Shown: one piece after another, positions 1 to 64,000 of the stretch | Layout: every line of letters starts with the position of its first letter | Numbering within the stretch: position 1 is the first letter of the stretch | Source: an uncultured Desulfobacteraceae bacterium | GTDB lineage: Bacteria; Desulfobacterota; Desulfobacteria; Desulfobacterales; UBA5852 | Direction: 5' to 3' | Length of the DNA stretch: 64,000 nucleotides | Assembly (NCBI GenBank): GCA_913060875.1 | Contig: CAJXSL010000013.1 | Coordinates: forward strand, 1 to 64,000 | Translations under genes and position numbers: made by a program | The notes under the pieces: generated by a model | Database searches by the model: none | Told to the model about the DNA's origin: nothing | The model's input: the letters and a program-made list of their open reading frames with translations, nothing else

Positions 1-146
1 ATGTTATGAATTTGTGTGTCTCGTTCCGTGATGGCCTGGTTCAAGCTTTTGATCTGGCGTTCACGATCATCGGCCGTCTGGTTCATGTTATGAAATTGTG
101 TGTCTCGTTCCGTAATGGTCTGGTTCAAGCTGCAGATCTGGGAGTA
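1..146. repeat. 84-bp tandem repeat (two 42-bp subunits) inside the sulfotransferase gene
   Basis: Bases 1-57 recur almost unchanged at 85-141 (shared string gtgtgtctcgttccgt). The intervening part is a diverged copy of the same 42-bp subunit. Translated on the minus strand this gives 14-residue coiled-coil units. The array continues past the window edge, so its copy number is unknown. Confidence 0.8.
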
Positions 147-1001
147 TGTTTCACTCCGTATTTTAAACAACCGTTGATGCCTTCCTCGGATGAGGCCAAT
201 TGACTTCAAAGCAATCTTAAATTGGTCATTCGAAAAGCTTTCTTTGGTTTGCGGCTTTTTAAATTCGTATCCAAATGTTTCGAAATCTTTTCGATAAAGA
301 TCTTGGACAAGCTCTGCGGCTCTATTTGATATGAATTGTGGCAGATATGGTATTATGCTCTCGTTTTTCCAGGTTCCAAACGGATCAGGTATGCCTGACC
401 CAAGATAATCGAATAATGCCTCCCGTAATGGCTGGACGTTTTCGATTTGGGCCACCTGATTGTAAGAAATAAGATCTGGTCGAATCAGATCTGTTTGAGG
501 GGTCCAATGTACATCCCAGTAATTAGGTGCTTCTAAGGCGGCTAAATGCTCAATAAAGCATTCGAAAGCAGGAACAATATCTTCTATGCTTCTAATTGGA
601 AACTGAAAAAAATTGGAGTTTTTATAGTTTTCAGCTTGAAGCGGTTCTCGCAGAAGTAGCTTTGACTGCCAGGCAGAAAAGATTCTTGTATAAGGGTTGC
701 GTACTACAGCAAAACGAAAAAATCGATTAGATCGTAGTAGTTCTTCAAGTCTGTTTTTAGGCAGGCCAGTAACATTAGGCGCAACTTTATAGAATGTGTC
801 ATGGATGACAAGTTCGGGAGAAGATTCACCACTGTTTTCTCCTTCTGACAAAATGCCAGAATACCCCTCCAAAGCGGCAATCCACCATTTCAGGGATGTA
901 CACGCCACCTTCGGGGTGGAGATATAGAGCAATTTATAACGCGGCGACAGAAAACTATTAAAGTGCAGATAATCAAATAATTTTTTATCTTTAATTTTCA
1001 T
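1..1001 (-). CDS. Sulfotransferase family protein with repetitive C-terminal coiled coil (partial, cut by window edge)
   Basis: The reading frame is open from ATG at 1001 to the window edge (about 333 residues) without a stop. Residues 28-38 read STPKVACTSLK, the 5'-phosphosulfate-binding loop of carbohydrate-type sulfotransferases, and VVRNPYTRIFSAWQ near residue 116 matches the 3'-phosphate-binding region. It would transfer sulfate from PAPS, probably to a polysaccharide. From about residue 290 the chain becomes a polar coiled coil made of 14-residue units of the type SLNQxITERDTQxH. The start lies 12 bp from the stop of the ABC ATPase gene upstream, so the three genes form one operon for a sulfated surface glycan (inference). 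The exact substrate cannot be told. Confidence 0.8.
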   Translation of the reverse strand, partial: MKIKDKKLFDYLHFNSFLSPRYKLLYISTPKVACTSLKWWIAALEGYSGILSEGENSGESSPELVIHDTFYKVAPNVTGLPKNRLEELLRSNRFFRFAVVRNPYTRIFSAWQSKLLLREPLQAENYKNSNFFQFPIRSIEDIVPAFECFIEHLAALEAPNYWDVHWTPQTDLIRPDLISYNQVAQIENVQPLREALFDYLGSGIPDPFGTWKNESIIPYLPQFISNRAAELVQDLYRKDFETFGYEFKKPQTKESFSNDQFKIALKSIGLIRGRHQRLFKIRSETYSQICSLNQTITERDTQFHNMNQTADDRERQIKSLNQAITERDTQIHN

Positions 1002-1013
1002 ATGGAATTTCAA

Positions 1014-1736
1014 TTATTGAGAATGTTTTAAATAGGCTTTCAGTACTTCGGCTACATCCCCCTGGGCTTTGGTGCGGCCGTCCTCGATCCAGACTATGCG
1101 GTCGCACACCTCCCTTAGCAGTGGAGCGCTGTGGGAGACGATCACTACGGTTTTGTCTGATTTGATACGTTTCTTCATTGCTTCTGTGGATTTTTTGCGG
1201 AAGGCTTCATCGCCGACCCCCAATACCTCATCCAGCAAGATCACATCGGGGTCCACATGGTAGGCCACGGAAAAGCCGAGCCGGGCGCGCATGCCCGTGG
1301 AATAGGTGTTGACAGGCTCGTCGAAAAAACCGTCCAATTCGGAAAAAGCCACGATGGCCTCCATGCGCTCATGGATTTCTTCTTTGGTGGCACCCAGGAG
1401 CATGCCGCTAAGGATCGCGTTTTCACGTCCGGTCAGATAGGGCACAAAACCCGCCCCCAAAGAGATCAGGGAAATGCGCATGCCCTTGCGGTGTATGCGT
1501 ATCTGGCCGGTATCCGGGGACAGAATGCCGGCCAGTACCCGCAGGAGGGTGCTTTTGCCGACGCCGTTTTTCCCGATGACCCCTAAAGTTTCGCCGGCAT
1601 ACAAGTCAAAGGAAACATCCTGGAGGGCCCAGTAGCGGGTACGTCGCCGAAATCGCTGCCGCCGGCTGTAGTACAAACCCACATTGTGCAGGCTCAGGAT
1701 TTTTGTCGGAGAGTTTTCGGGCGTATTGGGTGCCAT
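1014..1736 (-). CDS. ABC transporter ATP-binding protein, polysaccharide export type (Wzt/KpsT-like)
   Basis: A 240-residue cytoplasmic ATPase that would energise export of a lipid-linked glycan. Walker A is GKNGVGKS, the signature is YSTGMRARL (the usual LSGGQ is replaced by STGM, as is typical of Wzt/KpsT/TagH ATPases), and Walker B is VILLDEVLGVGD. It lacks the extra C-terminal carbohydrate-binding domain of long Wzt proteins. ATG at 1736 is preferred over the in-frame TTG at 1742. It sits between the Wzm-like permease gene (about 100 bp upstream) and the sulfotransferase gene, consistent with one export operon. Confidence 0.88.
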   Translation of the reverse strand: MAPNTPENSPTKILSLHNVGLYYSRRQRFRRRTRYWALQDVSFDLYAGETLGVIGKNGVGKSTLLRVLAGILSPDTGQIRIHRKGMRISLISLGAGFVPYLTGRENAILSGMLLGATKEEIHERMEAIVAFSELDGFFDEPVNTYSTGMRARLGFSVAYHVDPDVILLDEVLGVGDEAFRKKSTEAMKKRIKSDKTVVIVSHSAPLLREVCDRIVWIEDGRTKAQGDVAEVLKAYLKHSQ

Positions 1737-1836
1737 AGGCAAAAGGAAGCGCCAAGGTCAAAGCGTCAGGCTGAAAGGGGGCCGCTTTGCAACCGTTGGC
1801 GCTTGGAGGTAACACAAACCCCTGCGCAGCAGGGGC

Positions 1837-2634
1837 TCAGTAGATGATTTTGGGGTATATCCGGTCGAAGCGGCGCAGGAGCCGCAGGGCCACCATCAGG
1901 ATCAACAGGGACAGCAGCACCAGCAGCAGCAGGGTCTGCCAGTCCGGCGGCAGTCCCTTGAGCAGCAAGGATCGGTACATGTCGATCAGGGCGGCCATGG
2001 GGTTCAAGCCCAGATACTGGCGGATGGATGCGGGCAATTGGCTGATGTCGAAGAAAATGCCTGAAAGAAAAAAGAGCATGAGCAACAGGTTGTCCAGGAT
2101 GACCCGCAGGTCCGGGAAAAAGGGCATCAGGGCGGCCAGCAGGCAGGTCAGCGCCACGATGAGCAGCAACTGGGCAGCCACCAGCACCGGAAGCAGCACC
2201 CAGGCCGGCGAAAGCTGGACAGGGGTGAACAGCAGAAAAATCAGGAACAGCGCCAGAATGATGAGAAACTTGAAGGTGTTGACCGCGATGTTGGTCAGCG
2301 GGAATATGATTTTGGGCACATACACCAGGTTCATCAGGCCGGCATTGTTCATCAGGCTGCTGGCCCCGCTATTGAGCGTGGCCTGGAACCACTTCCAGGT
2401 GATGAGACCCGTCAACAGGAACATGATATAGTTTTCATCGCCCCGGTGCATCAGGTGGGCGAACACCGTATAGAAAATGCTCATGTACATGACCGGCTCG
2501 ATGACCCACCACAGCACCCCCAGATATCCCCGCGAAGCCTCGGCCCGCAACCCGGCTCTGGCCTCCTGCACGACCAGGTCGATAAAATAGCGCCAGTTGC
2601 GTCTCCGTTGGAGGGCGGCGGTTTTGCTACTCAT
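1837..2634 (-). CDS. ABC-2 type polysaccharide export permease (Wzm/KpsM-like)
   Basis: A 265-residue inner-membrane permease with about six hydrophobic segments after the N-terminal sequence RRRNWRYFIDLVVQEARAG, a pattern shared by ABC-2 glycan exporters (Wzm, KpsM, TagG). It pairs with the Wzt-like ATPase encoded next. The start was set at ATG 2634 because GGAG lies about 10 bases upstream and the product then has the normal family N terminus. The frame stays open to 2754, which would add about 40 unlikely residues. It is the first gene of the minus-strand operon, and the nearest upstream regulatory element is the riboswitch at about 3.5 kb. Confidence 0.85.
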   Translation of the reverse strand: MSSKTAALQRRRNWRYFIDLVVQEARAGLRAEASRGYLGVLWWVIEPVMYMSIFYTVFAHLMHRGDENYIMFLLTGLITWKWFQATLNSGASSLMNNAGLMNLVYVPKIIFPLTNIAVNTFKFLIILALFLIFLLFTPVQLSPAWVLLPVLVAAQLLLIVALTCLLAALMPFFPDLRVILDNLLLMLFFLSGIFFDISQLPASIRQYLGLNPMAALIDMYRSLLLKGLPPDWQTLLLLVLLSLLILMVALRLLRRFDRIYPKIIY

Positions 2635-2754
2635 TTGCGATATTGCTCCAGCTTCTGTCGTGGAAAACCAATCAATTTTGAGCGATCCATTCCGCAGACC
2701 AACTGGGCTGAGGCCCGCGCGCAACTCGGGCCTGTTGTCGCCAAACACCGTCAT

Positions 2755-3420
2755 GTGAGGGGAAAACGCCGGCGAAACTCAAGCTGCCGCCGGAAAGCGC
2801 TGCTCGAAAAGCCGCTTGGGACGGGTCGCCTGAGAAGAGGGCCAACGATCGCTTGTGCGCACGGAAACACGGACGCACCGGCGTCGATGGTGCTGCTCTG
2901 CTAATGGCTCGATCGGTAATGCGTCAAAGCGTATCCGGGGGGTGATTTTTTGAAAAGCGCCGGCTAATAATCAGGAGGGTGGGGTCCCCCAAACGGATTC
3001 CGGCGTGGACATTGCGTCGGCACGCCCTGGGGAGCCAGCTCCGCCTTGCCGATTACCGATCGAATATTAATTTAACTATTTGAAAAAATTAGACTATTGT
3101 TAGAGCGTCGGCCTGTTGGGGCTTAAGCTGTGTTCTCGGCTGAAGGTTCACGCCGACCGATCTGAACGCGTGGACTTTCGGTTTGTTTCCGGCAGAACAC
3201 CCGCGGGTCTTCCGGCAAAAACAATGCGCACGCAACGCACCAACTGGGAGCAGGAGGTGCTCATTCGGTCCAGGATCTATTTGTAATGGTCTTGTCGATG
3301 CCTGCCGCCGCCGAACCCAAGCAGAACTGACGCTACCAATACGGCCAATTCAAAAATTTCTTATCTGCAGCACCATTTCCAATGGCTGATAAAAAACCAC
3401 ATCTTACCGGTGCCCAAAAA
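2755..3420. other. Intergenic region, no convincing gene
   Basis: About 660 bp between the permease gene and the terminator at 3416-3452. Short open frames exist on both strands but none has a ribosome site or recognisable protein features. An AT-rich block at 3065-3105 might hold a promoter, but no clear -35/-10 pair is visible. If the riboswitch transcript reads through, this is a long leader for the export operon. Confidence 0.5.
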
Positions 3421-3452
3421 AACCGGATTGCCGATGATGCGGCAATCCGGTT
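3416..3452 (-). terminator. Intrinsic terminator (minus strand)
   Basis: A perfect 13-bp stem, aaccggattgccg (3421-3433) with its complement (3440-3452), and a 6-base loop. On the minus strand it is followed by seven T residues, the classic intrinsic form. It lies directly 3' of the GEMM-like aptamer on the same strand, where an expression platform is expected. Confidence 0.8.
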
Positions 3453-3540
3453 TCGTCTCAAGTCATTTGCAACCTGGTAAACTTGGTAAGATCCATGGTT
3501 TTCCGTCCCCACCTTGTGGTGAGTTTGCTATCTCTTAACC
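3453..3540 (-). ncRNA. GEMM-I family riboswitch (c-di-GMP-I / cGAMP type), candidate
   Basis: Read on the minus strand, the segment has the GEMM-I core: AGCAAACU, a short hairpin (cacc-acaa-ggtg), then GGGACGGAAAACCAUGGAUC. This matches the family pattern GCAAA / hairpin / GGGACGCAAAGCC, with a few substitutions outside the key A residues. A second helix with CCAGGUUGC follows, then a terminator. In Vc2 numbering, the ligand-contacting position 20 reads A rather than G, the change found in the GEMM-Ib subgroup that prefers 3',3'-cGAMP. The promoter-aptamer-terminator order supports a functional element. The closest minus-strand gene is the polysaccharide export permease about 0.8 kb downstream. 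Confidence 0.6.
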
Positions 3541-3567
3541 TCATTGATTCCGCTTAAGAAATTGACC

Positions 3568-3594
3568 TTTATATCAGCGAGAAAGGTGTGTCAA
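3568..3594 (-). promoter_or_regulatory. Sigma70-type promoter for the riboswitch leader
   Basis: On the minus strand, TTGACA (3594-3589) is followed after 15 bases by TATAAA (3573-3568). Transcription would begin about 20 bases before the GEMM-like aptamer, in the correct orientation. Confidence 0.55.
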
Positions 3595-3858
3595 TGAGAT
3601 ATAACCCATATAAAACCCATATGGCTCCCCCCTCAGCCGTCACCGGTGACACGATTTGGCAGGCTGAATGACGGAAAGTGTCAGCATATTGTCGGTTTCA
3701 AATCATGTTTCATGATAAATAATTGAAAATATGTGGCATATCGACTTCAGGCCATCATGGCATGAAAGTTGTACTATTCTCTTCCGGGTTCTTATTTTTC
3801 ACGAAATTCCGGCGGCATATCCCTCTCAAAAACGGATCATCGCGTACCCTGCCGGTTA

Positions 3859-3916
3859 AACCGAACATTTGATGAAATTTTTTTATAAACAATAAATTTT
3901 ATGAAATATCCGGGGT
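3859..3916. repeat. Short copy of dispersed palindromic repeat family A
   Basis: A 58-bp imperfect palindrome opening with accgaacatttgatgaaa and closing with tttatgaaatatccggggt, directly before the protease gene. The ends match those of the full-length elements at 22227 and 48211. It could shape the protease mRNA leader, but no function is shown. Confidence 0.6.
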
Positions 3917-4885
3917 ATGGGGATGGTAGCAATGAGAACAATCCTGGCGTTGATAACACTTCTGTCGATGGTGGTGATGGGCCCTGGCCTGGGGGCTGAA
4001 ACCATCGTGCTCAAGGATCAAAACAGCCTGACGGCACCGGTCCTCAAGTCGTCCGCTGAGCATGTCTATGTGGACCTGGGGTTCGACATCCTGAAAATCC
4101 CCCGGGAATCCATTGCCAGCATCGGTGCGGAATCGGCACCGGCGCTAACGGCGCGGCCGGCGGCACCTGTCGAGAGCAAAGGCCTTTATACAGTAGGAAG
4201 CCCCGGGCTCCATTCCACCGTGGAAGGGGTTGAAGCCTTCGGTCCTGCCGTGGTGGTGGTCAAATCGCCGGCGGGGTTGGGATCGGGCTTTATCGTGCAT
4301 GCCGACGGGTATTTGATCACCAATTTTCATGTGATCGAAGGGCAGAAACATTTCACGGTGACCCAGTTCGTCCAGGCCGGGGCCGAACTCAAGCGCGTGA
4401 TCCACAAAAAGATCCGCATCGTGGCCCTGGATGTCTTCCATGACCTGGCGGTGCTGCAAATCGAAGATGCGCAGGCGGCCCCCTTCCCCACGGTTGTGCT
4501 GGGACCCGAGGAGCAGGTGTTTGGTGAAGGCGTGTTCGTCATCGGAAATCCGGCCGGCCTCGAACGTACCGTTACCGAAGGGATTTTGAGCCATACCGGG
4601 CGGCTTTTCGAAGGCAGCCTTTATCTGCAGATCGATGCCTCGGTCAATCCGGGCAATTCCGGCGGACCGCTTTTCAACGGGCAGGGCCAGGTCATCGGCG
4701 TGGTCAACATGGGCAGCCGGATCATGCAGGGGCTCAATTTCGCCATCCCGGTGCGGCATGTGACCTTCCTCCTCGACCACATCGAGGCCTATGCCTACGA
4801 CAAGAGCAACTCGGAATCGGGCTTTGTCTATGTTTCGGCGCCCGCCAACCCAGGCAAGACATCCAAAAAGGAACACCATGACTAA
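3917..4885 (+). CDS. Exported trypsin-like serine protease, HtrA/DegP type without PDZ domain
   Basis: A 322-residue protein with an N-terminal signal sequence, a short N-terminal module (residues 28-75) and a chymotrypsin-fold protease domain. The catalytic triad is visible: His138 (ITNFHVIEG), Asp176 (FHDLAVL) and Ser248 (NPGNSGGP). No PDZ domain follows, so it is shorter than DegP/DegS. It would cleave proteins in the periplasm or at the surface. ATG 3917 gives the full frame, while ATG 3932 has better spacing from an upstream GGGGA. Its stop overlaps the start of the next gene, implying co-translation with the lipoprotein. Confidence 0.85.
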   Translation: MGMVAMRTILALITLLSMVVMGPGLGAETIVLKDQNSLTAPVLKSSAEHVYVDLGFDILKIPRESIASIGAESAPALTARPAAPVESKGLYTVGSPGLHSTVEGVEAFGPAVVVVKSPAGLGSGFIVHADGYLITNFHVIEGQKHFTVTQFVQAGAELKRVIHKKIRIVALDVFHDLAVLQIEDAQAAPFPTVVLGPEEQVFGEGVFVIGNPAGLERTVTEGILSHTGRLFEGSLYLQIDASVNPGNSGGPLFNGQGQVIGVVNMGSRIMQGLNFAIPVRHVTFLLDHIEAYAYDKSNSESGFVYVSAPANPGKTSKKEHHD

Positions 4886-6692
4886 TTTCCGCAGTCGGCA
4901 CGGCCTTTGTTTCCTGTGGTTCTTTCTGCTGTTGGCGGTCCTCGCCCTTTACGCCTGCAATCGATCCCAGGAGGCGGCGGATACGCCCCGCATGGATCGC
5001 CTTGATCTTCTGGCGGACGCGGATTTGATCGTGCGCGCTTCCGACACATCGGGCCTCATGGCGGCCGTCGAACAATCGCCCCTGGGGCGCTTCTGGAACA
5101 GCCCGGAAATGGCGGATTTTCGCAACGGCAAGAGCATCGAAGAAGAAATCCGGCTGGCCCTGGTGGATGCGGACGAAGGCGAAAATGCCGCCCGGCTGCG
5201 GGACATTTATCTGGAAGAGATGCGGATGTTCACCGGCGAGTTTATTTTGGGGCTTAATTTCAGTGATTTCGAAAGCGACCCCGAGCTTGCCATCGCCGCC
5301 GCCATGCGTGCTGAGGATTACAAGCGCAGTCTCGAACTGGACGAACTGCTCTTCGAGCTCGAGGATGTGGAGACCATCAAAGCCTCCGAAGATTTTCGCG
5401 GTACGCCGATCTATACCTATATGCGCAAGGAAAAGGATGGCGACCGGTTTTTCTACCAGGCGTTTTACGCGGGCACCCTTTTGGCGTCGGACGATCGCGC
5501 CTGGCTGGAGCGTGCCCTGGTGCAGCTGAAGGAGACTCCGGCCCGGGATCCGAAAGGTGATCCGACCGTTTCCATCAGCGGCAAGGCCCACCTGATCGAC
5601 CGGCTCCAGTCGCACCTGGCGGCCCAGGCCTCCCAGGCGGAAACGCCGTTCGATGTCCAGGCCATTGTCAAGAGCCTGGGCATCGATACCCTGGGCGATA
5701 TGGGGTTGAACCTTCGCCTGCAGGAAGACCGCCTCGAGATGGACTTCCAGGTCGCGCGACGGGGGGAATGGAATCGGGGTCTGATGGTCCTGATTCCCCC
5801 GGAGCCGGCGCCTTTGGATTTCCGCCTGGCCCATGTTCCCCGGGATGTGGCCAGCTACCAGGTTACCCGGTTGGACTTGAATGCCTTCTGGAAGCAGATT
5901 CCGGAAATGCTGCAGCAGATATCGCCTGAGTTTCAGATGCAGTTCAGCATGGGGGTCGGCGCCGTGGGCGGGATGCTGAACATCGATGTCAACGAAGACA
6001 TTTTCAACAATCTGGATCGGCTGGCCTTTACCTATGCGCGTTTCGGCGACCAGGGGCAGGAGTTGCTCTACGGACTCAAGGTCAAAGATGCCGATGCCAT
6101 GGAGCGCACCCTGCACAAACTTTTTGCCGAGCATTCGCCCGTCGTAGCCCAGCTGGGCGATTTTTATCACGAAACCGATGTCCAGGGGCATGTCATCCAC
6201 ACGCTGCAGTTCCCGATGCCCGCAGCGGAGGGAGATGTTCCGGTTTTCAATGAAATCGGCCTGACGGTGGTGGACCGTGCCCTGGTGGTCGGACAAAGCG
6301 GCCTGCTGGAGGATTACGTCCAGGCCGCCATGCATAACCAGAAGGTGCCGGAATTTTACGAGAGCCCGCCGTTCAAGGCCATGGTAGCCCGTGTTCCCGC
6401 CGAAGCCTGCAGTTATGGATGGAGTGATCTCGCGGCCTACGCGCACTTTTTTATCGACGAGGTGCAGGAAGCCGCCGAGCAATTGCAGGCCGCGGGCGCT
6501 ACCCCGGCCAGTGCCGACCAGGAGAGCGGTGAAACCGTCGATCCCCTGAAAGACCTTTTTGGGGGCTTCGCCGTCGATCGATTACCGCCCGCCGAGGTGA
6601 TTGCGGACTATATAGGGGCCAGCGACGGGTACAGCGTTATCGATGCCGCCGGTTTCCGTTCCACCTGGACGATTCATTATCCTGAAAACTGA
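4878..6692 (+). CDS. Lipoprotein with DUF3352-like domain
   Basis: A 604-residue protein beginning at ATG 4878, preceded by AAGGA and overlapping the protease stop by 8 bases. The signal sequence ends in the lipobox LYAC (Cys27). The rest resembles DUF3352 proteins: an opening LLADADLIVRASDTSG segment and a later AFTYARFGDQGQELLYGLKV segment. The function of this family is unknown. The tight coupling to an exported protease suggests a shared envelope role or a protease partner or substrate (inference). Assignment to DUF3352 is by general resemblance only. Confidence 0.75.
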   Translation: MTNFRSRHGLCFLWFFLLLAVLALYACNRSQEAADTPRMDRLDLLADADLIVRASDTSGLMAAVEQSPLGRFWNSPEMADFRNGKSIEEEIRLALVDADEGENAARLRDIYLEEMRMFTGEFILGLNFSDFESDPELAIAAAMRAEDYKRSLELDELLFELEDVETIKASEDFRGTPIYTYMRKEKDGDRFFYQAFYAGTLLASDDRAWLERALVQLKETPARDPKGDPTVSISGKAHLIDRLQSHLAAQASQAETPFDVQAIVKSLGIDTLGDMGLNLRLQEDRLEMDFQVARRGEWNRGLMVLIPPEPAPLDFRLAHVPRDVASYQVTRLDLNAFWKQIPEMLQQISPEFQMQFSMGVGAVGGMLNIDVNEDIFNNLDRLAFTYARFGDQGQELLYGLKVKDADAMERTLHKLFAEHSPVVAQLGDFYHETDVQGHVIHTLQFPMPAAEGDVPVFNEIGLTVVDRALVVGQSGLLEDYVQAAMHNQKVPEFYESPPFKAMVARVPAEACSYGWSDLAAYAHFFIDEVQEAAEQLQAAGATPASADQESGETVDPLKDLFGGFAVDRLPPAEVIADYIGASDGYSVIDAAGFRSTWTIHYPEN

Positions 6693-6872
6693 CGGGACCG
6701 GTATCTGCTCTGGTTTGGTCCGGCATCGTGACGGGGGCCTTGCCAAACCCCGTCCATGCTGCCTATGATGATGCCTGTCGTCCCCCGGGGCTGATTTTTC
6801 AGGAGAAACCGGGGGTAAAGGCCCATCATGGGTTCCAATCGCGTTACCCCAATCATTCAGAGGAAAAAATTC

Positions 6873-9098
6873 ATGCGAAACACAACGGCGGTTGTCGGCG
6901 CCTGCCTGATCGCGCTGGCGGGGATGCTCCTGACACCCGGCGTGCGCGCACAAGACACACCGGGTCAGCGGGCTTTCGGTTTTGGCGAGCGCGAAATCTA
7001 CGAGTTCAAGCACAACACCTCGCGGCTGATTTTTCATGACATCAACCGCGATGGGCACGACGATATTGTTTTCCTGAACAACCGCATGTCCCGTATCGAG
7101 GTGTTGATCCGTAAAGCCATTGAAGGCGCCGGAGACTTCAACGGCCTGCCGGCTCTGGAAGACGCCTTCGATTCGGCCGGGTTTCTGCTGGACCAGAAAA
7201 CCACCCACCTGGAAGTGCTCGATCTGAACGGTGACCAGCGGCCCGATATTCTCACGGCCGGTGCGCTGCGCGGTCTGCGGATATATGTTCAGACCCCTGA
7301 CGGCCGGTTTGAAAATACAACGGCGCCGGCCGTAAAAAAGGCGGATCAGATCGTACATGTCGGCACGGCTGATTTCGACAATGACGGCGGCCAGGATATC
7401 CTGGTCTGCCGTCGCCGGAATGCGGTGCTGTTGGCCAACGACGGCCGGGGCCGGTTTCGGCGGCGACTGAACCTGGAATTCACGGCTCCGGAATGCGAAG
7501 GGGTCATGCTCGGCGATTTCAACGGCGACGGCCGGGTGGATATCCTTCTGCGGTTTCCCGAGGAGCAGCTGCCCCTGCGGTTGTTCCTGGGGCAGCCCGA
7601 AGGGGGCTTCGGGTGGGAGCATCCCATGGATACCCCGCCGCTCCAGGCCCTGAAAGCCATTGCCCTGATTGACCGTAAAGCGGACCAACTGCTGGCCATT
7701 CTCAAGAATGCCGTGAACATCCGTCATTACGCCGTTGCGCGGGACGCTTCCGGTGACCTTTGGGAAGCGCCGGCCTTGTCGGCCAGCCGGGTGGTGGCCC
7801 GGGGTGTCGGCGGCAAACTGCCCCTGTCCTGGACCATGGCGGATTTCAACCGGGACGGCTACCCGGACTACGGCGTCAGCGCGCCCGAGCTTTCCCGCAT
7901 CATGCTGCATTTCGGCGGGGAACAGGGGTTGAACCCGGTGCCCCGGGAGGTCAGTTCCCTGCGTCGCATCGAAACCCTGGGGGTTGACCGTCGGGGCGAT
8001 CTCTATGTCTTCAGCCCGGCGGAGAATGCTGTGGCCTGTCATCCGGCGGGGGCTTATGAGGCCTTTCCGACCTTTGTGGATCTGGAAGGCAGTCCCCTTA
8101 TGATGGATGTGTCCCCCTGGAGCGATGGCTTTTTCAGCATCCTCAAGCGCCGGCGCGGCCGTCTTTTTTTCTGCTGGGCGGATCGGGCGGGTGAGAAACG
8201 CGCGGTGCCCCTCGATATTCCCGCCGACCAGCCCCCCGATACCATGCGGGTGTTCCCCGTATCCCCCAAGCGCTGGGGGGTTGTGCTCTTTTCACCCCTG
8301 AAAAAGCCGGCCATGTTCCTTTGGAACGGCCGTAAACTGGAACCCGTGAACAAGAAACAATTACGGGCGCTGGGGGCGGGCCTGACCACGGCGGACATCA
8401 GCATGGTCGGCACGGCGGCGGCCCCGGGGATCATGATCAGTGAAGGCCAGGCGGCGCGCCTGTACCGCTACGATGGACAGGCCTTTGTGATCGAACGCCA
8501 ATTCAGCCTGCCCGATGAGAAAGCGGCCCTGAAGTACGGGGTGGCGGCCAAAGGGCCCGGAGGCGCGCCGGGCTATCTGTTTTACAACAAGAACGGCAAT
8601 GAACTCTGCTGGTTTCCCCGGGAGGAGAGCGGGGAGCCCCTGTCTGTGGCGCTGGCGGATGCTTTCCCGGAACTCTCCGGCATCGTGCCCGTGGCGACCC
8701 CCCGCAGCCAGGGTTTGCTTTTGCCCGGCAAGTCGGAAACCCGCTGGGTAAGCGCGGATGCGGCGGCTTTTGCCCTGAAGACCATCAGCGGTTATACCAG
8801 TCGCGCGGAAGACCCGAAGTTATGGAATTTCTATCCCGTGCAACTCGGCATCCCGCCGCAACCCATGGTAGCCGCCCTGGATGCCCAGAATGCCGCCATC
8901 GAGCTGTTGTCCGCCCGGGATGGCAATCTGGTGGAAGAAGTCAGCTTCAAGGTTTTCCAGGGGCCGCAATTTGGCCAGGATGACGACCGCTGGAACTACG
9001 AACCCCGGGAGGTGGCCAGCGGCGACCTGAATGCCGACGGAAGGATGGACCTGGGTATCCTGGTGCATGACAAGCTCGTTATTCACCTGGGGGAATAG
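6873..9098 (+). CDS. Secreted FG-GAP/VCBS repeat (beta-propeller) protein
   Basis: A 741-residue protein with a signal peptide ending near GVRAQ. At least six FG-GAP/VCBS calcium-loop motifs are spread along the chain: INRDGHDDIV, DLNGDQRPDI, DFDNDGGQDI, DFNGDGRVDI, DFNRDGYPDY and DLNADGRMDL. These fold as blades of an integrin-alpha-like propeller that binds Ca2+. The start at 6873 was chosen over 6828 because GAGG lies 10 bases upstream and the signal peptide follows at once. It follows the DUF3352-like lipoprotein gene and probably completes an envelope-associated operon. The ligand is unknown. Confidence 0.85.
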   Translation: MRNTTAVVGACLIALAGMLLTPGVRAQDTPGQRAFGFGEREIYEFKHNTSRLIFHDINRDGHDDIVFLNNRMSRIEVLIRKAIEGAGDFNGLPALEDAFDSAGFLLDQKTTHLEVLDLNGDQRPDILTAGALRGLRIYVQTPDGRFENTTAPAVKKADQIVHVGTADFDNDGGQDILVCRRRNAVLLANDGRGRFRRRLNLEFTAPECEGVMLGDFNGDGRVDILLRFPEEQLPLRLFLGQPEGGFGWEHPMDTPPLQALKAIALIDRKADQLLAILKNAVNIRHYAVARDASGDLWEAPALSASRVVARGVGGKLPLSWTMADFNRDGYPDYGVSAPELSRIMLHFGGEQGLNPVPREVSSLRRIETLGVDRRGDLYVFSPAENAVACHPAGAYEAFPTFVDLEGSPLMMDVSPWSDGFFSILKRRRGRLFFCWADRAGEKRAVPLDIPADQPPDTMRVFPVSPKRWGVVLFSPLKKPAMFLWNGRKLEPVNKKQLRALGAGLTTADISMVGTAAAPGIMISEGQAARLYRYDGQAFVIERQFSLPDEKAALKYGVAAKGPGGAPGYLFYNKNGNELCWFPREESGEPLSVALADAFPELSGIVPVATPRSQGLLLPGKSETRWVSADAAAFALKTISGYTSRAEDPKLWNFYPVQLGIPPQPMVAALDAQNAAIELLSARDGNLVEEVSFKVFQGPQFGQDDDRWNYEPREVASGDLNADGRMDLGILVHDKLVIHLGE

Positions 9099-9159
9099 GG
9101 CGGGCCGGCCAGCGGCCGCGAAAAAGGCTCAAAGCGCCAAGCTGGAAAGAATGAGTATA

Positions 9160-9250
9160 GAAGTCAGTAGTCAGTAGTCAGGAGTCAGGAGTCAGGAGAC
9201 AGAATAGAAAATAACACCGTTATTGTTGGAGGCAATGCCTTCATCTTGAA
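9160..9250 (-). repeat. Family G composite repeat: conserved block plus 7-bp tandem array (copy 1)
   Basis: In minus orientation: ggcattgcctccaacaat, then aacggtgttatttt, then a run of CTCCTGA/CTACTGA heptamers (about six). The same block with heptamers occurs at about 13693 and 20793. Confidence 0.7.
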
Positions 9251-9302
9251 CCCTTCCGTATTGGGCCTGTAAAACCCCGTTTTTGATCGGAGACGATCCC
9301 TC

Positions 9303-9327
9303 CCGGATATTTCATGAAATATTAGGG
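9303..9327. repeat. Minimal palindrome of repeat family A
   Basis: ccggatatttcatgaaat followed by attaggg. The dyad centre atttcatgaaat is shared with the other family A copies. It directly abuts the stop codon of the permease gene at 9328, so it may serve as a 3' stem. Confidence 0.55.
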
Positions 9328-10434
9328 CTATCCCATCCTGCGTTTGAACAGCCACCCCGCCGCCGTCAGGGTCACCAGGGCGATCACCACCATGGGAAGG
9401 ATATTGGTCATGACGTCGCCCGGGGGCATGTCCTTGAGGAAGACGCCGCGCACGATGATCAAAAACCAGCGCAGGGGGTTGACGCCGGTGACGGTCTGCA
9501 GCCAGGCGGGCATGTTTTCGATGGGGGTGGCGAAGCCGGAGAGGATCACGGCCGGAGGCATGAAGACAAAGGCGCCCAAAATGGCCTGCTGCTGGGTCAT
9601 GCAGAGGCTGCTGATGAAAAGCCCGATGCCCACGATGGCCAGCAGGAAGACCACCATGGCGCCATAGAGCAGGGTCAGGGAGCCTTGGAAGGGGATCCGG
9701 AAGACGAAGATGGCGATGGCCAGCAGCAGGGAGGCGGAGCACAGGGCCAGGAACAGGGCCGGCAGGGCTTTGCCCAACAGGATTTCAAAGGGCTGCAGGG
9801 GGGATACCAGCAACTGCTCGAAGGTGCCCATCTCCCGTTCCCGGGCCACCGACAGGGCGGTGAGAATGAGGCTGATCACCGTGGACAGGATGCAGATCAG
9901 GCTCGGCACGGTGTACCACATGAATTCCAGGTTGGGGTTGAACCAGTGACGCGTCTCCAGCACGGCGGGCATGCGGCTGGCCGCGCCCGGCGCCTGCTCG
10001 GCCAGGAAACCCTCGAGGATGCGTTGGGCATACCCCCCCACGATCTGGGCCGTATTGGTCTTGCGGCCGTCCAGCAGCAGCTGGACCTGGGTGGGGCTGC
10101 CGGCCGCCAGGCGGCGGGAGAAATCCACCGGTACAACCAGGACGGCCAGGGCCTGCTGTTCGTCCAGAACGGGGGCGATTTCGGCCTGGCCCTGAAGGGG
10201 GAGGATGCGGGTGAAGGTCTTGGCCTCCCGGAAGCGCTGCACCAGCTCGAAGCCCGCCCGTCCGGCGTCCAGGTTCAGCACCCCCAGGTGAATGTTCTTG
10301 GCTTCCATGGTCATGGCAAAGGAGAAGATGAAAATCTGGATGATCGGGGGCACGATGAGCACCGTGCGCGACTTGGGATCCCGCAGGATGTTGAGAAGTT
10401 CTTTGGTCATCAGGGCTCTGAGGCGCGTCAGCAT
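9328..10434 (-). CDS. ABC-2 permease of drug-export system, second permease (YbhR-like)
   Basis: A 368-residue membrane protein: one N-terminal transmembrane helix, a large extracytoplasmic domain, then five or more C-terminal helices, the usual ABC-2 layout of YbhS/YbhR. Family features include KELLNILRDPKSR before helix 1 and AREREMGTFEQLLVSPL before the C-terminal helices. The frame is open far upstream, but the start is ATG 10434, 5 bp after the stop of the first permease gene. It is the last gene of the operon and is expected to form a heterodimeric channel with the preceding permease. Confidence 0.88.
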   Translation of the reverse strand: MLTRLRALMTKELLNILRDPKSRTVLIVPPIIQIFIFSFAMTMEAKNIHLGVLNLDAGRAGFELVQRFREAKTFTRILPLQGQAEIAPVLDEQQALAVLVVPVDFSRRLAAGSPTQVQLLLDGRKTNTAQIVGGYAQRILEGFLAEQAPGAASRMPAVLETRHWFNPNLEFMWYTVPSLICILSTVISLILTALSVAREREMGTFEQLLVSPLQPFEILLGKALPALFLALCSASLLLAIAIFVFRIPFQGSLTLLYGAMVVFLLAIVGIGLFISSLCMTQQQAILGAFVFMPPAVILSGFATPIENMPAWLQTVTGVNPLRWFLIIVRGVFLKDMPPGDVMTNILPMVVIALVTLTAAGWLFKRRMG

Positions 10435-10439
10435 ACCGT

Positions 10440-11588
10440 CTACTCCAGCCGGCTGGGGGTTTTTTTCAGGGTCAGGGCCAGCAGGACGCCTGCGAGCACC
10501 AGGAGAATCAGGATATTGGGCCGCAGCAGGGACCAGACGTCGCCGGTCAGGAACAGGGTCTGGAGGTTGGTGACAAAATAGCGGGCCGGGATGACCTGGG
10601 CCACCATGCGGATGATCCAGGGCATGGAGGCGATTTCGAAAACGAACCCGGAGAGGATGAAGGCCGGCAGAAAAGCGCTGACCAGGGCGGCCTGGGAGGC
10701 GATGAACTGGTTGCGGGTGACTGTGGAAATCAGGAACCCCTGGCCCAGGGCTGTCAGGAGGAAAGCGGCCGAGACCACCGTCAGGGCGGCCAGCGATCCC
10801 CGGTAGGGAATGCCGTAGAGAAAAAAGGCCACGGCCGTGCACACCGCCATGGAGGCCATGCCCAGGACGAAATAGGGCACCAGCTTGCCGATGACGATTT
10901 CCAGGGCGCTCAGCGGTGTGGCCAAAAGGGCTTCCATGGTGCCGCGCTCCCATTCCCGGGCCACCACCAGGGCGGTGAGCAGGGTGCCGATGATGGCCAT
11001 GATGATGGCCAGGGATCCGGGCACCAGGGAATTGCGGCTGTCCAGTTCGGCATTGTAGAAAAAGCGTGGCGTCAGCACCACCGGCGGCGTGGCGGCCCGG
11101 TCGGCCATCAGACCTTCCTGGATCATCCAGGTGGTGAGGGTGCCGCTGGCATAGTTGGCCACGTAGCTGGCCGTGTTGGTTTCGCTCCCGTCGGCAATCA
11201 GCTGGATCGTGGCGGTGACCCCGGGGGCGTTCAAGGTCTGGGCAAAATCCTGGGGGATGACCAGCATGCCGCGAATGCGGCCGCTGATGAGATCGGCCTC
11301 CAGATCACGGCGGTTCAGGGCGGTGCGGGCATCGAAGAAAGGGGTCGCCCGGAACGCGCCGGCCAGTCGGCGCGCTTCCGGTCCGGTGTCTTCCAGGACC
11401 ACGCCCAGGCGAACTTCCCGGGCATCCAGGGAAACCCCGTAGCCGAAGAGAAAAAGCAGGATCAGGGGCAGCACGAAGGCAATCAGGATGCTGCTGGGGT
11501 CGCGCACCACCTGGAGGCTTTCTTTCACGATCAGGGCTTTCAGGCGCCGGGCCCGTCCCCGGCGGCTATGGTGGGCATCTGCTGTCAT
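10440..11588 (-). CDS. ABC-2 permease of drug-export system, first permease (YbhS-like)
   Basis: A 382-residue permease with the ABC-2 layout: KESLQVVRDPSSI at the N terminus, a soluble loop of about 150 residues, AREWERGTMEALLATPL, then hydrophobic helices. Its ATG overlaps the stop of the double-ATPase gene (ATGA), indicating translational coupling. With its neighbour it would form the membrane part of a tripartite exporter for lipophilic cations or antibiotics, as in YbhFSR. Confidence 0.88.
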   Translation of the reverse strand: MTADAHHSRRGRARRLKALIVKESLQVVRDPSSILIAFVLPLILLFLFGYGVSLDAREVRLGVVLEDTGPEARRLAGAFRATPFFDARTALNRRDLEADLISGRIRGMLVIPQDFAQTLNAPGVTATIQLIADGSETNTASYVANYASGTLTTWMIQEGLMADRAATPPVVLTPRFFYNAELDSRNSLVPGSLAIIMAIIGTLLTALVVAREWERGTMEALLATPLSALEIVIGKLVPYFVLGMASMAVCTAVAFFLYGIPYRGSLAALTVVSAAFLLTALGQGFLISTVTRNQFIASQAALVSAFLPAFILSGFVFEIASMPWIIRMVAQVIPARYFVTNLQTLFLTGDVWSLLRPNILILLVLAGVLLALTLKKTPSRLE

Positions 11589-13312
11589 GCCGCCGCGGCC
11601 TCCCGTGCATCGGATTGTTCGATCAGGGCGATGAAGGCGTCTTCCAGGGTGGGGTCCGGCTGCTCCGGGGTGCGTGCGGCGGCCTTCAGGCGGTCGGGCG
11701 ATCCCTCGGCGATTTTGCGGCCCCGGTAGATCAGCCCGATGCGGTCGCAGTATTCGGCTTCATCCATGAAATGGGTCGTGACCAGGATGGTGACCCCCTT
11801 TTCCACCAGCCCGTTGATATGGTTCCAGAACTCGCGCCGGGTGATGGGGTCCACTCCCGAGGTGGGCTCGTCCAGAAAGAGGACGTCCGGCTGATGCACC
11901 ACGGCGCAGGCCAGGGCCAGGCGCTGCTTGAAACCCAGGGGCAGGGTGCCGGCGGAAGTCCCGAGGAAGGACTTGAGGTCGAAGACGTCCACCATGGCGG
12001 CCACGGCCTCCTGCTGGGCGCGGCCCTGCAGGCCGTAGGCCCCGGAGAAGAAGAGCAGGTTCTGCTGCACGGTGAGATCGCCGTAAAGGGAGAACTTCTG
12101 GGCCATGTAGCCCAGACGCGCCCGGGCTTTGGCCGCGGCCCGGGCCAGGTGCAGTCCGGCCACGAAACCCTCTCCGGCTGTGGGCTTTAGCAGGCCGCAC
12201 ATCATCTTGAAGGTGGTGCTCTTACCGGCGCCGTTGGGGCCCAGCAGGCCGAAAATCTCGCCCCGGCGAATGGCGAAGCTGTTGTCGCTGACAGCCGTAA
12301 ACGCCCCGAAGCGTTTGGTCAGGCCCCGGGCTTCCACAATGGGCCGCTCGCTGGCCGGTCGTTCGAAAGTGCGGCGCGCCAGTAGGGAATCACCCCCCGG
12401 CCCGCCCCCCAGCAGGTCGATGAAGGCGTCTTCGAAGCGGGGGGGCACCGGCACGATCCGGGTTTCCGGTCCGTTGCCGAAAGCGGCCGGATCGGGCGGC
12501 TTGGCATCGGCATCCATGACGAAGCGCAGGGCTTTGCCCTGGACCACGCCGTCGCGAATCTCCGGGCGTTCGAGAATCTCGGTCAGCAGGCGTCGGCGCT
12601 GCGCTGCGGGAATCCCCAGGAGCTGGTAGACCCGTCCGTCCACCCGGCGGGTCAACCGCTGGGGCGGCCCGCTGTAGAGCAGTCGCCCCTCGCTGAGCAG
12701 GAGGACGCGCTCGCACTGCTCGGCCTCGTCCAGATAGGCCGTACTCCAGACGATGGTGGTTTCCCCGTCCAGCATCTCCCCCACCATGCGCCAGAGTTCT
12801 CGGCGGCTGATGGGGTCCACCCCCACGCTGGGCTCGTCCAGCAGGAGCAGGCGGGGCTTTTTGATCAGGGCGCAGGCCAGGCCGAGCTTTTGCTTCATGC
12901 CGCCGGAAAGCTGCCGGGCCAGCCGTTTTTGAAACGGCGCCAGGCCCGTGAAGGCCAGCAGGCGCTCGAAGGTCCGTTGACGTTGGGTGCCGGTGATGCG
13001 GCGCAGGTCGGCGTAGAGGCGCAGGTTTTCGATGACGGAGAGATCTTCATAGAGGCCGAAGCGCTGGGGCATGTAGCCCATGACGGCGTGCAGGGGCTGG
13101 GTGTCGCCGGCCGTATCCAGGCCGTCGTAGGTCAGCCGGCCCTCGGAAGGAATTAAAAGGCCGGCCATCAGGCGCAGGAGGGTTGTCTTGCCGGCCCCGT
13201 CCGGGCCCACCAGTCCGGTGATGTGCCCCGGGCGGATTTCGGCCGTGATGGCGTCCAGGGCCGGTTGGGGGGCGCCCGCGAAGTATTTGGTTATGCTTTC
13301 TATGGTGAGCAT
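11585..13312 (-). CDS. Double-domain ABC transporter ATPase (YbhF-like)
   Basis: A 575-residue protein with two nucleotide-binding domains. NBD1 has GPDGAGKT, QLSGGMKQKL and LLLLDEPSVGVDP; NBD2 has GPNGAGKS, a degenerate signature PLGFKQRL and VLFLDEPTSGVDP. Two fused NBDs served by two separate permeases is the YbhF arrangement. ATG 13312 is preferred; an in-frame TTG at 13333 is possible, and neither has a strong ribosome site. It is separated from the upstream adaptor gene by about 550 bp of repeats, so it may need readthrough or its own promoter. Confidence 0.88.
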   Translation of the reverse strand: MLTIESITKYFAGAPQPALDAITAEIRPGHITGLVGPDGAGKTTLLRLMAGLLIPSEGRLTYDGLDTAGDTQPLHAVMGYMPQRFGLYEDLSVIENLRLYADLRRITGTQRQRTFERLLAFTGLAPFQKRLARQLSGGMKQKLGLACALIKKPRLLLLDEPSVGVDPISRRELWRMVGEMLDGETTIVWSTAYLDEAEQCERVLLLSEGRLLYSGPPQRLTRRVDGRVYQLLGIPAAQRRRLLTEILERPEIRDGVVQGKALRFVMDADAKPPDPAAFGNGPETRIVPVPPRFEDAFIDLLGGGPGGDSLLARRTFERPASERPIVEARGLTKRFGAFTAVSDNSFAIRRGEIFGLLGPNGAGKSTTFKMMCGLLKPTAGEGFVAGLHLARAAAKARARLGYMAQKFSLYGDLTVQQNLLFFSGAYGLQGRAQQEAVAAMVDVFDLKSFLGTSAGTLPLGFKQRLALACAVVHQPDVLFLDEPTSGVDPITRREFWNHINGLVEKGVTILVTTHFMDEAEYCDRIGLIYRGRKIAEGSPDRLKAAARTPEQPDPTLEDAFIALIEQSDAREAAAA

Positions 13313-13396
13313 TCGCAGCGTTTTGGCATCCAAACGGTTTTAATGCTGAAGAAGTAATGTGCTACGATATTTCCGGTCACAGATCATTTTTCGATC

Positions 13397-13690
13397 GTTC
13401 ATTTTCTTCCACGTGAAAGAAAACGAACCAATCACGCCTTGCCTGAAAACGGCGTGACAGGCTTCAGACGCCCGTGCCCCGCTTTATCCTGCGCGTCGCT
13501 GTCAAGGACGGAGCACGCGGAAACTCGCCCGCCTTCGCTTGGGCTACGGCGGACTCAAACAGTCCGCGCGCTTTTTCCCGTCCGTGCCGTCGATGCTCGG
13601 CGCGGGACAATGGAAAAACTAAAAGCTCACAAACTGATTTGTAATCGCCCTTCAAGAGAGCTGCCTGAGGCCTCCCGTTTTATGGGAGAT
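13397..13690. repeat. Family F dispersed repeat (copy 1)
   Basis: It begins with the hairpin ttcattttcttccacgtg plus its complement, contains gcacgcggaaactcgccc, cagtccgcgcgctttttccc and gtcgatgctcggcgcgggac, and ends in a gcctgaggcctcccg segment. The same series of blocks occurs at 45583, 54052 and 57282. It lies between the adaptor and ATPase genes of one operon. Confidence 0.75.
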
Positions 13691-13692
13691 CT

Positions 13693-13858
<166 letters not shown>

Positions 13859-13868
13859 TTCCCCATTT

Positions 13869-14924
13869 TCACTCGGCCCCTTGACCCCCTGACCCCTCGG
13901 ACCCTGTGTTCTCATCCTCTCCCTCCGGCGGCTGGCGCAAGTCCAGCACGACGGTCACCGGCATGCCCTGGCGCAGGCCGTGGTCCGGGTTGTCGGCGAT
14001 GACCCGCAGGCGGAAGACCAGATCGGTTCGCAGGCGGGGGGTTTCCACGTTTTTGGGGGTGAACTCGGCTTCCGGCGAAATAAAGCCCACGTGTCCCTGG
14101 TAGGGTTGGTCGGGCCGGCTGTCGGTCAGGATTTCGGCCGGCATGCCCGGCCAGATTTTGCCCAGGTCCGGCTCGGGCACATAGGCCCGCACCCAGACCG
14201 GGTCGTTCAGGGACAGGATGGCCACGGTCTGGCCCGCCGCCATGATGGTGCCGGGCTCCACCACGCGGGTCAGGAGCGTGCCGTCGGCCGGCGCGAAGAT
14301 TTCGGTGTCGGCCAGGCGGATCCGGGCCTGCTCCAGGCGGGCTTCGGCTTCGGCCACCTGGGCCTGTCCGGCGGCGATGTCTTCCTGGCGAAAGCCTTCT
14401 TCGGCCAGGGCCAGGGTTTCACGGGCCATGTCCAGCCGGGCCCGGGCCGCGTCCCGGCGGGCCCGGATGTCGTCGTAGGACTGGCGTGACACCACGTTCT
14501 GGGCCACGAGGTCCTCCCGGCGCAGGAATTCTTTTTTAAGGGTCAACAGGGTGGCCTCGTATTCGGCCACCTGGGCCCGGGCGCGCTTGATCTCCTGGGG
14601 GCGCAGCCCGTGTTCGAGCCGGGCCATATCGGCGGCGGCCCGATCCCGGGCGGCGCTGGCCAGGCGCACTTCGTTTTGATAGGGCACCCGGTCGAGGACG
14701 GCCACACGGTCGCCCCGGCGCACCTGATCGCCCTCCTCGAAATCCACGCCTTCGACCCGTCCGGCCACGCGGAAGCCCAGGTCCACCTTGCGGATATCCA
14801 CGTTGCCGTAGAGGATCAGGTTGTCGCCGTTTTGGGCCTGCCGGCCTTGATGCCAGTGGCGATAACCGAAAATACCGGCAACAATGGCCACCGTCAGGCC
14901 CAGCAGGATGATTTTTTTCTTCAT
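13869..14924 (-). CDS. HlyD-family periplasmic adaptor (membrane fusion protein, YbhG-like)
   Basis: A 351-residue protein with an N-terminal membrane anchor (residues 4-22), a split biotinyl-lipoyl-like domain ([24 protein letters not shown] and later [18 protein letters not shown]) around a long coiled-coil hairpin, and a beta-barrel region. It links inner-membrane ABC exporters to an outer-membrane channel. Its ATG overlaps the TetR gene stop, so the two are translationally coupled. The C terminus (after residue 335) is Glu/Gly/Ser-rich and runs up to the heptamer repeat, so the repeat may have altered the last residues. Confidence 0.9.
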
Positions 14925-15604
14925 GGTCGAACTCCTCCGGGCCAGGTCTTCCGGGCGGCCATGAAATCGAGTGCTGCCATGGCCCGGGAAATAATGGCTT
15001 CCTGAATTTCCGCAATTTCGTCGGTATTATAGCCCGTCATGCCGAGACGCCGGTTTACGGTGGCCCGGCCGCCCCGGAAAACCAGGACCTGGCCGATGAA
15101 CAACAGGGCCTGCAGGTTGCACTGGCGTTCATCCGTCTCGCCGGTAATCGCCCCGATCAACATGACGAAGGCTGTAAGAATGCGCTCCATCACCCGGGGG
15201 TAGATCAGGTCGAAAGCGGCCGACGGCGCCATCTGTTCCCGCAGGATGATCTGGGAGAAGGGCACAGTTCCGGGGTCGCCGCACATCACCGCCACCATGG
15301 TGGCCAGCCCATCCCGCAGGAGACCGCGGGCGGCCTCCGGCGATAATCCCGTTTCGGCCAGGTGTTGGATTTTAGACAAAAACGGCTCCAGGTGGGCGCT
15401 GAGGACATCGGCGATGTGCTCGATCACGGCCAGGTAGAGCCCTTCTTTGCTGCGGAAATAATAAGGAATAGCGGACAGGTTGACCTGGGCCTTGTCCGCC
15501 AGCATGCGGGTGGTGGTGGCGTTGAAGCCGTTTTCGGCAAAAATTTCGACGCCGGCCAGGATCAGACGCTGGCGGGCATCCGGTCGGGTGTCAGGCGTGT
15601 TCAT
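14921..15604 (-). CDS. TetR-family repressor, CecR-like
   Basis: A 227-residue protein with an N-terminal TetR helix-turn-helix (FAENGFNATTTRMLADKAQ...IPYYFRSKEGLY) and a C-terminal ligand domain resembling that of E. coli CecR (YbiH). The downstream gene order adaptor, double ATPase, permease, permease equals cecR-ybhGFSR. It probably represses its own operon, and perhaps the divergent PPOX gene, by binding the 31-bp palindrome at 15641-15671. The inducer is unknown; in E. coli the system responds to cefoperazone and chloramphenicol. Confidence 0.88.
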   Translation of the reverse strand: MNTPDTRPDARQRLILAGVEIFAENGFNATTTRMLADKAQVNLSAIPYYFRSKEGLYLAVIEHIADVLSAHLEPFLSKIQHLAETGLSPEAARGLLRDGLATMVAVMCGDPGTVPFSQIILREQMAPSAAFDLIYPRVMERILTAFVMLIGAITGETDERQCNLQALLFIGQVLVFRGGRATVNRRLGMTGYNTDEIAEIQEAIISRAMAALDFMAARKTWPGGVRP

Positions 15605-15640
15605 ACTCCGGTCCTTTCCATCGCGTTTCGCATAAAATAG

Positions 15641-15671
15641 TTCATACGTTTGAATAAGTCAAGCGTATGAA
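15641..15671. promoter_or_regulatory. Candidate operator of the CecR-like repressor
   Basis: Arms ttcatacgtttga and tcaagcgtatgaa (13 bp each, one mismatch) are separated by ataag. It lies 37 bp upstream of the repressor gene and between divergent transcription units, the usual place for a TetR operator. Confidence 0.7.
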
Positions 15672-15824
15672 TTAATGCGTTAACTTTATACCGGCCGGCA
15701 TGTCCGGGCTTCAATCCGGAATGAAGATGGCTTTACAGGCCGGGGCGCAGGTGATATGAGCATAATCTTGTTATTGAACCTGGCGTGTATGTGTTTATGG
15801 CCAATTCAGCAGAGGAGGAACCGG

Positions 15825-16202
15825 ATGGCAGTTTTACCTGAGAAAGTGAGCAAGGCCTGGGAAGATCGCGAGGGCCCGATCGTGTTGGCGACCATCAATG
15901 GAGACGGCATACCCAATGCCATCTATGCGACCTGTGTGTCCAAATACAATGAGGACACCCTTGTCATCGCGAACAATTATTTTTCGAAGACCCTGAAAAA
16001 CATTCAGGCGGGAAGCCAAGGAACGATCCTGTTTATCACCAAGGACGGGACGTCCTATCAGGTCAAGGGCCGGATCGAATACCACGAGGCGGGGGCGATT
16101 TACGACGACATGAAGAAATGGAATCCCGCCAAACATCCCGGCCACGCCGCCGCGGCGTTGCGCGTGGAAGAGGTATACTCGGGCGCCGAGAAGCTGGTCT
16201 GA
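15825..16202 (+). CDS. Pyridoxamine 5'-phosphate oxidase (PPOX) family protein
   Basis: A 125-residue flavin-split-barrel protein: GPIVLATINGDGIPNAIYATCV followed by NNYFSKTLKNI and GTILFITKDGTSYQVKGRIEY is the PPOX/FMN-binding pattern. It probably binds FMN or F420 and acts as a small oxidoreductase or FMN store. The start at ATG 15825 has a strong AGAGGAGG site; the frame extends to 15756 without support. It is divergent from the CecR-like gene and 39 bp upstream of the MBL hydrolase gene, with which it is likely cotranscribed. Confidence 0.82.
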   Translation: MAVLPEKVSKAWEDREGPIVLATINGDGIPNAIYATCVSKYNEDTLVIANNYFSKTLKNIQAGSQGTILFITKDGTSYQVKGRIEYHEAGAIYDDMKKWNPAKHPGHAAAALRVEEVYSGAEKLV

Positions 16203-16241
16203 TTTGAACATCTGGCATTGAACCGTCAAAAGGAGGATACC

Positions 16242-17258
16242 ATGGCTTTTCGCATCTCCCCTGTATGGTGGCCTGTTCTGGGCGTGGCCTCGCCGTTGCT
16301 CGCCCCCTTGCTGTACGGAAAAAACAGGCGCTACAAAGCCAACCTCGAAGAAGTGGCCGAACGCAACCAGGCCCGCATGCGAAAGGCCGAGCCTATCGAC
16401 CTGCCGGAGCTCGATTTCCTGGAACTGACGGTCCTGGTGGAAGAGAAGACATCCGACGGGTTCTATGGCGATGCCGGGGTGTCCTATCTTTTCCGAACCG
16501 ACCGGGGCGCCCTGCTTTTCGATGTGGGCTTCGGCCCCGAGCGGCCGGCCCTGGCGCACAATGCGGCCCAGCTGGATTTCAAACTGGATCAGGTCGAGGC
16601 TCTGGTCATCTCCCACCTGCACCCCGACCACATGGGCGGCATGAAAGCCTGCCGGTCCAAGCAGGTGACCGTGCCCGCGGAACTGGGACGGCCAAACGGG
16701 CAAACCTGTTTTCTTCCGGATCAGGCCGAGGCCGATGGGATGCCGTGCGAGCTTGTCAACGCGCCGCGCATGCTGCCGGCCGGCATCGCCACCACGGGCC
16801 CCCTGGCCCGCAGCCTCTTTTTCATGGGACTCATGGAAGAGCAGGCCCTCGTGGCCAACGTCAAAAACAAGGGGCTGGTGGTCATCACCGGGTGCGGCCA
16901 TCCCACCATCGAAGTGATCCTCCAGATGGTGCGCCGCCTGTCGGACAAGCCCATCCATGTTATCGGCGGAGGTTTGCATTTCCCGGTCACCGGCGGCCGG
17001 GGCAACCGCCTGGGCATCCAGTTCCAGACCCTGATCGGCACGGGCAAGCCCGCCTGGCGAAAAATCACGGACGACGATCTCTCGGACACCATCACGGCGC
17101 TCAACCTCGTCAAGCCGGACAAGGTCTTCCTGTCGGCCCATGACAGCTGCGACCATTCCCTGGCGCGCATGCAGAAGGAATTGGATGCGGATACCGATGT
17201 GTTCAAGGCCGGGAAAACCTACCGATTCGGGGAAACCGGTTCGGAAGCCGTGCATTAA
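16242..17258 (+). CDS. MBL-fold metallo-hydrolase
   Basis: A 338-residue protein with the metallo-beta-lactamase metal motif ISHLHPDHMGG (first His at residue 125), later metal ligands at GCGHPTI and a C-terminal SAHDSCDHS. The layout resembles the MBL group annotated as dihydropterin-aminobenzene phosphate synthase-like hydrolases. A hydrophobic N-terminal stretch (WWPVLGVASPLLAPLL) suggests a membrane anchor. ATG 16242 follows AAAAGGAGG. The substrate cannot be inferred. A strong terminator follows at 17393. Confidence 0.85.
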   Translation: MAFRISPVWWPVLGVASPLLAPLLYGKNRRYKANLEEVAERNQARMRKAEPIDLPELDFLELTVLVEEKTSDGFYGDAGVSYLFRTDRGALLFDVGFGPERPALAHNAAQLDFKLDQVEALVISHLHPDHMGGMKACRSKQVTVPAELGRPNGQTCFLPDQAEADGMPCELVNAPRMLPAGIATTGPLARSLFFMGLMEEQALVANVKNKGLVVITGCGHPTIEVILQMVRRLSDKPIHVIGGGLHFPVTGGRGNRLGIQFQTLIGTGKPAWRKITDDDLSDTITALNLVKPDKVFLSAHDSCDHSLARMQKELDADTDVFKAGKTYRFGETGSEAVH

Positions 17259-17392
17259 ATCTTTCCGCATCTTCGCAAATGTGGTATCAGACACCATTTT
17301 CCGGCGGCGGAAAACACTACCAACGGTGGGCATCCCATTCATCCATTTGCGAATTGTGACATAATTGCGGATTATCTTTGAGTTGATTCAAA

Positions 17393-17446
17393 ACACCCGC
17401 AGTCAGCGGCTTGCAGGAACAAAGCGCCGCTGTCGGCGGGTTTTTT
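17393..17446 (+). terminator. Intrinsic terminator
   Basis: acccgc and cagcggc on the left pair with gccgctg and gcgggt on the right, followed by TTTTTT. It ends the PPOX-MBL unit before the outer-membrane protein genes. Confidence 0.75.
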
Positions 17447-17540
17447 ATGGACGAGCCCAAACTTTCGGGCGAGGAGAGGACTGTTGGGGCGCCTTGGGGC
17501 TGCGTGGACGGATTTTATGGAGGGAAGGAGAGAGATACGG

Positions 17541-18779
17541 ATGAAAAAAGGCATCATTGTTCTGTTGTTGATGGCGGCCTTGCCGGCGGCTGCCTGGGCT
17601 CAGGAGTTCAGCAATGCGGAGCTCTACCAGATGATCCAGAAGATGGAGCGCAAGTTCGACGAGGCCATGGCCCAGACCAACCGGGCCCTGGCCGAGGCCG
17701 AGAAGGCCAAGGCCGAAGCCGCTGTCGCCAAGGAGGAGGCGGCCCGGGCCAAAGCGGAAGTGGCGCAGGCCAAGGAAGAGACGGCGCGGGTCAAGGCGGA
17801 GCTGGCCCAGGTGAAGGCGACATCTGCGCCTGCGGTTGCCCCTGCGGAAGTGCCGGCGGCGTCCCTGGTCCAGGTGCCCGAAACCACGGAGGGGCTCGGT
17901 GCTTCCTTTGAAGTGCTGTACATGCGACCCTCCCGGAGCAATCTGGACTATGTGATAGCGGATGCCAACACCGATAGTCGGCCGGAAGGCCGCTCCAAAA
18001 AAGTCGCGCCGGATTACGACAACGGAGGAAGGCTTGGCTTGAGCTATAACTTTGGGGAGGGTACGGCCGTTTTTGGCCAGTATACCATGTTGAATACCAA
18101 GGACAGCGATTCTGCCGTGGCACCAACCGGAGGCAGCCTGTGGGGTACCTGGCTGCATCCGAATGCGTTTATTGATGACAACAATGTTACGTCGTCCACG
18201 ATGACCTACGATTTCGACCACGACGTATACGATATCGGGCTGCGAAAATGGCTGGCGGTTGGAAGCGACCTGGGCATGCAGATCGAGGCCGGGTTGCGCT
18301 ATGCCAACATGACCCAGGATATCACCATCCTCTATGACCAAACGCCTCCCGGCCTTACAGCCGACATCACCAATCATAATGATTTTTCAGGTTGGGGACC
18401 CCGACTCGGGGTGGGGCTGGACTGGCACGTCGGCAGGGGTTTCAATTTCTTCAGTTCCATTGCCGGATCCATATTGGTTGGGGATTTTGATCTGTCCCTC
18501 AGGGAAATCGACAACGGGTCGACGGTCATTGCCGATGTTGAAGACTCGGAAGACAACCGCGTGGTGCCGGTGCTGGAGATGCGAGCCGGTGTCGAATATG
18601 CTTATCAGTTGGAAAACGGTATGTTCGTCGGTGCCAAGTTCGGTTACGAATGGCAGAACTGGTTCAACATGGTGACGGCCCAGCGCTTCATGGACGATGT
18701 GGATGCCCAACTGATGTATACCGACACCACGGATCTTTCCTTAGACGGGTTTTTCCTGGAAGGGTTCATTAACTTCTAA
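17541..18779 (+). CDS. Outer-membrane pore protein, Lpg1974/Legionella-OMP type, with coiled-coil N terminus (paralog 1)
   Basis: A 412-residue protein with signal peptide (MKKGIIVLLLMAALPAAAWA), then an Ala/Lys/Glu-rich coiled coil (residues 25-90) and a C-terminal beta-barrel of about 300 residues ending in Phe, as outer-membrane proteins do. VPETTEGLGASFEVLYMRPS opens the barrel. Alternating Tyr/Trp/Gly-rich strands fit the Lpg1974-like porin family. The start has GAAGGAG upstream. The coiled coil may reach into the periplasm toward peptidoglycan (inference). A paralog lies 566 bp downstream. Confidence 0.8.
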   Translation: MKKGIIVLLLMAALPAAAWAQEFSNAELYQMIQKMERKFDEAMAQTNRALAEAEKAKAEAAVAKEEAARAKAEVAQAKEETARVKAELAQVKATSAPAVAPAEVPAASLVQVPETTEGLGASFEVLYMRPSRSNLDYVIADANTDSRPEGRSKKVAPDYDNGGRLGLSYNFGEGTAVFGQYTMLNTKDSDSAVAPTGGSLWGTWLHPNAFIDDNNVTSSTMTYDFDHDVYDIGLRKWLAVGSDLGMQIEAGLRYANMTQDITILYDQTPPGLTADITNHNDFSGWGPRLGVGLDWHVGRGFNFFSSIAGSILVGDFDLSLREIDNGSTVIADVEDSEDNRVVPVLEMRAGVEYAYQLENGMFVGAKFGYEWQNWFNMVTAQRFMDDVDAQLMYTDTTDLSLDGFFLEGFINF

Positions 18780-19345
18780 GACCCGCCCAGAATCAGCCGA
18801 ACGGTTGACCGGAGAAAACCGATCCTTCGGCGGGGCGCATGGCAAGTGCGTCCCGCCGAAACTTCCCCGCGCAAGTTTTCACATCCTGGCATCAAATGGC
18901 TGCTTTGGTACCGGCAGCCGATTCTTCCCTGCCGGCTCAATCGGCCTTCGGTGGAAACCCTTCAAGTCACCGAAAGCGCTTTAAGTATTCACTCAATAGT
19001 GCTATAGACTCGAGGCAATTCCCAGCCGACGCCGGTCGGCGGAATTGATTTACCCCCAAGCCGGTGATTTGCCCTGTTGCCCATCCCCCCGTGCAAGGAC
19101 AATTCACAACAATTTATTGATTGCAACAACGCGCGCTTTACTTCTGTGGCGGCCCAGCGTCCGGCAACCTGCAGGGCGCGCTTGTAAAACCGGTGGTGTC
19201 AAGATGCGGCACCGATAGCGACACGGAAGAGGAAGACAGTTGCGCATGGAAAGCCGGAGGGTGAAGACTTTTCTGCTTTCCGGAGTGCAGGCTGTCAAGA
19301 AGCATACGGCAGAGACAATGAATCGGAAAAGAAGGAGGAAGGCAA
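18780..19345. other. Intergenic region between porin paralogs, no gene seen
   Basis: 566 bp with no supported gene. Short open frames on the minus strand lack ribosome sites. The final part carries the GGAGGAA ribosome site for the TTG-started paralog. Confidence 0.5.
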
Positions 19346-20569
19346 TTGAAAGCTCTGTGGATTCGGGTAAATCTGATCGTTCTAATGGTGTTGGTTGTTT
19401 TTTTGGCGTGGGCAGGTCCTGGCAATGCATCGGAGGTTACCAATGCGGAAATCCTCAAACGGCTCGATGCCATGGGCCAACTGATTCAGGAGATGGGCAC
19501 CGAGATCAAAACCCTGAAAAAGGAAAACAAGGAACTCAAGGCTGAACTCGAAAAGGTGGGCAAGGGACAGGCAGAGCGCCCAACAGTGGCGGCGAACCAC
19601 GTCAAGGCGGCCTCAGTTTCGGCAGGGACCCCGGCCGAAGTGCCGGTAACCTCCCTGGTCAAAGTGCCTGAAACCACCGAGGGGCTCGGTGCCTCCTTTG
19701 AAGTGCTCTACATGCGGCCGTCCCGAAGCAATCTGGACTATGCGACTGTGGATAGCGACACTGATGGTCATCCTGAAGGCTCTCTTGCAAAGGTCGAGCC
19801 TGACCGCAGCGGCGGCGGACGGTTCGGCTTGAGCTACAATTTTGGTTCGGGCACGGCCGTATATGGGCAGTATATGAAGTTGAATTCCAAGTATAGCGAT
19901 AATGTTGTGGAACCAGCAGGGGGAAGTCTGTGGGCTACCTGGACGCACACGGATTCCACTATCGATAGTCAGAATTTGGATGAAGCAACGATGAATTACG
20001 ATTTCGACCACGAGGTTTTCGACCTCGGCGTAAAAAAGTGGCTGGAGGTAGGTAACGATTTCGGCATGCAGATTGATGCCGGCCTTCGGCATGCCAAGAT
20101 GAAGCAGAACATTGATATCAACTACCAGAGGAGTGGTGGTGGCGCTTTTTCGGACGTCCACAATGAAAATAATTTTTCAGGATGGGGGCCCCGTCTCGGT
20201 TTAGGCCTCGATTGGCAAGTCGGCAAAGGGTTCAGCCTTTTCGGTTCAGCTGCCGGTTCCGTCCTTATGGGTGATTTCGATATGAATATTAAGCAGGTGG
20301 ATAATGGAACAACAAGTATTTTTTCTATCGATGACTCGGAAGACAACCGTGTGGTGCCGGTGCTGGAGATGCGGGCCGGTCTCGAATATGCTTATCAACT
20401 GGAAAACGGTATGTTTGTCGGCGCCAAGGTTGGATACGAATGGCAGAACTGGTTTAACATGGTCGTAGCGCGGCGTAATGTCGATGATGTCGATGAACAG
20501 TTGATGTATACCGATACAACGGACGTTTCCCTGGACGGATTTTTCCTGGAAGGGTTCATCAACTTTTAA
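19346..20569 (+). CDS. Outer-membrane pore protein, Lpg1974/Legionella-OMP type (paralog 2)
   Basis: A 407-residue paralog of the preceding gene, nearly identical in the barrel opening (VPETTEGLGASFEVLYMRPS) and in the end (LDGFFLEGFINF). The start is TTG at 19346 behind GAAGGAGGAAGG. The N-terminal coiled coil is shorter and differs in sequence (KTLKKENKELKAELEKVGKG), so duplication was followed by divergence of the periplasmic part and of loops. A terminator follows at 20627. Confidence 0.8.
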   Translation: MKALWIRVNLIVLMVLVVFLAWAGPGNASEVTNAEILKRLDAMGQLIQEMGTEIKTLKKENKELKAELEKVGKGQAERPTVAANHVKAASVSAGTPAEVPVTSLVKVPETTEGLGASFEVLYMRPSRSNLDYATVDSDTDGHPEGSLAKVEPDRSGGGRFGLSYNFGSGTAVYGQYMKLNSKYSDNVVEPAGGSLWATWTHTDSTIDSQNLDEATMNYDFDHEVFDLGVKKWLEVGNDFGMQIDAGLRHAKMKQNIDINYQRSGGGAFSDVHNENNFSGWGPRLGLGLDWQVGKGFSLFGSAAGSVLMGDFDMNIKQVDNGTTSIFSIDDSEDNRVVPVLEMRAGLEYAYQLENGMFVGAKVGYEWQNWFNMVVARRNVDDVDEQLMYTDTTDVSLDGFFLEGFINF

Positions 20570-20626
20570 CGGAACAAATTGGCATTGCCGTCATTCCAGC
20601 ACAAGCTGGAATCTTGTTGTGGAAAT

Positions 20627-20656
20627 AGGGGGAGCGACACAATTCGCTCCCCCTTT
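20627..20656 (+). terminator. Intrinsic terminator
   Basis: Stem agggggagcg / cgctccccct with an 8-base loop and a short T run, 57 bp after the second porin paralog. Confidence 0.7.
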
Positions 20657-20792
20657 CGGAAGCCTATGGGACAAGGAATATGGCGGGCACGAGGGGGCAA
20701 GGAGTCGAGGATTCAAGTGTAAAGGGATTCTGAAGGGCAGAGGCGTCAAAGAAGCCGGGGACGACAGGACACAACCCGGGACCTGAAGTTCA

Positions 20793-20905
20793 GCAAACAG
20801 GAAATTGAGACATCAGTAAATCAGAAAAGAGCCAAGATAAAAGCCTTGCGTCCAACAATGACGGCGTTATTTTCAGGAGTCAGGAGTCAGGAGTCAGGAG
20901 TCCTG
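20793..20905 (+). repeat. Family G composite repeat (copy 3)
   Basis: A leader with aaacaggaaattgaga and gccttgcgtccaacaatgac, then gcgttatttt and about four heptamers of the AGTCAGG type. The order is as in the copy at 13693. Confidence 0.75.
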
Positions 20906-20948
20906 GCATTGATTTTTTTGCTTTGCCCTATGAAAGCGTGGTGCCAGG

Positions 20949-21473
20949 ATGCTGCTAAAAAGCTACCGGCTGGAGGTCGTCAACAACCACTGCATGCCCA
21001 GTGCCATGACCGTCAACTGCATCGCCCGGCTGGACCAGGACGTGGGCGGCGCCATTCCCTACCTGAATGCCGTGCTGGGGGGCGACCAGTTCACCCCGGA
21101 TCCGCCGACGGTCACCTTCCAGACCGAAGGCAAGCTGATTTCGGTCCAGGAGCGCATGATCACGGTCAACGCCGTCCAGGACGAGGCCCAGGGCCGGAAA
21201 ATTATCGCGTGGATCCAACGGGAAATCAACGACGCCTGGGAAAACCGTGCGAATATCGATCCCAGCTACACCAAAGCCGAACGCCCCCAGCTGGTGGAGA
21301 TCCTGAAACGCCTGCCCAAGACCAACTGCAAGAAATGCAAAGCCCCCACCTGCATGGTTTTCGCCACCTGGGTAGTCCAGGGCGTCAAGGATGAGACCGA
21401 TTGTCCTGAATTGGATGACGCAGGGAAAAAAGCCCTGCACGATTATCTGGCCCGGTTCACCGCCGACGGCTGA
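20949..21473 (+). CDS. Four-cysteine Fe-S domain protein (AcsC/CdhE-type FeS domain)
   Basis: A 174-residue protein. Residues 118-155 hold LPKTNCKKCKAPTCMVFA and a fourth Cys (C127, C130, C135, C152; C-x2-C-x4-C-x16-C), the [4Fe-4S] motif of the FeS domain found in corrinoid iron-sulfur proteins. The N-terminal 110 residues (IPYLNAVLGG ... REINDAWENRANIDPSY) resemble the N-terminal region of the Fe-S/LuxR protein at 31201. It could be a redox or corrinoid-related sensor or electron carrier; its role is unknown. No strong ribosome site is seen at ATG 20949. Confidence 0.75.
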   Translation: MLLKSYRLEVVNNHCMPSAMTVNCIARLDQDVGGAIPYLNAVLGGDQFTPDPPTVTFQTEGKLISVQERMITVNAVQDEAQGRKIIAWIQREINDAWENRANIDPSYTKAERPQLVEILKRLPKTNCKKCKAPTCMVFATWVVQGVKDETDCPELDDAGKKALHDYLARFTADG

Positions 21474-21505
21474 TGCCGCCAGGATTGAACTGCCGATAAA
21501 GCCGT

Positions 21506-22147
21506 TCAATCCTCGAGGGCCTCGAGTTCGGCCCGGGCGCATTCCGGGCAGAGGCCGTGGCTGAAATCCGTATCCAGGTTGTTGCGGACATAGGTTTCCA
21601 GCGAGCTCCAGGCGCCGTCGTCGTCGCGGATGCGGCGGCATTTGGCGCAGATGGGGATCAGGCCCTTGAGGGTCTTGACCTCGGAGAGGGCCTTTTTCAG
21701 GTCCCGGATCAAGGCTTCGCGCTCGGCCTGGATCTTCCTGAGATCGGTGATGTCCCGGGCCATGTGCACGGCCCCGGTCAGCCGGTTGCTCTTATCGGTG
21801 AGGGGATCGACGGTGACGGACAGCCAGCGGCCGTCACCCATCTGAAACTCGGTCTGGGCCCGCTTGAGCGATTTCACCATTTTGGGCACGGGGCATTCGG
21901 CGATGTGGGTGTCCGTGCCATGCACGATTTTGTAGCAGGTTTTGCCCAGCACTTCTTCCCGTTTCAATCCCAGAAAAGACTCCACGGCAAGGTTGGTGCG
22001 CAGGATGCGGAAATCCGGATCGATGATGCACACCCAGTCGGTCAGGGCATCAACGGTTTCGGTCCACTCGGAGGAGCAGTGGGCCAAGGCGGTTTCAAGT
22101 TCGGCGACACGGGCTTTCAATTGACGGCTGGCGGCATCTGTGGTCAT
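21506..22147 (-). CDS. PAS-domain sensor protein with C-terminal Cys-rich motif
   Basis: A 213-residue protein starting at ATG 22147: a short coiled coil, one PAS domain (residues 35-150; WVCIIDPDFRILRTNLAVESFLG ... MARDITDLRKI), a coiled coil and the tail GLIPICAKCRRIRDDDGAWSSLETYV...GLCPECAR, a C-x2-C / C-x2-C motif common on PAS proteins of Deltaproteobacteria. No kinase, GGDEF or HTH output domain is present, so it probably works through a partner. The open frame continues upstream into a MITE-like element (22227-22488), supporting the inner start. Confidence 0.78.
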   Translation of the reverse strand: MTTDAASRQLKARVAELETALAHCSSEWTETVDALTDWVCIIDPDFRILRTNLAVESFLGLKREEVLGKTCYKIVHGTDTHIAECPVPKMVKSLKRAQTEFQMGDGRWLSVTVDPLTDKSNRLTGAVHMARDITDLRKIQAEREALIRDLKKALSEVKTLKGLIPICAKCRRIRDDDGAWSSLETYVRNNLDTDFSHGLCPECARAELEALED

Positions 22148-22226
22148 GGCGAGGTCCGGTTGGCGCAGCAGGGCGTCGTTTGAGGTTGAAATGACAGGGC
22201 TTGGTTGACGTTGTATGCCAACGCTT

Positions 22227-22488
22227 AACCCGAACATTTCATGAACATATTCATGCAAATTTATTTTGATGAATATGTTCAGTGCCTTAAATAAAGGTTG
22301 CAGCAAAGTTGTCTGGTAAGACTTTGCGACTGGTGTTTTTCAGAATATCCCGCATATATTTTTTCACCCTACGGGCGAGCTTGAGGCATCCATTTTCGGC
22401 GTTATCAGGAGCTTGCGGTAGCATTCGTACAGCGGCGCTCCTGAATGCCTTGTAAATGGAAGCCTCAAACCCGTGAAATATTCGGGTT
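22227..22488. mobile_element. MITE-like element, repeat family A, full copy 1
   Basis: 262 bp bounded by inverted ends aacccgaacatttcatg and gtgaaatattcgggtt. The whole length aligns with the element at 48211-48469 (shared internal strings gtacagcggcgctcc and gatgaatatg). There is no transposase gene inside, so it would depend on an enzyme supplied elsewhere. Confidence 0.75.
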
Positions 22489-22694
22489 GCCTGTCGCGAC
22501 ATGTTGCTTTGAGATGTTCAAATCCTGCCGGCTGGGCGCACATGGCAAATCGGCCCGCCGGGAGGTGGGGTAAGGGACGTACCGATTTGGAGGGAGAACA
22601 GACCGCCTTGTCTGTTTGTGCTGAAAAAACGTACCACTAGTTAACAATGAGGTCAATGATGGACGGCCCCGGCCGTTTGGCGATAGCTAATCCA
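22489..22694. other. Intergenic region, no gene seen
   Basis: About 200 bp between the MITE-like element and the aminotransferase stop. No clear terminator or promoter was recognised. Confidence 0.4.
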
Positions 22695-23891
22695 TCAACT
22701 GGAAACCGGCCGCTGAAGCCAATGTTCGATCCGGTCGAAGGCGGCGTCGATTTCGGATTCGGTCCCGCCAAAGGAAAGCCGGAGATGCCCTTCGCCGTTG
22801 GGTCCGAAGGAACCACCCGGAATGGTGATCACCCCGGCTTCGTTCAGCATCTGTTCGGCGACTTGCCGGGAAGATTTTTGGCTGAAACGATACCGGGCCA
22901 TGATGTAGAACGCCCCCCGGGGGCGGACGTAAGTGAAATGGTCGGCCAGGGCGTCAAGCCGCCGGCAGCACTGCTCCCGGCGTTCGGCCAGAATGCGCCG
23001 CATGTCCCTTACGCAGTCCTGGGGGCCGTTCAGGGCGGCCAGCGCCGCCACCTGCGAGGGGGTGGGCGCGCAGATGGCGGTGGCATCATGCACTTTCATG
23101 ATCTGCGCCATGACAGGTTCGGCCGCGGTCACCCAGCCGACCCGCCAGCCGGTCAGGGCATACTTTTTGGAAAAGGAGCCGACCGTGATCACGCGCGGTC
23201 TCACGGCCTCGCGGCAGGCCGGGCTCTTGGGGGGCGCATCGTCGTAGACCAGAAAGTCATAGGTTTCATCGGAGATGATCCACAGGTCATGCGCTTGGGC
23301 CAGGTCGCAGAGGGCCTCGACATCGGCATCCGCAAACACGGTTCCGGTCGGATTGCCGGGGTTGCAGAGAATCACGGCACGGGTGCGTTCGGTTATGGCG
23401 TTTGCGATGGCCTCCAGATCAAGCCCCCAGTCATCCGCCCGCAGCGGTACGAAGACGGGAATCCCCTCGGCCAAAAGCACTTGTTCGATATGCGAGGCAT
23501 AGGTGGGCGACGGCAGAATGACCTCATCACCGCGTTCGATCACGGTCAGGATCGATGCCAGCAGGCCTTCCATGGCGCCCACCGTGATGCCTACCTCGGT
23601 CTCCGGATCCACGGCGACGCCCAGGCTCTCCCGGCTCATTTCGGCGATGGCGCGACGCAGCGGCGGCATACCGCTTTGAAGGGTGTAGCGGCCGATGACC
23701 GGCTCGTTATGAAGCGCCGCGGCCACGGCTTCCAGGACATGGGGCGGCGTGGGGAATGAGGGGACCCCCTGCCCCAGGGATACACTGTCGGGGACACGGC
23801 TGGCCAGAACGGCCATGTATTTGGTGGCCGACATGGAAATGCTCGCCACGCGGCGGCTGAAGCGGGCGGCGCCGGATCGTGAATCGGTCAT
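22695..23891 (-). CDS. Pyridoxal-phosphate aminotransferase, class I/II
   Basis: A 398-residue fold-type I aminotransferase. Visible are the LCNPGNPTGTV motif, the PLP-lysine motif GSFSKKYALTGWRVGW and the C-terminal HLRLSFGGTESEIDAAF arginine region. It transfers amino groups between an amino acid and a 2-oxo acid; the acceptor is unknown. The start is ATG 23891, with GGAG 8 bases upstream; the longer frame to 24143 overlaps the FAD oxidase gene. It lies 31 bp after that gene, so both form one operon divergent from the amino acid importer. Confidence 0.88.
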   Translation of the reverse strand: MTDSRSGAARFSRRVASISMSATKYMAVLASRVPDSVSLGQGVPSFPTPPHVLEAVAAALHNEPVIGRYTLQSGMPPLRRAIAEMSRESLGVAVDPETEVGITVGAMEGLLASILTVIERGDEVILPSPTYASHIEQVLLAEGIPVFVPLRADDWGLDLEAIANAITERTRAVILCNPGNPTGTVFADADVEALCDLAQAHDLWIISDETYDFLVYDDAPPKSPACREAVRPRVITVGSFSKKYALTGWRVGWVTAAEPVMAQIMKVHDATAICAPTPSQVAALAALNGPQDCVRDMRRILAERREQCCRRLDALADHFTYVRPRGAFYIMARYRFSQKSSRQVAEQMLNEAGVITIPGGSFGPNGEGHLRLSFGGTESEIDAAFDRIEHWLQRPVSS

Positions 23892-23922
23892 GTGCAGGGC
23901 TCCGTAAGGGGAATTCGGGTTG

Positions 23923-25320
23923 TCAGGTGTTCGGAAACAGTTTTCCCGGGTTGAGCACCTGGTTGGGATCAAAGAGCATTTTGATGCCCCGTTGCAGGCG
24001 GATGCTCTCGGCCGGCAGTTCCATGGGCAGGAATCGTTTTTTGGCGGCCCCGATGCCGTGTTCGCCGGAAATGGTGCCTCCCATGTCCAACACCAGCTGC
24101 AGCAGTGCGCGAATTGCCTCTTCCACGCGCTCCGGGTGATCACGGTCCGCGGCCGTGATGTTCAGGTGGATGTTGCCGTCCCCGGCATGGCCAAAGGCGA
24201 AAATTTCCAGGTGATATTTTTGCTCGTACTCCGGCAGACGGGCAACCAGTTCGGCGATGCAGCCCAGCGGAACGGCCACGTCCTCGGAGACATACAGGGC
24301 GGCGTGGTCATGAATGCGCAGGGACACCTGCCGCCGGGCCTCCCAGATACGTTCACGTTCATCCGGCGCTGTGGCGGGATGCAGGTGTACGGCCCCGACT
24401 TCCCGGCAGATGCGGCCGATGGCGTCGATTTCGTCGGTGATGTTGCCGGCGACCCCATCGGTTTCGATGATCAGCAATGACGACGTCCCGCCCGGCACGT
24501 TGAAGGGCAGCCGGTCCCCCACCAGGGCCAGGCACTTGTAATCCAGAAATTCGATGGCCGATGGCAAGTGGCCCCGGGTCATGACCTGGGCCACCGCATC
24601 CATGGCCGTTTCCAGATCCTTGAAAACCGCCACGACACCGGTGACCGCCGGCGGGTGGGGGATCAGTTTGAGGGTGAGGGCCGTTATGATCCCCAGCGTC
24701 CCTTCAGACCCGACGATCAGGTGCGTCATGTCGTAGCCGACCACGCCTTTGCGGGTTTTGACGCCGGTGCGGATGCATTCCCCATTGGGCAAGACGACCT
24801 CCAGGCCCAGGACGTAATCCTTGGTGGTGCCGTATTTGACGCAGGCGGGGCCGCCGGCATTGGTGGCGGCGTTTCCGCCCACGGTACTTTCATCCAGGCT
24901 GGCGGGATCCGGAGGATAAAACAGGCCGGCCTCCCGGGCGGCCTCCCGCAACTGTTGCGTGATCACCCCGGGCTGGACTTCGGCGACCAGGTTGCGGGTG
25001 TCGATGGCAAGAATGCGGTTCATGCCGCTCAGGTCCAGAACCACGCCGCCGCAGGTCGAAAGGCAGCCGCCGGCGAGCCCGGTTCCGCCGCTGCGGGGGG
25101 TGACCGGAAAATTATATTGGTTGGCCAGGCGCAGCAGTTCCTGCACCTGCTCCCGGTTGTGGACGCGCACGACCATCTCCGGGGCGTGGCGCAGCTCCGA
25201 AGCATCGTGGTCATAGTCCGCCAGGGCCTGCGGATCGGCGATCTCGCAATCGTCGCCCAGGGCCCGGTTGATCCGCCTGCGCAGATCGGTGGTGATCGGT
25301 GTAAAAGAAGTCTGTTCCAT
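23923..25320 (-). CDS. FAD-binding 2-hydroxyacid oxidase/dehydrogenase (GlcD/D-lactate dehydrogenase type)
   Basis: A 465-residue flavoprotein with a PCMH-type FAD domain (VTPRSGGTGLAGGCLSTCGGVVLDLSGMNRI ... VGSEGTLGIIT) and a C-terminal FAD-oxidase domain ending EHGIGAAKKRFLPME. The family oxidises D-lactate, glycolate or related 2-hydroxy acids and passes electrons to an ETF or Fe-S partner. The neighbouring LarA-type racemase on the opposite strand would supply the D-enantiomer, linking both to hydroxy acid use (inference). No GlcF-like Fe-S partner is nearby. Confidence 0.88.
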   Translation of the reverse strand: MEQTSFTPITTDLRRRINRALGDDCEIADPQALADYDHDASELRHAPEMVVRVHNREQVQELLRLANQYNFPVTPRSGGTGLAGGCLSTCGGVVLDLSGMNRILAIDTRNLVAEVQPGVITQQLREAAREAGLFYPPDPASLDESTVGGNAATNAGGPACVKYGTTKDYVLGLEVVLPNGECIRTGVKTRKGVVGYDMTHLIVGSEGTLGIITALTLKLIPHPPAVTGVVAVFKDLETAMDAVAQVMTRGHLPSAIEFLDYKCLALVGDRLPFNVPGGTSSLLIIETDGVAGNITDEIDAIGRICREVGAVHLHPATAPDERERIWEARRQVSLRIHDHAALYVSEDVAVPLGCIAELVARLPEYEQKYHLEIFAFGHAGDGNIHLNITAADRDHPERVEEAIRALLQLVLDMGGTISGEHGIGAAKKRFLPMELPAESIRLQRGIKMLFDPNQVLNPGKLFPNT

Positions 25321-25648
25321 ATGTCTCTCGTCAACTATTATTCAATCCGTGTTCCGGGACCGGGCAACGCCAAGCTATGGTTCGCAACTGCGGTAAGAAC
25401 CTCCGCGCCTGAAAGATGACGTATCGAAAACGGCGCCCGGGACCGAAATCGGCCGGTCATGGGCGCCCGCGCTGGAGCTTATACCATAGTTCCATTTGTC
25501 TGTCCTCCACAGAATTGGCTCTGCGCCGTCCGCATCAGCGGGCTTGACTTGCCCTTCAGGTCATGGAATTAAGGATAATTTTGTTGCATGACCCGTTTGG
25601 GAGAAACAGGCCCGGAATCCAAAGTTCTAACCACGAAAGGAGCCCCCC
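25321..25648. other. Divergent promoter region between GlcD-type oxidase and amino acid importer
   Basis: About 330 bp. Contains a GC-rich stem (ggcgccc at 25432, gggcgcc at 25461) and an AAGGAG ribosome site for the binding-protein gene. No unambiguous promoter hexamers were picked. Confidence 0.4.
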
Positions 25649-26416
25649 ATGAACAAACTGAGGTTCGCAGTTGTCGCCCTGGCGCTCGTGTTATCCGTTT
25701 CCGTTGTATTGACAGACGGATATGCCGAAGACAAGGTGTACATCAACGGCTTCGATGCCGCCTATCCGCCCTTCAGCTTCATCGACAAGAGCGGCAACCC
25801 CGCCGGTTTCGACATCGAGTCCATCAACTGGATCGCCAAGGAAATGGGATTCAAGGTCAAGCACCAGCCCACCGACTGGGCGGCCATCGTACCCTCGCTC
25901 AAAGCCAAAAAGATCGACATGATCGCATCGGGCATGAGCATCACGCCCGAAAGGCAGGCGGCGGTCGATTTTTGCAACCCCTACTGGCAGGTCATCCAAC
26001 TGCTGGTGGTGCGCAATGATTCCGACCTGACCGTGGAAAAAGCGCTCGAGCCCGGCCGCAAGATCGCCCTGCTGCGGGGCAGTGCCGAGTCCAAGTGGAT
26101 GACGGAAAACCAGCTCAAAAAAGGCTACAGCTACGAGCTGAAGTTTTATGACACCACGCCGCTGGCCATCGAGGATGTCGTCAATGGACGTGCCGACGCC
26201 GCCGCCGTTTCCAATACGGCGCTGCAGGAATCCGCCGATCGGGGCGCGCCGGTCAAGAGCATCGGCCGCTATGGCCAGCCGGACGTTGATTACGGCTATG
26301 CGGTTCGCAAGGAGGATGATGCCTTTGAGAAAACCCTCAACGAAGGCCTTGCCCGCCTGAAAGCCTCCCCTTACTGGGACGAGCTGGTGAAAAAGTGGTT
26401 CAGTGAGAAAAAATAG
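25649..26416 (+). CDS. ABC transporter periplasmic binding protein, polar amino acid family 3
   Basis: A 255-residue protein with signal peptide, then the family 3 fold: YPPFSFIDKSGNPAGFDIESINWIAKEMG, the DMIASGMSITPERQAAVDFCNPY hinge region and a late PYWDELVKKWF. It captures an amino acid or similar small acid in the periplasm for the two permeases and ATPase that follow. The ribosome site AAGGAG is well placed. A strong stem-loop follows, which usually keeps binding protein mRNA more abundant than permease mRNA. Confidence 0.88.
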   Translation: MNKLRFAVVALALVLSVSVVLTDGYAEDKVYINGFDAAYPPFSFIDKSGNPAGFDIESINWIAKEMGFKVKHQPTDWAAIVPSLKAKKIDMIASGMSITPERQAAVDFCNPYWQVIQLLVVRNDSDLTVEKALEPGRKIALLRGSAESKWMTENQLKKGYSYELKFYDTTPLAIEDVVNGRADAAAVSNTALQESADRGAPVKSIGRYGQPDVDYGYAVRKEDDAFEKTLNEGLARLKASPYWDELVKKWFSEKK

Positions 26417-26438
26417 CCCTACCGGCTGGCAAGACATG

Positions 26439-26473
26439 AAGGCGTCGCAATATCATTCGTATTGCGACGCCTT
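26439..26473 (+). terminator. Intercistronic stem-loop between binding-protein and permease genes
   Basis: A perfect 14-bp stem, aaggcgtcgcaata and its complement, with a 7-base loop. Without a long T tract it more likely attenuates readthrough or blocks 3' exonucleases than stops all transcription. Confidence 0.65.
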
Positions 26474-26525
26474 TGCATGGGCACATGGGCCGCGGCCGTA
26501 AAGAATACGTTCCTGAGGAAATGTG

Positions 26526-27194
26526 ATGCCTGAAGGAATCATCGTCATCGGTGAAAATCTGTCCTATATTCTTGGCGGCCTCTGGGTGACCGTGGCTGTG
26601 GTGGGCGGCGCGCTGTCCATGGGATTGGGGCTGGGCCTGCTGCTGGCGCTGGGCCAGGTGTACGGCAACCGGCTGCTGCAGCGCATTGTCGGGGTGTATG
26701 TGTGGTTTTTCAGGGGCATCCCTCTGCTGGTACTCCTGTTCATCTTCTATTTCGGCTTGCTGTCCGCACTGGAGATCGATCTGTCGCCGTTCACGGTTTC
26801 CATTGTCGTGCTGGGACTGATCAGCTCCGCCTATCAATCCCAGATCATCCGCGGTGCGATTTTATCGCTTCCGGAAGGCCAGTTCAAAGCGGCGCGATCC
26901 CTCGGCATGAGCGACACCCGCGCAATCCTTTTCATCATCCTGCCCCAGGCCCTCCGGCTTTCGATCCCGGGCTGGGCCAACGAATACACGATTATCATGA
27001 AGGATTCGGCGGTCACCTACGCCTTGGGGGTCACGGAAATCCTGGCACGATCCAGGCATGTGGCCGAGCGAACCTACCAGCATTTTTGGATTTACATCCT
27101 GGCCGGCTGTATTTTTCTGGTGTTGACCTACATCGGCACCAAACTGCTGCAGCGGCTGGAGGAAAAGGTGCGCATCTCCGGATATGCACACTAG
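26526..27194 (+). CDS. Amino acid ABC transporter permease (HisM/GlnP type), first permease
   Basis: A 222-residue inner-membrane protein with about five transmembrane helices. The coupling-loop motif GQFKAARSLGMSDTRAILFIILPQALRLSIPGWANE is the EAA motif of importer permeases. The N-terminal helix pair and YVWFFRGIPLLVLLF match the HisMQ family. ATG 26526 follows CCTGAGGAA. It is expected to pair with the second permease encoded after the ATPase. Confidence 0.88.
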   Translation: MPEGIIVIGENLSYILGGLWVTVAVVGGALSMGLGLGLLLALGQVYGNRLLQRIVGVYVWFFRGIPLLVLLFIFYFGLLSALEIDLSPFTVSIVVLGLISSAYQSQIIRGAILSLPEGQFKAARSLGMSDTRAILFIILPQALRLSIPGWANEYTIIMKDSAVTYALGVTEILARSRHVAERTYQHFWIYILAGCIFLVLTYIGTKLLQRLEEKVRISGYAH

Positions 27195-27207
27195 GGAGAC
27201 CTGCGCC

Positions 27208-27972
27208 ATGGCCGAAAAGGTCCCGGTGTTAAGCGTTCAAGACGTCCACAAGCAATTTGGCGACACACCCGTGTTGAATGGGGTCTCGCTCGATCTGTTC
27301 CGCGGCGATATCAAAGTGGTGATCGGACCCTCCGGGGGCGGCAAGAGCACGCTGCTGCATTGCATCAATTTTCTGGTCAAGATGGATGCGGGCAACATCT
27401 ATCTCAACGACACCAGGATTGACCAAAGCCGCAAACGGGAACTGTATGCGTATCGTCAGAAAGTCGGGATGATCTTCCAGGACTTCAACCTTTTCGATCA
27501 CCTCGACGCCCTGCACAATGTGATGATCGGACTGGTGCAGGTGCGCAAACTGCCCCGCAGCGAGGCCCGGCAGCGGGCCGAGGCCGAGTTGGAGAGGGTC
27601 GGGCTGAAAGACCACATGGCCAAATATCCGGCGGAACTTTCCGGCGGGCAGAAACAACGCGTTTCCATCGCCCGCGCGTTGGCCATGGAGCCCGAAGTGA
27701 TGCTCCTTGACGAGCCGACTTCCGCCCTGGACCCGGAGCTCATCGGGGAAGTCCACGAGGTGATCCGGGCCATGGCCGCCCTGGGGATGACCATGCTGCT
27801 GGTGACCCACGAGATAGGATTTGCCAGCACCCTGGCCAAGGAAATCTATTTCATGGACGGCGGCAGGATATTAGAGCAGGGGCCGCCCCAGAAGATCCTT
27901 TTTGACGCCGAGCAGGCCCGGACGCGCGAGTTTTGTTCGAAAATCGGCCGGCTGAACGAAAATTCCGATTGA
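27208..27972 (+). CDS. Amino acid ABC transporter ATP-binding protein (GlnQ/HisP type)
   Basis: A 254-residue ATPase: Walker A GPSGGGKST, Q-loop FQDFNLFDHL, signature LSGGQKQRVSIARAL, Walker B VMLLDEPTSALDPE, H-loop LVTHEIGF. It matches GlnQ-type importers in length. GGGAG precedes ATG 27208; the first permease gene ends 13 bp upstream, and the second permease start overlaps its stop. Confidence 0.9.
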   Translation: MAEKVPVLSVQDVHKQFGDTPVLNGVSLDLFRGDIKVVIGPSGGGKSTLLHCINFLVKMDAGNIYLNDTRIDQSRKRELYAYRQKVGMIFQDFNLFDHLDALHNVMIGLVQVRKLPRSEARQRAEAELERVGLKDHMAKYPAELSGGQKQRVSIARALAMEPEVMLLDEPTSALDPELIGEVHEVIRAMAALGMTMLLVTHEIGFASTLAKEIYFMDGGRILEQGPPQKILFDAEQARTREFCSKIGRLNENSD

Positions 27973-28658
27973 GTGTACCGGTGATAGAAGAACTGCTGTT
28001 TATACGTCAGGAAGTCGCCCCGGAGTTGATTGCCGGGTTGTGGATGAGCATTCAATTGATCATCCCATCGGCGGTCTGCGGCCTGCTGATCGGCATCGTC
28101 ATCGGGACGCTGCGGGTGTACGGGAGCCCTGGGCTGAAAGGCTTCGCCGGGATCTACGTCTTGTTTTTCCGCGGCTTCCCGCTGCTGGTCCAGCTGTATC
28201 TGTGGTATTTCGGCCTGCCGCGCATCGGCATTTATCTCTCGCCCTTCGCCGCATCGGTGATTGGGTTTTCCCTGTGCAGCGGCGCCTACCAATCCGAATA
28301 CATCCGGGGGGCGCTGCAGTCGATCCGTAAGGGGCAATTGCTGGCCGCCTATTCCATCGGTTTCAGCCATACGCGCGCGATTTTCTCGATTTTGCTGCCC
28401 CAGGCCGTTCGCCGCGCGCTGCCCGGCTGCGGCAATGAACTGATCTACCTGATCAAGTATTCCTCCCTGGCCTACATGGTCACGTGCATCGAGCTGACCG
28501 GCAAGGGATCCATCCTGGCCAACTTCCATTTCAAGTACCTGGAAATCTTTATCATCGTTGGCGCCATCTACCTGTTGCTGGTGTCGGTGGTGAGCGTGGG
28601 CCTGAATTATCTGGAAGACCGGATTGCGGTGCCGGGATTCGACCGGCCCAAAATTTGA
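27969..28658 (+). CDS. Amino acid ABC transporter permease, second permease
   Basis: A 229-residue HisM-type permease: YVLFFRGFPLLVQLYLWYFGLP and the EAA loop GQLLAAYSIGFSHTRAIFSILLPQAVRRALPGCGNE. The start is uncertain; TTG 27969 overlaps the ATPase stop (ATTGA), GTG 27981 is the next choice, and the frame is open to TTG 27933. Two different permeases imply a heterodimeric channel. Confidence 0.85.
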   Translation: MSVPVIEELLFIRQEVAPELIAGLWMSIQLIIPSAVCGLLIGIVIGTLRVYGSPGLKGFAGIYVLFFRGFPLLVQLYLWYFGLPRIGIYLSPFAASVIGFSLCSGAYQSEYIRGALQSIRKGQLLAAYSIGFSHTRAIFSILLPQAVRRALPGCGNELIYLIKYSSLAYMVTCIELTGKGSILANFHFKYLEIFIIVGAIYLLLVSVVSVGLNYLEDRIAVPGFDRPKI

Positions 28659-28713
28659 CCCGGACCTAATTTGAGCGATTTTCAAGTTTGCCGCAGGTAC
28701 AAGGAAAAGGTTA

Positions 28714-29979
28714 ATGCCGCAAATCGATTTGCCCTATGGTAACGACGTGCTTTCCTTCGCCGTCGACGCGGATCTGCCGTTAGCGGTGATCCGGCCCCAA
28801 ACGGTGCCGCTGCCGGCGGACGCTGCCGCTGTGGTCCGCGACGCGCTGGCCGACCCGATCGGCTGTCCGCCGCTCGATGCGATTGTGCGGCCGGAGAACA
28901 CCGTGGCGGTGATCGTGGATGATATTACCCGCCAGACGCCGGCCCACCTGGTTTTGCCGCCGGTGCTGGAGGCGCTCCATGTCGCCGGCGTGCCCCGCAC
29001 GGCGGTGCGCATCGTGATGGCGCTGGGCACCCACCGGCCCATGACCGCTGACGAGATCCGGCAGAAGATCGGCGCCGAGATCGCCGCGGCCTATGCGATC
29101 GTCAACACCGACTGTCGGGATACGGGCGCGAGTGTTTACCGGGGGCGATCCGACGCCGGGATACCGGCCTGGGTCCTCAAGGAGGTGGTTTCCGCCGATG
29201 TGCGGATCGGTATCGGCATGATCACCCCGCATATGGATGCGGGCTTCAGCGGCGGGGGCAAGATCATTCTACCCGGGGTCTGCGGCGAAGCCACCGTGGA
29301 GGCCTTTCATCGCCGCCAGGCAAAGATTGCCGGCAACCAGCTGGGACGCCCGGATGCGCCCCTGCGCCGTGATCTGGAAGCCTTCGTGGATCAGCGTATC
29401 GGTCTCGAATTCATCGTCAACGTGGCTCTGGACGCCCGGGGACGGGTGTACCGATGTGCCGCCGGTCATTTTATAGCGGCCCATCGCAAGGGCGTGGAAT
29501 TCGCGCGCGAGGTCTACGGCGCACCCGTTCCCCAACGCTATCCCGTGGTGATCGCCAATGCCTATCCGGCCGAAATCGATTTGTGGCAGAGCACCAAGGC
29601 CATTGCCGCGGGCGAATTGATGACCGCCGACGCCGGCACCCTGATCCTGGTGGCCGACTGCTGCGAGGGCAACACCACCCACCCGCTGGTGGCCGACTAC
29701 ATGGGGTCCGATCCCACCCGCCTGATCCAGGCGCTCGATGCCGACAGCGCCGAGGATCCGGTGGCCTGCGCCCTTGCCGTGCCCTTGAGCCGGATGCGGC
29801 AGCGCGTCGATTTGGCGCTGGTTTCATCCGGTTTGACGCCGGATGTTGCCGATCGCATGGGGGCGGCCCTTTACGCAACCGTCGAGGAAGCTCTCGACGC
29901 GGCCCTGAAGCGCCAGGGACCGGATGCGGCCGTGGGCGTGCTCACCCACGGCGGGGTGACGTTGCCGCTCCTGCCCTGA
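28714..29979 (+). CDS. larA: Nickel-pincer (NPN) dependent racemase, LarA family
   Basis: A 421-residue LarA homolog (DUF2088). The four functional residues of lactate racemase are present at almost the same numbers: His107 (GTHRP), His173 (TPHMDAGFSGG), Lys183 (GGGKIILPG) and His199 (EAFHRRQ), matching His108, His174, Lys184 and His200 of the L. plantarum enzyme. Lys183 would carry the nickel pincer nucleotide. It interconverts 2-hydroxy acid stereoisomers; lactate is possible but the family also covers malate and other substrates. No larB, larC or larE is in view, so the cofactor must be made elsewhere. The ribosome site is AAGGAAAAGG. Confidence 0.85.
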   Translation: MPQIDLPYGNDVLSFAVDADLPLAVIRPQTVPLPADAAAVVRDALADPIGCPPLDAIVRPENTVAVIVDDITRQTPAHLVLPPVLEALHVAGVPRTAVRIVMALGTHRPMTADEIRQKIGAEIAAAYAIVNTDCRDTGASVYRGRSDAGIPAWVLKEVVSADVRIGIGMITPHMDAGFSGGGKIILPGVCGEATVEAFHRRQAKIAGNQLGRPDAPLRRDLEAFVDQRIGLEFIVNVALDARGRVYRCAAGHFIAAHRKGVEFAREVYGAPVPQRYPVVIANAYPAEIDLWQSTKAIAAGELMTADAGTLILVADCCEGNTTHPLVADYMGSDPTRLIQALDADSAEDPVACALAVPLSRMRQRVDLALVSSGLTPDVADRMGAALYATVEEALDAALKRQGPDAAVGVLTHGGVTLPLLP

Positions 29980-30045
29980 CGGCTTTCAGAGAACATCGCG
30001 AACGCGCGATATATCCGTGTTAATCCATCGGGATATCTTCAGGTT

Positions 30046-30294
30046 TTATTCCCCCCGGGATATGGAAGCGCTTCTGGATGGCTGCGGTGCTTTTAAGAAT
30101 GTGGACGTCGTTGCCGGCAAAGGCAAAACCAAACCGTTGTACGGTGCCTTCGGCACCACATAAATTATCTTTGGATGCACTTCAAGCGATGCTTCTCCTT
30201 CAAGGGAAGATCCGTCTGCCGCGTCGAAAATCGAAAAGCTTTTCTCGAGTTGATGGCACACTTTTCCGGATACATAGTCTTCGATTGTCGCCAT
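30046..30294 (-). CDS. Small protein of unknown function
   Basis: An 82-residue frame not recognised as any family. It is kept because an excellent ribosome site (AAGGAGG, 5 bases before ATG 30294) precedes it and its first 50 residues (MATIEDYVSGKVCHQLEKSF...) look like a soluble protein. The last 15 residues are Ser/Arg-rich and may reflect a frameshift or readthrough tail. It is divergent from the DUF3786 gene, with which it shares a promoter region holding the 18-bp palindrome. Confidence 0.5.
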   Translation of the reverse strand: MATIEDYVSGKVCHQLEKSFSIFDAADGSSLEGEASLEVHPKIIYVVPKAPYNGLVLPLPATTSTFLKAPQPSRSASISRGE

Positions 30295-30365
30295 GGTGCC
30301 TCCTTGTTTCTTATGGGTTCTTCATTTTCTTTCACGTGATTAAATCCGATATTGAAATGCGGTGC

Positions 30366-30383
30366 ATCCCCCGAATGGGGGAT
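30366..30383. promoter_or_regulatory. 18-bp palindrome (site 1), candidate operator of the Fe-S/LuxR regulator
   Basis: ATCCCCCGAATGGGGGAT, a perfect 7-bp dyad with a 4-base centre, ending 78 bp before the DUF3786 start at 30462. The only close match found in the window is at 33149, upstream of the other DUF3786 gene. Confidence 0.6.
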
Positions 30384-30461
30384 TCGGCAGATTCGTTTTT
30401 TTGGGAAAAAGGGGCCATAATTGATTATTAAAGAGGTGGAAACCATTTGCGGAGGGCTGCC

Positions 30462-31088
30462 ATGTCCCAGGTCAACCCGGTATTTGAAAAGAATTACCAT
30501 TTTTATCTGGAGGAAATCGCCAAGGTGGATTTGGATGCCATCCAAGACATATTAGGGTGTCGGGTGGAGGGCGATCAGGTGGTGGTGCCGTTTTTTGGGG
30601 AGGAATATCGTGTTGCGCCATCCGGCATCACCGACGCATCCAACCAATGGCCGGGATACATCGTTTGCGTCGTGCTGGCCAAATATATCCTGCGGTGCCC
30701 GGCTGCCGCCCCGGCCGGCGACGGGTGGGTGTCGTTCAAGGATTTTAAAGCCACCTCCCATTTTACGAACATCAACTATTTTGCCAGTGATACGGAGCAG
30801 GCCATTGTAAAAGGCTTTGGCGGCCGGCTGGCCGAACTGGCCGAGGCCTGCCGGCAAACGGGCGGTGTGCCGCACGAAGACGGGATGCCTTACGATCTTT
30901 GCATGCGGTTCGATGCCCTGCCCCGGGTGTCGCTGCTGCTGCTCTTCAACGACTGGGACGATGAATTCCCGGCCGGCGGCACGGTGCTGTTCAACAAGCA
31001 GGCCGAAGCCTATCTCGATCCGGAATCCCTTGCGGTGACCAGCGCCTATCTTGCCAAACGCTTAAACCATATTTGCGAAAAAGGTTAA
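30462..31088 (+). CDS. DUF3786 domain protein
   Basis: A 208-residue cytoplasmic protein made up of a DUF3786 domain (DLDAIQDILGCRVEGDQVVVPFFGEEYRV ... WPGYIVCVVLAKYIL ... FNDWDDEFPAGGTVLFNKQAEAYLDPESLA). It lacks the N-terminal Fe-S module found on the related protein at 32293. The family occurs in strict anaerobes and has no known function. ATG 30462 is preceded by GGAGG. It is the first gene before the Fe-S/LuxR regulator. Confidence 0.8.
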   Translation: MSQVNPVFEKNYHFYLEEIAKVDLDAIQDILGCRVEGDQVVVPFFGEEYRVAPSGITDASNQWPGYIVCVVLAKYILRCPAAAPAGDGWVSFKDFKATSHFTNINYFASDTEQAIVKGFGGRLAELAEACRQTGGVPHEDGMPYDLCMRFDALPRVSLLLLFNDWDDEFPAGGTVLFNKQAEAYLDPESLAVTSAYLAKRLNHICEKG

Positions 31089-31200
31089 TTTCATTTCGGC
31101 AGCAAAACATCGCCTAAAAATGAGTTGTCGAGCGCACGTCGCTCGGGGTAATGGGAAGAGTGAGGCCTGACCACGTTTCGCTATTGCATAGGATGGCACC

Positions 31201-32079
31201 ATGCTCATAACGGGATATTCCGACCTGTCCCTTACCCGCGGCGGTATTTTGCAGGACTTATCCTCCGATCGGCGTTGGGGAGCCTATTTCAAGTTCGACA
31301 ATGATGTCCGGGAGGTGTTCCCCTTCATCAACGGCACGGTGGAGAAGGCCCGCTATCAGCTGCGGCCTCTGCATATCCGCTTTGTTTACCGGAAGGCGGC
31401 CTGCACCCTCTATCCGGTCGAGGGGATGGCGGCCCCCCTGCGCGGGCATGATCATGCCGTCGCATACATCGACGGCCTCATTGCGTTCCTGAACGACCTC
31501 CACGCCAGTCGCCACGACCTGACGCCCAGCCACAAGCTCTACCAGCCGCCCGTTTCCGTGGTGGACATCGTCAAGATGCTGCCCCTCACCAACTGCCGCC
31601 AATGCGGCTACCCCACCTGCATGGCCTTTGCGGCCGCCATTCGCAAGGGCAAGGTCCTGCCGGAAGACTGCCCGGATTTTGCGGAACCGATCTCGGTGCG
31701 CAAGGTTTATCCTGTCTTCGGGTCGGACGGCGCCATCGAATCCACCCTGTCCATCGAAAGCAACCACAGGCCGGGGGCTGCCGACAGTCACAAGGCCGCC
31801 CCAACAGGGGGGCATGCGGGCCGCCAGGCAACCAGCGGTGACAACCGCAGCGCCCCGCTTTACGACCGCTACGGCATCCGCATCCAGTACGATCTCAGCC
31901 CGCGGGAAATCCAGGTGCTCCGCCACCTGGCCGAGGGCGCCAGCAACCCGGAGATTTCCGAGGCCCTCAACATCAGCCCCCACACGGTCAAATCCCATGT
32001 CATTCACATCTTCAACAAGATCAACGTCAACGACCGGACGCAGGCGGCGGTGTGGGCGGTGCAGAACAAGGTTATTTAG
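31201..32079 (+). CDS. Fe-S domain fused to LuxR-type HTH: putative redox-sensing transcription regulator
   Basis: 292 residues. N-terminal domain (1-115) like that of the protein at 20949; four-cysteine FeS domain LPLTNCRQCGYPTCMAFA with C132, C135, C140 and C157 (C-x2-C-x4-C-x16-C); a Gly/Ala/Ser-rich linker (about 175-225); and a C-terminal LuxR/GerE helix-turn-helix (LSPREIQVLRHLAEGASNPEISEALNISPHTVKSHV). No receiver, PAS or autoinducer domain is present. The obvious reading is a regulator whose DNA binding depends on a [4Fe-4S] cluster. It sits between two DUF3786 genes that carry the same upstream palindrome. The stop codon lies at the first bases of a MITE-like element. Confidence 0.8.
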   Translation: MLITGYSDLSLTRGGILQDLSSDRRWGAYFKFDNDVREVFPFINGTVEKARYQLRPLHIRFVYRKAACTLYPVEGMAAPLRGHDHAVAYIDGLIAFLNDLHASRHDLTPSHKLYQPPVSVVDIVKMLPLTNCRQCGYPTCMAFAAAIRKGKVLPEDCPDFAEPISVRKVYPVFGSDGAIESTLSIESNHRPGAADSHKAAPTGGHAGRQATSGDNRSAPLYDRYGIRIQYDLSPREIQVLRHLAEGASNPEISEALNISPHTVKSHVIHIFNKINVNDRTQAAVWAVQNKVI

Positions 32080-32222
32080 TGTCCATCCCTAAATGGCATC
32101 TTTCGGCCCCTGGCGGCGTTCTCGCGCGTTTTCAATCCTCGAAATAGCGAACTATTCCTCCGGTTACAAACGCGCTCGGGCCTTGTTAGGAACCAAAATC
32201 TACCATTTATGGAAGGACACTA
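32077..32222. mobile_element. MITE-like element, family D
   Basis: 146 bp with inverted ends tagtgtccatccctaaatgg and ccatttatggaaggacacta. Its first three bases are the stop codon of the Fe-S/LuxR gene. There is no coding capacity. Confidence 0.65.
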
Positions 32223-32231
32223 TTTAGTGAT

Positions 32232-32257
32232 CATTTTCTTTCACGTGAGGGAAAATG
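32232..32257. terminator. Palindromic hairpin between convergent genes
   Basis: cattttctttcacgtgaggg with complementary ggaaaatga forms a near-perfect hairpin resembling the opening stem of repeat family F. It lies between the convergent Fe-S/LuxR and DUF3786 genes and could act on both strands. Confidence 0.45.
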
Positions 32258-32292
32258 AAGAATCGAAACCGGAAGCGTATTCCCACGTACAG

Positions 32293-33093
32293 CTATCCAT
32301 GGCGCTGCGCTATTTTCTCGAACATCAACGCCAATCCTGTTCCTAATGAGTAGATGGCTTCGATCTTGAGGTTGGCCTCGGCGGTGTCGTCGAAAAACAG
32401 GTGCAGGTCCGACGGCATGCCCTCGTCCGGCTTCCAGTAGCATACCAGCAGGGGCAATTTGGGCAGCGGATACAGCACCAGGCCAATGTCCGCGTCGAAA
32501 TGCTGCCCCACCCTCTGTCCGTTGAACAGGTGCACCATGTCCTCGAACAGGTCGGTATAGGTGTCGGCTACGGCCTTCAACGGTTTCTCGCATTGATGGC
32601 TGAAAAACCGGTACCAGTCCTTGCCGCCCTCGAGCTCCCGCAGGGGGACCCAATTGCCTGACGGCGTTTTTCCTTCCCCGGCCAGGATATAGGCGAGCAC
32701 CGGCCCGGCGATCCAGGCATGCACGTGGATATCAGTGATAAACCGCCCATGGGAATCCACGCTGAATTCCTTGCCGAGGGTGCGCAGGGTCAGCTTGCCA
32801 TTGTCGCAGCGGCCCCCCAGGCGCTCGGCTGCTTCGGCCAGGTCGATCCCCGCGATTTGGCCCTGCATCCGACGCAGGGCTTCCTCGGCGTCCTGGTCCA
32901 TGGTGCGGGCCTTCGCCGGCCCGCCGTCGTATTGGGATACAATTTCCGGATCGAGTTTGGGGCATTCGGAAAGCTGCCGCGCGCCCTTGAAGACCGAGGC
33001 GGCAAACGCCAGGCAGGTGGCTTCCTCGCACTGCCGGCAGTTGGATTTGTCCAATAATTTGAAGACTTCCATCGCATTTTGAATTTGAGGCAT
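32293..33093 (-). CDS. Fe-S domain plus DUF3786 protein
   Basis: A 266-residue protein: N-terminal four-cysteine FeS domain (NCRQCEEATCLAFA; C19, C22, C27, C44, spacing C-x2-C-x4-C-x16-C) followed by a DUF3786 domain (residues 75-260). This is the standard two-domain form of the family. It is convergent with the Fe-S/LuxR regulator gene and carries palindrome site 2 in its promoter. A role in anaerobic metal, corrinoid or redox metabolism is likely but undefined. Confidence 0.82.
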   Translation of the reverse strand: MPQIQNAMEVFKLLDKSNCRQCEEATCLAFAASVFKGARQLSECPKLDPEIVSQYDGGPAKARTMDQDAEEALRRMQGQIAGIDLAEAAERLGGRCDNGKLTLRTLGKEFSVDSHGRFITDIHVHAWIAGPVLAYILAGEGKTPSGNWVPLRELEGGKDWYRFFSHQCEKPLKAVADTYTDLFEDMVHLFNGQRVGQHFDADIGLVLYPLPKLPLLVCYWKPDEGMPSDLHLFFDDTAEANLKIEAIYSLGTGLALMFEKIAQRHG

Positions 33094-33148
33094 GGTTCCC
33101 TCCCGATTTGGTTTGGCCTACATTTAATAAGCCGGGAAAAAGGAGGGC

Positions 33149-33166
33149 ATCCCCCAAATGGGTGAT
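33149..33166. promoter_or_regulatory. 18-bp palindrome (site 2), candidate operator of the Fe-S/LuxR regulator
   Basis: ATCCCCCAAATGGGTGAT, 55 bp upstream of the Fe-S/DUF3786 start at 33093. Two bases differ from site 1 (30366). The matching position relative to a second DUF3786 gene argues for co-regulation. Confidence 0.6.
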
Positions 33167-33320
33167 TTGAGATGAAAACGGTCGTTTATTCCTTTTATGG
33201 GCTGTCGTACTGCCTGTCTCAATCCGAAAAATATGAACAACATCAACAAGATTGGTTCGCATTATCACATGATACGTCTTTACAAGTAATCGGGTCGATG
33301 GTATGTGAGAAATATCTTAT

Positions 33321-33542
33321 TAGAAGCTGTCTCAAAAAAGTTTTTTCGCCCGATATCGGCGTTGTGCCCTCGTCTCAAGTCCTCGACATACTACAGTATG
33401 TACCCCAAGGGTACTTCCTTCGGGGCGCCTATGCGGATTGCACCCACCGTTGAGGGCTTGATCAGATGGGAAGTCCCGCTTTACGGGAATACTCGGCCAC
33501 GCCGTATCTCGAACGAAAACCCTAATTTTGAGAGGGCTTCTA
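33321..33542. mobile_element. MITE-like element, family B (long copy)
   Basis: 222 bp with inverted ends tagaagctgtctcaaaa and ttttgagagggcttcta. It aligns in reverse with the 145-bp element at 45898, with about 77 bp of extra internal sequence. Apart from it, the 33094-33703 gap holds no recognisable gene. Confidence 0.65.
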
Positions 33543-33703
33543 GTCATTCAGGCCGCCGGCATTCCCTCCCAATTCGCCGCAATGGCAAAAAAAGTGTTCG
33601 ATCAAGAAGCGGAATAAGCATGCCCATACAAATGCTTTTACGGCTCGTCATATGATTCCATCAAATAAAATCCATGAAAAAATTCTTAGATGGAGGTGGT
33701 CCA

Positions 33704-34360
33704 ATGGGGAAGAGAATTTTGTTGTTGGTCGTAATCGCTGCTGCGTTTCTTTTTTTTATGGGCTGCTCAGTTTTTCAGGTCAAACGGGAAGTGACGGACA
33801 ATACACTCGTATCCAACACACCCAACGTGAAGTTCCGAATAGATCCAGAGTTTCAATATGTCGGCAATCCGCACAAACGCGATACGTCGGAATCAGTGGG
33901 CGGCAGAGAATTGGATATCAATTTTGATTCCTACTGCTTTGTCAAACCAGATGATGCCAAAGCTTCAAAGGTTATTTCGATACAATTCCACAGGGTAGAA
34001 ACATATTTTGTGAGCGATTTTTTCCGAAAAGTAGAAGCCTTGCAAAAAGGTGCCCAGGATGTGGCTGGAAAAAGTTTTCAATATTACATGAGGGGCGTCC
34101 AGCCATCGATGAACAGCCATATGACAAGGATGATAACCGATAAAGGCTACAGCATGCCGTATGGCCTGGTCAAAGTATTCGGCCGGATCTATGGGCCGAA
34201 GGGGAATATGCTGGTGAAGCTTTATTACTATGAGTCCCTCGATGGTTCGGGATTGGAAGACCTTGCCTGGAAAAATTACGACAACCTGAGCCGGAAACAA
34301 CAGGATTACCTCGAAAAGTTCAGTGAGAGAGCGGATGCGTCTTTTGAATTGTTGGATTGA
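33704..34360 (+). CDS. Predicted lipoprotein, unknown function
   Basis: A 218-residue protein starting at ATG 33704 (GGAGG 8 bases upstream; the frame opens at 33674). The signal sequence ends with FFMGC, a lipobox. The mature part is soluble, Tyr/Phe-rich and has no motif recognised here. It is 73 bp upstream of the TraB/GumN gene and possibly cotranscribed. Confidence 0.65.
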   Translation: MGKRILLLVVIAAAFLFFMGCSVFQVKREVTDNTLVSNTPNVKFRIDPEFQYVGNPHKRDTSESVGGRELDINFDSYCFVKPDDAKASKVISIQFHRVETYFVSDFFRKVEALQKGAQDVAGKSFQYYMRGVQPSMNSHMTRMITDKGYSMPYGLVKVFGRIYGPKGNMLVKLYYYESLDGSGLEDLAWKNYDNLSRKQQDYLEKFSERADASFELLD

Positions 34361-34433
34361 GCAGAACAAATAGTCGACGTAATCATGTACCCGAAGTCAA
34401 GAATGGTTCCAATCTCCAACAAAGGATAACTCC

Positions 34434-35303
34434 ATGAAAAAAGGCTTTTGCGCGTGCTTTTCCATTTTCCTGCTCCTGGTATCGGTATCGCTGGTCCGTG
34501 CCGGTTCGCCCGTCTGGAAGGTTGCCAAGGGGGAGCACCATCTCTTTATCGGGGGAACCATTCATTTGTTGAGCAAGGCCGATTTCCCCCTGCCGGAGGC
34601 ATTTGAAAAAGCGTACGAGGCGTCCTCCATCGTCGTGTTCGAGGCGGATATCCGGGAATTGCAGACCCCGGAATTCCAAAAGGCGATCGTGAGCCAGACC
34701 CGCTATCCGGAAGGCACCAATCTGACAATGTTTCTGACGGATGCCACACAGGAGCACTTCGTCCAGTACCTTGCCTCCCGTCAAATCCCATTGGAAAACA
34801 TTGTGAAGTTCAAGGCCGGCATGGTTTCCATAACGCTTACCGTGGTGGAGCTGCAACGGCTCGGCCTCGCCGGCTCCGGGGTCGACGAGTTTTACAGCCT
34901 GCGGGCTCTCAACGACGGGAAGGAAATCGGTCAACTGGAAACCGCCGATGAACAATTGGCTTTCATTGCCACTATTGGAGAGGGAAAGGAAGACGAGATG
35001 ATCACCTACACTCTGCGCCAGATGGAAGATTTGCCAAAATATATGGAGAGCATTAAGGCAGCCTGGCGGGAGGGCGACAATGTCAGGTTGGAGGAAGTGG
35101 CGATGAAAAGCATGGAAAAAGAATTTCCCGAAATGACCGATCAATTAGTCTATGACCGCAACGCGGCCTGGCTGCCCAAAATCGAAGCCCTGATTCAAAC
35201 CGACGCCATTGAATTCGTCCTGGTGGGTGCCCTGCATCTGGTGGGTGAGAATGGGCTTCTGGAACAGTTGAAGAGCAGGGGGTATGCGGTTGAAATGCAG
35301 TAG
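34434..35303 (+). CDS. TraB/GumN family protein
   Basis: A 289-residue exported protein (signal peptide, residues 1-23) of the TraB/GumN family: an early GG-TIHLL motif (IGGTIHLLSKADFPLPEAFEKAYE) and a late VLVGALHLVGENGLLEQLKSRGY motif, whose His and Glu residues suggest a metal-dependent hydrolase, as proposed for related Tiki proteins. Substrate unknown. The start is preceded by AAAGGA. Confidence 0.85.
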   Translation: MKKGFCACFSIFLLLVSVSLVRAGSPVWKVAKGEHHLFIGGTIHLLSKADFPLPEAFEKAYEASSIVVFEADIRELQTPEFQKAIVSQTRYPEGTNLTMFLTDATQEHFVQYLASRQIPLENIVKFKAGMVSITLTVVELQRLGLAGSGVDEFYSLRALNDGKEIGQLETADEQLAFIATIGEGKEDEMITYTLRQMEDLPKYMESIKAAWREGDNVRLEEVAMKSMEKEFPEMTDQLVYDRNAAWLPKIEALIQTDAIEFVLVGALHLVGENGLLEQLKSRGYAVEMQ

Positions 35304-35437
35304 CTTGGGTGGTGAGATTTTGATGTAACGGTAAGCGTAGTTGCGAATATCGAAATATACAAAGCGTCGCTTATATAGACAGGGCGGCCCATCAGCGTTT
35401 TTTTAAAGAAGTTCCGATTTCCCTTTGAGGAGGCCTG

Positions 35438-35642
35438 ATGCAAACGAATGTCTCGGTTGTGATGGTGAAAAGAAAAAAATTTCGAAACAGGACGTGGACG
35501 TACACGACAATTATTAGATGGAATGAAAAAAGAAATAAATTTAGAATTTGAAAGAGAGATTAAACAAAGCGAAAGAGTCCGCAAACATGCGCTTCAACGA
35601 GGACATTGCACCTGCGGTTCACGAAGATACAGCGCCCATTAA
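35438..35642 (+). pseudogene. Possible frameshifted small cassette ORF
   Basis: A GAGGAGG site precedes ATG 35438. The frame ends after 37 codons, but a one-base shift at the A7 run near 35475 joins it to a second open frame that ends at 35642 with RGHCTCGSRRY, just before an attC-like GTTAGCT. The joined product would be about 68 residues. No homolog recognised; it could equally be noncoding. Confidence 0.3.
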
Positions 35643-35656
35643 GGCGGGCGTTAGCT
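35618..35656 (+). other. attC-like 3' half site (left cassette boundary)
   Basis: gcgcccattaaggcgggcgttagct: a short hairpin followed by GTTAGCT, which fits the integron recombination core GTTRRRY at six of seven positions; GGCGGGCGTTAGC is typical of attC 3' ends. The downstream gene starts 20 bp later, as expected for a cassette. A clear left half is not seen. Confidence 0.45.
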
Positions 35657-35676
35657 GTAAATAAATAGGAATAACC

Positions 35677-37623
35677 ATGAAAATCGAATCTGTAAGAATA
35701 GAAAACTTTAGAAGTTTCAAGGATGAGACAATAAAGCTTGATAACTATACCTGTCTTGTCGGTGCGAATGGTTCAGGGAAATCAACTGTCTTAAATGCTT
35801 TGAATGTGTTTTTTAGGCAGTATAAAGACAGCAAAACAGATCTCAGTAAACTAACCAGTGAAGATTTTCATCACAAAAATACAGGGAACCCAGTAAAAAT
35901 CACAGTCACTTTCACAGATCTCTCTGAAGCCGCAAAAGAGGACTTGTCAGATTACGTAAGGCAGGACAAGTTGATTGTTTCTTCTGTAGCAAAATATGAT
36001 TCAGAAACAGATTGTGCAGAGGTGAGACAATATGGAATTCGGTTAGGCCTACAAGATTTTCGGAAATACTTTGAAGCAGATAAAAACGGAGAGAAAGTTT
36101 CAGAATTGAGGATTATATACCAAGGCCTGAAAAATAAATATCCCGACTTACCTAAGCCAGGAACAAAAGGTGCGATGGGCGATGCTCTCAATACATATGA
36201 AGCGAACCATCCGGATGATTGTGGTTTGATTCCAAGCGAAGATCAGTTCTATGGAATCAGTAAAGGAGCCAACAGATTAGCTAACCATATGCAGTGGGTA
36301 TTCATTCCTGCATCAAAAGATGCCACAGAAGAAACAGAAGAATCAAAGAACACGGCTTTGGGGCAATTATTAGCGAGAACTGTTAGGTCAAAGGTAAATT
36401 TTTCCGAAAAAGTTGGAAAACTAAAAAGGGACACACAAGAAGAATATCAAAAAATATTGGACGAGGAACAATCTGTATTAGATTCAATATCCTATTCATT
36501 AGAAAATAGTTTAGAATCTTGGGCACATCCTGGTATCACTGCTCAAGTTCTTTGGAAACAGGATTCTGATAAGTCAGTAAAAGTTGAAGAGCCTTGGGCA
36601 TATCTTAAAATTGGTGAGAGAGGCTTTGAGGGTGATTTAGCAAGATTTGGACATGGCTTACAACGGTCATATATGCTTGCTTTGCTCCAAGAATTGACCA
36701 AACTTTCTGATGAAACAGCCCCAACATTGATAATGGGAATTGAAGAACCAGAAATTTACCAACATCCGCCTCAAGCAAAACATCTTGCAGAAACCTTAAA
36801 TGATCTCTCAGCAAAAGACTCTCAAATATTGATTTGTTCACATAATCCATTATTCATACCCAGTGACAATTTTGAAGCAATAAGAGTGGTAAGAGAAAAG
36901 GACAATCCTAGCACGTCCTATATTTCTCAACTTTCATATGTTGACTTGTCTGATAAGCTTAAATCATCAGGACAGAAAGCACTAAAAGAAGAAGGGATGT
37001 TAGCAAAACTGTATCCGTCTCTCAATCCAATAATTAACGAGATGTTTTTTTGCAATAATTTGATTTTAACTGAAGGCATAGAAGATGTTGCATTCGTCTC
37101 AACATATTTGATGCTCACAGAAAAGATTATGGATTTTAGGAAATATGGCTGCCATATTGTCCCCGTTGGAGGGAAAAGCTCAATTATTAAACCTTTGGCA
37201 ATGGCTCAACTACTGAATATTCCCGTTTTTGTCATTTGCGATGCCGACACAGACAAAGATGAAATAGAGGACGAGAATAGAAGAAAATCTGAAGTAGGAA
37301 AGCACAAAAAAGATAATCGAACGATTCTAAATCTATTGAATTACAAGGACTTGAATGAATGGCCAACTGATTCAATTATCAAAAATAATTTATATATGTG
37401 GAAAAATAATCTAACAAAAATAATTGAAGATGAATTTGGTAAAGATTGGAAGATATATCAAGATTCAGCGTATGATTATTATGGGAACCCAGGAGGATTA
37501 AAGAAAAATCCTATTACAATTGCACGTGCTTTAGAATCAGCGTGGGGAAATGGTTTAAAATCTACTTCGCTTGTAAAATTGGTTGAATCTATTGTTGATT
37601 TTGCAAAGAAAAAAGACAGCTAA
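35677..37623 (+). CDS. OLD-family ATP-dependent nuclease (AAA ATPase plus TOPRIM), on an integron-like cassette
   Basis: A 648-residue protein: SMC-like ATPase N terminus with Walker A GANGSGKS (residues 29-36), Walker B region GIEEPEIYQHP (about 355-365), and a C-terminal TOPRIM domain with LTEGIEDV (about 464) and CDADTD (about 522), acidic residues that bind metal for DNA cleavage. OLD nucleases act in phage defence alone or with partners (GajA, retron Eco8). No UvrD-like helicase, reverse transcriptase or other partner adjoins it. The gene is AT-rich unlike its surroundings. Its stop codon lies inside an attC-like site and its start is 20 bp from another, the hallmark of gene cassettes. 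Confidence 0.82.
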   Translation: MKIESVRIENFRSFKDETIKLDNYTCLVGANGSGKSTVLNALNVFFRQYKDSKTDLSKLTSEDFHHKNTGNPVKITVTFTDLSEAAKEDLSDYVRQDKLIVSSVAKYDSETDCAEVRQYGIRLGLQDFRKYFEADKNGEKVSELRIIYQGLKNKYPDLPKPGTKGAMGDALNTYEANHPDDCGLIPSEDQFYGISKGANRLANHMQWVFIPASKDATEETEESKNTALGQLLARTVRSKVNFSEKVGKLKRDTQEEYQKILDEEQSVLDSISYSLENSLESWAHPGITAQVLWKQDSDKSVKVEEPWAYLKIGERGFEGDLARFGHGLQRSYMLALLQELTKLSDETAPTLIMGIEEPEIYQHPPQAKHLAETLNDLSAKDSQILICSHNPLFIPSDNFEAIRVVREKDNPSTSYISQLSYVDLSDKLKSSGQKALKEEGMLAKLYPSLNPIINEMFFCNNLILTEGIEDVAFVSTYLMLTEKIMDFRKYGCHIVPVGGKSSIIKPLAMAQLLNIPVFVICDADTDKDEIEDENRRKSEVGKHKKDNRTILNLLNYKDLNEWPTDSIIKNNLYMWKNNLTKIIEDEFGKDWKIYQDSAYDYYGNPGGLKKNPITIARALESAWGNGLKSTSLVKLVESIVDFAKKKDS

Positions 37624-37689
37624 CAAATCACCACGCTGGAATTTTACACCGCTGCGCTCCATAAAAACCTGTGAGTTCAAGCGTTAACC
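37618..37689 (+). other. attC-like recombination site
   Basis: 72 bp from AGCTAAC to GTTAACC, with TCAC near the left end and GTGAGTTCAAGC before the right core. The string TCAAGCGTTA is the same as in the well-known aadA cassette attC. The OLD gene stop (TAA) is within the left core, and the next ATG is 15 bp after the right core. Both outer cores deviate by one or two bases from consensus. Confidence 0.6.
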
Positions 37690-37704
37690 AATAGAGGATT
37701 ACAA

Positions 37705-37953
37705 ATGAAACTAAATGAATACTTATTGCTGTTTTCAAATGAAGGAGCAACCAAGGTGCAGGTTAAGTTCAAGGACTTTGACGGTACTGTTGTGACTCAG
37801 TCAATGGAGCCACGCGAAATTGTACGACTTGTTTCACCTGAAAACGGTAAATTTATGACATCTATGACTTTCGATGAGTGGCCATTTGAAGTCTATAAAT
37901 ATGAAATTGATCCAATTAAGGACATAGTTACCATACGTGCCAGAAAAAAGTAG
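37705..37953 (+). CDS. Small cassette-encoded protein, unknown function
   Basis: An 82-residue AT-rich gene starting 15 bp after the attC-like site, with GAGG before the ATG. The product (MKLNEYLLLFSNEGATKVQV...) looks like a small beta-rich soluble protein; no family recognised. Typical integron cassettes carry such orphan genes. It is not an evident antitoxin or nuclease partner. No clear attC follows it. Confidence 0.65.
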   Translation: MKLNEYLLLFSNEGATKVQVKFKDFDGTVVTQSMEPREIVRLVSPENGKFMTSMTFDEWPFEVYKYEIDPIKDIVTIRARKK

Positions 37954-38134
37954 ATACAGAACAATGGAGACACAGAAAGGGTCGTATCTTAACCATTAAT
38001 TATTCACCCAAACCGGTTCAACCGACCCCGAATTTTCATGAAAAATTGTGGATAAAGAAGGAAACGCCACTCATTTTTCAACAGATACCCGGCGATCCCA
38101 GCCTGTCCCGTCTGCAATCGCAGATTGAATTAAA

Positions 38135-38158
38135 CCGAATATTTCATGAAATGTTCGG
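38135..38158. repeat. Minimal palindrome of repeat family A
   Basis: ccgaatatttcatgaaatgt plus tcgg: the two ends of the family A element directly abutting, with no internal sequence. It lies 36 bp upstream of the methyltransferase start. The 37954-38134 gap before it shows nothing else. Confidence 0.65.
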
Positions 38159-38193
38159 GGTAAAGTTTTTGACCCTTTATCAGAGGATCAAAA

Positions 38194-38847
38194 GTGCTAA
38201 CCAATAAAGGGCATGCCGCCGTGCGAAAATTGCGACAGAAATATTATGATTTGTTTTCGAAATTCTATGACAGGTTTATCGCCATGCACGCCAGCGACAA
38301 ACAGGGTGTGCTGCGCGACATTCTTGCCGAACAAGCGGGTGCTGCACCGGGAGATTGCGTGCTCGATATCTGTACGGGTACCGGGGCGGCCCTTCGGCCG
38401 TTGGCCGGACGGGTTGGCGCGAAAGGACTGGTTGTGGGGCTCGATTTCTCCTCGGGAATGCTTGGAGCGGCCCGGGAAAAATCGCGGGGCAATGATCGGG
38501 TTTGTCTAATCCAGGCGGACTGCGGCCGGCTGCCGTTCAAGACCGGCGTTTTCACCGTCGTCACCTGCTCCCATGCCTTCTACGAGCTGAAGGGCGCCAC
38601 CCAGGTCAACACCCTCAATGAAATCAAGCGGTGCCTCAAACCCGGAAAGCCTTTCCTGATGATGGAGCACGAGGTGCCCGAAAACAGGCTGATCCGACTG
38701 CTCTTCTATATTCGCCTCATATCCATGGGACGGGAAAGAGCCCTCCAGATCCTGAAGCACGAAGCGGGTTTTCTGAAACAACACTTTCGCCAGGTCAGGA
38801 AAGCCGCTGTGGTTACCGGCAAATCAAAAATCTATATCTGCACCTGA
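38194..38847 (+). CDS. Class I SAM-dependent methyltransferase (UbiE-like)
   Basis: A 217-residue methyltransferase: motif I VLDICTGTGAALRPLAGRVG, motif II GLDFSSGMLGAAREKS, and motif IV region QADCGRLPFKTGVFTVVTCSHAFYEL. GTG 38194 is the likely start, with GAGGA upstream. It resembles quinone/phospholipid methyltransferases, but the substrate is unproven. Isolated between repeat elements. Confidence 0.82.
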   Translation: MLTNKGHAAVRKLRQKYYDLFSKFYDRFIAMHASDKQGVLRDILAEQAGAAPGDCVLDICTGTGAALRPLAGRVGAKGLVVGLDFSSGMLGAAREKSRGNDRVCLIQADCGRLPFKTGVFTVVTCSHAFYELKGATQVNTLNEIKRCLKPGKPFLMMEHEVPENRLIRLLFYIRLISMGRERALQILKHEAGFLKQHFRQVRKAAVVTGKSKIYICT

Positions 38848-38941
38848 TTTAGATTGGGTGGGTGCCATACATCGGCATTAAGAATGGGCAAACAGAACTT
38901 GCTGATAGAAAACTGATGGTCTCGTAAAAAGTCAGATTTGG

Positions 38942-39065
38942 GACGGTTTCGTAAAATGTTCGAGATCAAGGCTTGCGAATCCCGAGGAAAGAGGCGTACT
39001 TATCGTACGCCGCAGTGACGAGGGATGAAGCGTAACGCCGATATCGGATTTTTTACGAAACCGTC
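38942..39065. mobile_element. MITE-like element, family C
   Basis: 124 bp with inverted ends gacggtttcgtaaaa and ttttacgaaaccgtc and an internal hairpin gcgtactta-tcgtacgc. The internal strings aacgccgatatcgga and cgagatcaagg are shared with family B, so the two may be related. It ends 21 bp before the MBL gene. Confidence 0.7.
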
Positions 39066-39086
39066 AAAACTTGAGCAGGAAGCCAA

Positions 39087-39848
39087 ATGGAACGTTGGTT
39101 TACAATAGATCAGATAGACACGGAAACTTATATCATCAGCGAATACCGCCACTGGGAGGAAACGCATTGTTATCTCTTGAATGGCTCTGAACGCAGCTTG
39201 CTGATCGATACCGGCCTCGGAATCGGCAATATCCAGGACCCGGTCATAAAGCTGACGGACAAACCGGTTGCCGCCGTCGCCACCCACATTCACTGGGATC
39301 ATATCGGTGGTCATCAACACTTTCCGGACTTTTACGCGCATGCGGATGAACTGAACTGGCTTAACGGAGAATTCCCCCTGACCATCGAGCAGATTAAAGG
39401 CATGGTCGTCGACCGCTGCGACCTTCCGGAAGGTTATGATGTCAACCAATATGAATTTTTTCAGGGGGAACCGACACGCGTGCTGACGGACAAGGATAGT
39501 ATCGATATTGGCGACCGCCTTGTTCAAGTGTTGCATACGCCCGGCCATTCGCCGGGGCATATGTGTTTTTGGGAAAAGGAACGCGGATACCTATTTACCG
39601 GCGATTTGGTTTATAAAGACACGCTGTTTGCCTACTTTCCTTCCACCGATCCGGAGGCGTACCTCAATTCTCTGGAGAGGGTGTCGGCCCTGCCGGTGAA
39701 GCGTGTGTTTCCCGCCCACCACTCCTTGGATATCCAGTCCGAGATTCTGGGTCGAATGCGGGATGCCTTCCGGCAGTTGAAGGCCGAGGGCAAATTGCAC
39801 CATGGCAGCGGAACATTCGACTTCGACGACTGGGCTGTATGGCTGTAA
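39087..39848 (+). CDS. MBL-fold metallo-hydrolase
   Basis: A 253-residue metallo-beta-lactamase-fold enzyme. Metal ligands THIHWDHIGG (H67, H69, D71, H72), TPGHSPGH, FTGDLVYKD and PAHHS are all present, so it should bind two metal ions. It resembles glyoxalase II-like or N-acyl-phosphatidylethanolamine-type hydrolases; substrate unknown. Confidence 0.85.
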   Translation: MERWFTIDQIDTETYIISEYRHWEETHCYLLNGSERSLLIDTGLGIGNIQDPVIKLTDKPVAAVATHIHWDHIGGHQHFPDFYAHADELNWLNGEFPLTIEQIKGMVVDRCDLPEGYDVNQYEFFQGEPTRVLTDKDSIDIGDRLVQVLHTPGHSPGHMCFWEKERGYLFTGDLVYKDTLFAYFPSTDPEAYLNSLERVSALPVKRVFPAHHSLDIQSEILGRMRDAFRQLKAEGKLHHGSGTFDFDDWAVWL

Positions 39849-39854
39849 ACGATA

Positions 39855-40013
39855 AACCCCCAACGTTGCATAAAAAAGATGGCGGATACTTTACTAAAGG
39901 CCATGTGTGTTGACGCTGAGGCAAATTCGTGTGAGACAATTGGAACGAACCCACGGTTCATTCGAGGAACAGCTTTGTTTTTCTCCTTCTTTTTTTTATG
40001 CAACGTTGGGGTA
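39855..40013. mobile_element. MITE-like element, family E
   Basis: About 159 bp with 21-bp inverted ends: ccccaacgttgcataaaaaa at 39857 and its complement ending ttatgcaacgttgggg at 40011. No coding capacity; no second copy in the window. Confidence 0.65.
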
Positions 40014-40226
40014 AACACCTGTCAAGCTGCCCGAAAAGACGCGCAAAATGCAACGGAAAACTACCAAAGAGTCTCAACTTATAAGACAAGAATTTACCAC
40101 GAAGAGCACGAAGAGCACGAAGAAAAATCGGTCAGAGCCGATGAACCCCTTCATGTCCTTCATGATCTTCATGGTTCAAGCTATTGCATTTAACCAAACC
40201 TGGCGATTTCGGATAAGCGCAACATA

Positions 40227-40754
40227 ATGAAACCTTTCCTCTACATCTTCGCGGGTCTTCCTGCCTCGGGAAAGTCCACATTGGCCAAAATGTTGGCCAA
40301 AAAACTTCAGGCTCCATATTTCCGGGTGGATACCATCGAGCAAGGCATTAGGGATCTGTGCGAGGTCAACGTGACCGGCGAAGGATACCGTCTGACGTAC
40401 AGGATCATCCGGGACAACTTAAAGCTGGGGATCAGTGCCGTAGCGGATTCGTGCAACCCTCTGGAATTAACCCGAGACGAATGGAATGACGTGGCCAGGG
40501 AAGCCGGTGCTGGTTTTGTCGATATCGAAGTGGTTTGTTCCGACAAGGCGGAGCACAAAAACAGAATTGAAACGCGGGGGAATGAAATCGAACGTCTCGT
40601 TCTACCAACCTGGCAGCAGGTATTGGATCGCGAGTATCACGAATGGAGCCGGGATAGAATCGTCATCGATACCGCCGGCATCTCGGAGTCCGAAGCCTTT
40701 GAAATCCTGTTTTCCAGATTAAAAAGCCCGCCAGGGCCGGGCCCCTTCCTGTAA
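40227..40754 (+). CDS. P-loop ATP-binding kinase-like protein (AAA_33 type)
   Basis: A 175-residue protein with Walker A AGLPASGKSTLAKML at the N terminus, FRVDTIEQGIRD, a Walker B-like AVADSCNPLELTRDEW and a lid region with Arg (NRIETRGNEIE). The fold is that of small-molecule kinases such as gluconate, shikimate or zeta-toxin-like enzymes. Substrate unknown. Upstream lie 9-bp repeats (gaagagcac) that have no evident role. Confidence 0.78.
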   Translation: MKPFLYIFAGLPASGKSTLAKMLAKKLQAPYFRVDTIEQGIRDLCEVNVTGEGYRLTYRIIRDNLKLGISAVADSCNPLELTRDEWNDVAREAGAGFVDIEVVCSDKAEHKNRIETRGNEIERLVLPTWQQVLDREYHEWSRDRIVIDTAGISESEAFEILFSRLKSPPGPGPFL

Positions 40755-40903
40755 CAGGATTCAAAGCATTCTGCGAACTTGGGTATGATGCGGCGCAAGA
40801 ATGATCGTCCCCCCTTCCGCCGACAAAGGCGCCGCGCGTGTCTGTCTGCGGCACAGCCCCCAATCGTTGGCGTGAAAACTGAATATTTCAGACAGGCGGC
40901 CTT

Positions 40904-42073
40904 TCAAAACCGGCCTGCCGGCATTTGCTCCTTGCGCACGGATATAACTATTTTCAGAAGCAGCGTCAGAATTAGCAGACCGATTCCGAAAATGCCAAGG
41001 CAAACCATCATCTCGGGAACCGTGGGCCAGTAGTCCACGAGCTGGTGAAGGGGGGTCGGCACAAATCCTCCGGTGACCAGACCTATCCCCTTGTCGATCC
41101 ACGTTCCGATAAAAAGCGCCCCGCAGGACAGCGCCAGCAGGGTCTCGTTGGTGCGGGTTGCCGGAATGATCAGCAGCACGGCGGAGCCGACCAATAGAAA
41201 CAGGGCGCTCCGCATCCAGGGCACCAGATGCGCATGCCCGTCCAAGCCGAAATAGAGATAGCGGAAGTGATCCATATGGTCCGGCAGCCCGCTGTAGAAA
41301 ACGACAAATACCTCGCAGCCCAGGAAGAACAGGTTCGCCAGAAGCCCGTAGGTGATGATCTTGGCCAGGGCCTGGATGGCATTCCTTCCGGGGTCAAAAT
41401 CCGTAGTCGCGCGCAGCAGAAGGCAGACGATGACCAGGAAAGCCGGCCCGGCTGAAAATGCCGACGCCAGAAACCGCGGCGCCATGATGGCTGTCAGCCA
41501 GAACCCGCGACCCGGCATCCCGCAATAGACAAACGCCGTTACCGTGTGGATGGCAAAGGCCCAGGGGATGGACAGGTAAATCAAGGGATAGACCCGGGAT
41601 GGGGGTTTGGCGCCGTTGCGCTCCGCTTCGATAACATGCCACCCGACAACCAGATTGAGCAGGAGGTAGCCGATCAGGACGATTGAATCCCAGAAAACGA
41701 TCGAATGGGGGGAGGGATGCAGAAAAACATTCATGGCCCGCATGGGCTGGCCTATGTCCACGAATAAAAAAAGTCCGCACATGGTGACCGCCGCTACCGC
41801 CGTGAACTCCCCGATAATCGTCAGTTTGCCGAATTCCTTGTAATTGTGCAGATAATAGGGAAGTACCACCATTACAGCAGACGCGGCAACGCCCACCAGG
41901 AACGTCAACTGGGCGATATACAACCCCCAGGAGATATCCCGCCCCAAGCCGGTAATGCCCAAGCCGAATTGAAGCTGCCAGATGAATGCCGCCATGCCGC
42001 CCGCGATAATGCCGACCAGGGCCGCTACCCAGCACCAATACGCCTTTCCGCCCTTCAAGGCCAATTCGATCAT
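40904..42073 (-). CDS. dsrP: NrfD-family quinone oxidoreductase membrane subunit, DsrP-like
   Basis: A 389-residue integral membrane protein with ten predicted helices. The N terminus (KAYWCWVAALVG ... FGLGITGLGRDISWGLYIAQ) and the block GVAASAVMVVLPYYLHNYKEFGKLT follow DsrP of the DsrMKJOP complex, which exchanges electrons between menaquinol and the sulfite-reduction pathway. DsrM, K, J and O genes are not adjacent, so this is an orphan copy that may work with another complex or partner. Divergent promoter region with the 18-bp dyad at 42167. Confidence 0.8.
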   Translation of the reverse strand: MIELALKGGKAYWCWVAALVGIIAGGMAAFIWQLQFGLGITGLGRDISWGLYIAQLTFLVGVAASAVMVVLPYYLHNYKEFGKLTIIGEFTAVAAVTMCGLFLFVDIGQPMRAMNVFLHPSPHSIVFWDSIVLIGYLLLNLVVGWHVIEAERNGAKPPSRVYPLIYLSIPWAFAIHTVTAFVYCGMPGRGFWLTAIMAPRFLASAFSAGPAFLVIVCLLLRATTDFDPGRNAIQALAKIITYGLLANLFFLGCEVFVVFYSGLPDHMDHFRYLYFGLDGHAHLVPWMRSALFLLVGSAVLLIIPATRTNETLLALSCGALFIGTWIDKGIGLVTGGFVPTPLHQLVDYWPTVPEMMVCLGIFGIGLLILTLLLKIVISVRKEQMPAGRF

Positions 42074-42166
42074 TACACCATTACTCCTGAAGTTATGATT
42101 TAGGCCGATTATTTATAGAATCGGACATCGACATGACATGATCTTGTTCTTTAAATGAACGTGTTC

Positions 42167-42184
42167 ATAATATGAGCATATTAT
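42167..42184. promoter_or_regulatory. AT-rich 18-bp dyad, candidate operator
   Basis: ATAATATG-AG-CATATTAT, a perfect dyad 94 bp upstream of dsrP and 262 bp upstream of the TetR-family gene. It may be the binding site of that TetR protein (inference). Confidence 0.45.
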
Positions 42185-42269
42185 TGTGTCAATCATTTTG
42201 TGTTGGATTCTGTTTCAAGGCGGGAGGAACGCATGTTGCTTTAGGCGGCAATTTTCTTTATGACTTCAA

Positions 42270-42414
42270 TCGAAGTTGCCTCAAAATTGGGATTTTGGTT
42301 CGCGGTGTGGCGAATTCCAGTTTCAAATCGCAGATATGCGTATTTATATCGACAGGTTGGAACGATAATCCATCAACGGGATTGGGCCAAAAGCTTTTTT
42401 TGAAGCGACTTTAA
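42270..42414. mobile_element. MITE-like element, family B (copy 2)
   Basis: 145 bp, ends tcgaagttgcctcaaaatt and ttttttgaagcgacttta, aligned with the copy at 45898 of equal length. It separates the dsrP promoter from the TetR gene. Confidence 0.6.
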
Positions 42415-42445
42415 ACCATTATCATGACGACAGCGGGTACATGGA

Positions 42446-43057
42446 ATGTCGCAAAAGTTCGGCACCAGGCGTGAAAAAAACAAGGAAGAGACCCGTAGGG
42501 TCATTTTCGAGACGGCCTATGCCCTGTTTGAAGAAAAGGGATTTGAACAAGTGACCATGAGGGAACTGGCGGCCAAAGCCGGCGTCGGCTTGGGCACCAT
42601 CTTTCAGCACTTCAAAGACAAATCATTCCTGCTTGTATCCGTTTTTGAACACGATTTTCGACCTCTGATCATGAAAGTCTTCGCGACGCTTCCCCAGAGT
42701 GCGCTCAAGGACCAATTGTCCTATATGGTACGGCATCTTTTCGAATACTATGCACGCCGGCCTGATATCTCCCGCATACTGGTGAAAGAGCTGTACATGG
42801 ATCAGAAGAATGCTGCGCGGATCAGCCAATCCTTTCAAAACGACCTGGCGGAAGTGGCTGCCCTTTTCGAGGCGGCCAAACAGCGGGGCGAGATCCACCC
42901 TGACGTCAACACCGGCGATGCCGTCATGGTGTGGTGGTCCTACTATTCGTCTGTGCTGCTGCAATCCCTTCAATTGCCGCGGTTCGATGTCGAAGAGCGG
43001 CTTGCCGTTTATAAACGATTGATGGATCAGCACTTCAATGGTATCGGCGGCAATTAA
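42446..43057 (+). CDS. TetR-family transcriptional regulator
   Basis: A 203-residue protein with an N-terminal TetR DNA-binding domain (TRRVIFETAYALFEEKGFEQVTMRELAAKAGVGLGTIFQHFKDKSFLL) and a helical ligand domain. It is divergent from dsrP and is a candidate regulator of it. The ligand is unknown. Confidence 0.88.
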   Translation: MSQKFGTRREKNKEETRRVIFETAYALFEEKGFEQVTMRELAAKAGVGLGTIFQHFKDKSFLLVSVFEHDFRPLIMKVFATLPQSALKDQLSYMVRHLFEYYARRPDISRILVKELYMDQKNAARISQSFQNDLAEVAALFEAAKQRGEIHPDVNTGDAVMVWWSYYSSVLLQSLQLPRFDVEERLAVYKRLMDQHFNGIGGN

Positions 43058-43274
43058 ACTTCAATTTAGGCGCATCTTAAATTCACATCCTATCCCGTCT
43101 TTTGAAGGCGCCACAATAAAATACTGCATAGCAGGCTTTCGCCATGGTGTGGTATACTGAAAACCAATCCGATAACAAATTTTCCATAATGGTCGCGGCA
43201 GTCCCGATTCCTCTATTCACCTCAAGCCCGCTTATCGGACTCACTGATTAAGAATTGATAGAAAGGCGCGCGTT

Positions 43275-44534
43275 ATGAAGAGCCACTTCATTCTGTTGAC
43301 AGCCTTTTGTCTGGTCCTTTTGAGCTTGCCGGCAGCGGCCTGTACGGGTCTGGTGCTGCAGGACGATGAGCGCGTCCTGGTGGGCAACAACGAGGACTGG
43401 TTCAATCCGCGCACCAAGATCTGGTTCATCCAGCCGGCTGGGGACCGCTACGGCAGCGTCATTTTCGGGTTTGACAATTACTATCCCCAGGGCGGCATGA
43501 ACCAGAAAGGGCTGTTTTTCGACGGGTTCGCCCTAAAATCAAAGCCGGTCGAAGAGCCGGCGGCCAAGCCGCGCTTCAGGGGCAACCTGATCAAAGAGGT
43601 CATGGCCACCTGTGGGACGGTGGCGGAAGCGCTGGCGCTGTTCGATCGGTACAGCCTGGGTTTCATGGACCATTTCCAGTTGTTCTTTGCCGATGCCACC
43701 GGCGATGCCGCCATTGTCGAGGCCAATGCGGTGGTCCGCAAACAAGGGGACCATCAGGTGGTGACCAACTTCCGGCAATCGGAAACCGATCCGGGCAAGA
43801 TTTCCTGCTGGCGCTACCTGACGGCCCAAAAGCTGTTGGCGGATTGCGGCGACGACCGGCTGGACTGCATCCGCGACATCCTGGCCGCCACCCACAATGA
43901 AGGCGACTACCCGACCCTTTATTCCAATATCTACGACCTGACGGCCAGACGGGTCCATGTCTACCATTTCCAGGATTTTAACGAAGCGGTGGTGATCGAT
44001 CTGGAAAATGAACTTGCACGGGAACCCGGCGTGATCGATCTGCCCGCCCTGTTTCCCCATAATGCTGCGGCGCAGGCGTATAACAACAAGGTAACAAGCT
44101 TGAAAAAGGAATACGTGCACGACGCGCCGCATTTTGTAGTGCGCTATCCCGGGGTGTATGTTGCCGATGAGCCGTTGGATGACAGCCAGGTCTTTTTGTC
44201 CAAAAGCCGAGTCGGCGATGTGCCGGTGCTGACCGTTTCCGTAACGCCGGCCGCGGCCGACATGCCCCTTTCCATGGTGGGGGGGCGGTTTTATGCCCCC
44301 AGGCTGCGCGCGCTCGGGAAGCAGGTGACGGTTGTCTCCAACCGGCCCACCCGACTGATTGACGGTTCGGAGGCCTACGAGACACGGTTGGCCTGGCGGT
44401 GGCAGGGCAAAATCAAGGTCAACAGCCTGGTGCTTTCGGCCATCCGGGACAACCAGCTGGTCAATGTGGCCCTGCATAACACGGGCGATTTGGACTACTT
44501 GATCCATATCCCCTATAGTTTGCGGTTCGAATAA
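43275..44534 (+). CDS. Exported Ntn hydrolase, C45/linear amide C-N hydrolase type
   Basis: A 419-residue protein with signal peptide (residues 1-22) followed immediately by Cys23 (AAACTGLVLQDDERVLVGNNEDW), the expected N-terminal nucleophile after signal cleavage. GNNEDWF and the later IVEANAVVRKQGDHQVVTNFR resemble the penicillin V acylase / acyltransferase C45 class. It would hydrolyse an amide bond outside the cytoplasm. An extra 100-residue C-terminal beta domain has no assignment. Confidence 0.78.
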   Translation: MKSHFILLTAFCLVLLSLPAAACTGLVLQDDERVLVGNNEDWFNPRTKIWFIQPAGDRYGSVIFGFDNYYPQGGMNQKGLFFDGFALKSKPVEEPAAKPRFRGNLIKEVMATCGTVAEALALFDRYSLGFMDHFQLFFADATGDAAIVEANAVVRKQGDHQVVTNFRQSETDPGKISCWRYLTAQKLLADCGDDRLDCIRDILAATHNEGDYPTLYSNIYDLTARRVHVYHFQDFNEAVVIDLENELAREPGVIDLPALFPHNAAAQAYNNKVTSLKKEYVHDAPHFVVRYPGVYVADEPLDDSQVFLSKSRVGDVPVLTVSVTPAAADMPLSMVGGRFYAPRLRALGKQVTVVSNRPTRLIDGSEAYETRLAWRWQGKIKVNSLVLSAIRDNQLVNVALHNTGDLDYLIHIPYSLRFE

Positions 44535-44549
44535 CTTTTATTTTTGGTT

Positions 44550-44572
44550 CTTCTCCCAATTAGTTGGGAGAA
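44550..44572. terminator. Hairpin after the Ntn hydrolase gene
   Basis: ttctcccaa-ttagt-tgggagaa, about 16 bp after the stop. A T-rich run precedes rather than follows it, so termination efficiency is uncertain. Confidence 0.4.
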
Positions 44573-44593
44573 AGGGTCCAAGGGTTCTAGGAT

Positions 44594-44790
44594 TCAAGTG
44601 GCCAAGGGTTTGTTCTCTGGAGATTTAATCAGAGCTTTCAGCATTCGCTCGATTGGCCCAATTTTCACAGCTAATTTTGGAAAACGTTTCGATACATTAA
44701 TTAGATGCAAACAAAGCGCATATGCTTTTTGCCACCCTTGCAATTCTTTGTAATTTTTTAGTATTTCACTTGGATCCTTGACCCCTTGAC
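44594..44790 (-). pseudogene. Remnant of a four-helix-bundle (S23-like) protein gene
   Basis: On the minus strand one frame reads ILKNYKELQGWQKAYALC... and ends ...ERMLKALIKSPENKPLAT before a stop at 44594. The first part matches the N terminus and the last part the C terminus of the four-helix-bundle/S23 family, but the 60 or so residues between them are missing and no start codon is placed. An internally deleted relic. Confidence 0.55.
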
Positions 44791-44913
44791 GCCTGGAACC
44801 CTTATGATCCCGAGATGCCCAAGCGGTAATACCCTGTGACCCAATTGCTCATTTGCACCAACTATTCGGGAGAAGCCCCTTATTTTTTAATGAAATATCC
44901 GGGTTAAGGAGGC

Positions 44914-45465
44914 ATGATGGCCAAACGATTTTTTACATTGTTCTGCTGCCTGGTCGTAAGCGTTGGCGCCGTCTCCTGCACGCGTTTCAAAGCCCGGCAT
45001 TATGCCGGCGAGAAGGTGTTCCTCACGGAAGCGGAAATCAGCGAAGAAACCGTCTGGGAGGTTGGGGACCAGGTGTATTTCGTAAGGCTGGTCGAAGGGG
45101 GGATGCTTACGGCCGCGACCCTGGAATGGGACCAGAAGAAAAACGCCTATGCCATGCGGACCCATGAAATCGTGTCTTCCAAGCTGGGGGATCACACCTT
45201 CCTGAACGTCAAAGAGGGGGGCTACTACACGATCCTGCGTGTGGTGGGCGCCGGGGATGATACCCTGGTTCTTTTGACGGTGGACAAGGACAAGCTGGAG
45301 AAGGATATGGCCGAGGGCAGCCTGCAGGCCCGCAAGGATGACACGGATATCGTCATGGACGGCCCCAAAGAGGCGCTGGACCGCTATATCGAAAGCCACA
45401 TGGACACCCTGTTTTCGCTGGAGGCGGCGGCGGTGGCCCGGTTGATTTCGGGGGAGTTGAAGTAG
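44914..45465 (+). CDS. Predicted lipoprotein, unknown function
   Basis: A 183-residue protein with signal sequence and lipobox VGAVSC. The mature part has a beta-rich region (EVGDQVYFVRLVEGGMLTAATLEW) and a helical C terminus. AAGGAGG precedes; ATG 44917 has better spacing than ATG 44914. No family recognised. A family A half-repeat (tgaaatatccgggtta) lies just before the ribosome site. Confidence 0.65.
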   Translation: MMAKRFFTLFCCLVVSVGAVSCTRFKARHYAGEKVFLTEAEISEETVWEVGDQVYFVRLVEGGMLTAATLEWDQKKNAYAMRTHEIVSSKLGDHTFLNVKEGGYYTILRVVGAGDDTLVLLTVDKDKLEKDMAEGSLQARKDDTDIVMDGPKEALDRYIESHMDTLFSLEAAAVARLISGELK

Positions 45466-45582
45466 GCGCGCATTATGACATGCCGGAGAGGGGGCCATCT
45501 TGTTTATTGGCCCTAATCTATACGCGCTCTCCTGATGGAGGAATCGGAGAGGTTCTATCAATTTTGGTTACTTTGTTTAATC

Positions 45583-45850
45583 ATTCCTTTTCTTTTTCGG
45601 AAAAGAAAAGGAATCAAAAGAAACCGCCCGTGTCCCGCTTAACCCTGCGCGTCGACGGTGCGGCCGGAGCACGCGGAAACTCGTCCGCCTTCGCCTGGGC
45701 TGCGGCGGACTCAGACAGTCCGCGCGCTTTTTCCCGCCCGCCCCGTCGATGCTCGGCGCGGCACAAAGGGAACACCAAAACCAAAAGCTCAAAATTCACT
45801 AGAAGCTCCTTCAAGGGGGTTGCCTGAGGCCTCCCGCTTTGTGAAACGAG
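45583..45850. repeat. Family F dispersed repeat (copy 2)
   Basis: It opens with a hairpin, attccttttctttttc and its complement, then caaaagaaaccgcccgtg, gcacgcggaaactcgtcc, cagtccgcgcgcttttt, gtcgatgctcggcgcgg and gcctgaggcctcccgctttg. Same order as the copies at 13397, 54052 and 57282. Confidence 0.75.
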
Positions 45851-45897
45851 CTACACTCGGGAATAATTGCGCTGTACTTTGAAAACGCCATCTTAAC

Positions 45898-46042
45898 AGA
45901 AGCCATCTCAAAATTAGGATTTTGGTTTAAGATCAAGGCGGACGAGCGTTTTGAGCCGGAGGAATACAATGGTATTTCGAGGACTTAAAACAATCGTTCA
46001 ACGCCGATATTAAGCCAAAAGACTTTTTTGAGATCGCTTCTA
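45898..46042. mobile_element. MITE-like element, family B (copy 3)
   Basis: 145 bp with ends agaagccatctcaaaatt and ttttttgagatcgcttcta. It ends 16 bp before the cyclase gene start, so it may include part of that promoter. Confidence 0.65.
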
Positions 46043-46058
46043 GCTGAAAGGAATTTAA

Positions 46059-46838
46059 ATGGCAAAGCGATTCGTTGATTTGAGCATCAGTATTGAAGCC
46101 GGACTTCCCAGCGACCCGCCGATGATGATTCCCAAGATCGATTATGTGACCCACGAGATGGGCGCCGAGCAGATGAAGATGTTTTTCCCGGGGATCGACA
46201 CCAAGGATCTGCCCGGGGGGCTCGGCTGGGCGGTGGAGGAAATCACGCTCTACACCCACTCCGGCACGCATCTGGACGCCCCCTATCATTACCACCCCAC
46301 CATGGACAAGGGGCAGCGGGCTTTGACGATCGATGAAATTCCCCTGGAATGGTGCTTCAGCGATGGCGTGGTGCTGGATTTCCGGCACAAGAACGACGGC
46401 GAAGCGATCTCGGTGGAGGATGTGGAAAAGGAGCTGGAGCGGATCAAGTACGACATCAAACCCCTGGATATCGTCCTGGTCCGGACCGGCGCGGACGCGG
46501 CCTGGGGGACCGATCAATACCTGGTCAAGGGAGCCGGGATGAGCCGTGAAAGCACGCTTTATCTCACGGAAAAGGGGGTCAAGGTCGTGGGCATCGACGC
46601 CTGGAGCTGGGATCGCCCGCTGCCCTACCAGGCGGCGGACTTCCAGCAAAACGGCGATGCCAAGGTCATCTGGGAAGCGCATTTCGCCGGTATCGATATC
46701 GGCTATTGCCACATGGAGAAAATGGCCAACCTGGCCGCCATCGGACAGCCCCACGGGTTCGAGGTGTGCTGTTTCCCCGTCAAGATCAAGGGGGCCAGCG
46801 CCGGCTGGACCCGGCCGGTGGCGATCGTGCCGGCCTGA
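46059..46838 (+). CDS. Cyclase family metal-dependent hydrolase (kynurenine formamidase-like)
   Basis: A 259-residue protein with the family metal motif THSGTHLDAPYHYHP (about residue 67) and VRTGADAAWG. The family includes kynurenine formamidase and cyclamide/isatin hydrolases and binds Zn or Mn. Its C-terminal HFAGIDIGYCHMEKMANLAA is typical of the larger 'cyclase' group. The physiological substrate is not evident. The start has AAAGGAA. Confidence 0.85.
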   Translation: MAKRFVDLSISIEAGLPSDPPMMIPKIDYVTHEMGAEQMKMFFPGIDTKDLPGGLGWAVEEITLYTHSGTHLDAPYHYHPTMDKGQRALTIDEIPLEWCFSDGVVLDFRHKNDGEAISVEDVEKELERIKYDIKPLDIVLVRTGADAAWGTDQYLVKGAGMSRESTLYLTEKGVKVVGIDAWSWDRPLPYQAADFQQNGDAKVIWEAHFAGIDIGYCHMEKMANLAAIGQPHGFEVCCFPVKIKGASAGWTRPVAIVPA

Positions 46839-46876
46839 TCCAACGCCATCCCTGATATGATAAAGGGGGGATGCCT

Positions 46877-48211
46877 ATGCGACACGCACGCCTGACAGTC
46901 ACGGTGATCCTGACGGTTTGTCTGATATGCGCCTGTGCCACCGGGCCGCCCCAGACCCACCCGCACCTGATGGTGGATCCGGACGGATATGCCCTGGAGG
47001 ATGACGGCGCACGCATGCCGCCGGACGCCTACGGGGCGCGCATCGATGCCATTGTCACTGATGTCGGCGCTCATGTGGCGGCCGCCAGGGCGCAGGGTAA
47101 AACGGCCCGCATCCTGGTGTACGTCCACGGCGGGCTTATCAGTCAGGCCGACAGCCTGCGCTACATCGATGCCATGGTGACGGCGGACGGGCTGCTGAAG
47201 GATACGGACGACTACCCTGTTTTCATCAACTGGGATGCGTCCCTGGGCAGTTCCCTGTACGACGATATTTTCGAGATTCGCCGGGGAACCCGGGATCCGC
47301 TGATTGGCTACCCCACCTCGCCCTTCATCGCCCTGTCACGGCTGCTCAGCGGCATCGTCGAGCTGCCGGCGACGCTGGTGTACCAGTTCGACACGGAGAA
47401 AATGCAGTTCGAAAGCTGGGAGGGCGAAGAGCGGTCCGGGGGCGAGCTGGTGGGCAACGGCATCATTACCATTGCATCGCTTCCCATCACCATCGTGTCG
47501 CTGCCGGTCATCGCGGGCTACGGGGAGGGGGCCTGGAGGGCGCTGCGGCGGCGCACCGAACAGATGTTTGCCTATCAGATCCGGCCCCAGAAGCATATTT
47601 TGTTCGACCAGGTCCGGCAGCCGGGGGCCCTGCGCCAGTTTTTCGAGAAGATCGCACCCATGGCCGACGAGAGCCACCCCGGCATAGAGATCACGCTGGT
47701 GGGGCACAGCATGGGCGCCATCGTCGTCAACAAAATCCTGCGGGCGTTTCCCAAAATCAAATTCGACCGGATTGTCTACATGGCCGCCGCTGCCAGCATC
47801 GAAGATTTCATGGACACAGTCCCGCCCTACCTGGAACTCAACCCGCAGACGTATTTCTACAGCTTCAGCCTGAGCAACCGGGACGAAGGCGGCGAGTTCA
47901 ACTATTTTCTGCCCCGCGGCAGCCTTCTGGTCTGGATCGACAACATGTACGAGCCCGGCATTTCCCCCACCGGAAAGCGCGTGGGGTTTTTCCGCAATAA
48001 AGATATCATCAACATCCGTCCCGTGGAGGGGGTCTGCTGCGCCCGCATGACCTTTGTCAAATTCACCGGGGTGGAAGGGCAGCCCCGGAAGCACGGCGAG
48101 TTCAACGATGACGGCATCTTCCAGCGCGTCCTGCAGCTGGCACATCCGGATGAGGTGCAGCGCTTGCGTCGCGCCGAGGATTTCGTACTGCACTACCCCT
48201 GCGACCCCTGA
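46877..48211 (+). CDS. Lipoprotein with alpha/beta-hydrolase (lipase-like) domain
   Basis: A 444-residue protein starting at ATG 46877 (GGGGGG six bases upstream; the other ATG is 46871). The signal ends in LICAC, a lipobox. The nucleophile elbow GHSMG is in ITLVGHSMGAIVVNKIL, and the N-terminal RILVYVHGGL gives the oxyanion region. It resembles outer-membrane esterases, though the exact subfamily is unknown. Its stop lies at the left end of the 48211 MITE-like element. Confidence 0.78.
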   Translation: MRHARLTVTVILTVCLICACATGPPQTHPHLMVDPDGYALEDDGARMPPDAYGARIDAIVTDVGAHVAAARAQGKTARILVYVHGGLISQADSLRYIDAMVTADGLLKDTDDYPVFINWDASLGSSLYDDIFEIRRGTRDPLIGYPTSPFIALSRLLSGIVELPATLVYQFDTEKMQFESWEGEERSGGELVGNGIITIASLPITIVSLPVIAGYGEGAWRALRRRTEQMFAYQIRPQKHILFDQVRQPGALRQFFEKIAPMADESHPGIEITLVGHSMGAIVVNKILRAFPKIKFDRIVYMAAAASIEDFMDTVPPYLELNPQTYFYSFSLSNRDEGGEFNYFLPRGSLLVWIDNMYEPGISPTGKRVGFFRNKDIINIRPVEGVCCARMTFVKFTGVEGQPRKHGEFNDDGIFQRVLQLAHPDEVQRLRRAEDFVLHYPCDP

Positions 48212-48469
48212 CCCGAACATTTCATGAAAATTTTTATGCCGATTTATTTTGATGAATATGCTCAGTGCCTTAGATGGAAGTTGCGGCCAAGGTGTCTTGC
48301 AACACTTTGTGCCCGGCGCTTTTCAGAAAGGACCGCATCAATATTTTCACCCTGCGGACGCGCCCGAGATGTCCATTGACCGCGTTATCAGGCGCTTGCG
48401 GTACAGGCGTACAGCGGCGCTCCAGATGCCTTGTCAATGAACATTGCGAGCGCGTGAAATATCCGGGTT
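48211..48469. mobile_element. MITE-like element, repeat family A, full copy 2
   Basis: 259 bp bounded by acccgaacatttcatgaa and gtgaaatatccgggtt. It is alignable end to end with 22227-22488. No transposase is encoded. Confidence 0.75.
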
Positions 48470-48811
48470 AAAGATATCAATTTAGACATTATGAAAATGC
48501 GATGGGCGGTGGTTGTTTGCCTGCCATGGGGCACCCATGACGTGATTTAGCGGGATTCGTCCCGGAATTGGCAGAAAATGGGTGAAATTCATAAGTTGCG
48601 GGCAATTCCAAGCAATAGCCGGTCGCAGGACATAAACTTTGCCCAGTGCCTATGCGGAGACCGCTCTGGGTTTAAGTAAGAAATATGCCAAAATTACCGG
48701 CAGGTTATTGATGCTCGCATCTGCGCGTTATTGCGGCGGTATGGCCGTTGCCGCGTGACGGGACGGCCGCGAAAAACGTCTGCCACCCCGGATGATGTAT
48801 TGCCATCTGTT
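48470..48811. other. Intergenic region, no gene seen
   Basis: About 340 bp upstream of the DUF169 gene promoter. No recognisable gene, RNA or repeat. Confidence 0.4.
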
Positions 48812-48839
48812 TTGAGTAATGTATCACATTTGATATAAT
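48812..48839 (+). promoter_or_regulatory. Sigma70-type promoter of the DUF169 gene
   Basis: TTGAGT, 16-base spacer, TATAAT, about 100 bp before ATG 48940. Confidence 0.6.
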
Positions 48840-48939
48840 CCAATCTAAAGCTGTTTTCAGGACAACGCCTATCCCCTCCCATGTGCTTGGTGAGGCGCGC
48901 GACATCATCCCTTCACTCATATACCAAGGAGGCCTGAAA

Positions 48940-49839
48940 ATGACGTTAGATGCTGCCACTGCCGTTCCCGACGTGTCCAAACCCGTCAACACCGAGATGT
49001 ATCTGGATGACGTTGCGCTGGCCCAAGCGCTTCTCGAGAATGCGGCCCGCAACGATGGTGTGCTCAGCAATGCGGACATTGTCTTCGCGTTGCGCAATCT
49101 CCTCAAAACGACCTACTACCCGGTGGCCATCAAATATTTCTATTCGGAAGACGAGGTCGAAGACTTCAAAGCCAACAATGAGTACAAAACGGCGATGCAC
49201 GCCTACACCTTCTGCCATTTCGTGGCCGCCTCCCGCATGCGGGGCGACATTCTCCTGGGCACGAGCGATAAAACCGGTTGCTCCAACGCCAAGTACGTCA
49301 TGGGCTGGAAGGAACTGGATGACGCGGAAATAAAAAGCCACCTGAAATATACGAAAAGCCGGGAACAGGCGGAGAAATTCATCCGCACCAAAAAGCGTCT
49401 CCCGGAGGGGTTGGTGGCCTTTGCCACGGCGCCCCTGCACAAGGCCCCGTTCAAGCCGGACGTGGTCCATGGAATCTGCGACGTTCTCCAGGCCTATCAC
49501 CTGGGCAACGACTGGTGCGCGGCCTATGACCAGCATCCCTTCGAGATGATCATGACCATGAACTCTTCGATCTGCCACGGCTGCGTGCAGTGCCATGTGA
49601 TTGCCAAGCCGAACATCACCCCCATGTGCAGCAGCAGTAAAACCGCGGGGAAAACCGAGCAGAGCGAAATCAATTGGGTATGGCCCGGCGATCAGGTGGA
49701 ACCCACCGTCCACTGGATGCTGGAGCGTACCGTGCGCGACGGCGGACCGTCCTTTCCGCGCACCGGGGAGACCTATCCCGGTTTCGACATCTGCAAACTC
49801 TGCAATTTTATCGTTTTCAGGCCGCACAAGCATAAATAA
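48940..49839 (+). CDS. DUF169 family protein
   Basis: A 299-residue cytoplasmic protein. YYPVAIKYFYSEDEVEDF near residue 63 and the following TFCHFVAASRMRGDILLGTSDKTGCSNAKYVMGW match the DUF169 (COG2043) pattern, with several Cys residues (ICHGCVQCHV, DICKLCNF) that could bind metal or an Fe-S cluster. Function of the family is unknown; it is widespread in anaerobes. AAGGAGG precedes ATG 48940. It is followed after one base by the NifX-like gene. Confidence 0.7.
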   Translation: MTLDAATAVPDVSKPVNTEMYLDDVALAQALLENAARNDGVLSNADIVFALRNLLKTTYYPVAIKYFYSEDEVEDFKANNEYKTAMHAYTFCHFVAASRMRGDILLGTSDKTGCSNAKYVMGWKELDDAEIKSHLKYTKSREQAEKFIRTKKRLPEGLVAFATAPLHKAPFKPDVVHGICDVLQAYHLGNDWCAAYDQHPFEMIMTMNSSICHGCVQCHVIAKPNITPMCSSSKTAGKTEQSEINWVWPGDQVEPTVHWMLERTVRDGGPSFPRTGETYPGFDICKLCNFIVFRPHKHK

Positions 49840-49840
49840 A

Positions 49841-50233
49841 ATGGAACGTATCGCCATCCCCATATTTCAATCGCGCATTTCCCCGGTCCTGGATACGTGC
49901 AACGACCTGGCGCTTGTGGATCTGCCGGAAGCGGGCGCCCTGCCGCGCACCACCTTATCGCTGAAGAGCTTGAATCCGGGGGAGCGCGCGGCGGTTATGG
50001 CGCGCCAGGGGGTCGACAAAGTCATCTGTGCCGGCGTGAGCGACCTGATGACAGCGTGTATTGTCAGCCATGGCATCCGTGTTATCAGCGGCCTGTCCGG
50101 GGAGGTGGAGCAGATTATCGCTGCTTATCAACAGGACCGGCTGGATCAGGATTGTTTCCGAATGCCGGGCGGCAAAAAATGGGAATCGCCATCTCCCCGC
50201 GCGCAAACCGCACGCCTCGTTTGGGGCGTGTAA
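49841..50233 (+). CDS. Dinitrogenase iron-molybdenum cofactor (NifX/NifB C-terminal type) domain protein
   Basis: A 130-residue protein starting at ATG 49841, one base after the DUF169 stop. IAIPIFQSRISPVLD and VDKVICAGVSDLMTACIVSHGIRVISGLSGEVEQIIAAY fit the NifX-like fold. Such stand-alone domains bind Fe-S or Mo-containing clusters in non-nitrogen-fixing anaerobes too. Tight coupling to DUF169 suggests a metal-cluster role for both (inference). Confidence 0.72.
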   Translation: MERIAIPIFQSRISPVLDTCNDLALVDLPEAGALPRTTLSLKSLNPGERAAVMARQGVDKVICAGVSDLMTACIVSHGIRVISGLSGEVEQIIAAYQQDRLDQDCFRMPGGKKWESPSPRAQTARLVWGV

Positions 50234-50526
50234 CAGGGATGTGTCCGGTAATCGTGAAATATTCGGGTTGACGGAGATCTGATCCCCGCCCTTGGTTTTG
50301 ATCTAAGCTTTTCACCTTTTTGTTTTATCCTAAACCTTCCACCACAGGTGGCGGACCCGGAGAGGATTGCCTGATCCGTCTTTCGTAAATTTGCATCGCT
50401 TGAGATAGCCCTTGACCTAATCCCGCGACATTGTCATAATTCACCCACTTACAGCCTTGGTTCTTCGTAAGGGATCTTCTTTCTCCTGTCGTTTCGCTTC
50501 GCCCATTTCAATCCATCGGTGAGTCC
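50234..50526. other. Intergenic region with a family A half-repeat
   Basis: Contains tgaaatattcgggttg (50255-50270), one end of repeat family A, and ccaccacaggtggcgg (50340), which resembles ccacctctggtggagg at 53988. No gene seen. Confidence 0.45.
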
Positions 50527-51429
50527 ATGCCTAAATCGGAACTGCATAAAAGACGGCCGATCTGCATGACGCGCTCCGCGATGCTGCTATGCATGGCGGC
50601 TCTCCTGACGCTGGCGGCGGTTGGCTGCGCGCGTCAGACGCTGCGGGTTCCCCCGCTGACACCGGAGCCGACGGCACGGCATCTCACCGGCAAGTTCGTC
50701 TGGTTCGACCTTTTCACCCGCGATCTTTCGCAGGCCTGTCGCTTCTACGAAGACTTGATGGGCTGGTCATTCCATGAAACACCCGGGGCCGAAAACCGGG
50801 TCATGACCATTGAACTTGACGGTGTTCCCATCGGAAACGCCGTTTTGGTGGATCCGGCCAAAATTAAGGACAAACCGTCCCGCTGGCTGAGTTATATGTC
50901 GGTGATGGATGTGGACCAGGCCATATCGCGGATTGAACAAAACAAGGGCTCCGTCTTCATGCCGGCCCGGGATTTGCCGGATCGCGGCCGTGTGGCGGTT
51001 GTCAGGGACGCGGAAGGGGCTTCGTTTGCGCTGGTGGCCGGCACGACAGGCGACCCGCCCGACAATGGCTTCGACCGAAACGATTTTTTTGCGGCCGAAC
51101 TCTGGGCGCTGGACCGGGACGCCGCCATTGCTTTCTATCAGGCCATTGCCGGCTATGATCTCGAACTGGCGGATCTGGGGGACGGCAAACCCTATCATCT
51201 GCTGGTGGAAAACGGCGTTCCCCGGGCCGGTGTGGTTCAGATTCCCTGGGAGTCCATCCAGCCCAACTGGGTGCCCTACATTGCCGTCGAGGATGTCGAT
51301 GCGGTGGCCCGTCGCGCGGAGTCCCTGGGCGGAAGCCTGCTGGTCGAACCCGATCCGAGCATCCGCGAAGGCAACGTGGCCATTATCGCCGATCCTACCG
51401 GGGCTGTTTTTGCTGTCCAACAGCGGTAG
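50527..51429 (+). CDS. Lipoprotein with two VOC (glyoxalase-like) domains
   Basis: A 300-residue protein. The signal ends in a lipobox (LAAVGC, about residue 33). Two VOC domains follow: KFVWFDLFTRDLSQACRFYEDLMGWSF and FFAAELWALDRDAAIAFYQAIAGYDLE. VOC proteins are normally cytoplasmic; a lipid-anchored tandem VOC protein is unusual. It could bind a small molecule or metal in the envelope. ATG 50566 (residue 14) is an alternative start giving a more compact signal sequence. Confidence 0.75.
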   Translation: MPKSELHKRRPICMTRSAMLLCMAALLTLAAVGCARQTLRVPPLTPEPTARHLTGKFVWFDLFTRDLSQACRFYEDLMGWSFHETPGAENRVMTIELDGVPIGNAVLVDPAKIKDKPSRWLSYMSVMDVDQAISRIEQNKGSVFMPARDLPDRGRVAVVRDAEGASFALVAGTTGDPPDNGFDRNDFFAAELWALDRDAAIAFYQAIAGYDLELADLGDGKPYHLLVENGVPRAGVVQIPWESIQPNWVPYIAVEDVDAVARRAESLGGSLLVEPDPSIREGNVAIIADPTGAVFAVQQR

Positions 51430-51457
51430 CCCCGATTTTATCCGGAGACGTGTTCCC

Positions 51458-51709
51458 ATGTGGCGCGCAATACGGTTATGGTTAATTTTCTTGGCAGGTC
51501 TTCTGGCGTTCGCGCTTGCGGGCTGCGCCTCCTCGGCCTACCCGCCGACGGTGCACTACGGCGTCAGCGTTGGTTACGGCTCCTACTGGAACGACAGCCG
51601 GCATCGCCACCACCATCACCACCATTACCGACCGTCTCCGAAACCCCCCAACCGCCCCAAACCCCCCAACCGCCCGCGTCCACGACCCAGGCCACGGCGG
51701 GCTCGCTGA
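51458..51709 (+). CDS. Small His/Pro/Arg-rich lipoprotein
   Basis: An 83-residue protein: signal with lipobox FALAGC, then a Tyr/Gly segment, HRHHHHHHY (residues about 53-61) and a Pro/Arg-rich tail of PKPPNRP-type repeats. The His cluster could bind Ni, Zn or Cu. A GGAG site precedes ATG 51458 at long spacing. It follows the VOC lipoprotein gene by 28 bp and is probably cotranscribed. Confidence 0.55.
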   Translation: MWRAIRLWLIFLAGLLAFALAGCASSAYPPTVHYGVSVGYGSYWNDSRHRHHHHHHYRPSPKPPNRPKPPNRPRPRPRPRRAR

Positions 51710-51762
51710 CGGTACATGACAGATCCTCTCCCCCGTTTTTATGAACTGAATTGGGAGCGCCC

Positions 51763-53019
51763 ATGACGGAAACACCCCTGCGACTGCGAATCCTGCACGT
51801 GCTCGGCCAGCGCCCGGATGCCACCGGCAGCGGCATCTACCTCCAGGCCATCATGCGTGAAGCCGCCGCCCGGGGGCACGCGAACATCATGATTGCCGGC
51901 ATCCAGGACGACACCGGGGCCGAGCTCCAGGGCGTTGCCCCGGATCAATGCCGCTTCGTGCGGTTCAACGGGGCGGATCTTCCCTTTGCGATTCCCGGCA
52001 TGACGGATATCATGCCCTACCCCAGCACCCGTTTTAAGGACCTGTCGGACGACGAGCGCGCTATGTACGAAAAGGTCTTCACCCGGGTGCTGGCCCAGAC
52101 CGTGGCAGACTTCCGGCCGGACATCATCCACAGTCATCACCTCTGGCTGATCAGTTCCCTGGTGCGGCGCCTTTTCCCCGGGATACCGGTGGTGACTTCC
52201 TGCCACGGGACCGACCTGCGGCAATTCCAGAATTGCCCCCATCTGCGCTCCCGGGTCCTGAGCGGCTGCCGCGACCTGGATGCGGCCCTGGCGCTGAGTG
52301 GGCCCCAGGCCGAGGACATCGCCCAATTTTACGAACTGCCGTCGGAGCGCGTGATCGTCACCGGGGCGGGCTACAGCGATACCCTTTTCAAACCGGCGGA
52401 AAAGCCTGTTGCGCCGCCGGTGCAGGTGGTCTACGCCGGCAAGCTCTGGAACGCCAAGGGGCTGCCCTGGTTGCTCAAGGCCCTGCAAACGATCGCGAGG
52501 CCGGAATGGCAGCTGCACCTGGTGGGGGGCGGAAGCGGCCCTGAAAAAGAGGCCTGCCTGCGACTGGCCGAAACCATGGGAGAGCGGGTTATCATCCACG
52601 GCCAGATCCCGCAGATGCGCCTGGCCGCCCTTTTCCAACAGGCCCACATTTTTGTCCTGCCATCCCTGTTCGAGGGCCTGCCGCTGGTGGTATTGGAGAC
52701 CCTGGCCAGCGGCTGCCGCGTGGTGGCCACGGATCTGCCCGGTGTCATGGAAGTGCTGGGGGATGTGCGCAGCGAAGATATCACCCTGGTGCCCACCCCG
52801 CGGCTGCGCAACATGGACCAGCCGTACCCCGAGGATCTGCCGGCCTTCGAGCGGAACCTGGCCCGGGCCCTTGAAGTCCAGATGGCGGGGGCTTTACAGC
52901 GGACTCGCATCGATTTTGCGGCCGTCCAGGACACCCTGGCCGCGTTTACCTGGCGCGGGATTTTCGCCAAAGTGGAAACGGTGTATGGCGATGTGCTCAG
53001 GCGGTATGCGGCCCGGTGA
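51763..53019 (+). CDS. Glycosyltransferase family 4-like protein (GT-B)
   Basis: A 418-residue GT-B enzyme: N-terminal ILHVLGQRPDATGSGIYLQAI (GT4-like Gly-rich loop), FRPDIIHSHHLWL, and C-terminal VVYAGKLWNAKGLPWLLKAL plus the nucleotide-sugar region HIFVLPSLFEGLPLVVLETLASG with Glu residues of the EX7E motif. Starts at ATG 51763 after GGGAG. It adds a sugar to an unknown acceptor, perhaps a surface glycan. Confidence 0.85.
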   Translation: MTETPLRLRILHVLGQRPDATGSGIYLQAIMREAAARGHANIMIAGIQDDTGAELQGVAPDQCRFVRFNGADLPFAIPGMTDIMPYPSTRFKDLSDDERAMYEKVFTRVLAQTVADFRPDIIHSHHLWLISSLVRRLFPGIPVVTSCHGTDLRQFQNCPHLRSRVLSGCRDLDAALALSGPQAEDIAQFYELPSERVIVTGAGYSDTLFKPAEKPVAPPVQVVYAGKLWNAKGLPWLLKALQTIARPEWQLHLVGGGSGPEKEACLRLAETMGERVIIHGQIPQMRLAALFQQAHIFVLPSLFEGLPLVVLETLASGCRVVATDLPGVMEVLGDVRSEDITLVPTPRLRNMDQPYPEDLPAFERNLARALEVQMAGALQRTRIDFAAVQDTLAAFTWRGIFAKVETVYGDVLRRYAAR

Positions 53020-53120
53020 CCGGTTTCTGGTGAAAGACGGTTGGCAGGGGATTCGGGGGGGTTATCCAGAGGGCACACGTCTGGTTCCGGTCGATGCGAT
53101 CACCCGGAAACTTGTTTTGC

Positions 53121-53825
53121 TCAGACGCTCAGCTCTTCATCGATAACGTCCATTTTCCGATCGATGCTGTCGAGGTCGTTCTCCTGGCCGGTGACCTCCA
53201 GGCTTTGGCGCAGCTCTTCGATCTTCTCCCTTAAAAGCGGCAGGATTTCATTCTCGAGCTTGTGTTTCATCTCGTTGGTCATGGTCCCCAGATCGGCGAT
53301 GATGTCATCCAGCTGCTTTTCGATTTCCTGCATTTGCTCGCTTTCGGAAATGCCCTTGAGCGCGCGGAAAAATTCATCGATCCCGGCTTCGAAAAGCAAA
53401 AGGTTTTTCCCGATCTGGTGGGCGAACTGTTCGTAAAGGACGGCATATTTGGCGTGCCCGTCCACCAGGGCGCCTTCTTCGATGGGCGGGGCGCCCGTCT
53501 CCATCTGGGCCACCCAAACCGCTTTTAGCCCGCTGTTTTGCGGGGCGGCGTCGATATAAAAAAGGCTGGCCTGGGTGGCGGCGCTGGCGAATTCCTGCTG
53601 GATGGCGATGGCGGCCAGGAAATCGCCGGCATCCGTGTAGGCGACTTGCGTTACGGAACCGATGACGGATTCTTCAAAGACCACCGGATCGCCTTTTTTG
53701 AGCCCGTGGACATCATCGAACCGAATTTGGAAATCGAGGGTGCTGTCCATGCATCCGGCAATGGTTACCATTGCCAGGGTGCACAGGACGATAAGTTTCA
53801 GGGATGTCTTTACGGACGAACGCAT
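53121..53825 (-). CDS. MlaD/MCE-domain lipoprotein with C-terminal coiled coil
   Basis: A 234-residue protein starting at ATG 53825 (AGGAGG upstream). The signal ends TIAGC, then a single MCE domain (STLDFQIRFDDVHGLKKGDPVVFEESVIGSVTQVAYTDAGDFLAAIAI), and residues 150-230 form a coiled coil. MCE proteins bind lipids in periplasmic transport complexes; no MlaE, MlaF or MlaC gene is adjacent. The open frame extends to 54056 without support. Confidence 0.78.
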   Translation of the reverse strand: MRSSVKTSLKLIVLCTLAMVTIAGCMDSTLDFQIRFDDVHGLKKGDPVVFEESVIGSVTQVAYTDAGDFLAAIAIQQEFASAATQASLFYIDAAPQNSGLKAVWVAQMETGAPPIEEGALVDGHAKYAVLYEQFAHQIGKNLLLFEAGIDEFFRALKGISESEQMQEIEKQLDDIIADLGTMTNEMKHKLENEILPLLREKIEELRQSLEVTGQENDLDSIDRKMDVIDEELSV

Positions 53826-54051
53826 CGGGCCTCCTGCCGCTTCAAGACCGGTTTGGCATCCTCCCTTTTCAACACGCGAAATAGAGGGATGTAAATTCAG
53901 AATTTCAACAACTCTACCAAAGCACGCGCCCGGGGGCAACCAGAGGCCCGAGGGATGGATGCAGACAATACGAATCAATCTAAGCCAACCACCTCTGGTG
54001 GAGGACCCGAAGAGGTTGGACCGATCCGGGTTGTTTTTATGAACGCGTTTC

Positions 54052-54320
54052 TTCATTTTCTTCCTCGTGGAAGAAAACGAAGCAAAAGAAGACGCCCGTG
54101 TCCCGCGGCCCCTACGGGGCTTCCCTGCGCGTCGTCGGAGCGGCCGGAGCGCGCGGAAACTCGCCCGCCTTCGCTTGGGCTACGGCGGGTTCAGACAGTC
54201 CGCGCGCTTTAATCCGTCCGCCCCGCCGATGCTCGGCGCGGGACAATGGGAAAACCAAGGGCTCAAAACCACTTATGCCCCCTTCGAAGGGGCTACCTGA
54301 GGCCTAACGCTCTGCGGGAG
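54052..54320. repeat. Family F dispersed repeat (copy 3)
   Basis: Hairpin ttcattttcttcctcgtg plus complement, then gcgcgcggaaactcgccc, cagtccgcgcgctttaa, ccgatgctcggcgcggga and gggctacctgaggcct. Its right end overlaps the last codons of the deacetylase-family gene. Confidence 0.75.
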
Positions 54321-55234
54321 GATCCTCTTTGCTGTTTCAGTGTTGTGTTTTTAAAGACCCTCACCGTCTGCACGTGGACATCTACAGTATCGGTGGTGTT
54401 GCGGCCGTAGCCGCCGGCCATGGTGACTGCCACCGGCAGGCCGTGTCGGCGGCAGAAGGCCCGCACCTGCCGGTCCCGTTCGGCCAGGCCCGGCCGGGTC
54501 AACGCCATGCGGCCGTAGCGGTCGTTGCGGTGGGGGTCGGCCCCGGCCAGGTAGAAGGCCAGCTCCGGCGCGAAGCGGCCGGCAACCGTCTCCAGCCCCT
54601 GGTGCAAGGCTTCGAGATAAGCATCATCGCCGGTGGCATCGGCAAGTTCGACATCCAGGTCGCTCACCTGCTTCTGCAGCGGGAAATTGTTTTTGCCGTG
54701 AATCGAGAAGGTAAACACCGTGGTGTCGTTGCGGAAAATAGCGGCCGTGCCGTTGCCCTGGTGAACATCGGCGTCGATAACCAGGATGCGTGTCGCCCGG
54801 CCTGTGGCCTGGATGCTGCGTGCGGCCACGGCCACGTCGTTCAATAGGCAATAGCCTTCGCCCCGGTCGGCAAACGCGTGGTGGGTGCCCCCGGCCAGGG
54901 ATATGGCCACGCCGTCCTTCAGGGCGGCGCCGGCGCTTTCCACCGTGGCACCCACGGACCGACAGGCCCGCCTGACCAGCTCGATGGACCAGGGCAGCCC
55001 GATTCGCCGCATCTCCTTCGTGGTCATCTGTCCGCTTTCCAGACGCCGCAGGTAATCGCGGGTATGCACCCGCAGCAATTCTTTCCGGGTCGCCTCGCGG
55101 GGCACGCGCATCTCACCGTCGGCAACAATGGCTTCGTCCACCAGCCGGCGGGCGAGCAGCGTGTATTTCTCCGCCGGAAAGCGGTGCCCGGGGGGGAGCG
55201 GCAGAGGAAAGATGTCGGTGCGGTAGATGTTCAT
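54293..55234 (-). CDS. Histone deacetylase family metal-dependent hydrolase
   Basis: A 313-residue class II-type HDAC-fold protein: GGTHHAFADRGEGYCLLNDVA (catalytic His pair), IDADVHQGNGTA (Zn ligands), LAGADPHRNDRYGRM (Asp ligand) and TMAGGYGRN. Bacterial members act on acetylated polyamines or other small acetyl-amides, for example acetoin-utilisation-type proteins. ATG 55234 fits the family start. The last 10 or so residues derive from the family F repeat, so the C terminus was probably altered by its insertion. Confidence 0.85.
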   Translation of the reverse strand: MNIYRTDIFPLPLPPGHRFPAEKYTLLARRLVDEAIVADGEMRVPREATRKELLRVHTRDYLRRLESGQMTTKEMRRIGLPWSIELVRRACRSVGATVESAGAALKDGVAISLAGGTHHAFADRGEGYCLLNDVAVAARSIQATGRATRILVIDADVHQGNGTAAIFRNDTTVFTFSIHGKNNFPLQKQVSDLDVELADATGDDAYLEALHQGLETVAGRFAPELAFYLAGADPHRNDRYGRMALTRPGLAERDRQVRAFCRRHGLPVAVTMAGGYGRNTTDTVDVHVQTVRVFKNTTLKQQRGSSRRALGLR

Positions 55235-55386
55235 GGTTCGTGTCAGGGCATCAAGGATTCCGGGGGTCAAGGGGGCCCAGCATAACGACGACGCAGGAAA
55301 CCCGTAAAGGTCAACACTTAACATTTTGCCGGTGGGTGTCAACCGCAAGGGGAAAGCTTGCCCAAGGGGAACCAGAAAGGTTGCCT

Positions 55387-56889
55387 CTATGGGATGACTT
55401 CCGGCAGCATCGAACCGGTTTCCAGAAAATTCCGGTGGAGGTCAAAACACCGGCCCAGGTCATGGGGAATGTGGCCGACACGGGCTTCCCGAAGGTACTT
55501 TTCCAGATACGGCCGATAGTCAGGGTGGGCGCAATTCCGGATGATCCGCCTGGCCCGCTGCACGGGCCCCAAGCCCCTGAGATCCGCCAGGCCCTGCTCC
55601 GTGGCCAGGACCTGGACCGAATGCTCCGTGCTGTCGATGTGCGTGCACATGGGGACCACCGCTGACAGGCGGCCGTTTTTGACAACGGACGGGGCCGTAA
55701 AAATGGAGATGTAGCTGTTGCGGGTGAAATCGGCGCTGCCGCCGATGCCGTTCATGATATCCGTGCCGAACAGATGGGACGAATTGACGTTGCCGTAGAT
55801 ATCGAATTCGATGGCCGTATTGATGGAAATGACCCCCAGCCTACGGATAATCCCCGGGTGGTTGGAGATCTCCTGGGGGCGCAAGACGATCCGCGTGCAG
55901 AAAAAATCCATGTTGTCGACAATCTGCTGCAGCTTGTCCGGTGTGATGGTCAGGCTGGTGGCGCTGGCGCCCAAAAGTTTCCCCGCGGCCATGATATCGA
56001 CCAGGGAATTCTGGAAGACCTCCGAGTACATCATGAACGGCGGTACGTCCGGATGGGCGCCCAGGCCGGACATGAGGCCGTTGGCGACATTGCCCACCCC
56101 GGACTGCAAGGGCAAAAACGTCGGGGGGATACGGCCGGCCCGCATTTCATCCATCAGGAAACGGATCACATGATCGGCGATCTTGAGGCTGGCGGCATCC
56201 GGGGGGCTGAAGTCACCCAATCGGTCGGGCTCGTCATTTTCGACGATACCGACGATTTTGCGCGGGTCCACCTGCGCATAGGGCCAGCCGATCCGGGTCA
56301 GGGGCTCATAAATGTGGATCGGATAACGGTTCGGCGGTGCCGGCATCACAAAAATGTCCGCCATCTCGCGCAAACGGGGCGACTGATGCCGATTGATTTC
56401 AATGATCACCTTTTGGGCGTATTTCAGATAGGTCGGTGAAGCGCCGATGGAGGTGGTGAGGTAGACGCGGCCGTCCGGGGTTATCTCCGTTGCTTCGACA
56501 ACCGCCGTGCCGATCTGCCCCAAGAATTCTTCGGCCACGGCCTGGGGGAGGTGGGACAGGTGCATGTCGGCATACTCCACCTCCTGACGGTTGATCTGCT
56601 TGCGCAGGGTGCCGTCCGACTGATAGGGCCCCCGCCAGGAAATGGCGTCCACCTGGGCCAGCGCTTCATCGATACTGTAGCCGCTGGAGGCCCCGGTGAG
56701 AACCCGGACCTTGAAGGGATTGCCCTTGGCATGCGCTTCGCGAGCCCGCCGGGCCAGGGCCACGGGCACGGCTTTGGCGGATCCGGCCGGGGTGAACCCG
56801 CTGAAGGACACCGTGTCGCCGTCCTGTATGTGGGTTATCGCTTCTTCGGCCGATAAGACGGGATACGTTCCGGCAGTGCCCAACGTCAT
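55387..56889 (-). CDS. Acetyl-CoA hydrolase / CoA-transferase (Ach1/SCACT family)
   Basis: A 500-residue class I CoA-transferase of the acetyl-CoA hydrolase/succinyl-CoA:acetate transferase group. Visible are the N-terminal GDTVSFSGFTPAGSAKAVP, the catalytic glutamate region FMMYSEVFQNSLVDIM, and the C-terminal MNGIGGSADFTRNSYISIFTAPS plus CTHIDSTEHSVQVL. It exchanges CoA between acetate, succinate or related acids in oxidative or fermentative metabolism. GAGGAGGAA precedes ATG 56889. Confidence 0.88.
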   Translation of the reverse strand: MTLGTAGTYPVLSAEEAITHIQDGDTVSFSGFTPAGSAKAVPVALARRAREAHAKGNPFKVRVLTGASSGYSIDEALAQVDAISWRGPYQSDGTLRKQINRQEVEYADMHLSHLPQAVAEEFLGQIGTAVVEATEITPDGRVYLTTSIGASPTYLKYAQKVIIEINRHQSPRLREMADIFVMPAPPNRYPIHIYEPLTRIGWPYAQVDPRKIVGIVENDEPDRLGDFSPPDAASLKIADHVIRFLMDEMRAGRIPPTFLPLQSGVGNVANGLMSGLGAHPDVPPFMMYSEVFQNSLVDIMAAGKLLGASATSLTITPDKLQQIVDNMDFFCTRIVLRPQEISNHPGIIRRLGVISINTAIEFDIYGNVNSSHLFGTDIMNGIGGSADFTRNSYISIFTAPSVVKNGRLSAVVPMCTHIDSTEHSVQVLATEQGLADLRGLGPVQRARRIIRNCAHPDYRPYLEKYLREARVGHIPHDLGRCFDLHRNFLETGSMLPEVIP

Positions 56890-56909
56890 TTCCTCCTCGG
56901 TTTTGGGTT

Positions 56910-57281
56910 GTGTCGGGACAGGCCAATGGGAAAACCAGAACCGGAAACTCAAACACCATTTTCAGGCCGCCCCCTCTAAAAGAACCGCCCCACGCTTGTT
57001 TCTTGCAGGCTAATTCGATTTGGCAAAGCATATTACATGCCAAAATGCCCTGGTGCGCGCGGGGCGTTGCGATGGCCGGGGATAGGCGGTTTCAGGGGGG
57101 CGCGGGCCTTGATTGGCACGGATGATAGCCCCCGGGCGACTTCCCTTTTTCGATATTTTGCGATGGCGGGTTTGAAATTTTGCAAAGGGATCGCTTGCCA
57201 GAGTTCCGGTTTGATCGAAGCCTGTCACCTTGGCGGGCGTAACCGGAGCGGTTCTACCCATCCGGGGCGATTGATAGCACT
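56910..57281. other. Intergenic region with degenerate family F tail
   Basis: At 56918-56985 a segment (cgggacaggccaatggga, aaccagaacc) repeats the right part of family F. The remaining stretch to 57281 holds no supported gene. Confidence 0.45.
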
Positions 57282-57550
57282 ATTCCTTTTCTTTCCCGGG
57301 AAAGAAAAGGAATCAAAAGAAACCGCCCGTGCCCCGCTTAACCCTGCGCGTCGTCGTGGCGGCCGGAGCACGCGGAAACTCACCCGCCTTCGCATAGGCT
57401 ACGGCGGGTTCAGACAGTCCGCGCGCTTTTTTCCGTCCGCCCCGCCGATGCTCGGCGCGGGACAATGGGAAAATCAAAACCAAAGGCTTCAAACCATTTT
57501 TAAGCTCACTTCAAAGGGGTGACCTGAGTCATTCCGCTTTGTGAAAGGCG
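57282..57550. repeat. Family F dispersed repeat (copy 4)
   Basis: It opens with a 32-bp perfect palindrome (attccttttctttccc and complement) and continues with caaaagaaaccgcccgtg, gcacgcggaaactcaccc, cagtccgcgcgctttttt and ccgatgctcggcgcggga. Confidence 0.75.
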
Positions 57551-57696
57551 CCTCACTGCGCGGTCAGCAGTCTGCAGGTATTGATATTCCAACAGAATTC
57601 GCTATAAATCGGTTGATAGGGTTCTTTTGGCCGACGGAATGCGTTGATCAAAGTCCATCTGCGAACCATTCGAAGCGCGGATATGAGGTGGCTGTC

Positions 57697-59004
57697 ATGC
57701 CGGTAAATAGGGCCGGGTTAGCCAAACAATTTTGTCTTGCCGCACTGGTTGTGACGCTGTCTATTTTGATGGCGCCTTCGCCGGCACGTTCCTACCCACG
57801 CGAGGAGGCCGCCCGGTTTCAGCGTTCCATCGTCGATTACCGTACCCGGTTGAATTCCCGTTACCCCAAAGTCAAACGCCGCAAGACCAAATACATCATC
57901 GTGCACACGTCCGAACTCGGGCGGAAGGCCACCCTGCGCGTCGTGTCCCGGGGCAAGCGCTTCCGCAGCGGCCGGCGTACGGCCGGCGGGCACTGCCACT
58001 ATGTGATCGCGCGCGACGGCCGCACCTACCGCATCCTGGACAAACAATATGTGGCCGACCATGCCGGGACCAGCATGTGGAACGGCGAAACGGATATCAG
58101 CAAGCTGTCCATCGGCATCGAGATGGTGGGCTATCATTACGCCCCCCTGTCGACGGCGCAGTACCGGTCGTTGGGCCTTTTGATCGACATTCTCCAGGGG
58201 GTCTACAACTTGGACGACCGGGCGGTCCTGACCCACAGCCAGGTGGCCTACGGGTATCCCAACCGCTGGCACCGCAAAAACCACCGCGGCCGCAAGCGCT
58301 GCGCCAAGAATTTCGAGCGCGCCAAAGCCGGGGTGGGGCCCACCTGGCCTTATGATCCCGACGTGCGGGACGGCCGGCTGACGGCGGACCGGCAGCTGGC
58401 GGCGGTCTACTACAGCCCCAAAGCCGTTGTCGCCGCGGCCGACGAGGCCAACGTCATCTCCAAGCGCAATACGGCCTGGGTGATCGCGGGAGAGGATTTC
58501 GACAGCACCGCGACCGTCTACAAGTTCCCGGACGGCCGGATCTTTTCGGGGGATCAAATCGCCGCCAAGGTCGGCTGGGACCGCTTGCCCGCCAAAACGG
58601 TGGTCCTGCTCAACCAGGAGGCCAGTGTCGAACAGCTCAAGGACGACGGCCCGGTCAAAACCATTGCGGACGGCGTCACGGCCTGGTCCCTGGCCGGGCG
58701 GCTCTACAACCGGGCCACCACCATCTATTTCCTGCCCTCCGGCCGGATCAAAACCGGATCGGTCATCGACGACTGGGACGATCTCCCGGTCCGCACCCGG
58801 CTGATCGTCGGCTACAAAGGGCCCTTCGAGCTCCGCAAGGACCAGTCCGCCTACCGCATTGCCGGCAAGGGCTACAAAGCCCCCGAGACCATCTACTTCC
58901 TGCCTGACGGACAACTGGTGCGCGGCCATCGCATCAAGGATTTCACCCAGCTCAAGCGGGGCACCCTTGTATTCCTGCCGGCCCGGCAGAAAGGCCGCGG
59001 CTAG
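57697..59004 (+). CDS. Exported N-acetylmuramoyl-L-alanine amidase (Amidase_2) with three C-terminal repeats
   Basis: A 435-residue protein: signal peptide (residues 1-32), then an amidase_2 domain (KYIIVHTSELGRKATLR ... GGHCHYVIARDGRTYRI ... IGIEMVG ... THSQVAYGYPNRWH) with its Zn ligands. It would cleave the peptide side chain from peptidoglycan. Residues about 245-435 hold three diverged ~70-residue repeats of the type AWVIAGEDFDSTATVYKFPDG, AWSLAGRLYNRATTIYFLPSG and AYRIAGKGYKAPETIYFLPDG, likely wall-binding modules. The start at 57697 is chosen over 57541. Confidence 0.82.
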   Translation: MPVNRAGLAKQFCLAALVVTLSILMAPSPARSYPREEAARFQRSIVDYRTRLNSRYPKVKRRKTKYIIVHTSELGRKATLRVVSRGKRFRSGRRTAGGHCHYVIARDGRTYRILDKQYVADHAGTSMWNGETDISKLSIGIEMVGYHYAPLSTAQYRSLGLLIDILQGVYNLDDRAVLTHSQVAYGYPNRWHRKNHRGRKRCAKNFERAKAGVGPTWPYDPDVRDGRLTADRQLAAVYYSPKAVVAAADEANVISKRNTAWVIAGEDFDSTATVYKFPDGRIFSGDQIAAKVGWDRLPAKTVVLLNQEASVEQLKDDGPVKTIADGVTAWSLAGRLYNRATTIYFLPSGRIKTGSVIDDWDDLPVRTRLIVGYKGPFELRKDQSAYRIAGKGYKAPETIYFLPDGQLVRGHRIKDFTQLKRGTLVFLPARQKGRG

Positions 59005-59059
59005 TCCGAACATGGCATGAAATTTTTCCTACGCAATAAATTTTAGGCAACTATTCAGG
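59005..59059. repeat. Short copy of dispersed repeat family A
   Basis: tccgaacatggcatgaaa ... ttttaggcaactattcagg, aligned with 3859-3916 but more worn. Confidence 0.55.
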
Positions 59060-59206
59060 CTAAATAGCGGCAAGCTAACGGAAGCTTTTAGAAGATGGAT
59101 TCGTTTGGTATAGTCGCATCGTTACCGCATTCTGGATGAAACGGCTTTTACAGGCCTTATCCGGAGCGATCCCGGCAATGGCCCCCATTCCTTCCCAGGC
59201 AACGGT

Positions 59207-61825
59207 ATGCAGAAAAAAATAGTTTCCCTAATCGTAGTGCTGTCCGTCATGGGTGCCCTTCTGGCGGCCTGTTCGCCCGGCAATTATCGACAAAACTTTG
59301 CAAAAATCAGGGATAATTACCAAAAGACAAATGAGATTCAACCGCTTTTAGAAGCCCTTGAAAGCCCGGATCTTCGCGTGCGCGTGCTTGCCGCCAATTA
59401 TCTGGGAGAAATAAACGATCCCAGGGCGGTGGCCCCGCTACAAAAGGCGTTAAACGATCCCAGCCGCTACGTGCGAGAAGAGGCTGAAAGTGCCCTGGGG
59501 CATTATGGCCATGCCCCCCAAACACGGTCCGTTGCGGACCAGGATAAAAAAGCCCTCCTGGAGGGCCGCCAGGTTCAAAGCGCTTTTGCGAATGCCGATC
59601 TTTTTTCGACGCAATTAGGAGCACTTCCGCGATCCCGAACAAGCGTCAAGTCACTGGCGTTTTCTCCCGATGGACGGTTCATGGCGGCCGGCTATATTTA
59701 TGGGGGATACATTATCTGGGATCTCAAGGAAGGGCATTTATTCGCCAAGCCGATCGCAACAGGCCACACAACCCCATATTACCATAGAGATCGCACGTCC
59801 GTATCCGTGCAATATGGTGATCGCGGGAAAATACACGCTGTCGGTGACAGTACGGCGATTTCCGTCCGAACGGGGAACGGAAGCATCCTTTGGGAAAATA
59901 CCCGTGCCCATGCAAAATCATTTGGTCGCAGCATCGGGACATCGATTGCAATTGTCCCCAAATTCAACCTTCTTATCTCGGGTGGCGCTGATGGCGCGAT
60001 CAAAACATGGGATCTCCAAAACGGACAAAGGCGGGGATTGCTAAGAGACGGCGGTCCGGCGGTTACATCCCTTACGGTTTCAAACCATTCGCAGATGATA
60101 GCCTTCGGAGACCAGTCAGGGCGAATTGTTGTCTGGGACCTTGCGGCTAATCGACCCTTACGTTCTATCAAGGGCGATTCGGGTGAGATCAACAGCCTGG
60201 CATTTACGCCTGACAACCGTTTCTTGGTATCGGGGGGAAATGACGGTGTCGCAAAAATCTGGGACATTTCGGATGGATCGCGGCTGAAGGCGTTTAAAGG
60301 GCATACGGGGTCGGTAAAATCCGTTGCCGTGTCCAGGAACGGGAAGCTTGTTGCCACAGGTGGCAGTCGTTCGACCATAAAGATATGGGATGCGTATCGT
60401 GGCCGTTTAATGAAGGAATTCAATGGCCACTCGGGATGGGTTGAGGCAATCGCTTTTTCGCCCGACGGGAAAAGAATTGCTTCCGGAGGGAGAGACGGGC
60501 GCATCCTGCTATGGGATATCGAAGACCGTCAGGTCAAAGCGTGCCTGGTCAATTTCGACTTCCTGGACTGGATGGTCGTCAATCCCGCAGGTTATTTCAA
60601 CACGACTGAAGATGCCTATCGACACCTGTGGATGAAGATCGATGGGCGCAGCTATTCAATAGAGCCTTATTTCCAATCATTCTACAAACCCGAAGCCATC
60701 CGGCAGGCGCTGTCCGGCAGAACAACAGCGCCGGCCGATTTTACGCGTCTGGACCTGCCGCCGCCATCGATTGAAATTTTAAAACCCGTCGATGGCGCCG
60801 TGATCGAAAAGGATACGGTTACCGTGTCCGTTTTAACAAAAGACAGCGGGGGCGGTGCCGAACGGATGGCGCTTTACCACAATGGCCGACGTGTCCACAG
60901 GGAAGCAACACGCGGCTTGCAGATTACGTCTGTCAAGAATGAATCGATCGCCCGGTTTGACGTCAAGTTGCTGGCTGGCGCGAATACGTTTTCGGCCATC
61001 GCTTTCAACCGCGCTGGCATTCAGGCGCGAACGAAACCTGTTACCGTCAAGCACCCTACCACCGAGAGGAAAGTCGACCTGCACGCCGTGGTTGTCGGGA
61101 TCAATCGGTACCGCAACGCGGAATTGAATTTGAACTATGCCGTTCCCGACGCGACCGCCATTGCCTCTTTTCTTAAAGGTCAGGTTGATCACCACCTGTT
61201 TAAATCCGTATCCATCGACACCCTGCTGGACGAGAATGCGACCGCTCAACGCATTAAAGATGCACTTGACCGCGCAGTGGATAACACGGAACCTGAAGAT
61301 GTACTGACACTCTATTTTTGCGGGCATGGACAGGCTGTGGATGATCAATGGTATTTCATTCCCCATGATTTACTGAGACCGGAACGTGATGAGGAAGTTC
61401 GCCATCAGGGAATATCATCGCGCGCCCTGGCCGACTATTTGAAAAATGCGCGTGCTCAAAAAGTTCTTCTGATCATGGATTCCTGTAAAAGCGGGGCTGC
61501 CCTTTTGGCGTTCAGGGGATATGAAGACCGCAGGGCCTTAATGCAACTGGCAAGAGCCTCCGGGGTCTATATCATTGCCGCATCCACCCAAAACCAATAC
61601 GCGGCGGAAGTAAAAGAGCTTGGCCATGGCGTTTTTACGCATACCCTTCTGCAGGGTTTAAATGGCAAGGCGGCCATGGGGGATCAGACAACCGTGACTG
61701 TTAAACGTCTTCTGGCCTATGTCGAAGAACAACTTCCTTTATTCTCTCAGCAGTTTAAACAGCAACCGCAATACCCGGTCGTGTATTCCATCGGAATGGA
61801 TTTCCCGCTTACGGTGGTCAAATAG
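59207..61825 (+). CDS. Lipoprotein with HEAT repeats, WD40 repeats and a caspase-like (C14) protease domain
   Basis: An 872-residue protein: signal with lipobox LLAAC, two HEAT-like repeats (residues 40-110), about seven WD40 repeats (VKSLAFSPDGRFMAAGY ... INSLAFTPDNRFLVSGGNDGVAKIWD ... VEAIAFSPDGKRIASGGRDGRILLWD), an Ig-like linker (about 530-620) and a C-terminal caspase domain with His707 (YFCGHGQ) and Cys760 (LLIMDSCKSG). It would act as an envelope-anchored protease or signalling scaffold. Caspase-WD40 fusions occur in other bacteria, but the lipobox and HEAT module are less common. Targets are unknown. Confidence 0.85.
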   Translation: MQKKIVSLIVVLSVMGALLAACSPGNYRQNFAKIRDNYQKTNEIQPLLEALESPDLRVRVLAANYLGEINDPRAVAPLQKALNDPSRYVREEAESALGHYGHAPQTRSVADQDKKALLEGRQVQSAFANADLFSTQLGALPRSRTSVKSLAFSPDGRFMAAGYIYGGYIIWDLKEGHLFAKPIATGHTTPYYHRDRTSVSVQYGDRGKIHAVGDSTAISVRTGNGSILWENTRAHAKSFGRSIGTSIAIVPKFNLLISGGADGAIKTWDLQNGQRRGLLRDGGPAVTSLTVSNHSQMIAFGDQSGRIVVWDLAANRPLRSIKGDSGEINSLAFTPDNRFLVSGGNDGVAKIWDISDGSRLKAFKGHTGSVKSVAVSRNGKLVATGGSRSTIKIWDAYRGRLMKEFNGHSGWVEAIAFSPDGKRIASGGRDGRILLWDIEDRQVKACLVNFDFLDWMVVNPAGYFNTTEDAYRHLWMKIDGRSYSIEPYFQSFYKPEAIRQALSGRTTAPADFTRLDLPPPSIEILKPVDGAVIEKDTVTVSVLTKDSGGGAERMALYHNGRRVHREATRGLQITSVKNESIARFDVKLLAGANTFSAIAFNRAGIQARTKPVTVKHPTTERKVDLHAVVVGINRYRNAELNLNYAVPDATAIASFLKGQVDHHLFKSVSIDTLLDENATAQRIKDALDRAVDNTEPEDVLTLYFCGHGQAVDDQWYFIPHDLLRPERDEEVRHQGISSRALADYLKNARAQKVLLIMDSCKSGAALLAFRGYEDRRALMQLARASGVYIIAASTQNQYAAEVKELGHGVFTHTLLQGLNGKAAMGDQTTVTVKRLLAYVEEQLPLFSQQFKQQPQYPVVYSIGMDFPLTVVK

Positions 61826-61908
61826 ATCAAGGTCCATAAATTTCGGCATCCGGCCGATAGTGCGAGGCGACGGGAATTTCCCAATTACGGAAGATAGGGA
61901 GAGATCAT

Positions 61909-63549
61909 TTGAAACCTTTCCTTGCTTTCGCCATACCCTTGTTGATCTGGGCCCTGTGCCTTGGCGCCCCGCCTGCGGCCCTGGCCGCCGGGGACTACTG
62001 GCCCGATCAACAGTGGCGCAAGGCCACCCCCGAAAGCCAGGGGATGTGTTCGGCAATGCTGGCCGACATGCTGGACAGGCTCTGGCAGAAAAACCTTGAA
62101 GTCGACAGCATCCTGATTGTCCGCAACGGTTACGTGGTTCTCGACACCTATCAATTCCCCCGGACGCCGGAAGCGCGGCATGATCTCCATTCCTGCACCA
62201 AAAGCATTTCATCGACGCTCATCGGTATTGCCATCGATAAAGGCTATATCGCTTCGGTCGCTCAGCCCCTGCTGGACTTTTTCCCGGACAAAACCCCCCG
62301 GCATCCGGATAAGCGCAAACAGCAAATCACGCTGCAGGATGTGCTGCGGATGACAACCGGTTTAAAGTGCCGGGACTCGATCCACCACCAGTGGGCCGGA
62401 TTGAGGGCATTGCGCGGCAGCACGGATTGGGTACAGCATATGCTCGACCTTCCGATTGCCGAAGCGCCGGGCACGCGGTTTGAATACTGCAACGGGGCTT
62501 CGTTTCTGCTGACCGCCATTATCCAGCAGGTAACGGGCCAGCCCGGCCTGGCGTTTGCCAAGGAACATCTGTTCACCCCCCTCGGCATACAGGATGTCGA
62601 CTGGCCGGCCAACAGCCGGGGCCAGACCATCGGCTGGGGGCGGCTTTGCATGCGCCCCCGCGACATGGCCCGGTTCGGGTATCTTTTCCTGAAAGATGGA
62701 CGATGGAACGGGCGGCAAATCGTATCGGCCCAATGGGTGGCGGATGCCACCCGCAGCCATATACCGGTGGGTCGGGCGTCCGGCTACGGATACCAATGGT
62801 GGGTGATGGGGCCCGGGGAGGTCGCGGCCATTGGATACAGGGGGCAACGCATCTACGTTTCGAAGCGTCACAACATGGTGGTGGTGTTTACCGGCCGCCT
62901 GGCCGCATTGTCGCGGTTTCTCCCGGCGGGCCTTTTCCGGCGCTACATCATGCCGGCGGTCAAATCCGATCGGCCGCTTCCGGGAAACCACGCCGCTTTC
63001 GCGCGGTTGCAATCGTTGGATCAGTTCTGGCAGACGGCCAATTATGCCGACCGGGACACACGGCGGCAGGCAATGGCCCCGGGGTCCTCTCAGCCCCAAT
63101 GGAAGCCGTATGTGAATCCATCCATGGGTTTTTCGTTGACTTATGACGCCGACCTGGGCGACAGCGGGCCGGAGCTTGTCCCTCCCGTCGTTTTTCAAAA
63201 AAGCGGGTTGACGGGTTTTCCCGTTGTGACGGTGGTCTGCGACGACATTCCGGACGGATTGAAGCTGGCCGACAGTGAAGATTATATTGTAAGGCAGCTC
63301 GCGCAAACCCAAGGGGTAAACCATATCCAGGTCAAGCATAAGGAACGGATCCGGCTGCCGGGCGGCGAAGGCAACTTTTGCATCATCAAGCTGAAATATC
63401 TCGGCTATAATTTGACCGCCTACGGGGTTGTCGGCTACAGGGAGAAGACGTTGATCGGCGTGTATGCTGTCGGAGGGGGGCTGGAAACACCCCTCGCCCA
63501 TTTGGAACACATGGTTCGAAGCTTGCGGATTGAATCCCTCCAGCCATGA
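61909..63549 (+). CDS. Exported serine hydrolase of the beta-lactamase (class C/D,D-peptidase) fold
   Basis: A 546-residue protein with signal peptide and beta-lactamase-fold domain: SxxK (SCTK, Ser95/Lys98) and the YxN motif (YCN, Tyr193). The start is TTG 61909 behind GGGAG. The C-terminal 170 residues form a separate domain (FSLTYDADLGDSGPELVPPVVF...) of unknown role. It may be an esterase, D-aminopeptidase or carboxypeptidase rather than an antibiotic-degrading enzyme. Confidence 0.82.
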   Translation: MKPFLAFAIPLLIWALCLGAPPAALAAGDYWPDQQWRKATPESQGMCSAMLADMLDRLWQKNLEVDSILIVRNGYVVLDTYQFPRTPEARHDLHSCTKSISSTLIGIAIDKGYIASVAQPLLDFFPDKTPRHPDKRKQQITLQDVLRMTTGLKCRDSIHHQWAGLRALRGSTDWVQHMLDLPIAEAPGTRFEYCNGASFLLTAIIQQVTGQPGLAFAKEHLFTPLGIQDVDWPANSRGQTIGWGRLCMRPRDMARFGYLFLKDGRWNGRQIVSAQWVADATRSHIPVGRASGYGYQWWVMGPGEVAAIGYRGQRIYVSKRHNMVVVFTGRLAALSRFLPAGLFRRYIMPAVKSDRPLPGNHAAFARLQSLDQFWQTANYADRDTRRQAMAPGSSQPQWKPYVNPSMGFSLTYDADLGDSGPELVPPVVFQKSGLTGFPVVTVVCDDIPDGLKLADSEDYIVRQLAQTQGVNHIQVKHKERIRLPGGEGNFCIIKLKYLGYNLTAYGVVGYREKTLIGVYAVGGGLETPLAHLEHMVRSLRIESLQP

Positions 63550-63645
63550 CATGCCCGCCGGTTTAGCCGGTCGACAACGCCGTATCCATTGACTATGGCG
63601 GCATGGTAACAACAAGAAAAAACGCATCAAGACGGGAGATGAATC

Positions 63646-63912
63646 ATGGCCGTAGGGTGGTCCCGTGACGGGGATGTGCAGGAACAAATCGACGCCAGCG
63701 TGGCGGACGCCGTCAAGCTGGCCCGCAGCCGGCTGCCCGAAGGCGAAAGCCGGACCCATTGCGAGATGTGCGAAGAACCCATCCCCGAGGCGCGGCGCCA
63801 GGCCATCCCGGGCGTGCGCCTGTGTGTCGATTGCCAGGCCGGACTGGAAAAGCGCCAGGCGGCGCCGGCGCTTTTCAATCGGCGCGGCAGCAAGGACAGC
63901 CAGTTGAAGTGA
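63646..63912 (+). CDS. DksA/TraR-type C4 zinc-finger protein
   Basis: An 88-residue protein with the C-terminal zinc finger HCEMCEEPIPEARRQAIPGVRLCVDCQ (Cys residues at about 39, 42, 60, 63). The N-terminal coiled coil of DksA is reduced, as in the short YbiI/TraR group, which may bind RNA polymerase. GGGAG precedes ATG 63646. No further gene is seen in the last 88 bases of the window. Confidence 0.82.
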   Translation: MAVGWSRDGDVQEQIDASVADAVKLARSRLPEGESRTHCEMCEEPIPEARRQAIPGVRLCVDCQAGLEKRQAAPALFNRRGSKDSQLK

Positions 63913-64000
63913 GTGGCGCATTCTTCCGGAGGTGACGCGATTGTAAAGGGCTGCGGGGCAACGGTTTCCGATACAAAAGGACTTCAGGGAATAGGGAATT

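Follow-up and report, generated by a model that had tools for sequence, protein, structure and literature searches.

The OLD-family gene and its core sites

In the genome of an uncultured Desulfobacteraceae bacterium, a gene for an OLD-family nuclease lies between short motifs of the kind found at integron recombination sites. This raises the question of whether a likely phage-defence gene reached this locus as an integron gene cassette, and whether it could still leave it. The window, meaning the whole stretch of DNA that was analysed, is 64,000 nucleotides long and contains the following features:

35651..37683, forward strand: integron gene cassette of 2033 bp, from the T of the 5' core to the G of the 3' core (cleavage G/TT), delimited by core-to-core DNA homology and unrelated flanks
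35650..35656, forward strand: 5' core GTTAGCT, the exact reverse complement of the R'' box AGCTAAC
35677..37623, forward strand: OLD-family ABC ATPase-Toprim gene, 648 aa, intact (PF13175, 3.3e-49; PF20469, 2.8e-13)
37618..37689, reverse strand: decayed attC, from R'' AGCTAAC to R' GTTAACC, the bottom strand being the recombining strand
37683..37689, forward strand: 3' core GTTAACC, comprising the right cassette end and the first bases of the right flank, placed by sequence and by the end of homology
37705..37953, forward strand: 82-aa gene without a family match, adjoining the cassette and probably part of the flank

The predicted protein has the N-terminal ABC ATPase and the C-terminal Toprim domain with acidic residues that define the OLD family, as seen in its Pfam matches, motifs and fold. 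Present are the Walker A motif with K35, IEEPE and SHNP, as well as the EG and DxD residues of Toprim (E466, D522 and D524), and these positions are nearly all invariant among relatives. The best solved relative, by both sequence and predicted fold, is the OLD protein of T. scotoductus (6p74; sequence E 1.8e-21), to which the model (mean pLDDT 79) aligned with Z 21.1 and rmsd 6.1 over 465 residues. Regarding defence models, the best match was Old (PADLOC, 1.8e-54), followed by AriA and GajA. A dN/dS of 0.11, obtained against three close relatives, indicates that the gene is maintained by purifying selection.

The original prediction, made from the letters of the sequence, had described this gene as an integron-like cassette in an AT-rich segment, with no integrase in the window. 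Its motifs were all found in place: the 5' core lies 20 bp upstream of the OLD start (35677), AGCTAAC at 37618-37624 contains the OLD stop codon TAA (37621-37623), and the 3' core lies 15 bp upstream of the 82-codon gene. The likeness to an aadA attC was also recovered, since TCAAGCGTTA at 37677-37686 is the right end of the aadA7 attC too. The segment has a GC content of 0.35-0.43 in surroundings of mostly 0.50-0.65. No integron integrase is encoded anywhere on the window's contig (C13), relics being present only on contigs C4 and C2, and the locus is thus not a complete integron, which has an integrase gene beside the cassette.

Motifs of this kind are weak evidence alone, even though the complementarity between the 5' core and R'' is 7/7. 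Among 318 GTTR cores in the window, 32 have an exact reverse complement 0.5-2.6 kb downstream; with about one core in ten paired within 2.6 kb, core pairs by themselves prove little. A strict RYYYAAC/GTTRRRY pattern search gave fewer matches than its reversed control, and an Rfam scan of the region returned only sub-threshold chance matches. At the same offset before the start codon, a GTT occurs in the homologous loci L040 (GTTCGCT) and L050 (GTTAACT), and a GTC in L038 and L039. A small hairpin, TACAGCGCCC..GGGCgttaGCTGTA, spans the cassette 5' core at 35628-35659 and may be the remnant of an older site or a product of chance.

Homologous loci and the state of the attC

Since short cores alone are weak, the significance of the cassette assignment comes from comparison with three loci encoding proteins 86-90% identical to OLD (L038, L039 and L040), which were used to determine the limits. 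DNA homology with L038 covers 35650-37618, and with L039 and L040, the two that retain the 3' end, it runs from core to core (35650-37685 and 35649-37686, respectively), both loci being unrelated to the window flanks outside this stretch. The G/TT core limits are therefore common to homologous copies in other contexts, which is the mark of a cassette. L040, a 3.2-kb contig in a metagenome-assembled genome whose binning may be wrong, has an attC (AGCTAACAAATCACTGCACTGGTTTTTACTCCGCTGCGCTCCGTAAAAACCAGTGAGTTCAAGCGTTAGAT) of full architecture: its bottom strand folds into an R box, a 5-nt unpaired spacer, an L box in which one base is extrahelical, and a long terminal stem. On its 3' side follows a TIR-domain gene (PF13676, 5.7e-27), at whose end lies a second attC. 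In a further locus, L046, a homologue about 55% identical to OLD lies, together with a 75-aa gene, between two unrelated, quite different attCs that fold well (-27.1 and -18.5 kcal/mol), and the core GTTAGCC matches an R'' GGCTAAC. Cassettes have thus carried members of this protein family alongside no fewer than two unrelated attCs.

OLD relatives of 45-90% identity were found in records named Smithella, Deltaproteobacteria, Gracilibacteria, Nitrospirota, Parcubacteria, Syntrophomonas, Elusimicrobia and Coriobacteriaceae, among others. Within the phylum, a relative at E <= 1e-100 is present in 2 of 395 genomes, the bacterium's own included. This wide taxonomic spread combined with rarity in the phylum is a strongly horizontal pattern. 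Relatives on plasmids reached at most 28% identity, and none were found in viral contigs.

The site at the 3' end of the window cassette is 88% identical to the L040 attC (E 5e-18 in a search of this genome), with both R boxes intact and 20 of the 23 stem pairs kept, three being broken. The bottom-strand fold of 37618-37689, proposed at the outset as a check, proved no better than those of shuffled sequences (z 0.24). Two covariance models were applied: R1, derived from 14 attCs with the homologous L040 site among them, and R2, derived without that site. In the window R1 gave one match, the 3' site (21.4 bits, E 0.0038), and no second; genome-wide, all its other matches fell in two integron arrays. 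The window result is that of the default run, since a search with filters off missed the window site, the match being probably longer than the model's search window. R2 recovered the L040 attC (29.9 bits, 3.9e-5) and did not match the window site; the L039 copy is decayed too (15.7 bits with R1, no match with R2). A ranking of constrained folds across the window was swamped by GC-rich chance pairs. Given its 88% identity to the L040 attC, yet a random-level fold and the miss by R2, the window site is an attC by ancestry that has decayed, and excision of the cassette is probably no longer possible.

The original prediction was to fall if attC covariance models rejected the sites and homologous loci carried the same genes without them. 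The independent R2 does reject the window site, but the homologous loci carry OLD with a strong attC, so the cassette idea stands on the core-to-core homology with L039 and L040 and on the ancestry shared with the L040 attC. Two other parts of it do not hold: the element can hardly be called mobile with its attC decayed and both integrase genes of the genome dead, and the supposed cluster of attC sites is reduced to the one site detected in the window, with no left attC.

No left attC was detected, even when a short stretch was searched, and the fold of the supposed left site carried no signal; with one attC, the window also lacks the at least two that define a CALIN. A search with the joined flanks for an empty site gave no match spanning the junction. 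The 82-aa gene had no family in domain, defence-model or further searches, and its relatives (L101-L103) occur outside cassette contexts. R1 found no attC after it in the window, and the expected R'' GGTTAAC is absent there; this gene is probably flank and not demonstrably a cassette. In the genome of a sister species (G003) the downstream methyltransferase gene is conserved, with homology from 38168, and other genes lie upstream. Two short repeats at 38129-38165 and 37972-38006, one of them palindromic (TTTCATGAAATGTTCGGGG), recur in many genomes of the order.

The conserved attC family and the origin of the cassette

The genome contains two integrons elsewhere, both dead. The main one, on contig C2, comprises about 23 attC matches in 16 kb (G000:C2:199954-216277, L133) among small cassette-type genes to which the searches assigned no function; an integrase remnant lies at the array end, where the apparent last 20 codons of the gene (VMIYTHVVSKNRHGVVSPLD) adjoin the array. 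On C4, an integron integrase (353 bits) is without a start and holds a TGA, and is co-oriented with cassette genes carrying three attCs (G000:C4:250854-253205; L011, L012). A sister species possesses an intact integrase of the same-orientation type with an attC. In the sister species G003, attCs occur on separate contigs (C42:135531, C14:5698 and C73:230222; L135-L137), at least one of them beside an integrase-like fragment. The common native attC type of the genome, TAACCTGGCGCTTGAG...CTCAGCTTAGTCGTT, is unlike the OLD attC, so the cassette, which sits outside the arrays, probably came from another source.

A search with the L040 attC gave matches in 20 of the phylum's 395 genomes, mostly at 85-97% identity; plasmids, phages and viral contigs yielded none. 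The OLD-type attC is a near sequence-invariant family standing at the ends of unrelated genes, including the following copies:

L146: attC copy of a retron RT-Toprim I-C gene (1.2e-221), with the gene stop inside the R'' box
L150:438-4013: attC copy with a type III restriction subunit gene (1.5e-139) before it and a CBASS cyclase gene (2.1e-129) directly after R'
L149: attC copy of a gene for a ParE-type toxin
L154, L157: attC copies of TauE transporter genes
L144: attC copy of a gene for a PNPOx-like protein

The flanking R'' and R' boxes differ among copies. Of 10 copies tested, 6 have the reverse complement of R'' upstream, just before the gene start in most of these, where about 0.2 would be expected by chance for each. 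R2, untrained on this attC type, finds the copies in L144, L149, L152, L156 and L157. Two of the copies (L145 and L151, around 2500-3050) hold group II introns at TTTGT|, opposite to the cassette direction, as expected of attC-targeting introns. A link between group IIC introns and integrons is described in PMC7923331.

Taken together, the OLD gene with its attC is very probably a former integrase-moved cassette, presumably inserted here at a GTT, its attC having since decayed and OLD having been kept as a presumed single-gene defence. The cassette limits, attC ancestry and attC family in this explanation come from comparison, and the attG-type insertion is deduced. An integron integrase would formerly have moved a cassette of one OLD gene and its attC; insertion would have taken place outside the genome's own arrays at a GTT of an attG-type non-integron site (Loot et al. 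2024, as cited in PMC11023631), rather than the cassette surviving as the last of an array. The attC would then have decayed and the resident integrases died, the OLD protein being retained by purifying selection. With a decayed attC and both resident integrases dead, the cassette is now probably fixed.

The most serious competitor, a real possibility though short of an even chance, is that a former array (CALIN) stood here, of which the OLD cassette is all that can still be recognised, the left core being the end of a decayed upstream attC and the 82-aa gene a second cassette with a lost attC. Both flanks are AT-rich, the left one ends in AAGGCGGGCGTTA as do many attC right ends, the 82-aa gene begins 15 bp past the core, and scattered attCs occur on several contigs in the genus. 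On the other hand, no left attC is detected even in a short stretch, neither an attC nor the R'' expected from such a cassette follows the 82-aa gene, and relatives of that gene live outside cassettes. It is much less probable that the cassette still belongs to a working pool and is moved by an integrase in trans: the retained stem pairs (20 of 23), the intact R boxes and the intact integrase of a sister species would allow it, but the fold of the bottom strand is no better than random and neither integrase of this genome is intact. The unusual conservation of the hairpin across genomes could also be that of a terminator-like or REP-like repeat ending several genes, OLD having been acquired by another route, a reading that is hardly credible because the varying R''/R' flanks match the upstream core in 6 of 10 copies, homology breaks at GTT on both ends, the hairpin contains group II introns as attCs do, and several copies are recovered by R2, which was built from other attCs.

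Any novelty may lie in the conserved attC family with several defence genes. As a tentative and on balance rather unlikely extension, this near-invariant attC type, common to many families of the phylum, would be the signature of small cassettes that circulate as a pool rich in phage-defence genes, scattered either singly or within mixed arrays; the defence genes concerned are OLD, the retron RT-Toprim and the type III restriction subunit, with the TIR gene and the CBASS cyclase gene directly after such sites.

Predicted phage defence and related systems

The OLD cassette contains no partner gene, and the neighbours of OLD are a TraB/GumN gene, the 82-aa gene and a methyltransferase gene. A domain search found no helicase or reverse transcriptase domain among them, which places OLD in class 1 by context (class definition in PMC10568477). 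Gabija, a class 2 OLD system, was considered and rejected, as the downstream genes lack a helicase domain and there is thus no GajB. The proposal that the gene is a single-gene anti-phage effector is supported, as a likely function, by Pfam, by the PADLOC Old match and by the sequence and fold likeness to 6p74; OLD would accordingly defend against phages as one gene. In P2 Old, inhibition of RecBCD elicits a response, and tRNA is degraded (PMC12904381), and YbjD gives anti-phage phenotypes upon induced expression (PMC13261556). By analogy with P2 Old, infection may trigger the protein through a similar signal, whereupon the activated Toprim nuclease would cut nucleic acid and stop the phage or the infected cell.

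A function in DNA repair or another cellular process is an improbable alternative. Some OLD relatives do lie beside SbcD-like nuclease genes (L043, L049), and an archaeal OLD with a cell-cycle role is cited in PMC13261556, but the best PADLOC match is Old, the gene is rare (2 of 395 genomes at E <= 1e-100), and homologues adjoin type II-A retron genes (L041, L045) or lie inside a type I restriction locus (L051). At these loci OLD relatives directly precede NDT_II-A genes of type II-A retrons (L041:4993-7038 and L045:4501-6632) or an NDT-like gene (L051:5029-5586), a pairing of OLD with NDT that recurs in three phyla.

OLD resembles the class 1 proteins P2 Old, 6p74 and E. coli YbjD (PMC10568477, PMC13261556) in combining ABC ATPase and Toprim in a single gene with no helicase or reverse transcriptase beside it. 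It differs from 6p74, its closest solved fold, in length (648 versus 528 aa) and shares 21% identity with it in the structural alignment, and it differs from the class in that close homologues at other loci have retron or restriction genes beside them. The same two-domain fold (Z 16-20) is seen in GajA of Gabija and in the OLD effector of retron Eco8, but neither a GajB helicase gene nor one for a reverse transcriptase or an ncRNA was found at the OLD locus. Single-attC CALINs are recognised as possibly true (IntegronFinder 2.0, PMC9024848) and likewise have an attC without a neighbouring integrase; the IntegronFinder default requires two attCs (PMC9024848), and the attC of the OLD cassette is decayed besides. 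That integrons carry defence cassettes is established for Vibrio, and there are reports of it from other hosts (PMC12409362, PMC12444791). Those of the Vibrio chromosomal integrons (Darracq et al. 2025, Getz et al.) share with OLD a small defence-type gene as a cassette with its own attC, whereas the OLD cassette is lone, decayed, outside any array and in another phylum, carries an OLD gene, and has an attC of a conserved type with no match in plasmid or phage collections.

Likely phage-defence genes thus travel as integron cassettes in this phylum too. The idea of defence cassettes, so far tied to Vibrio and other known hosts of integrons, is thereby extended to a phylum that has been little studied, with an OLD nuclease as a further cargo. 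The locus also presents a cassette that outlives its integron, the recombination site rotting while selection continues to act on the likely defence gene. Owing to its conservation, this attC can serve as a simple sequence probe for finding more defence cassettes, among them decayed ones that are missed by attC covariance models.
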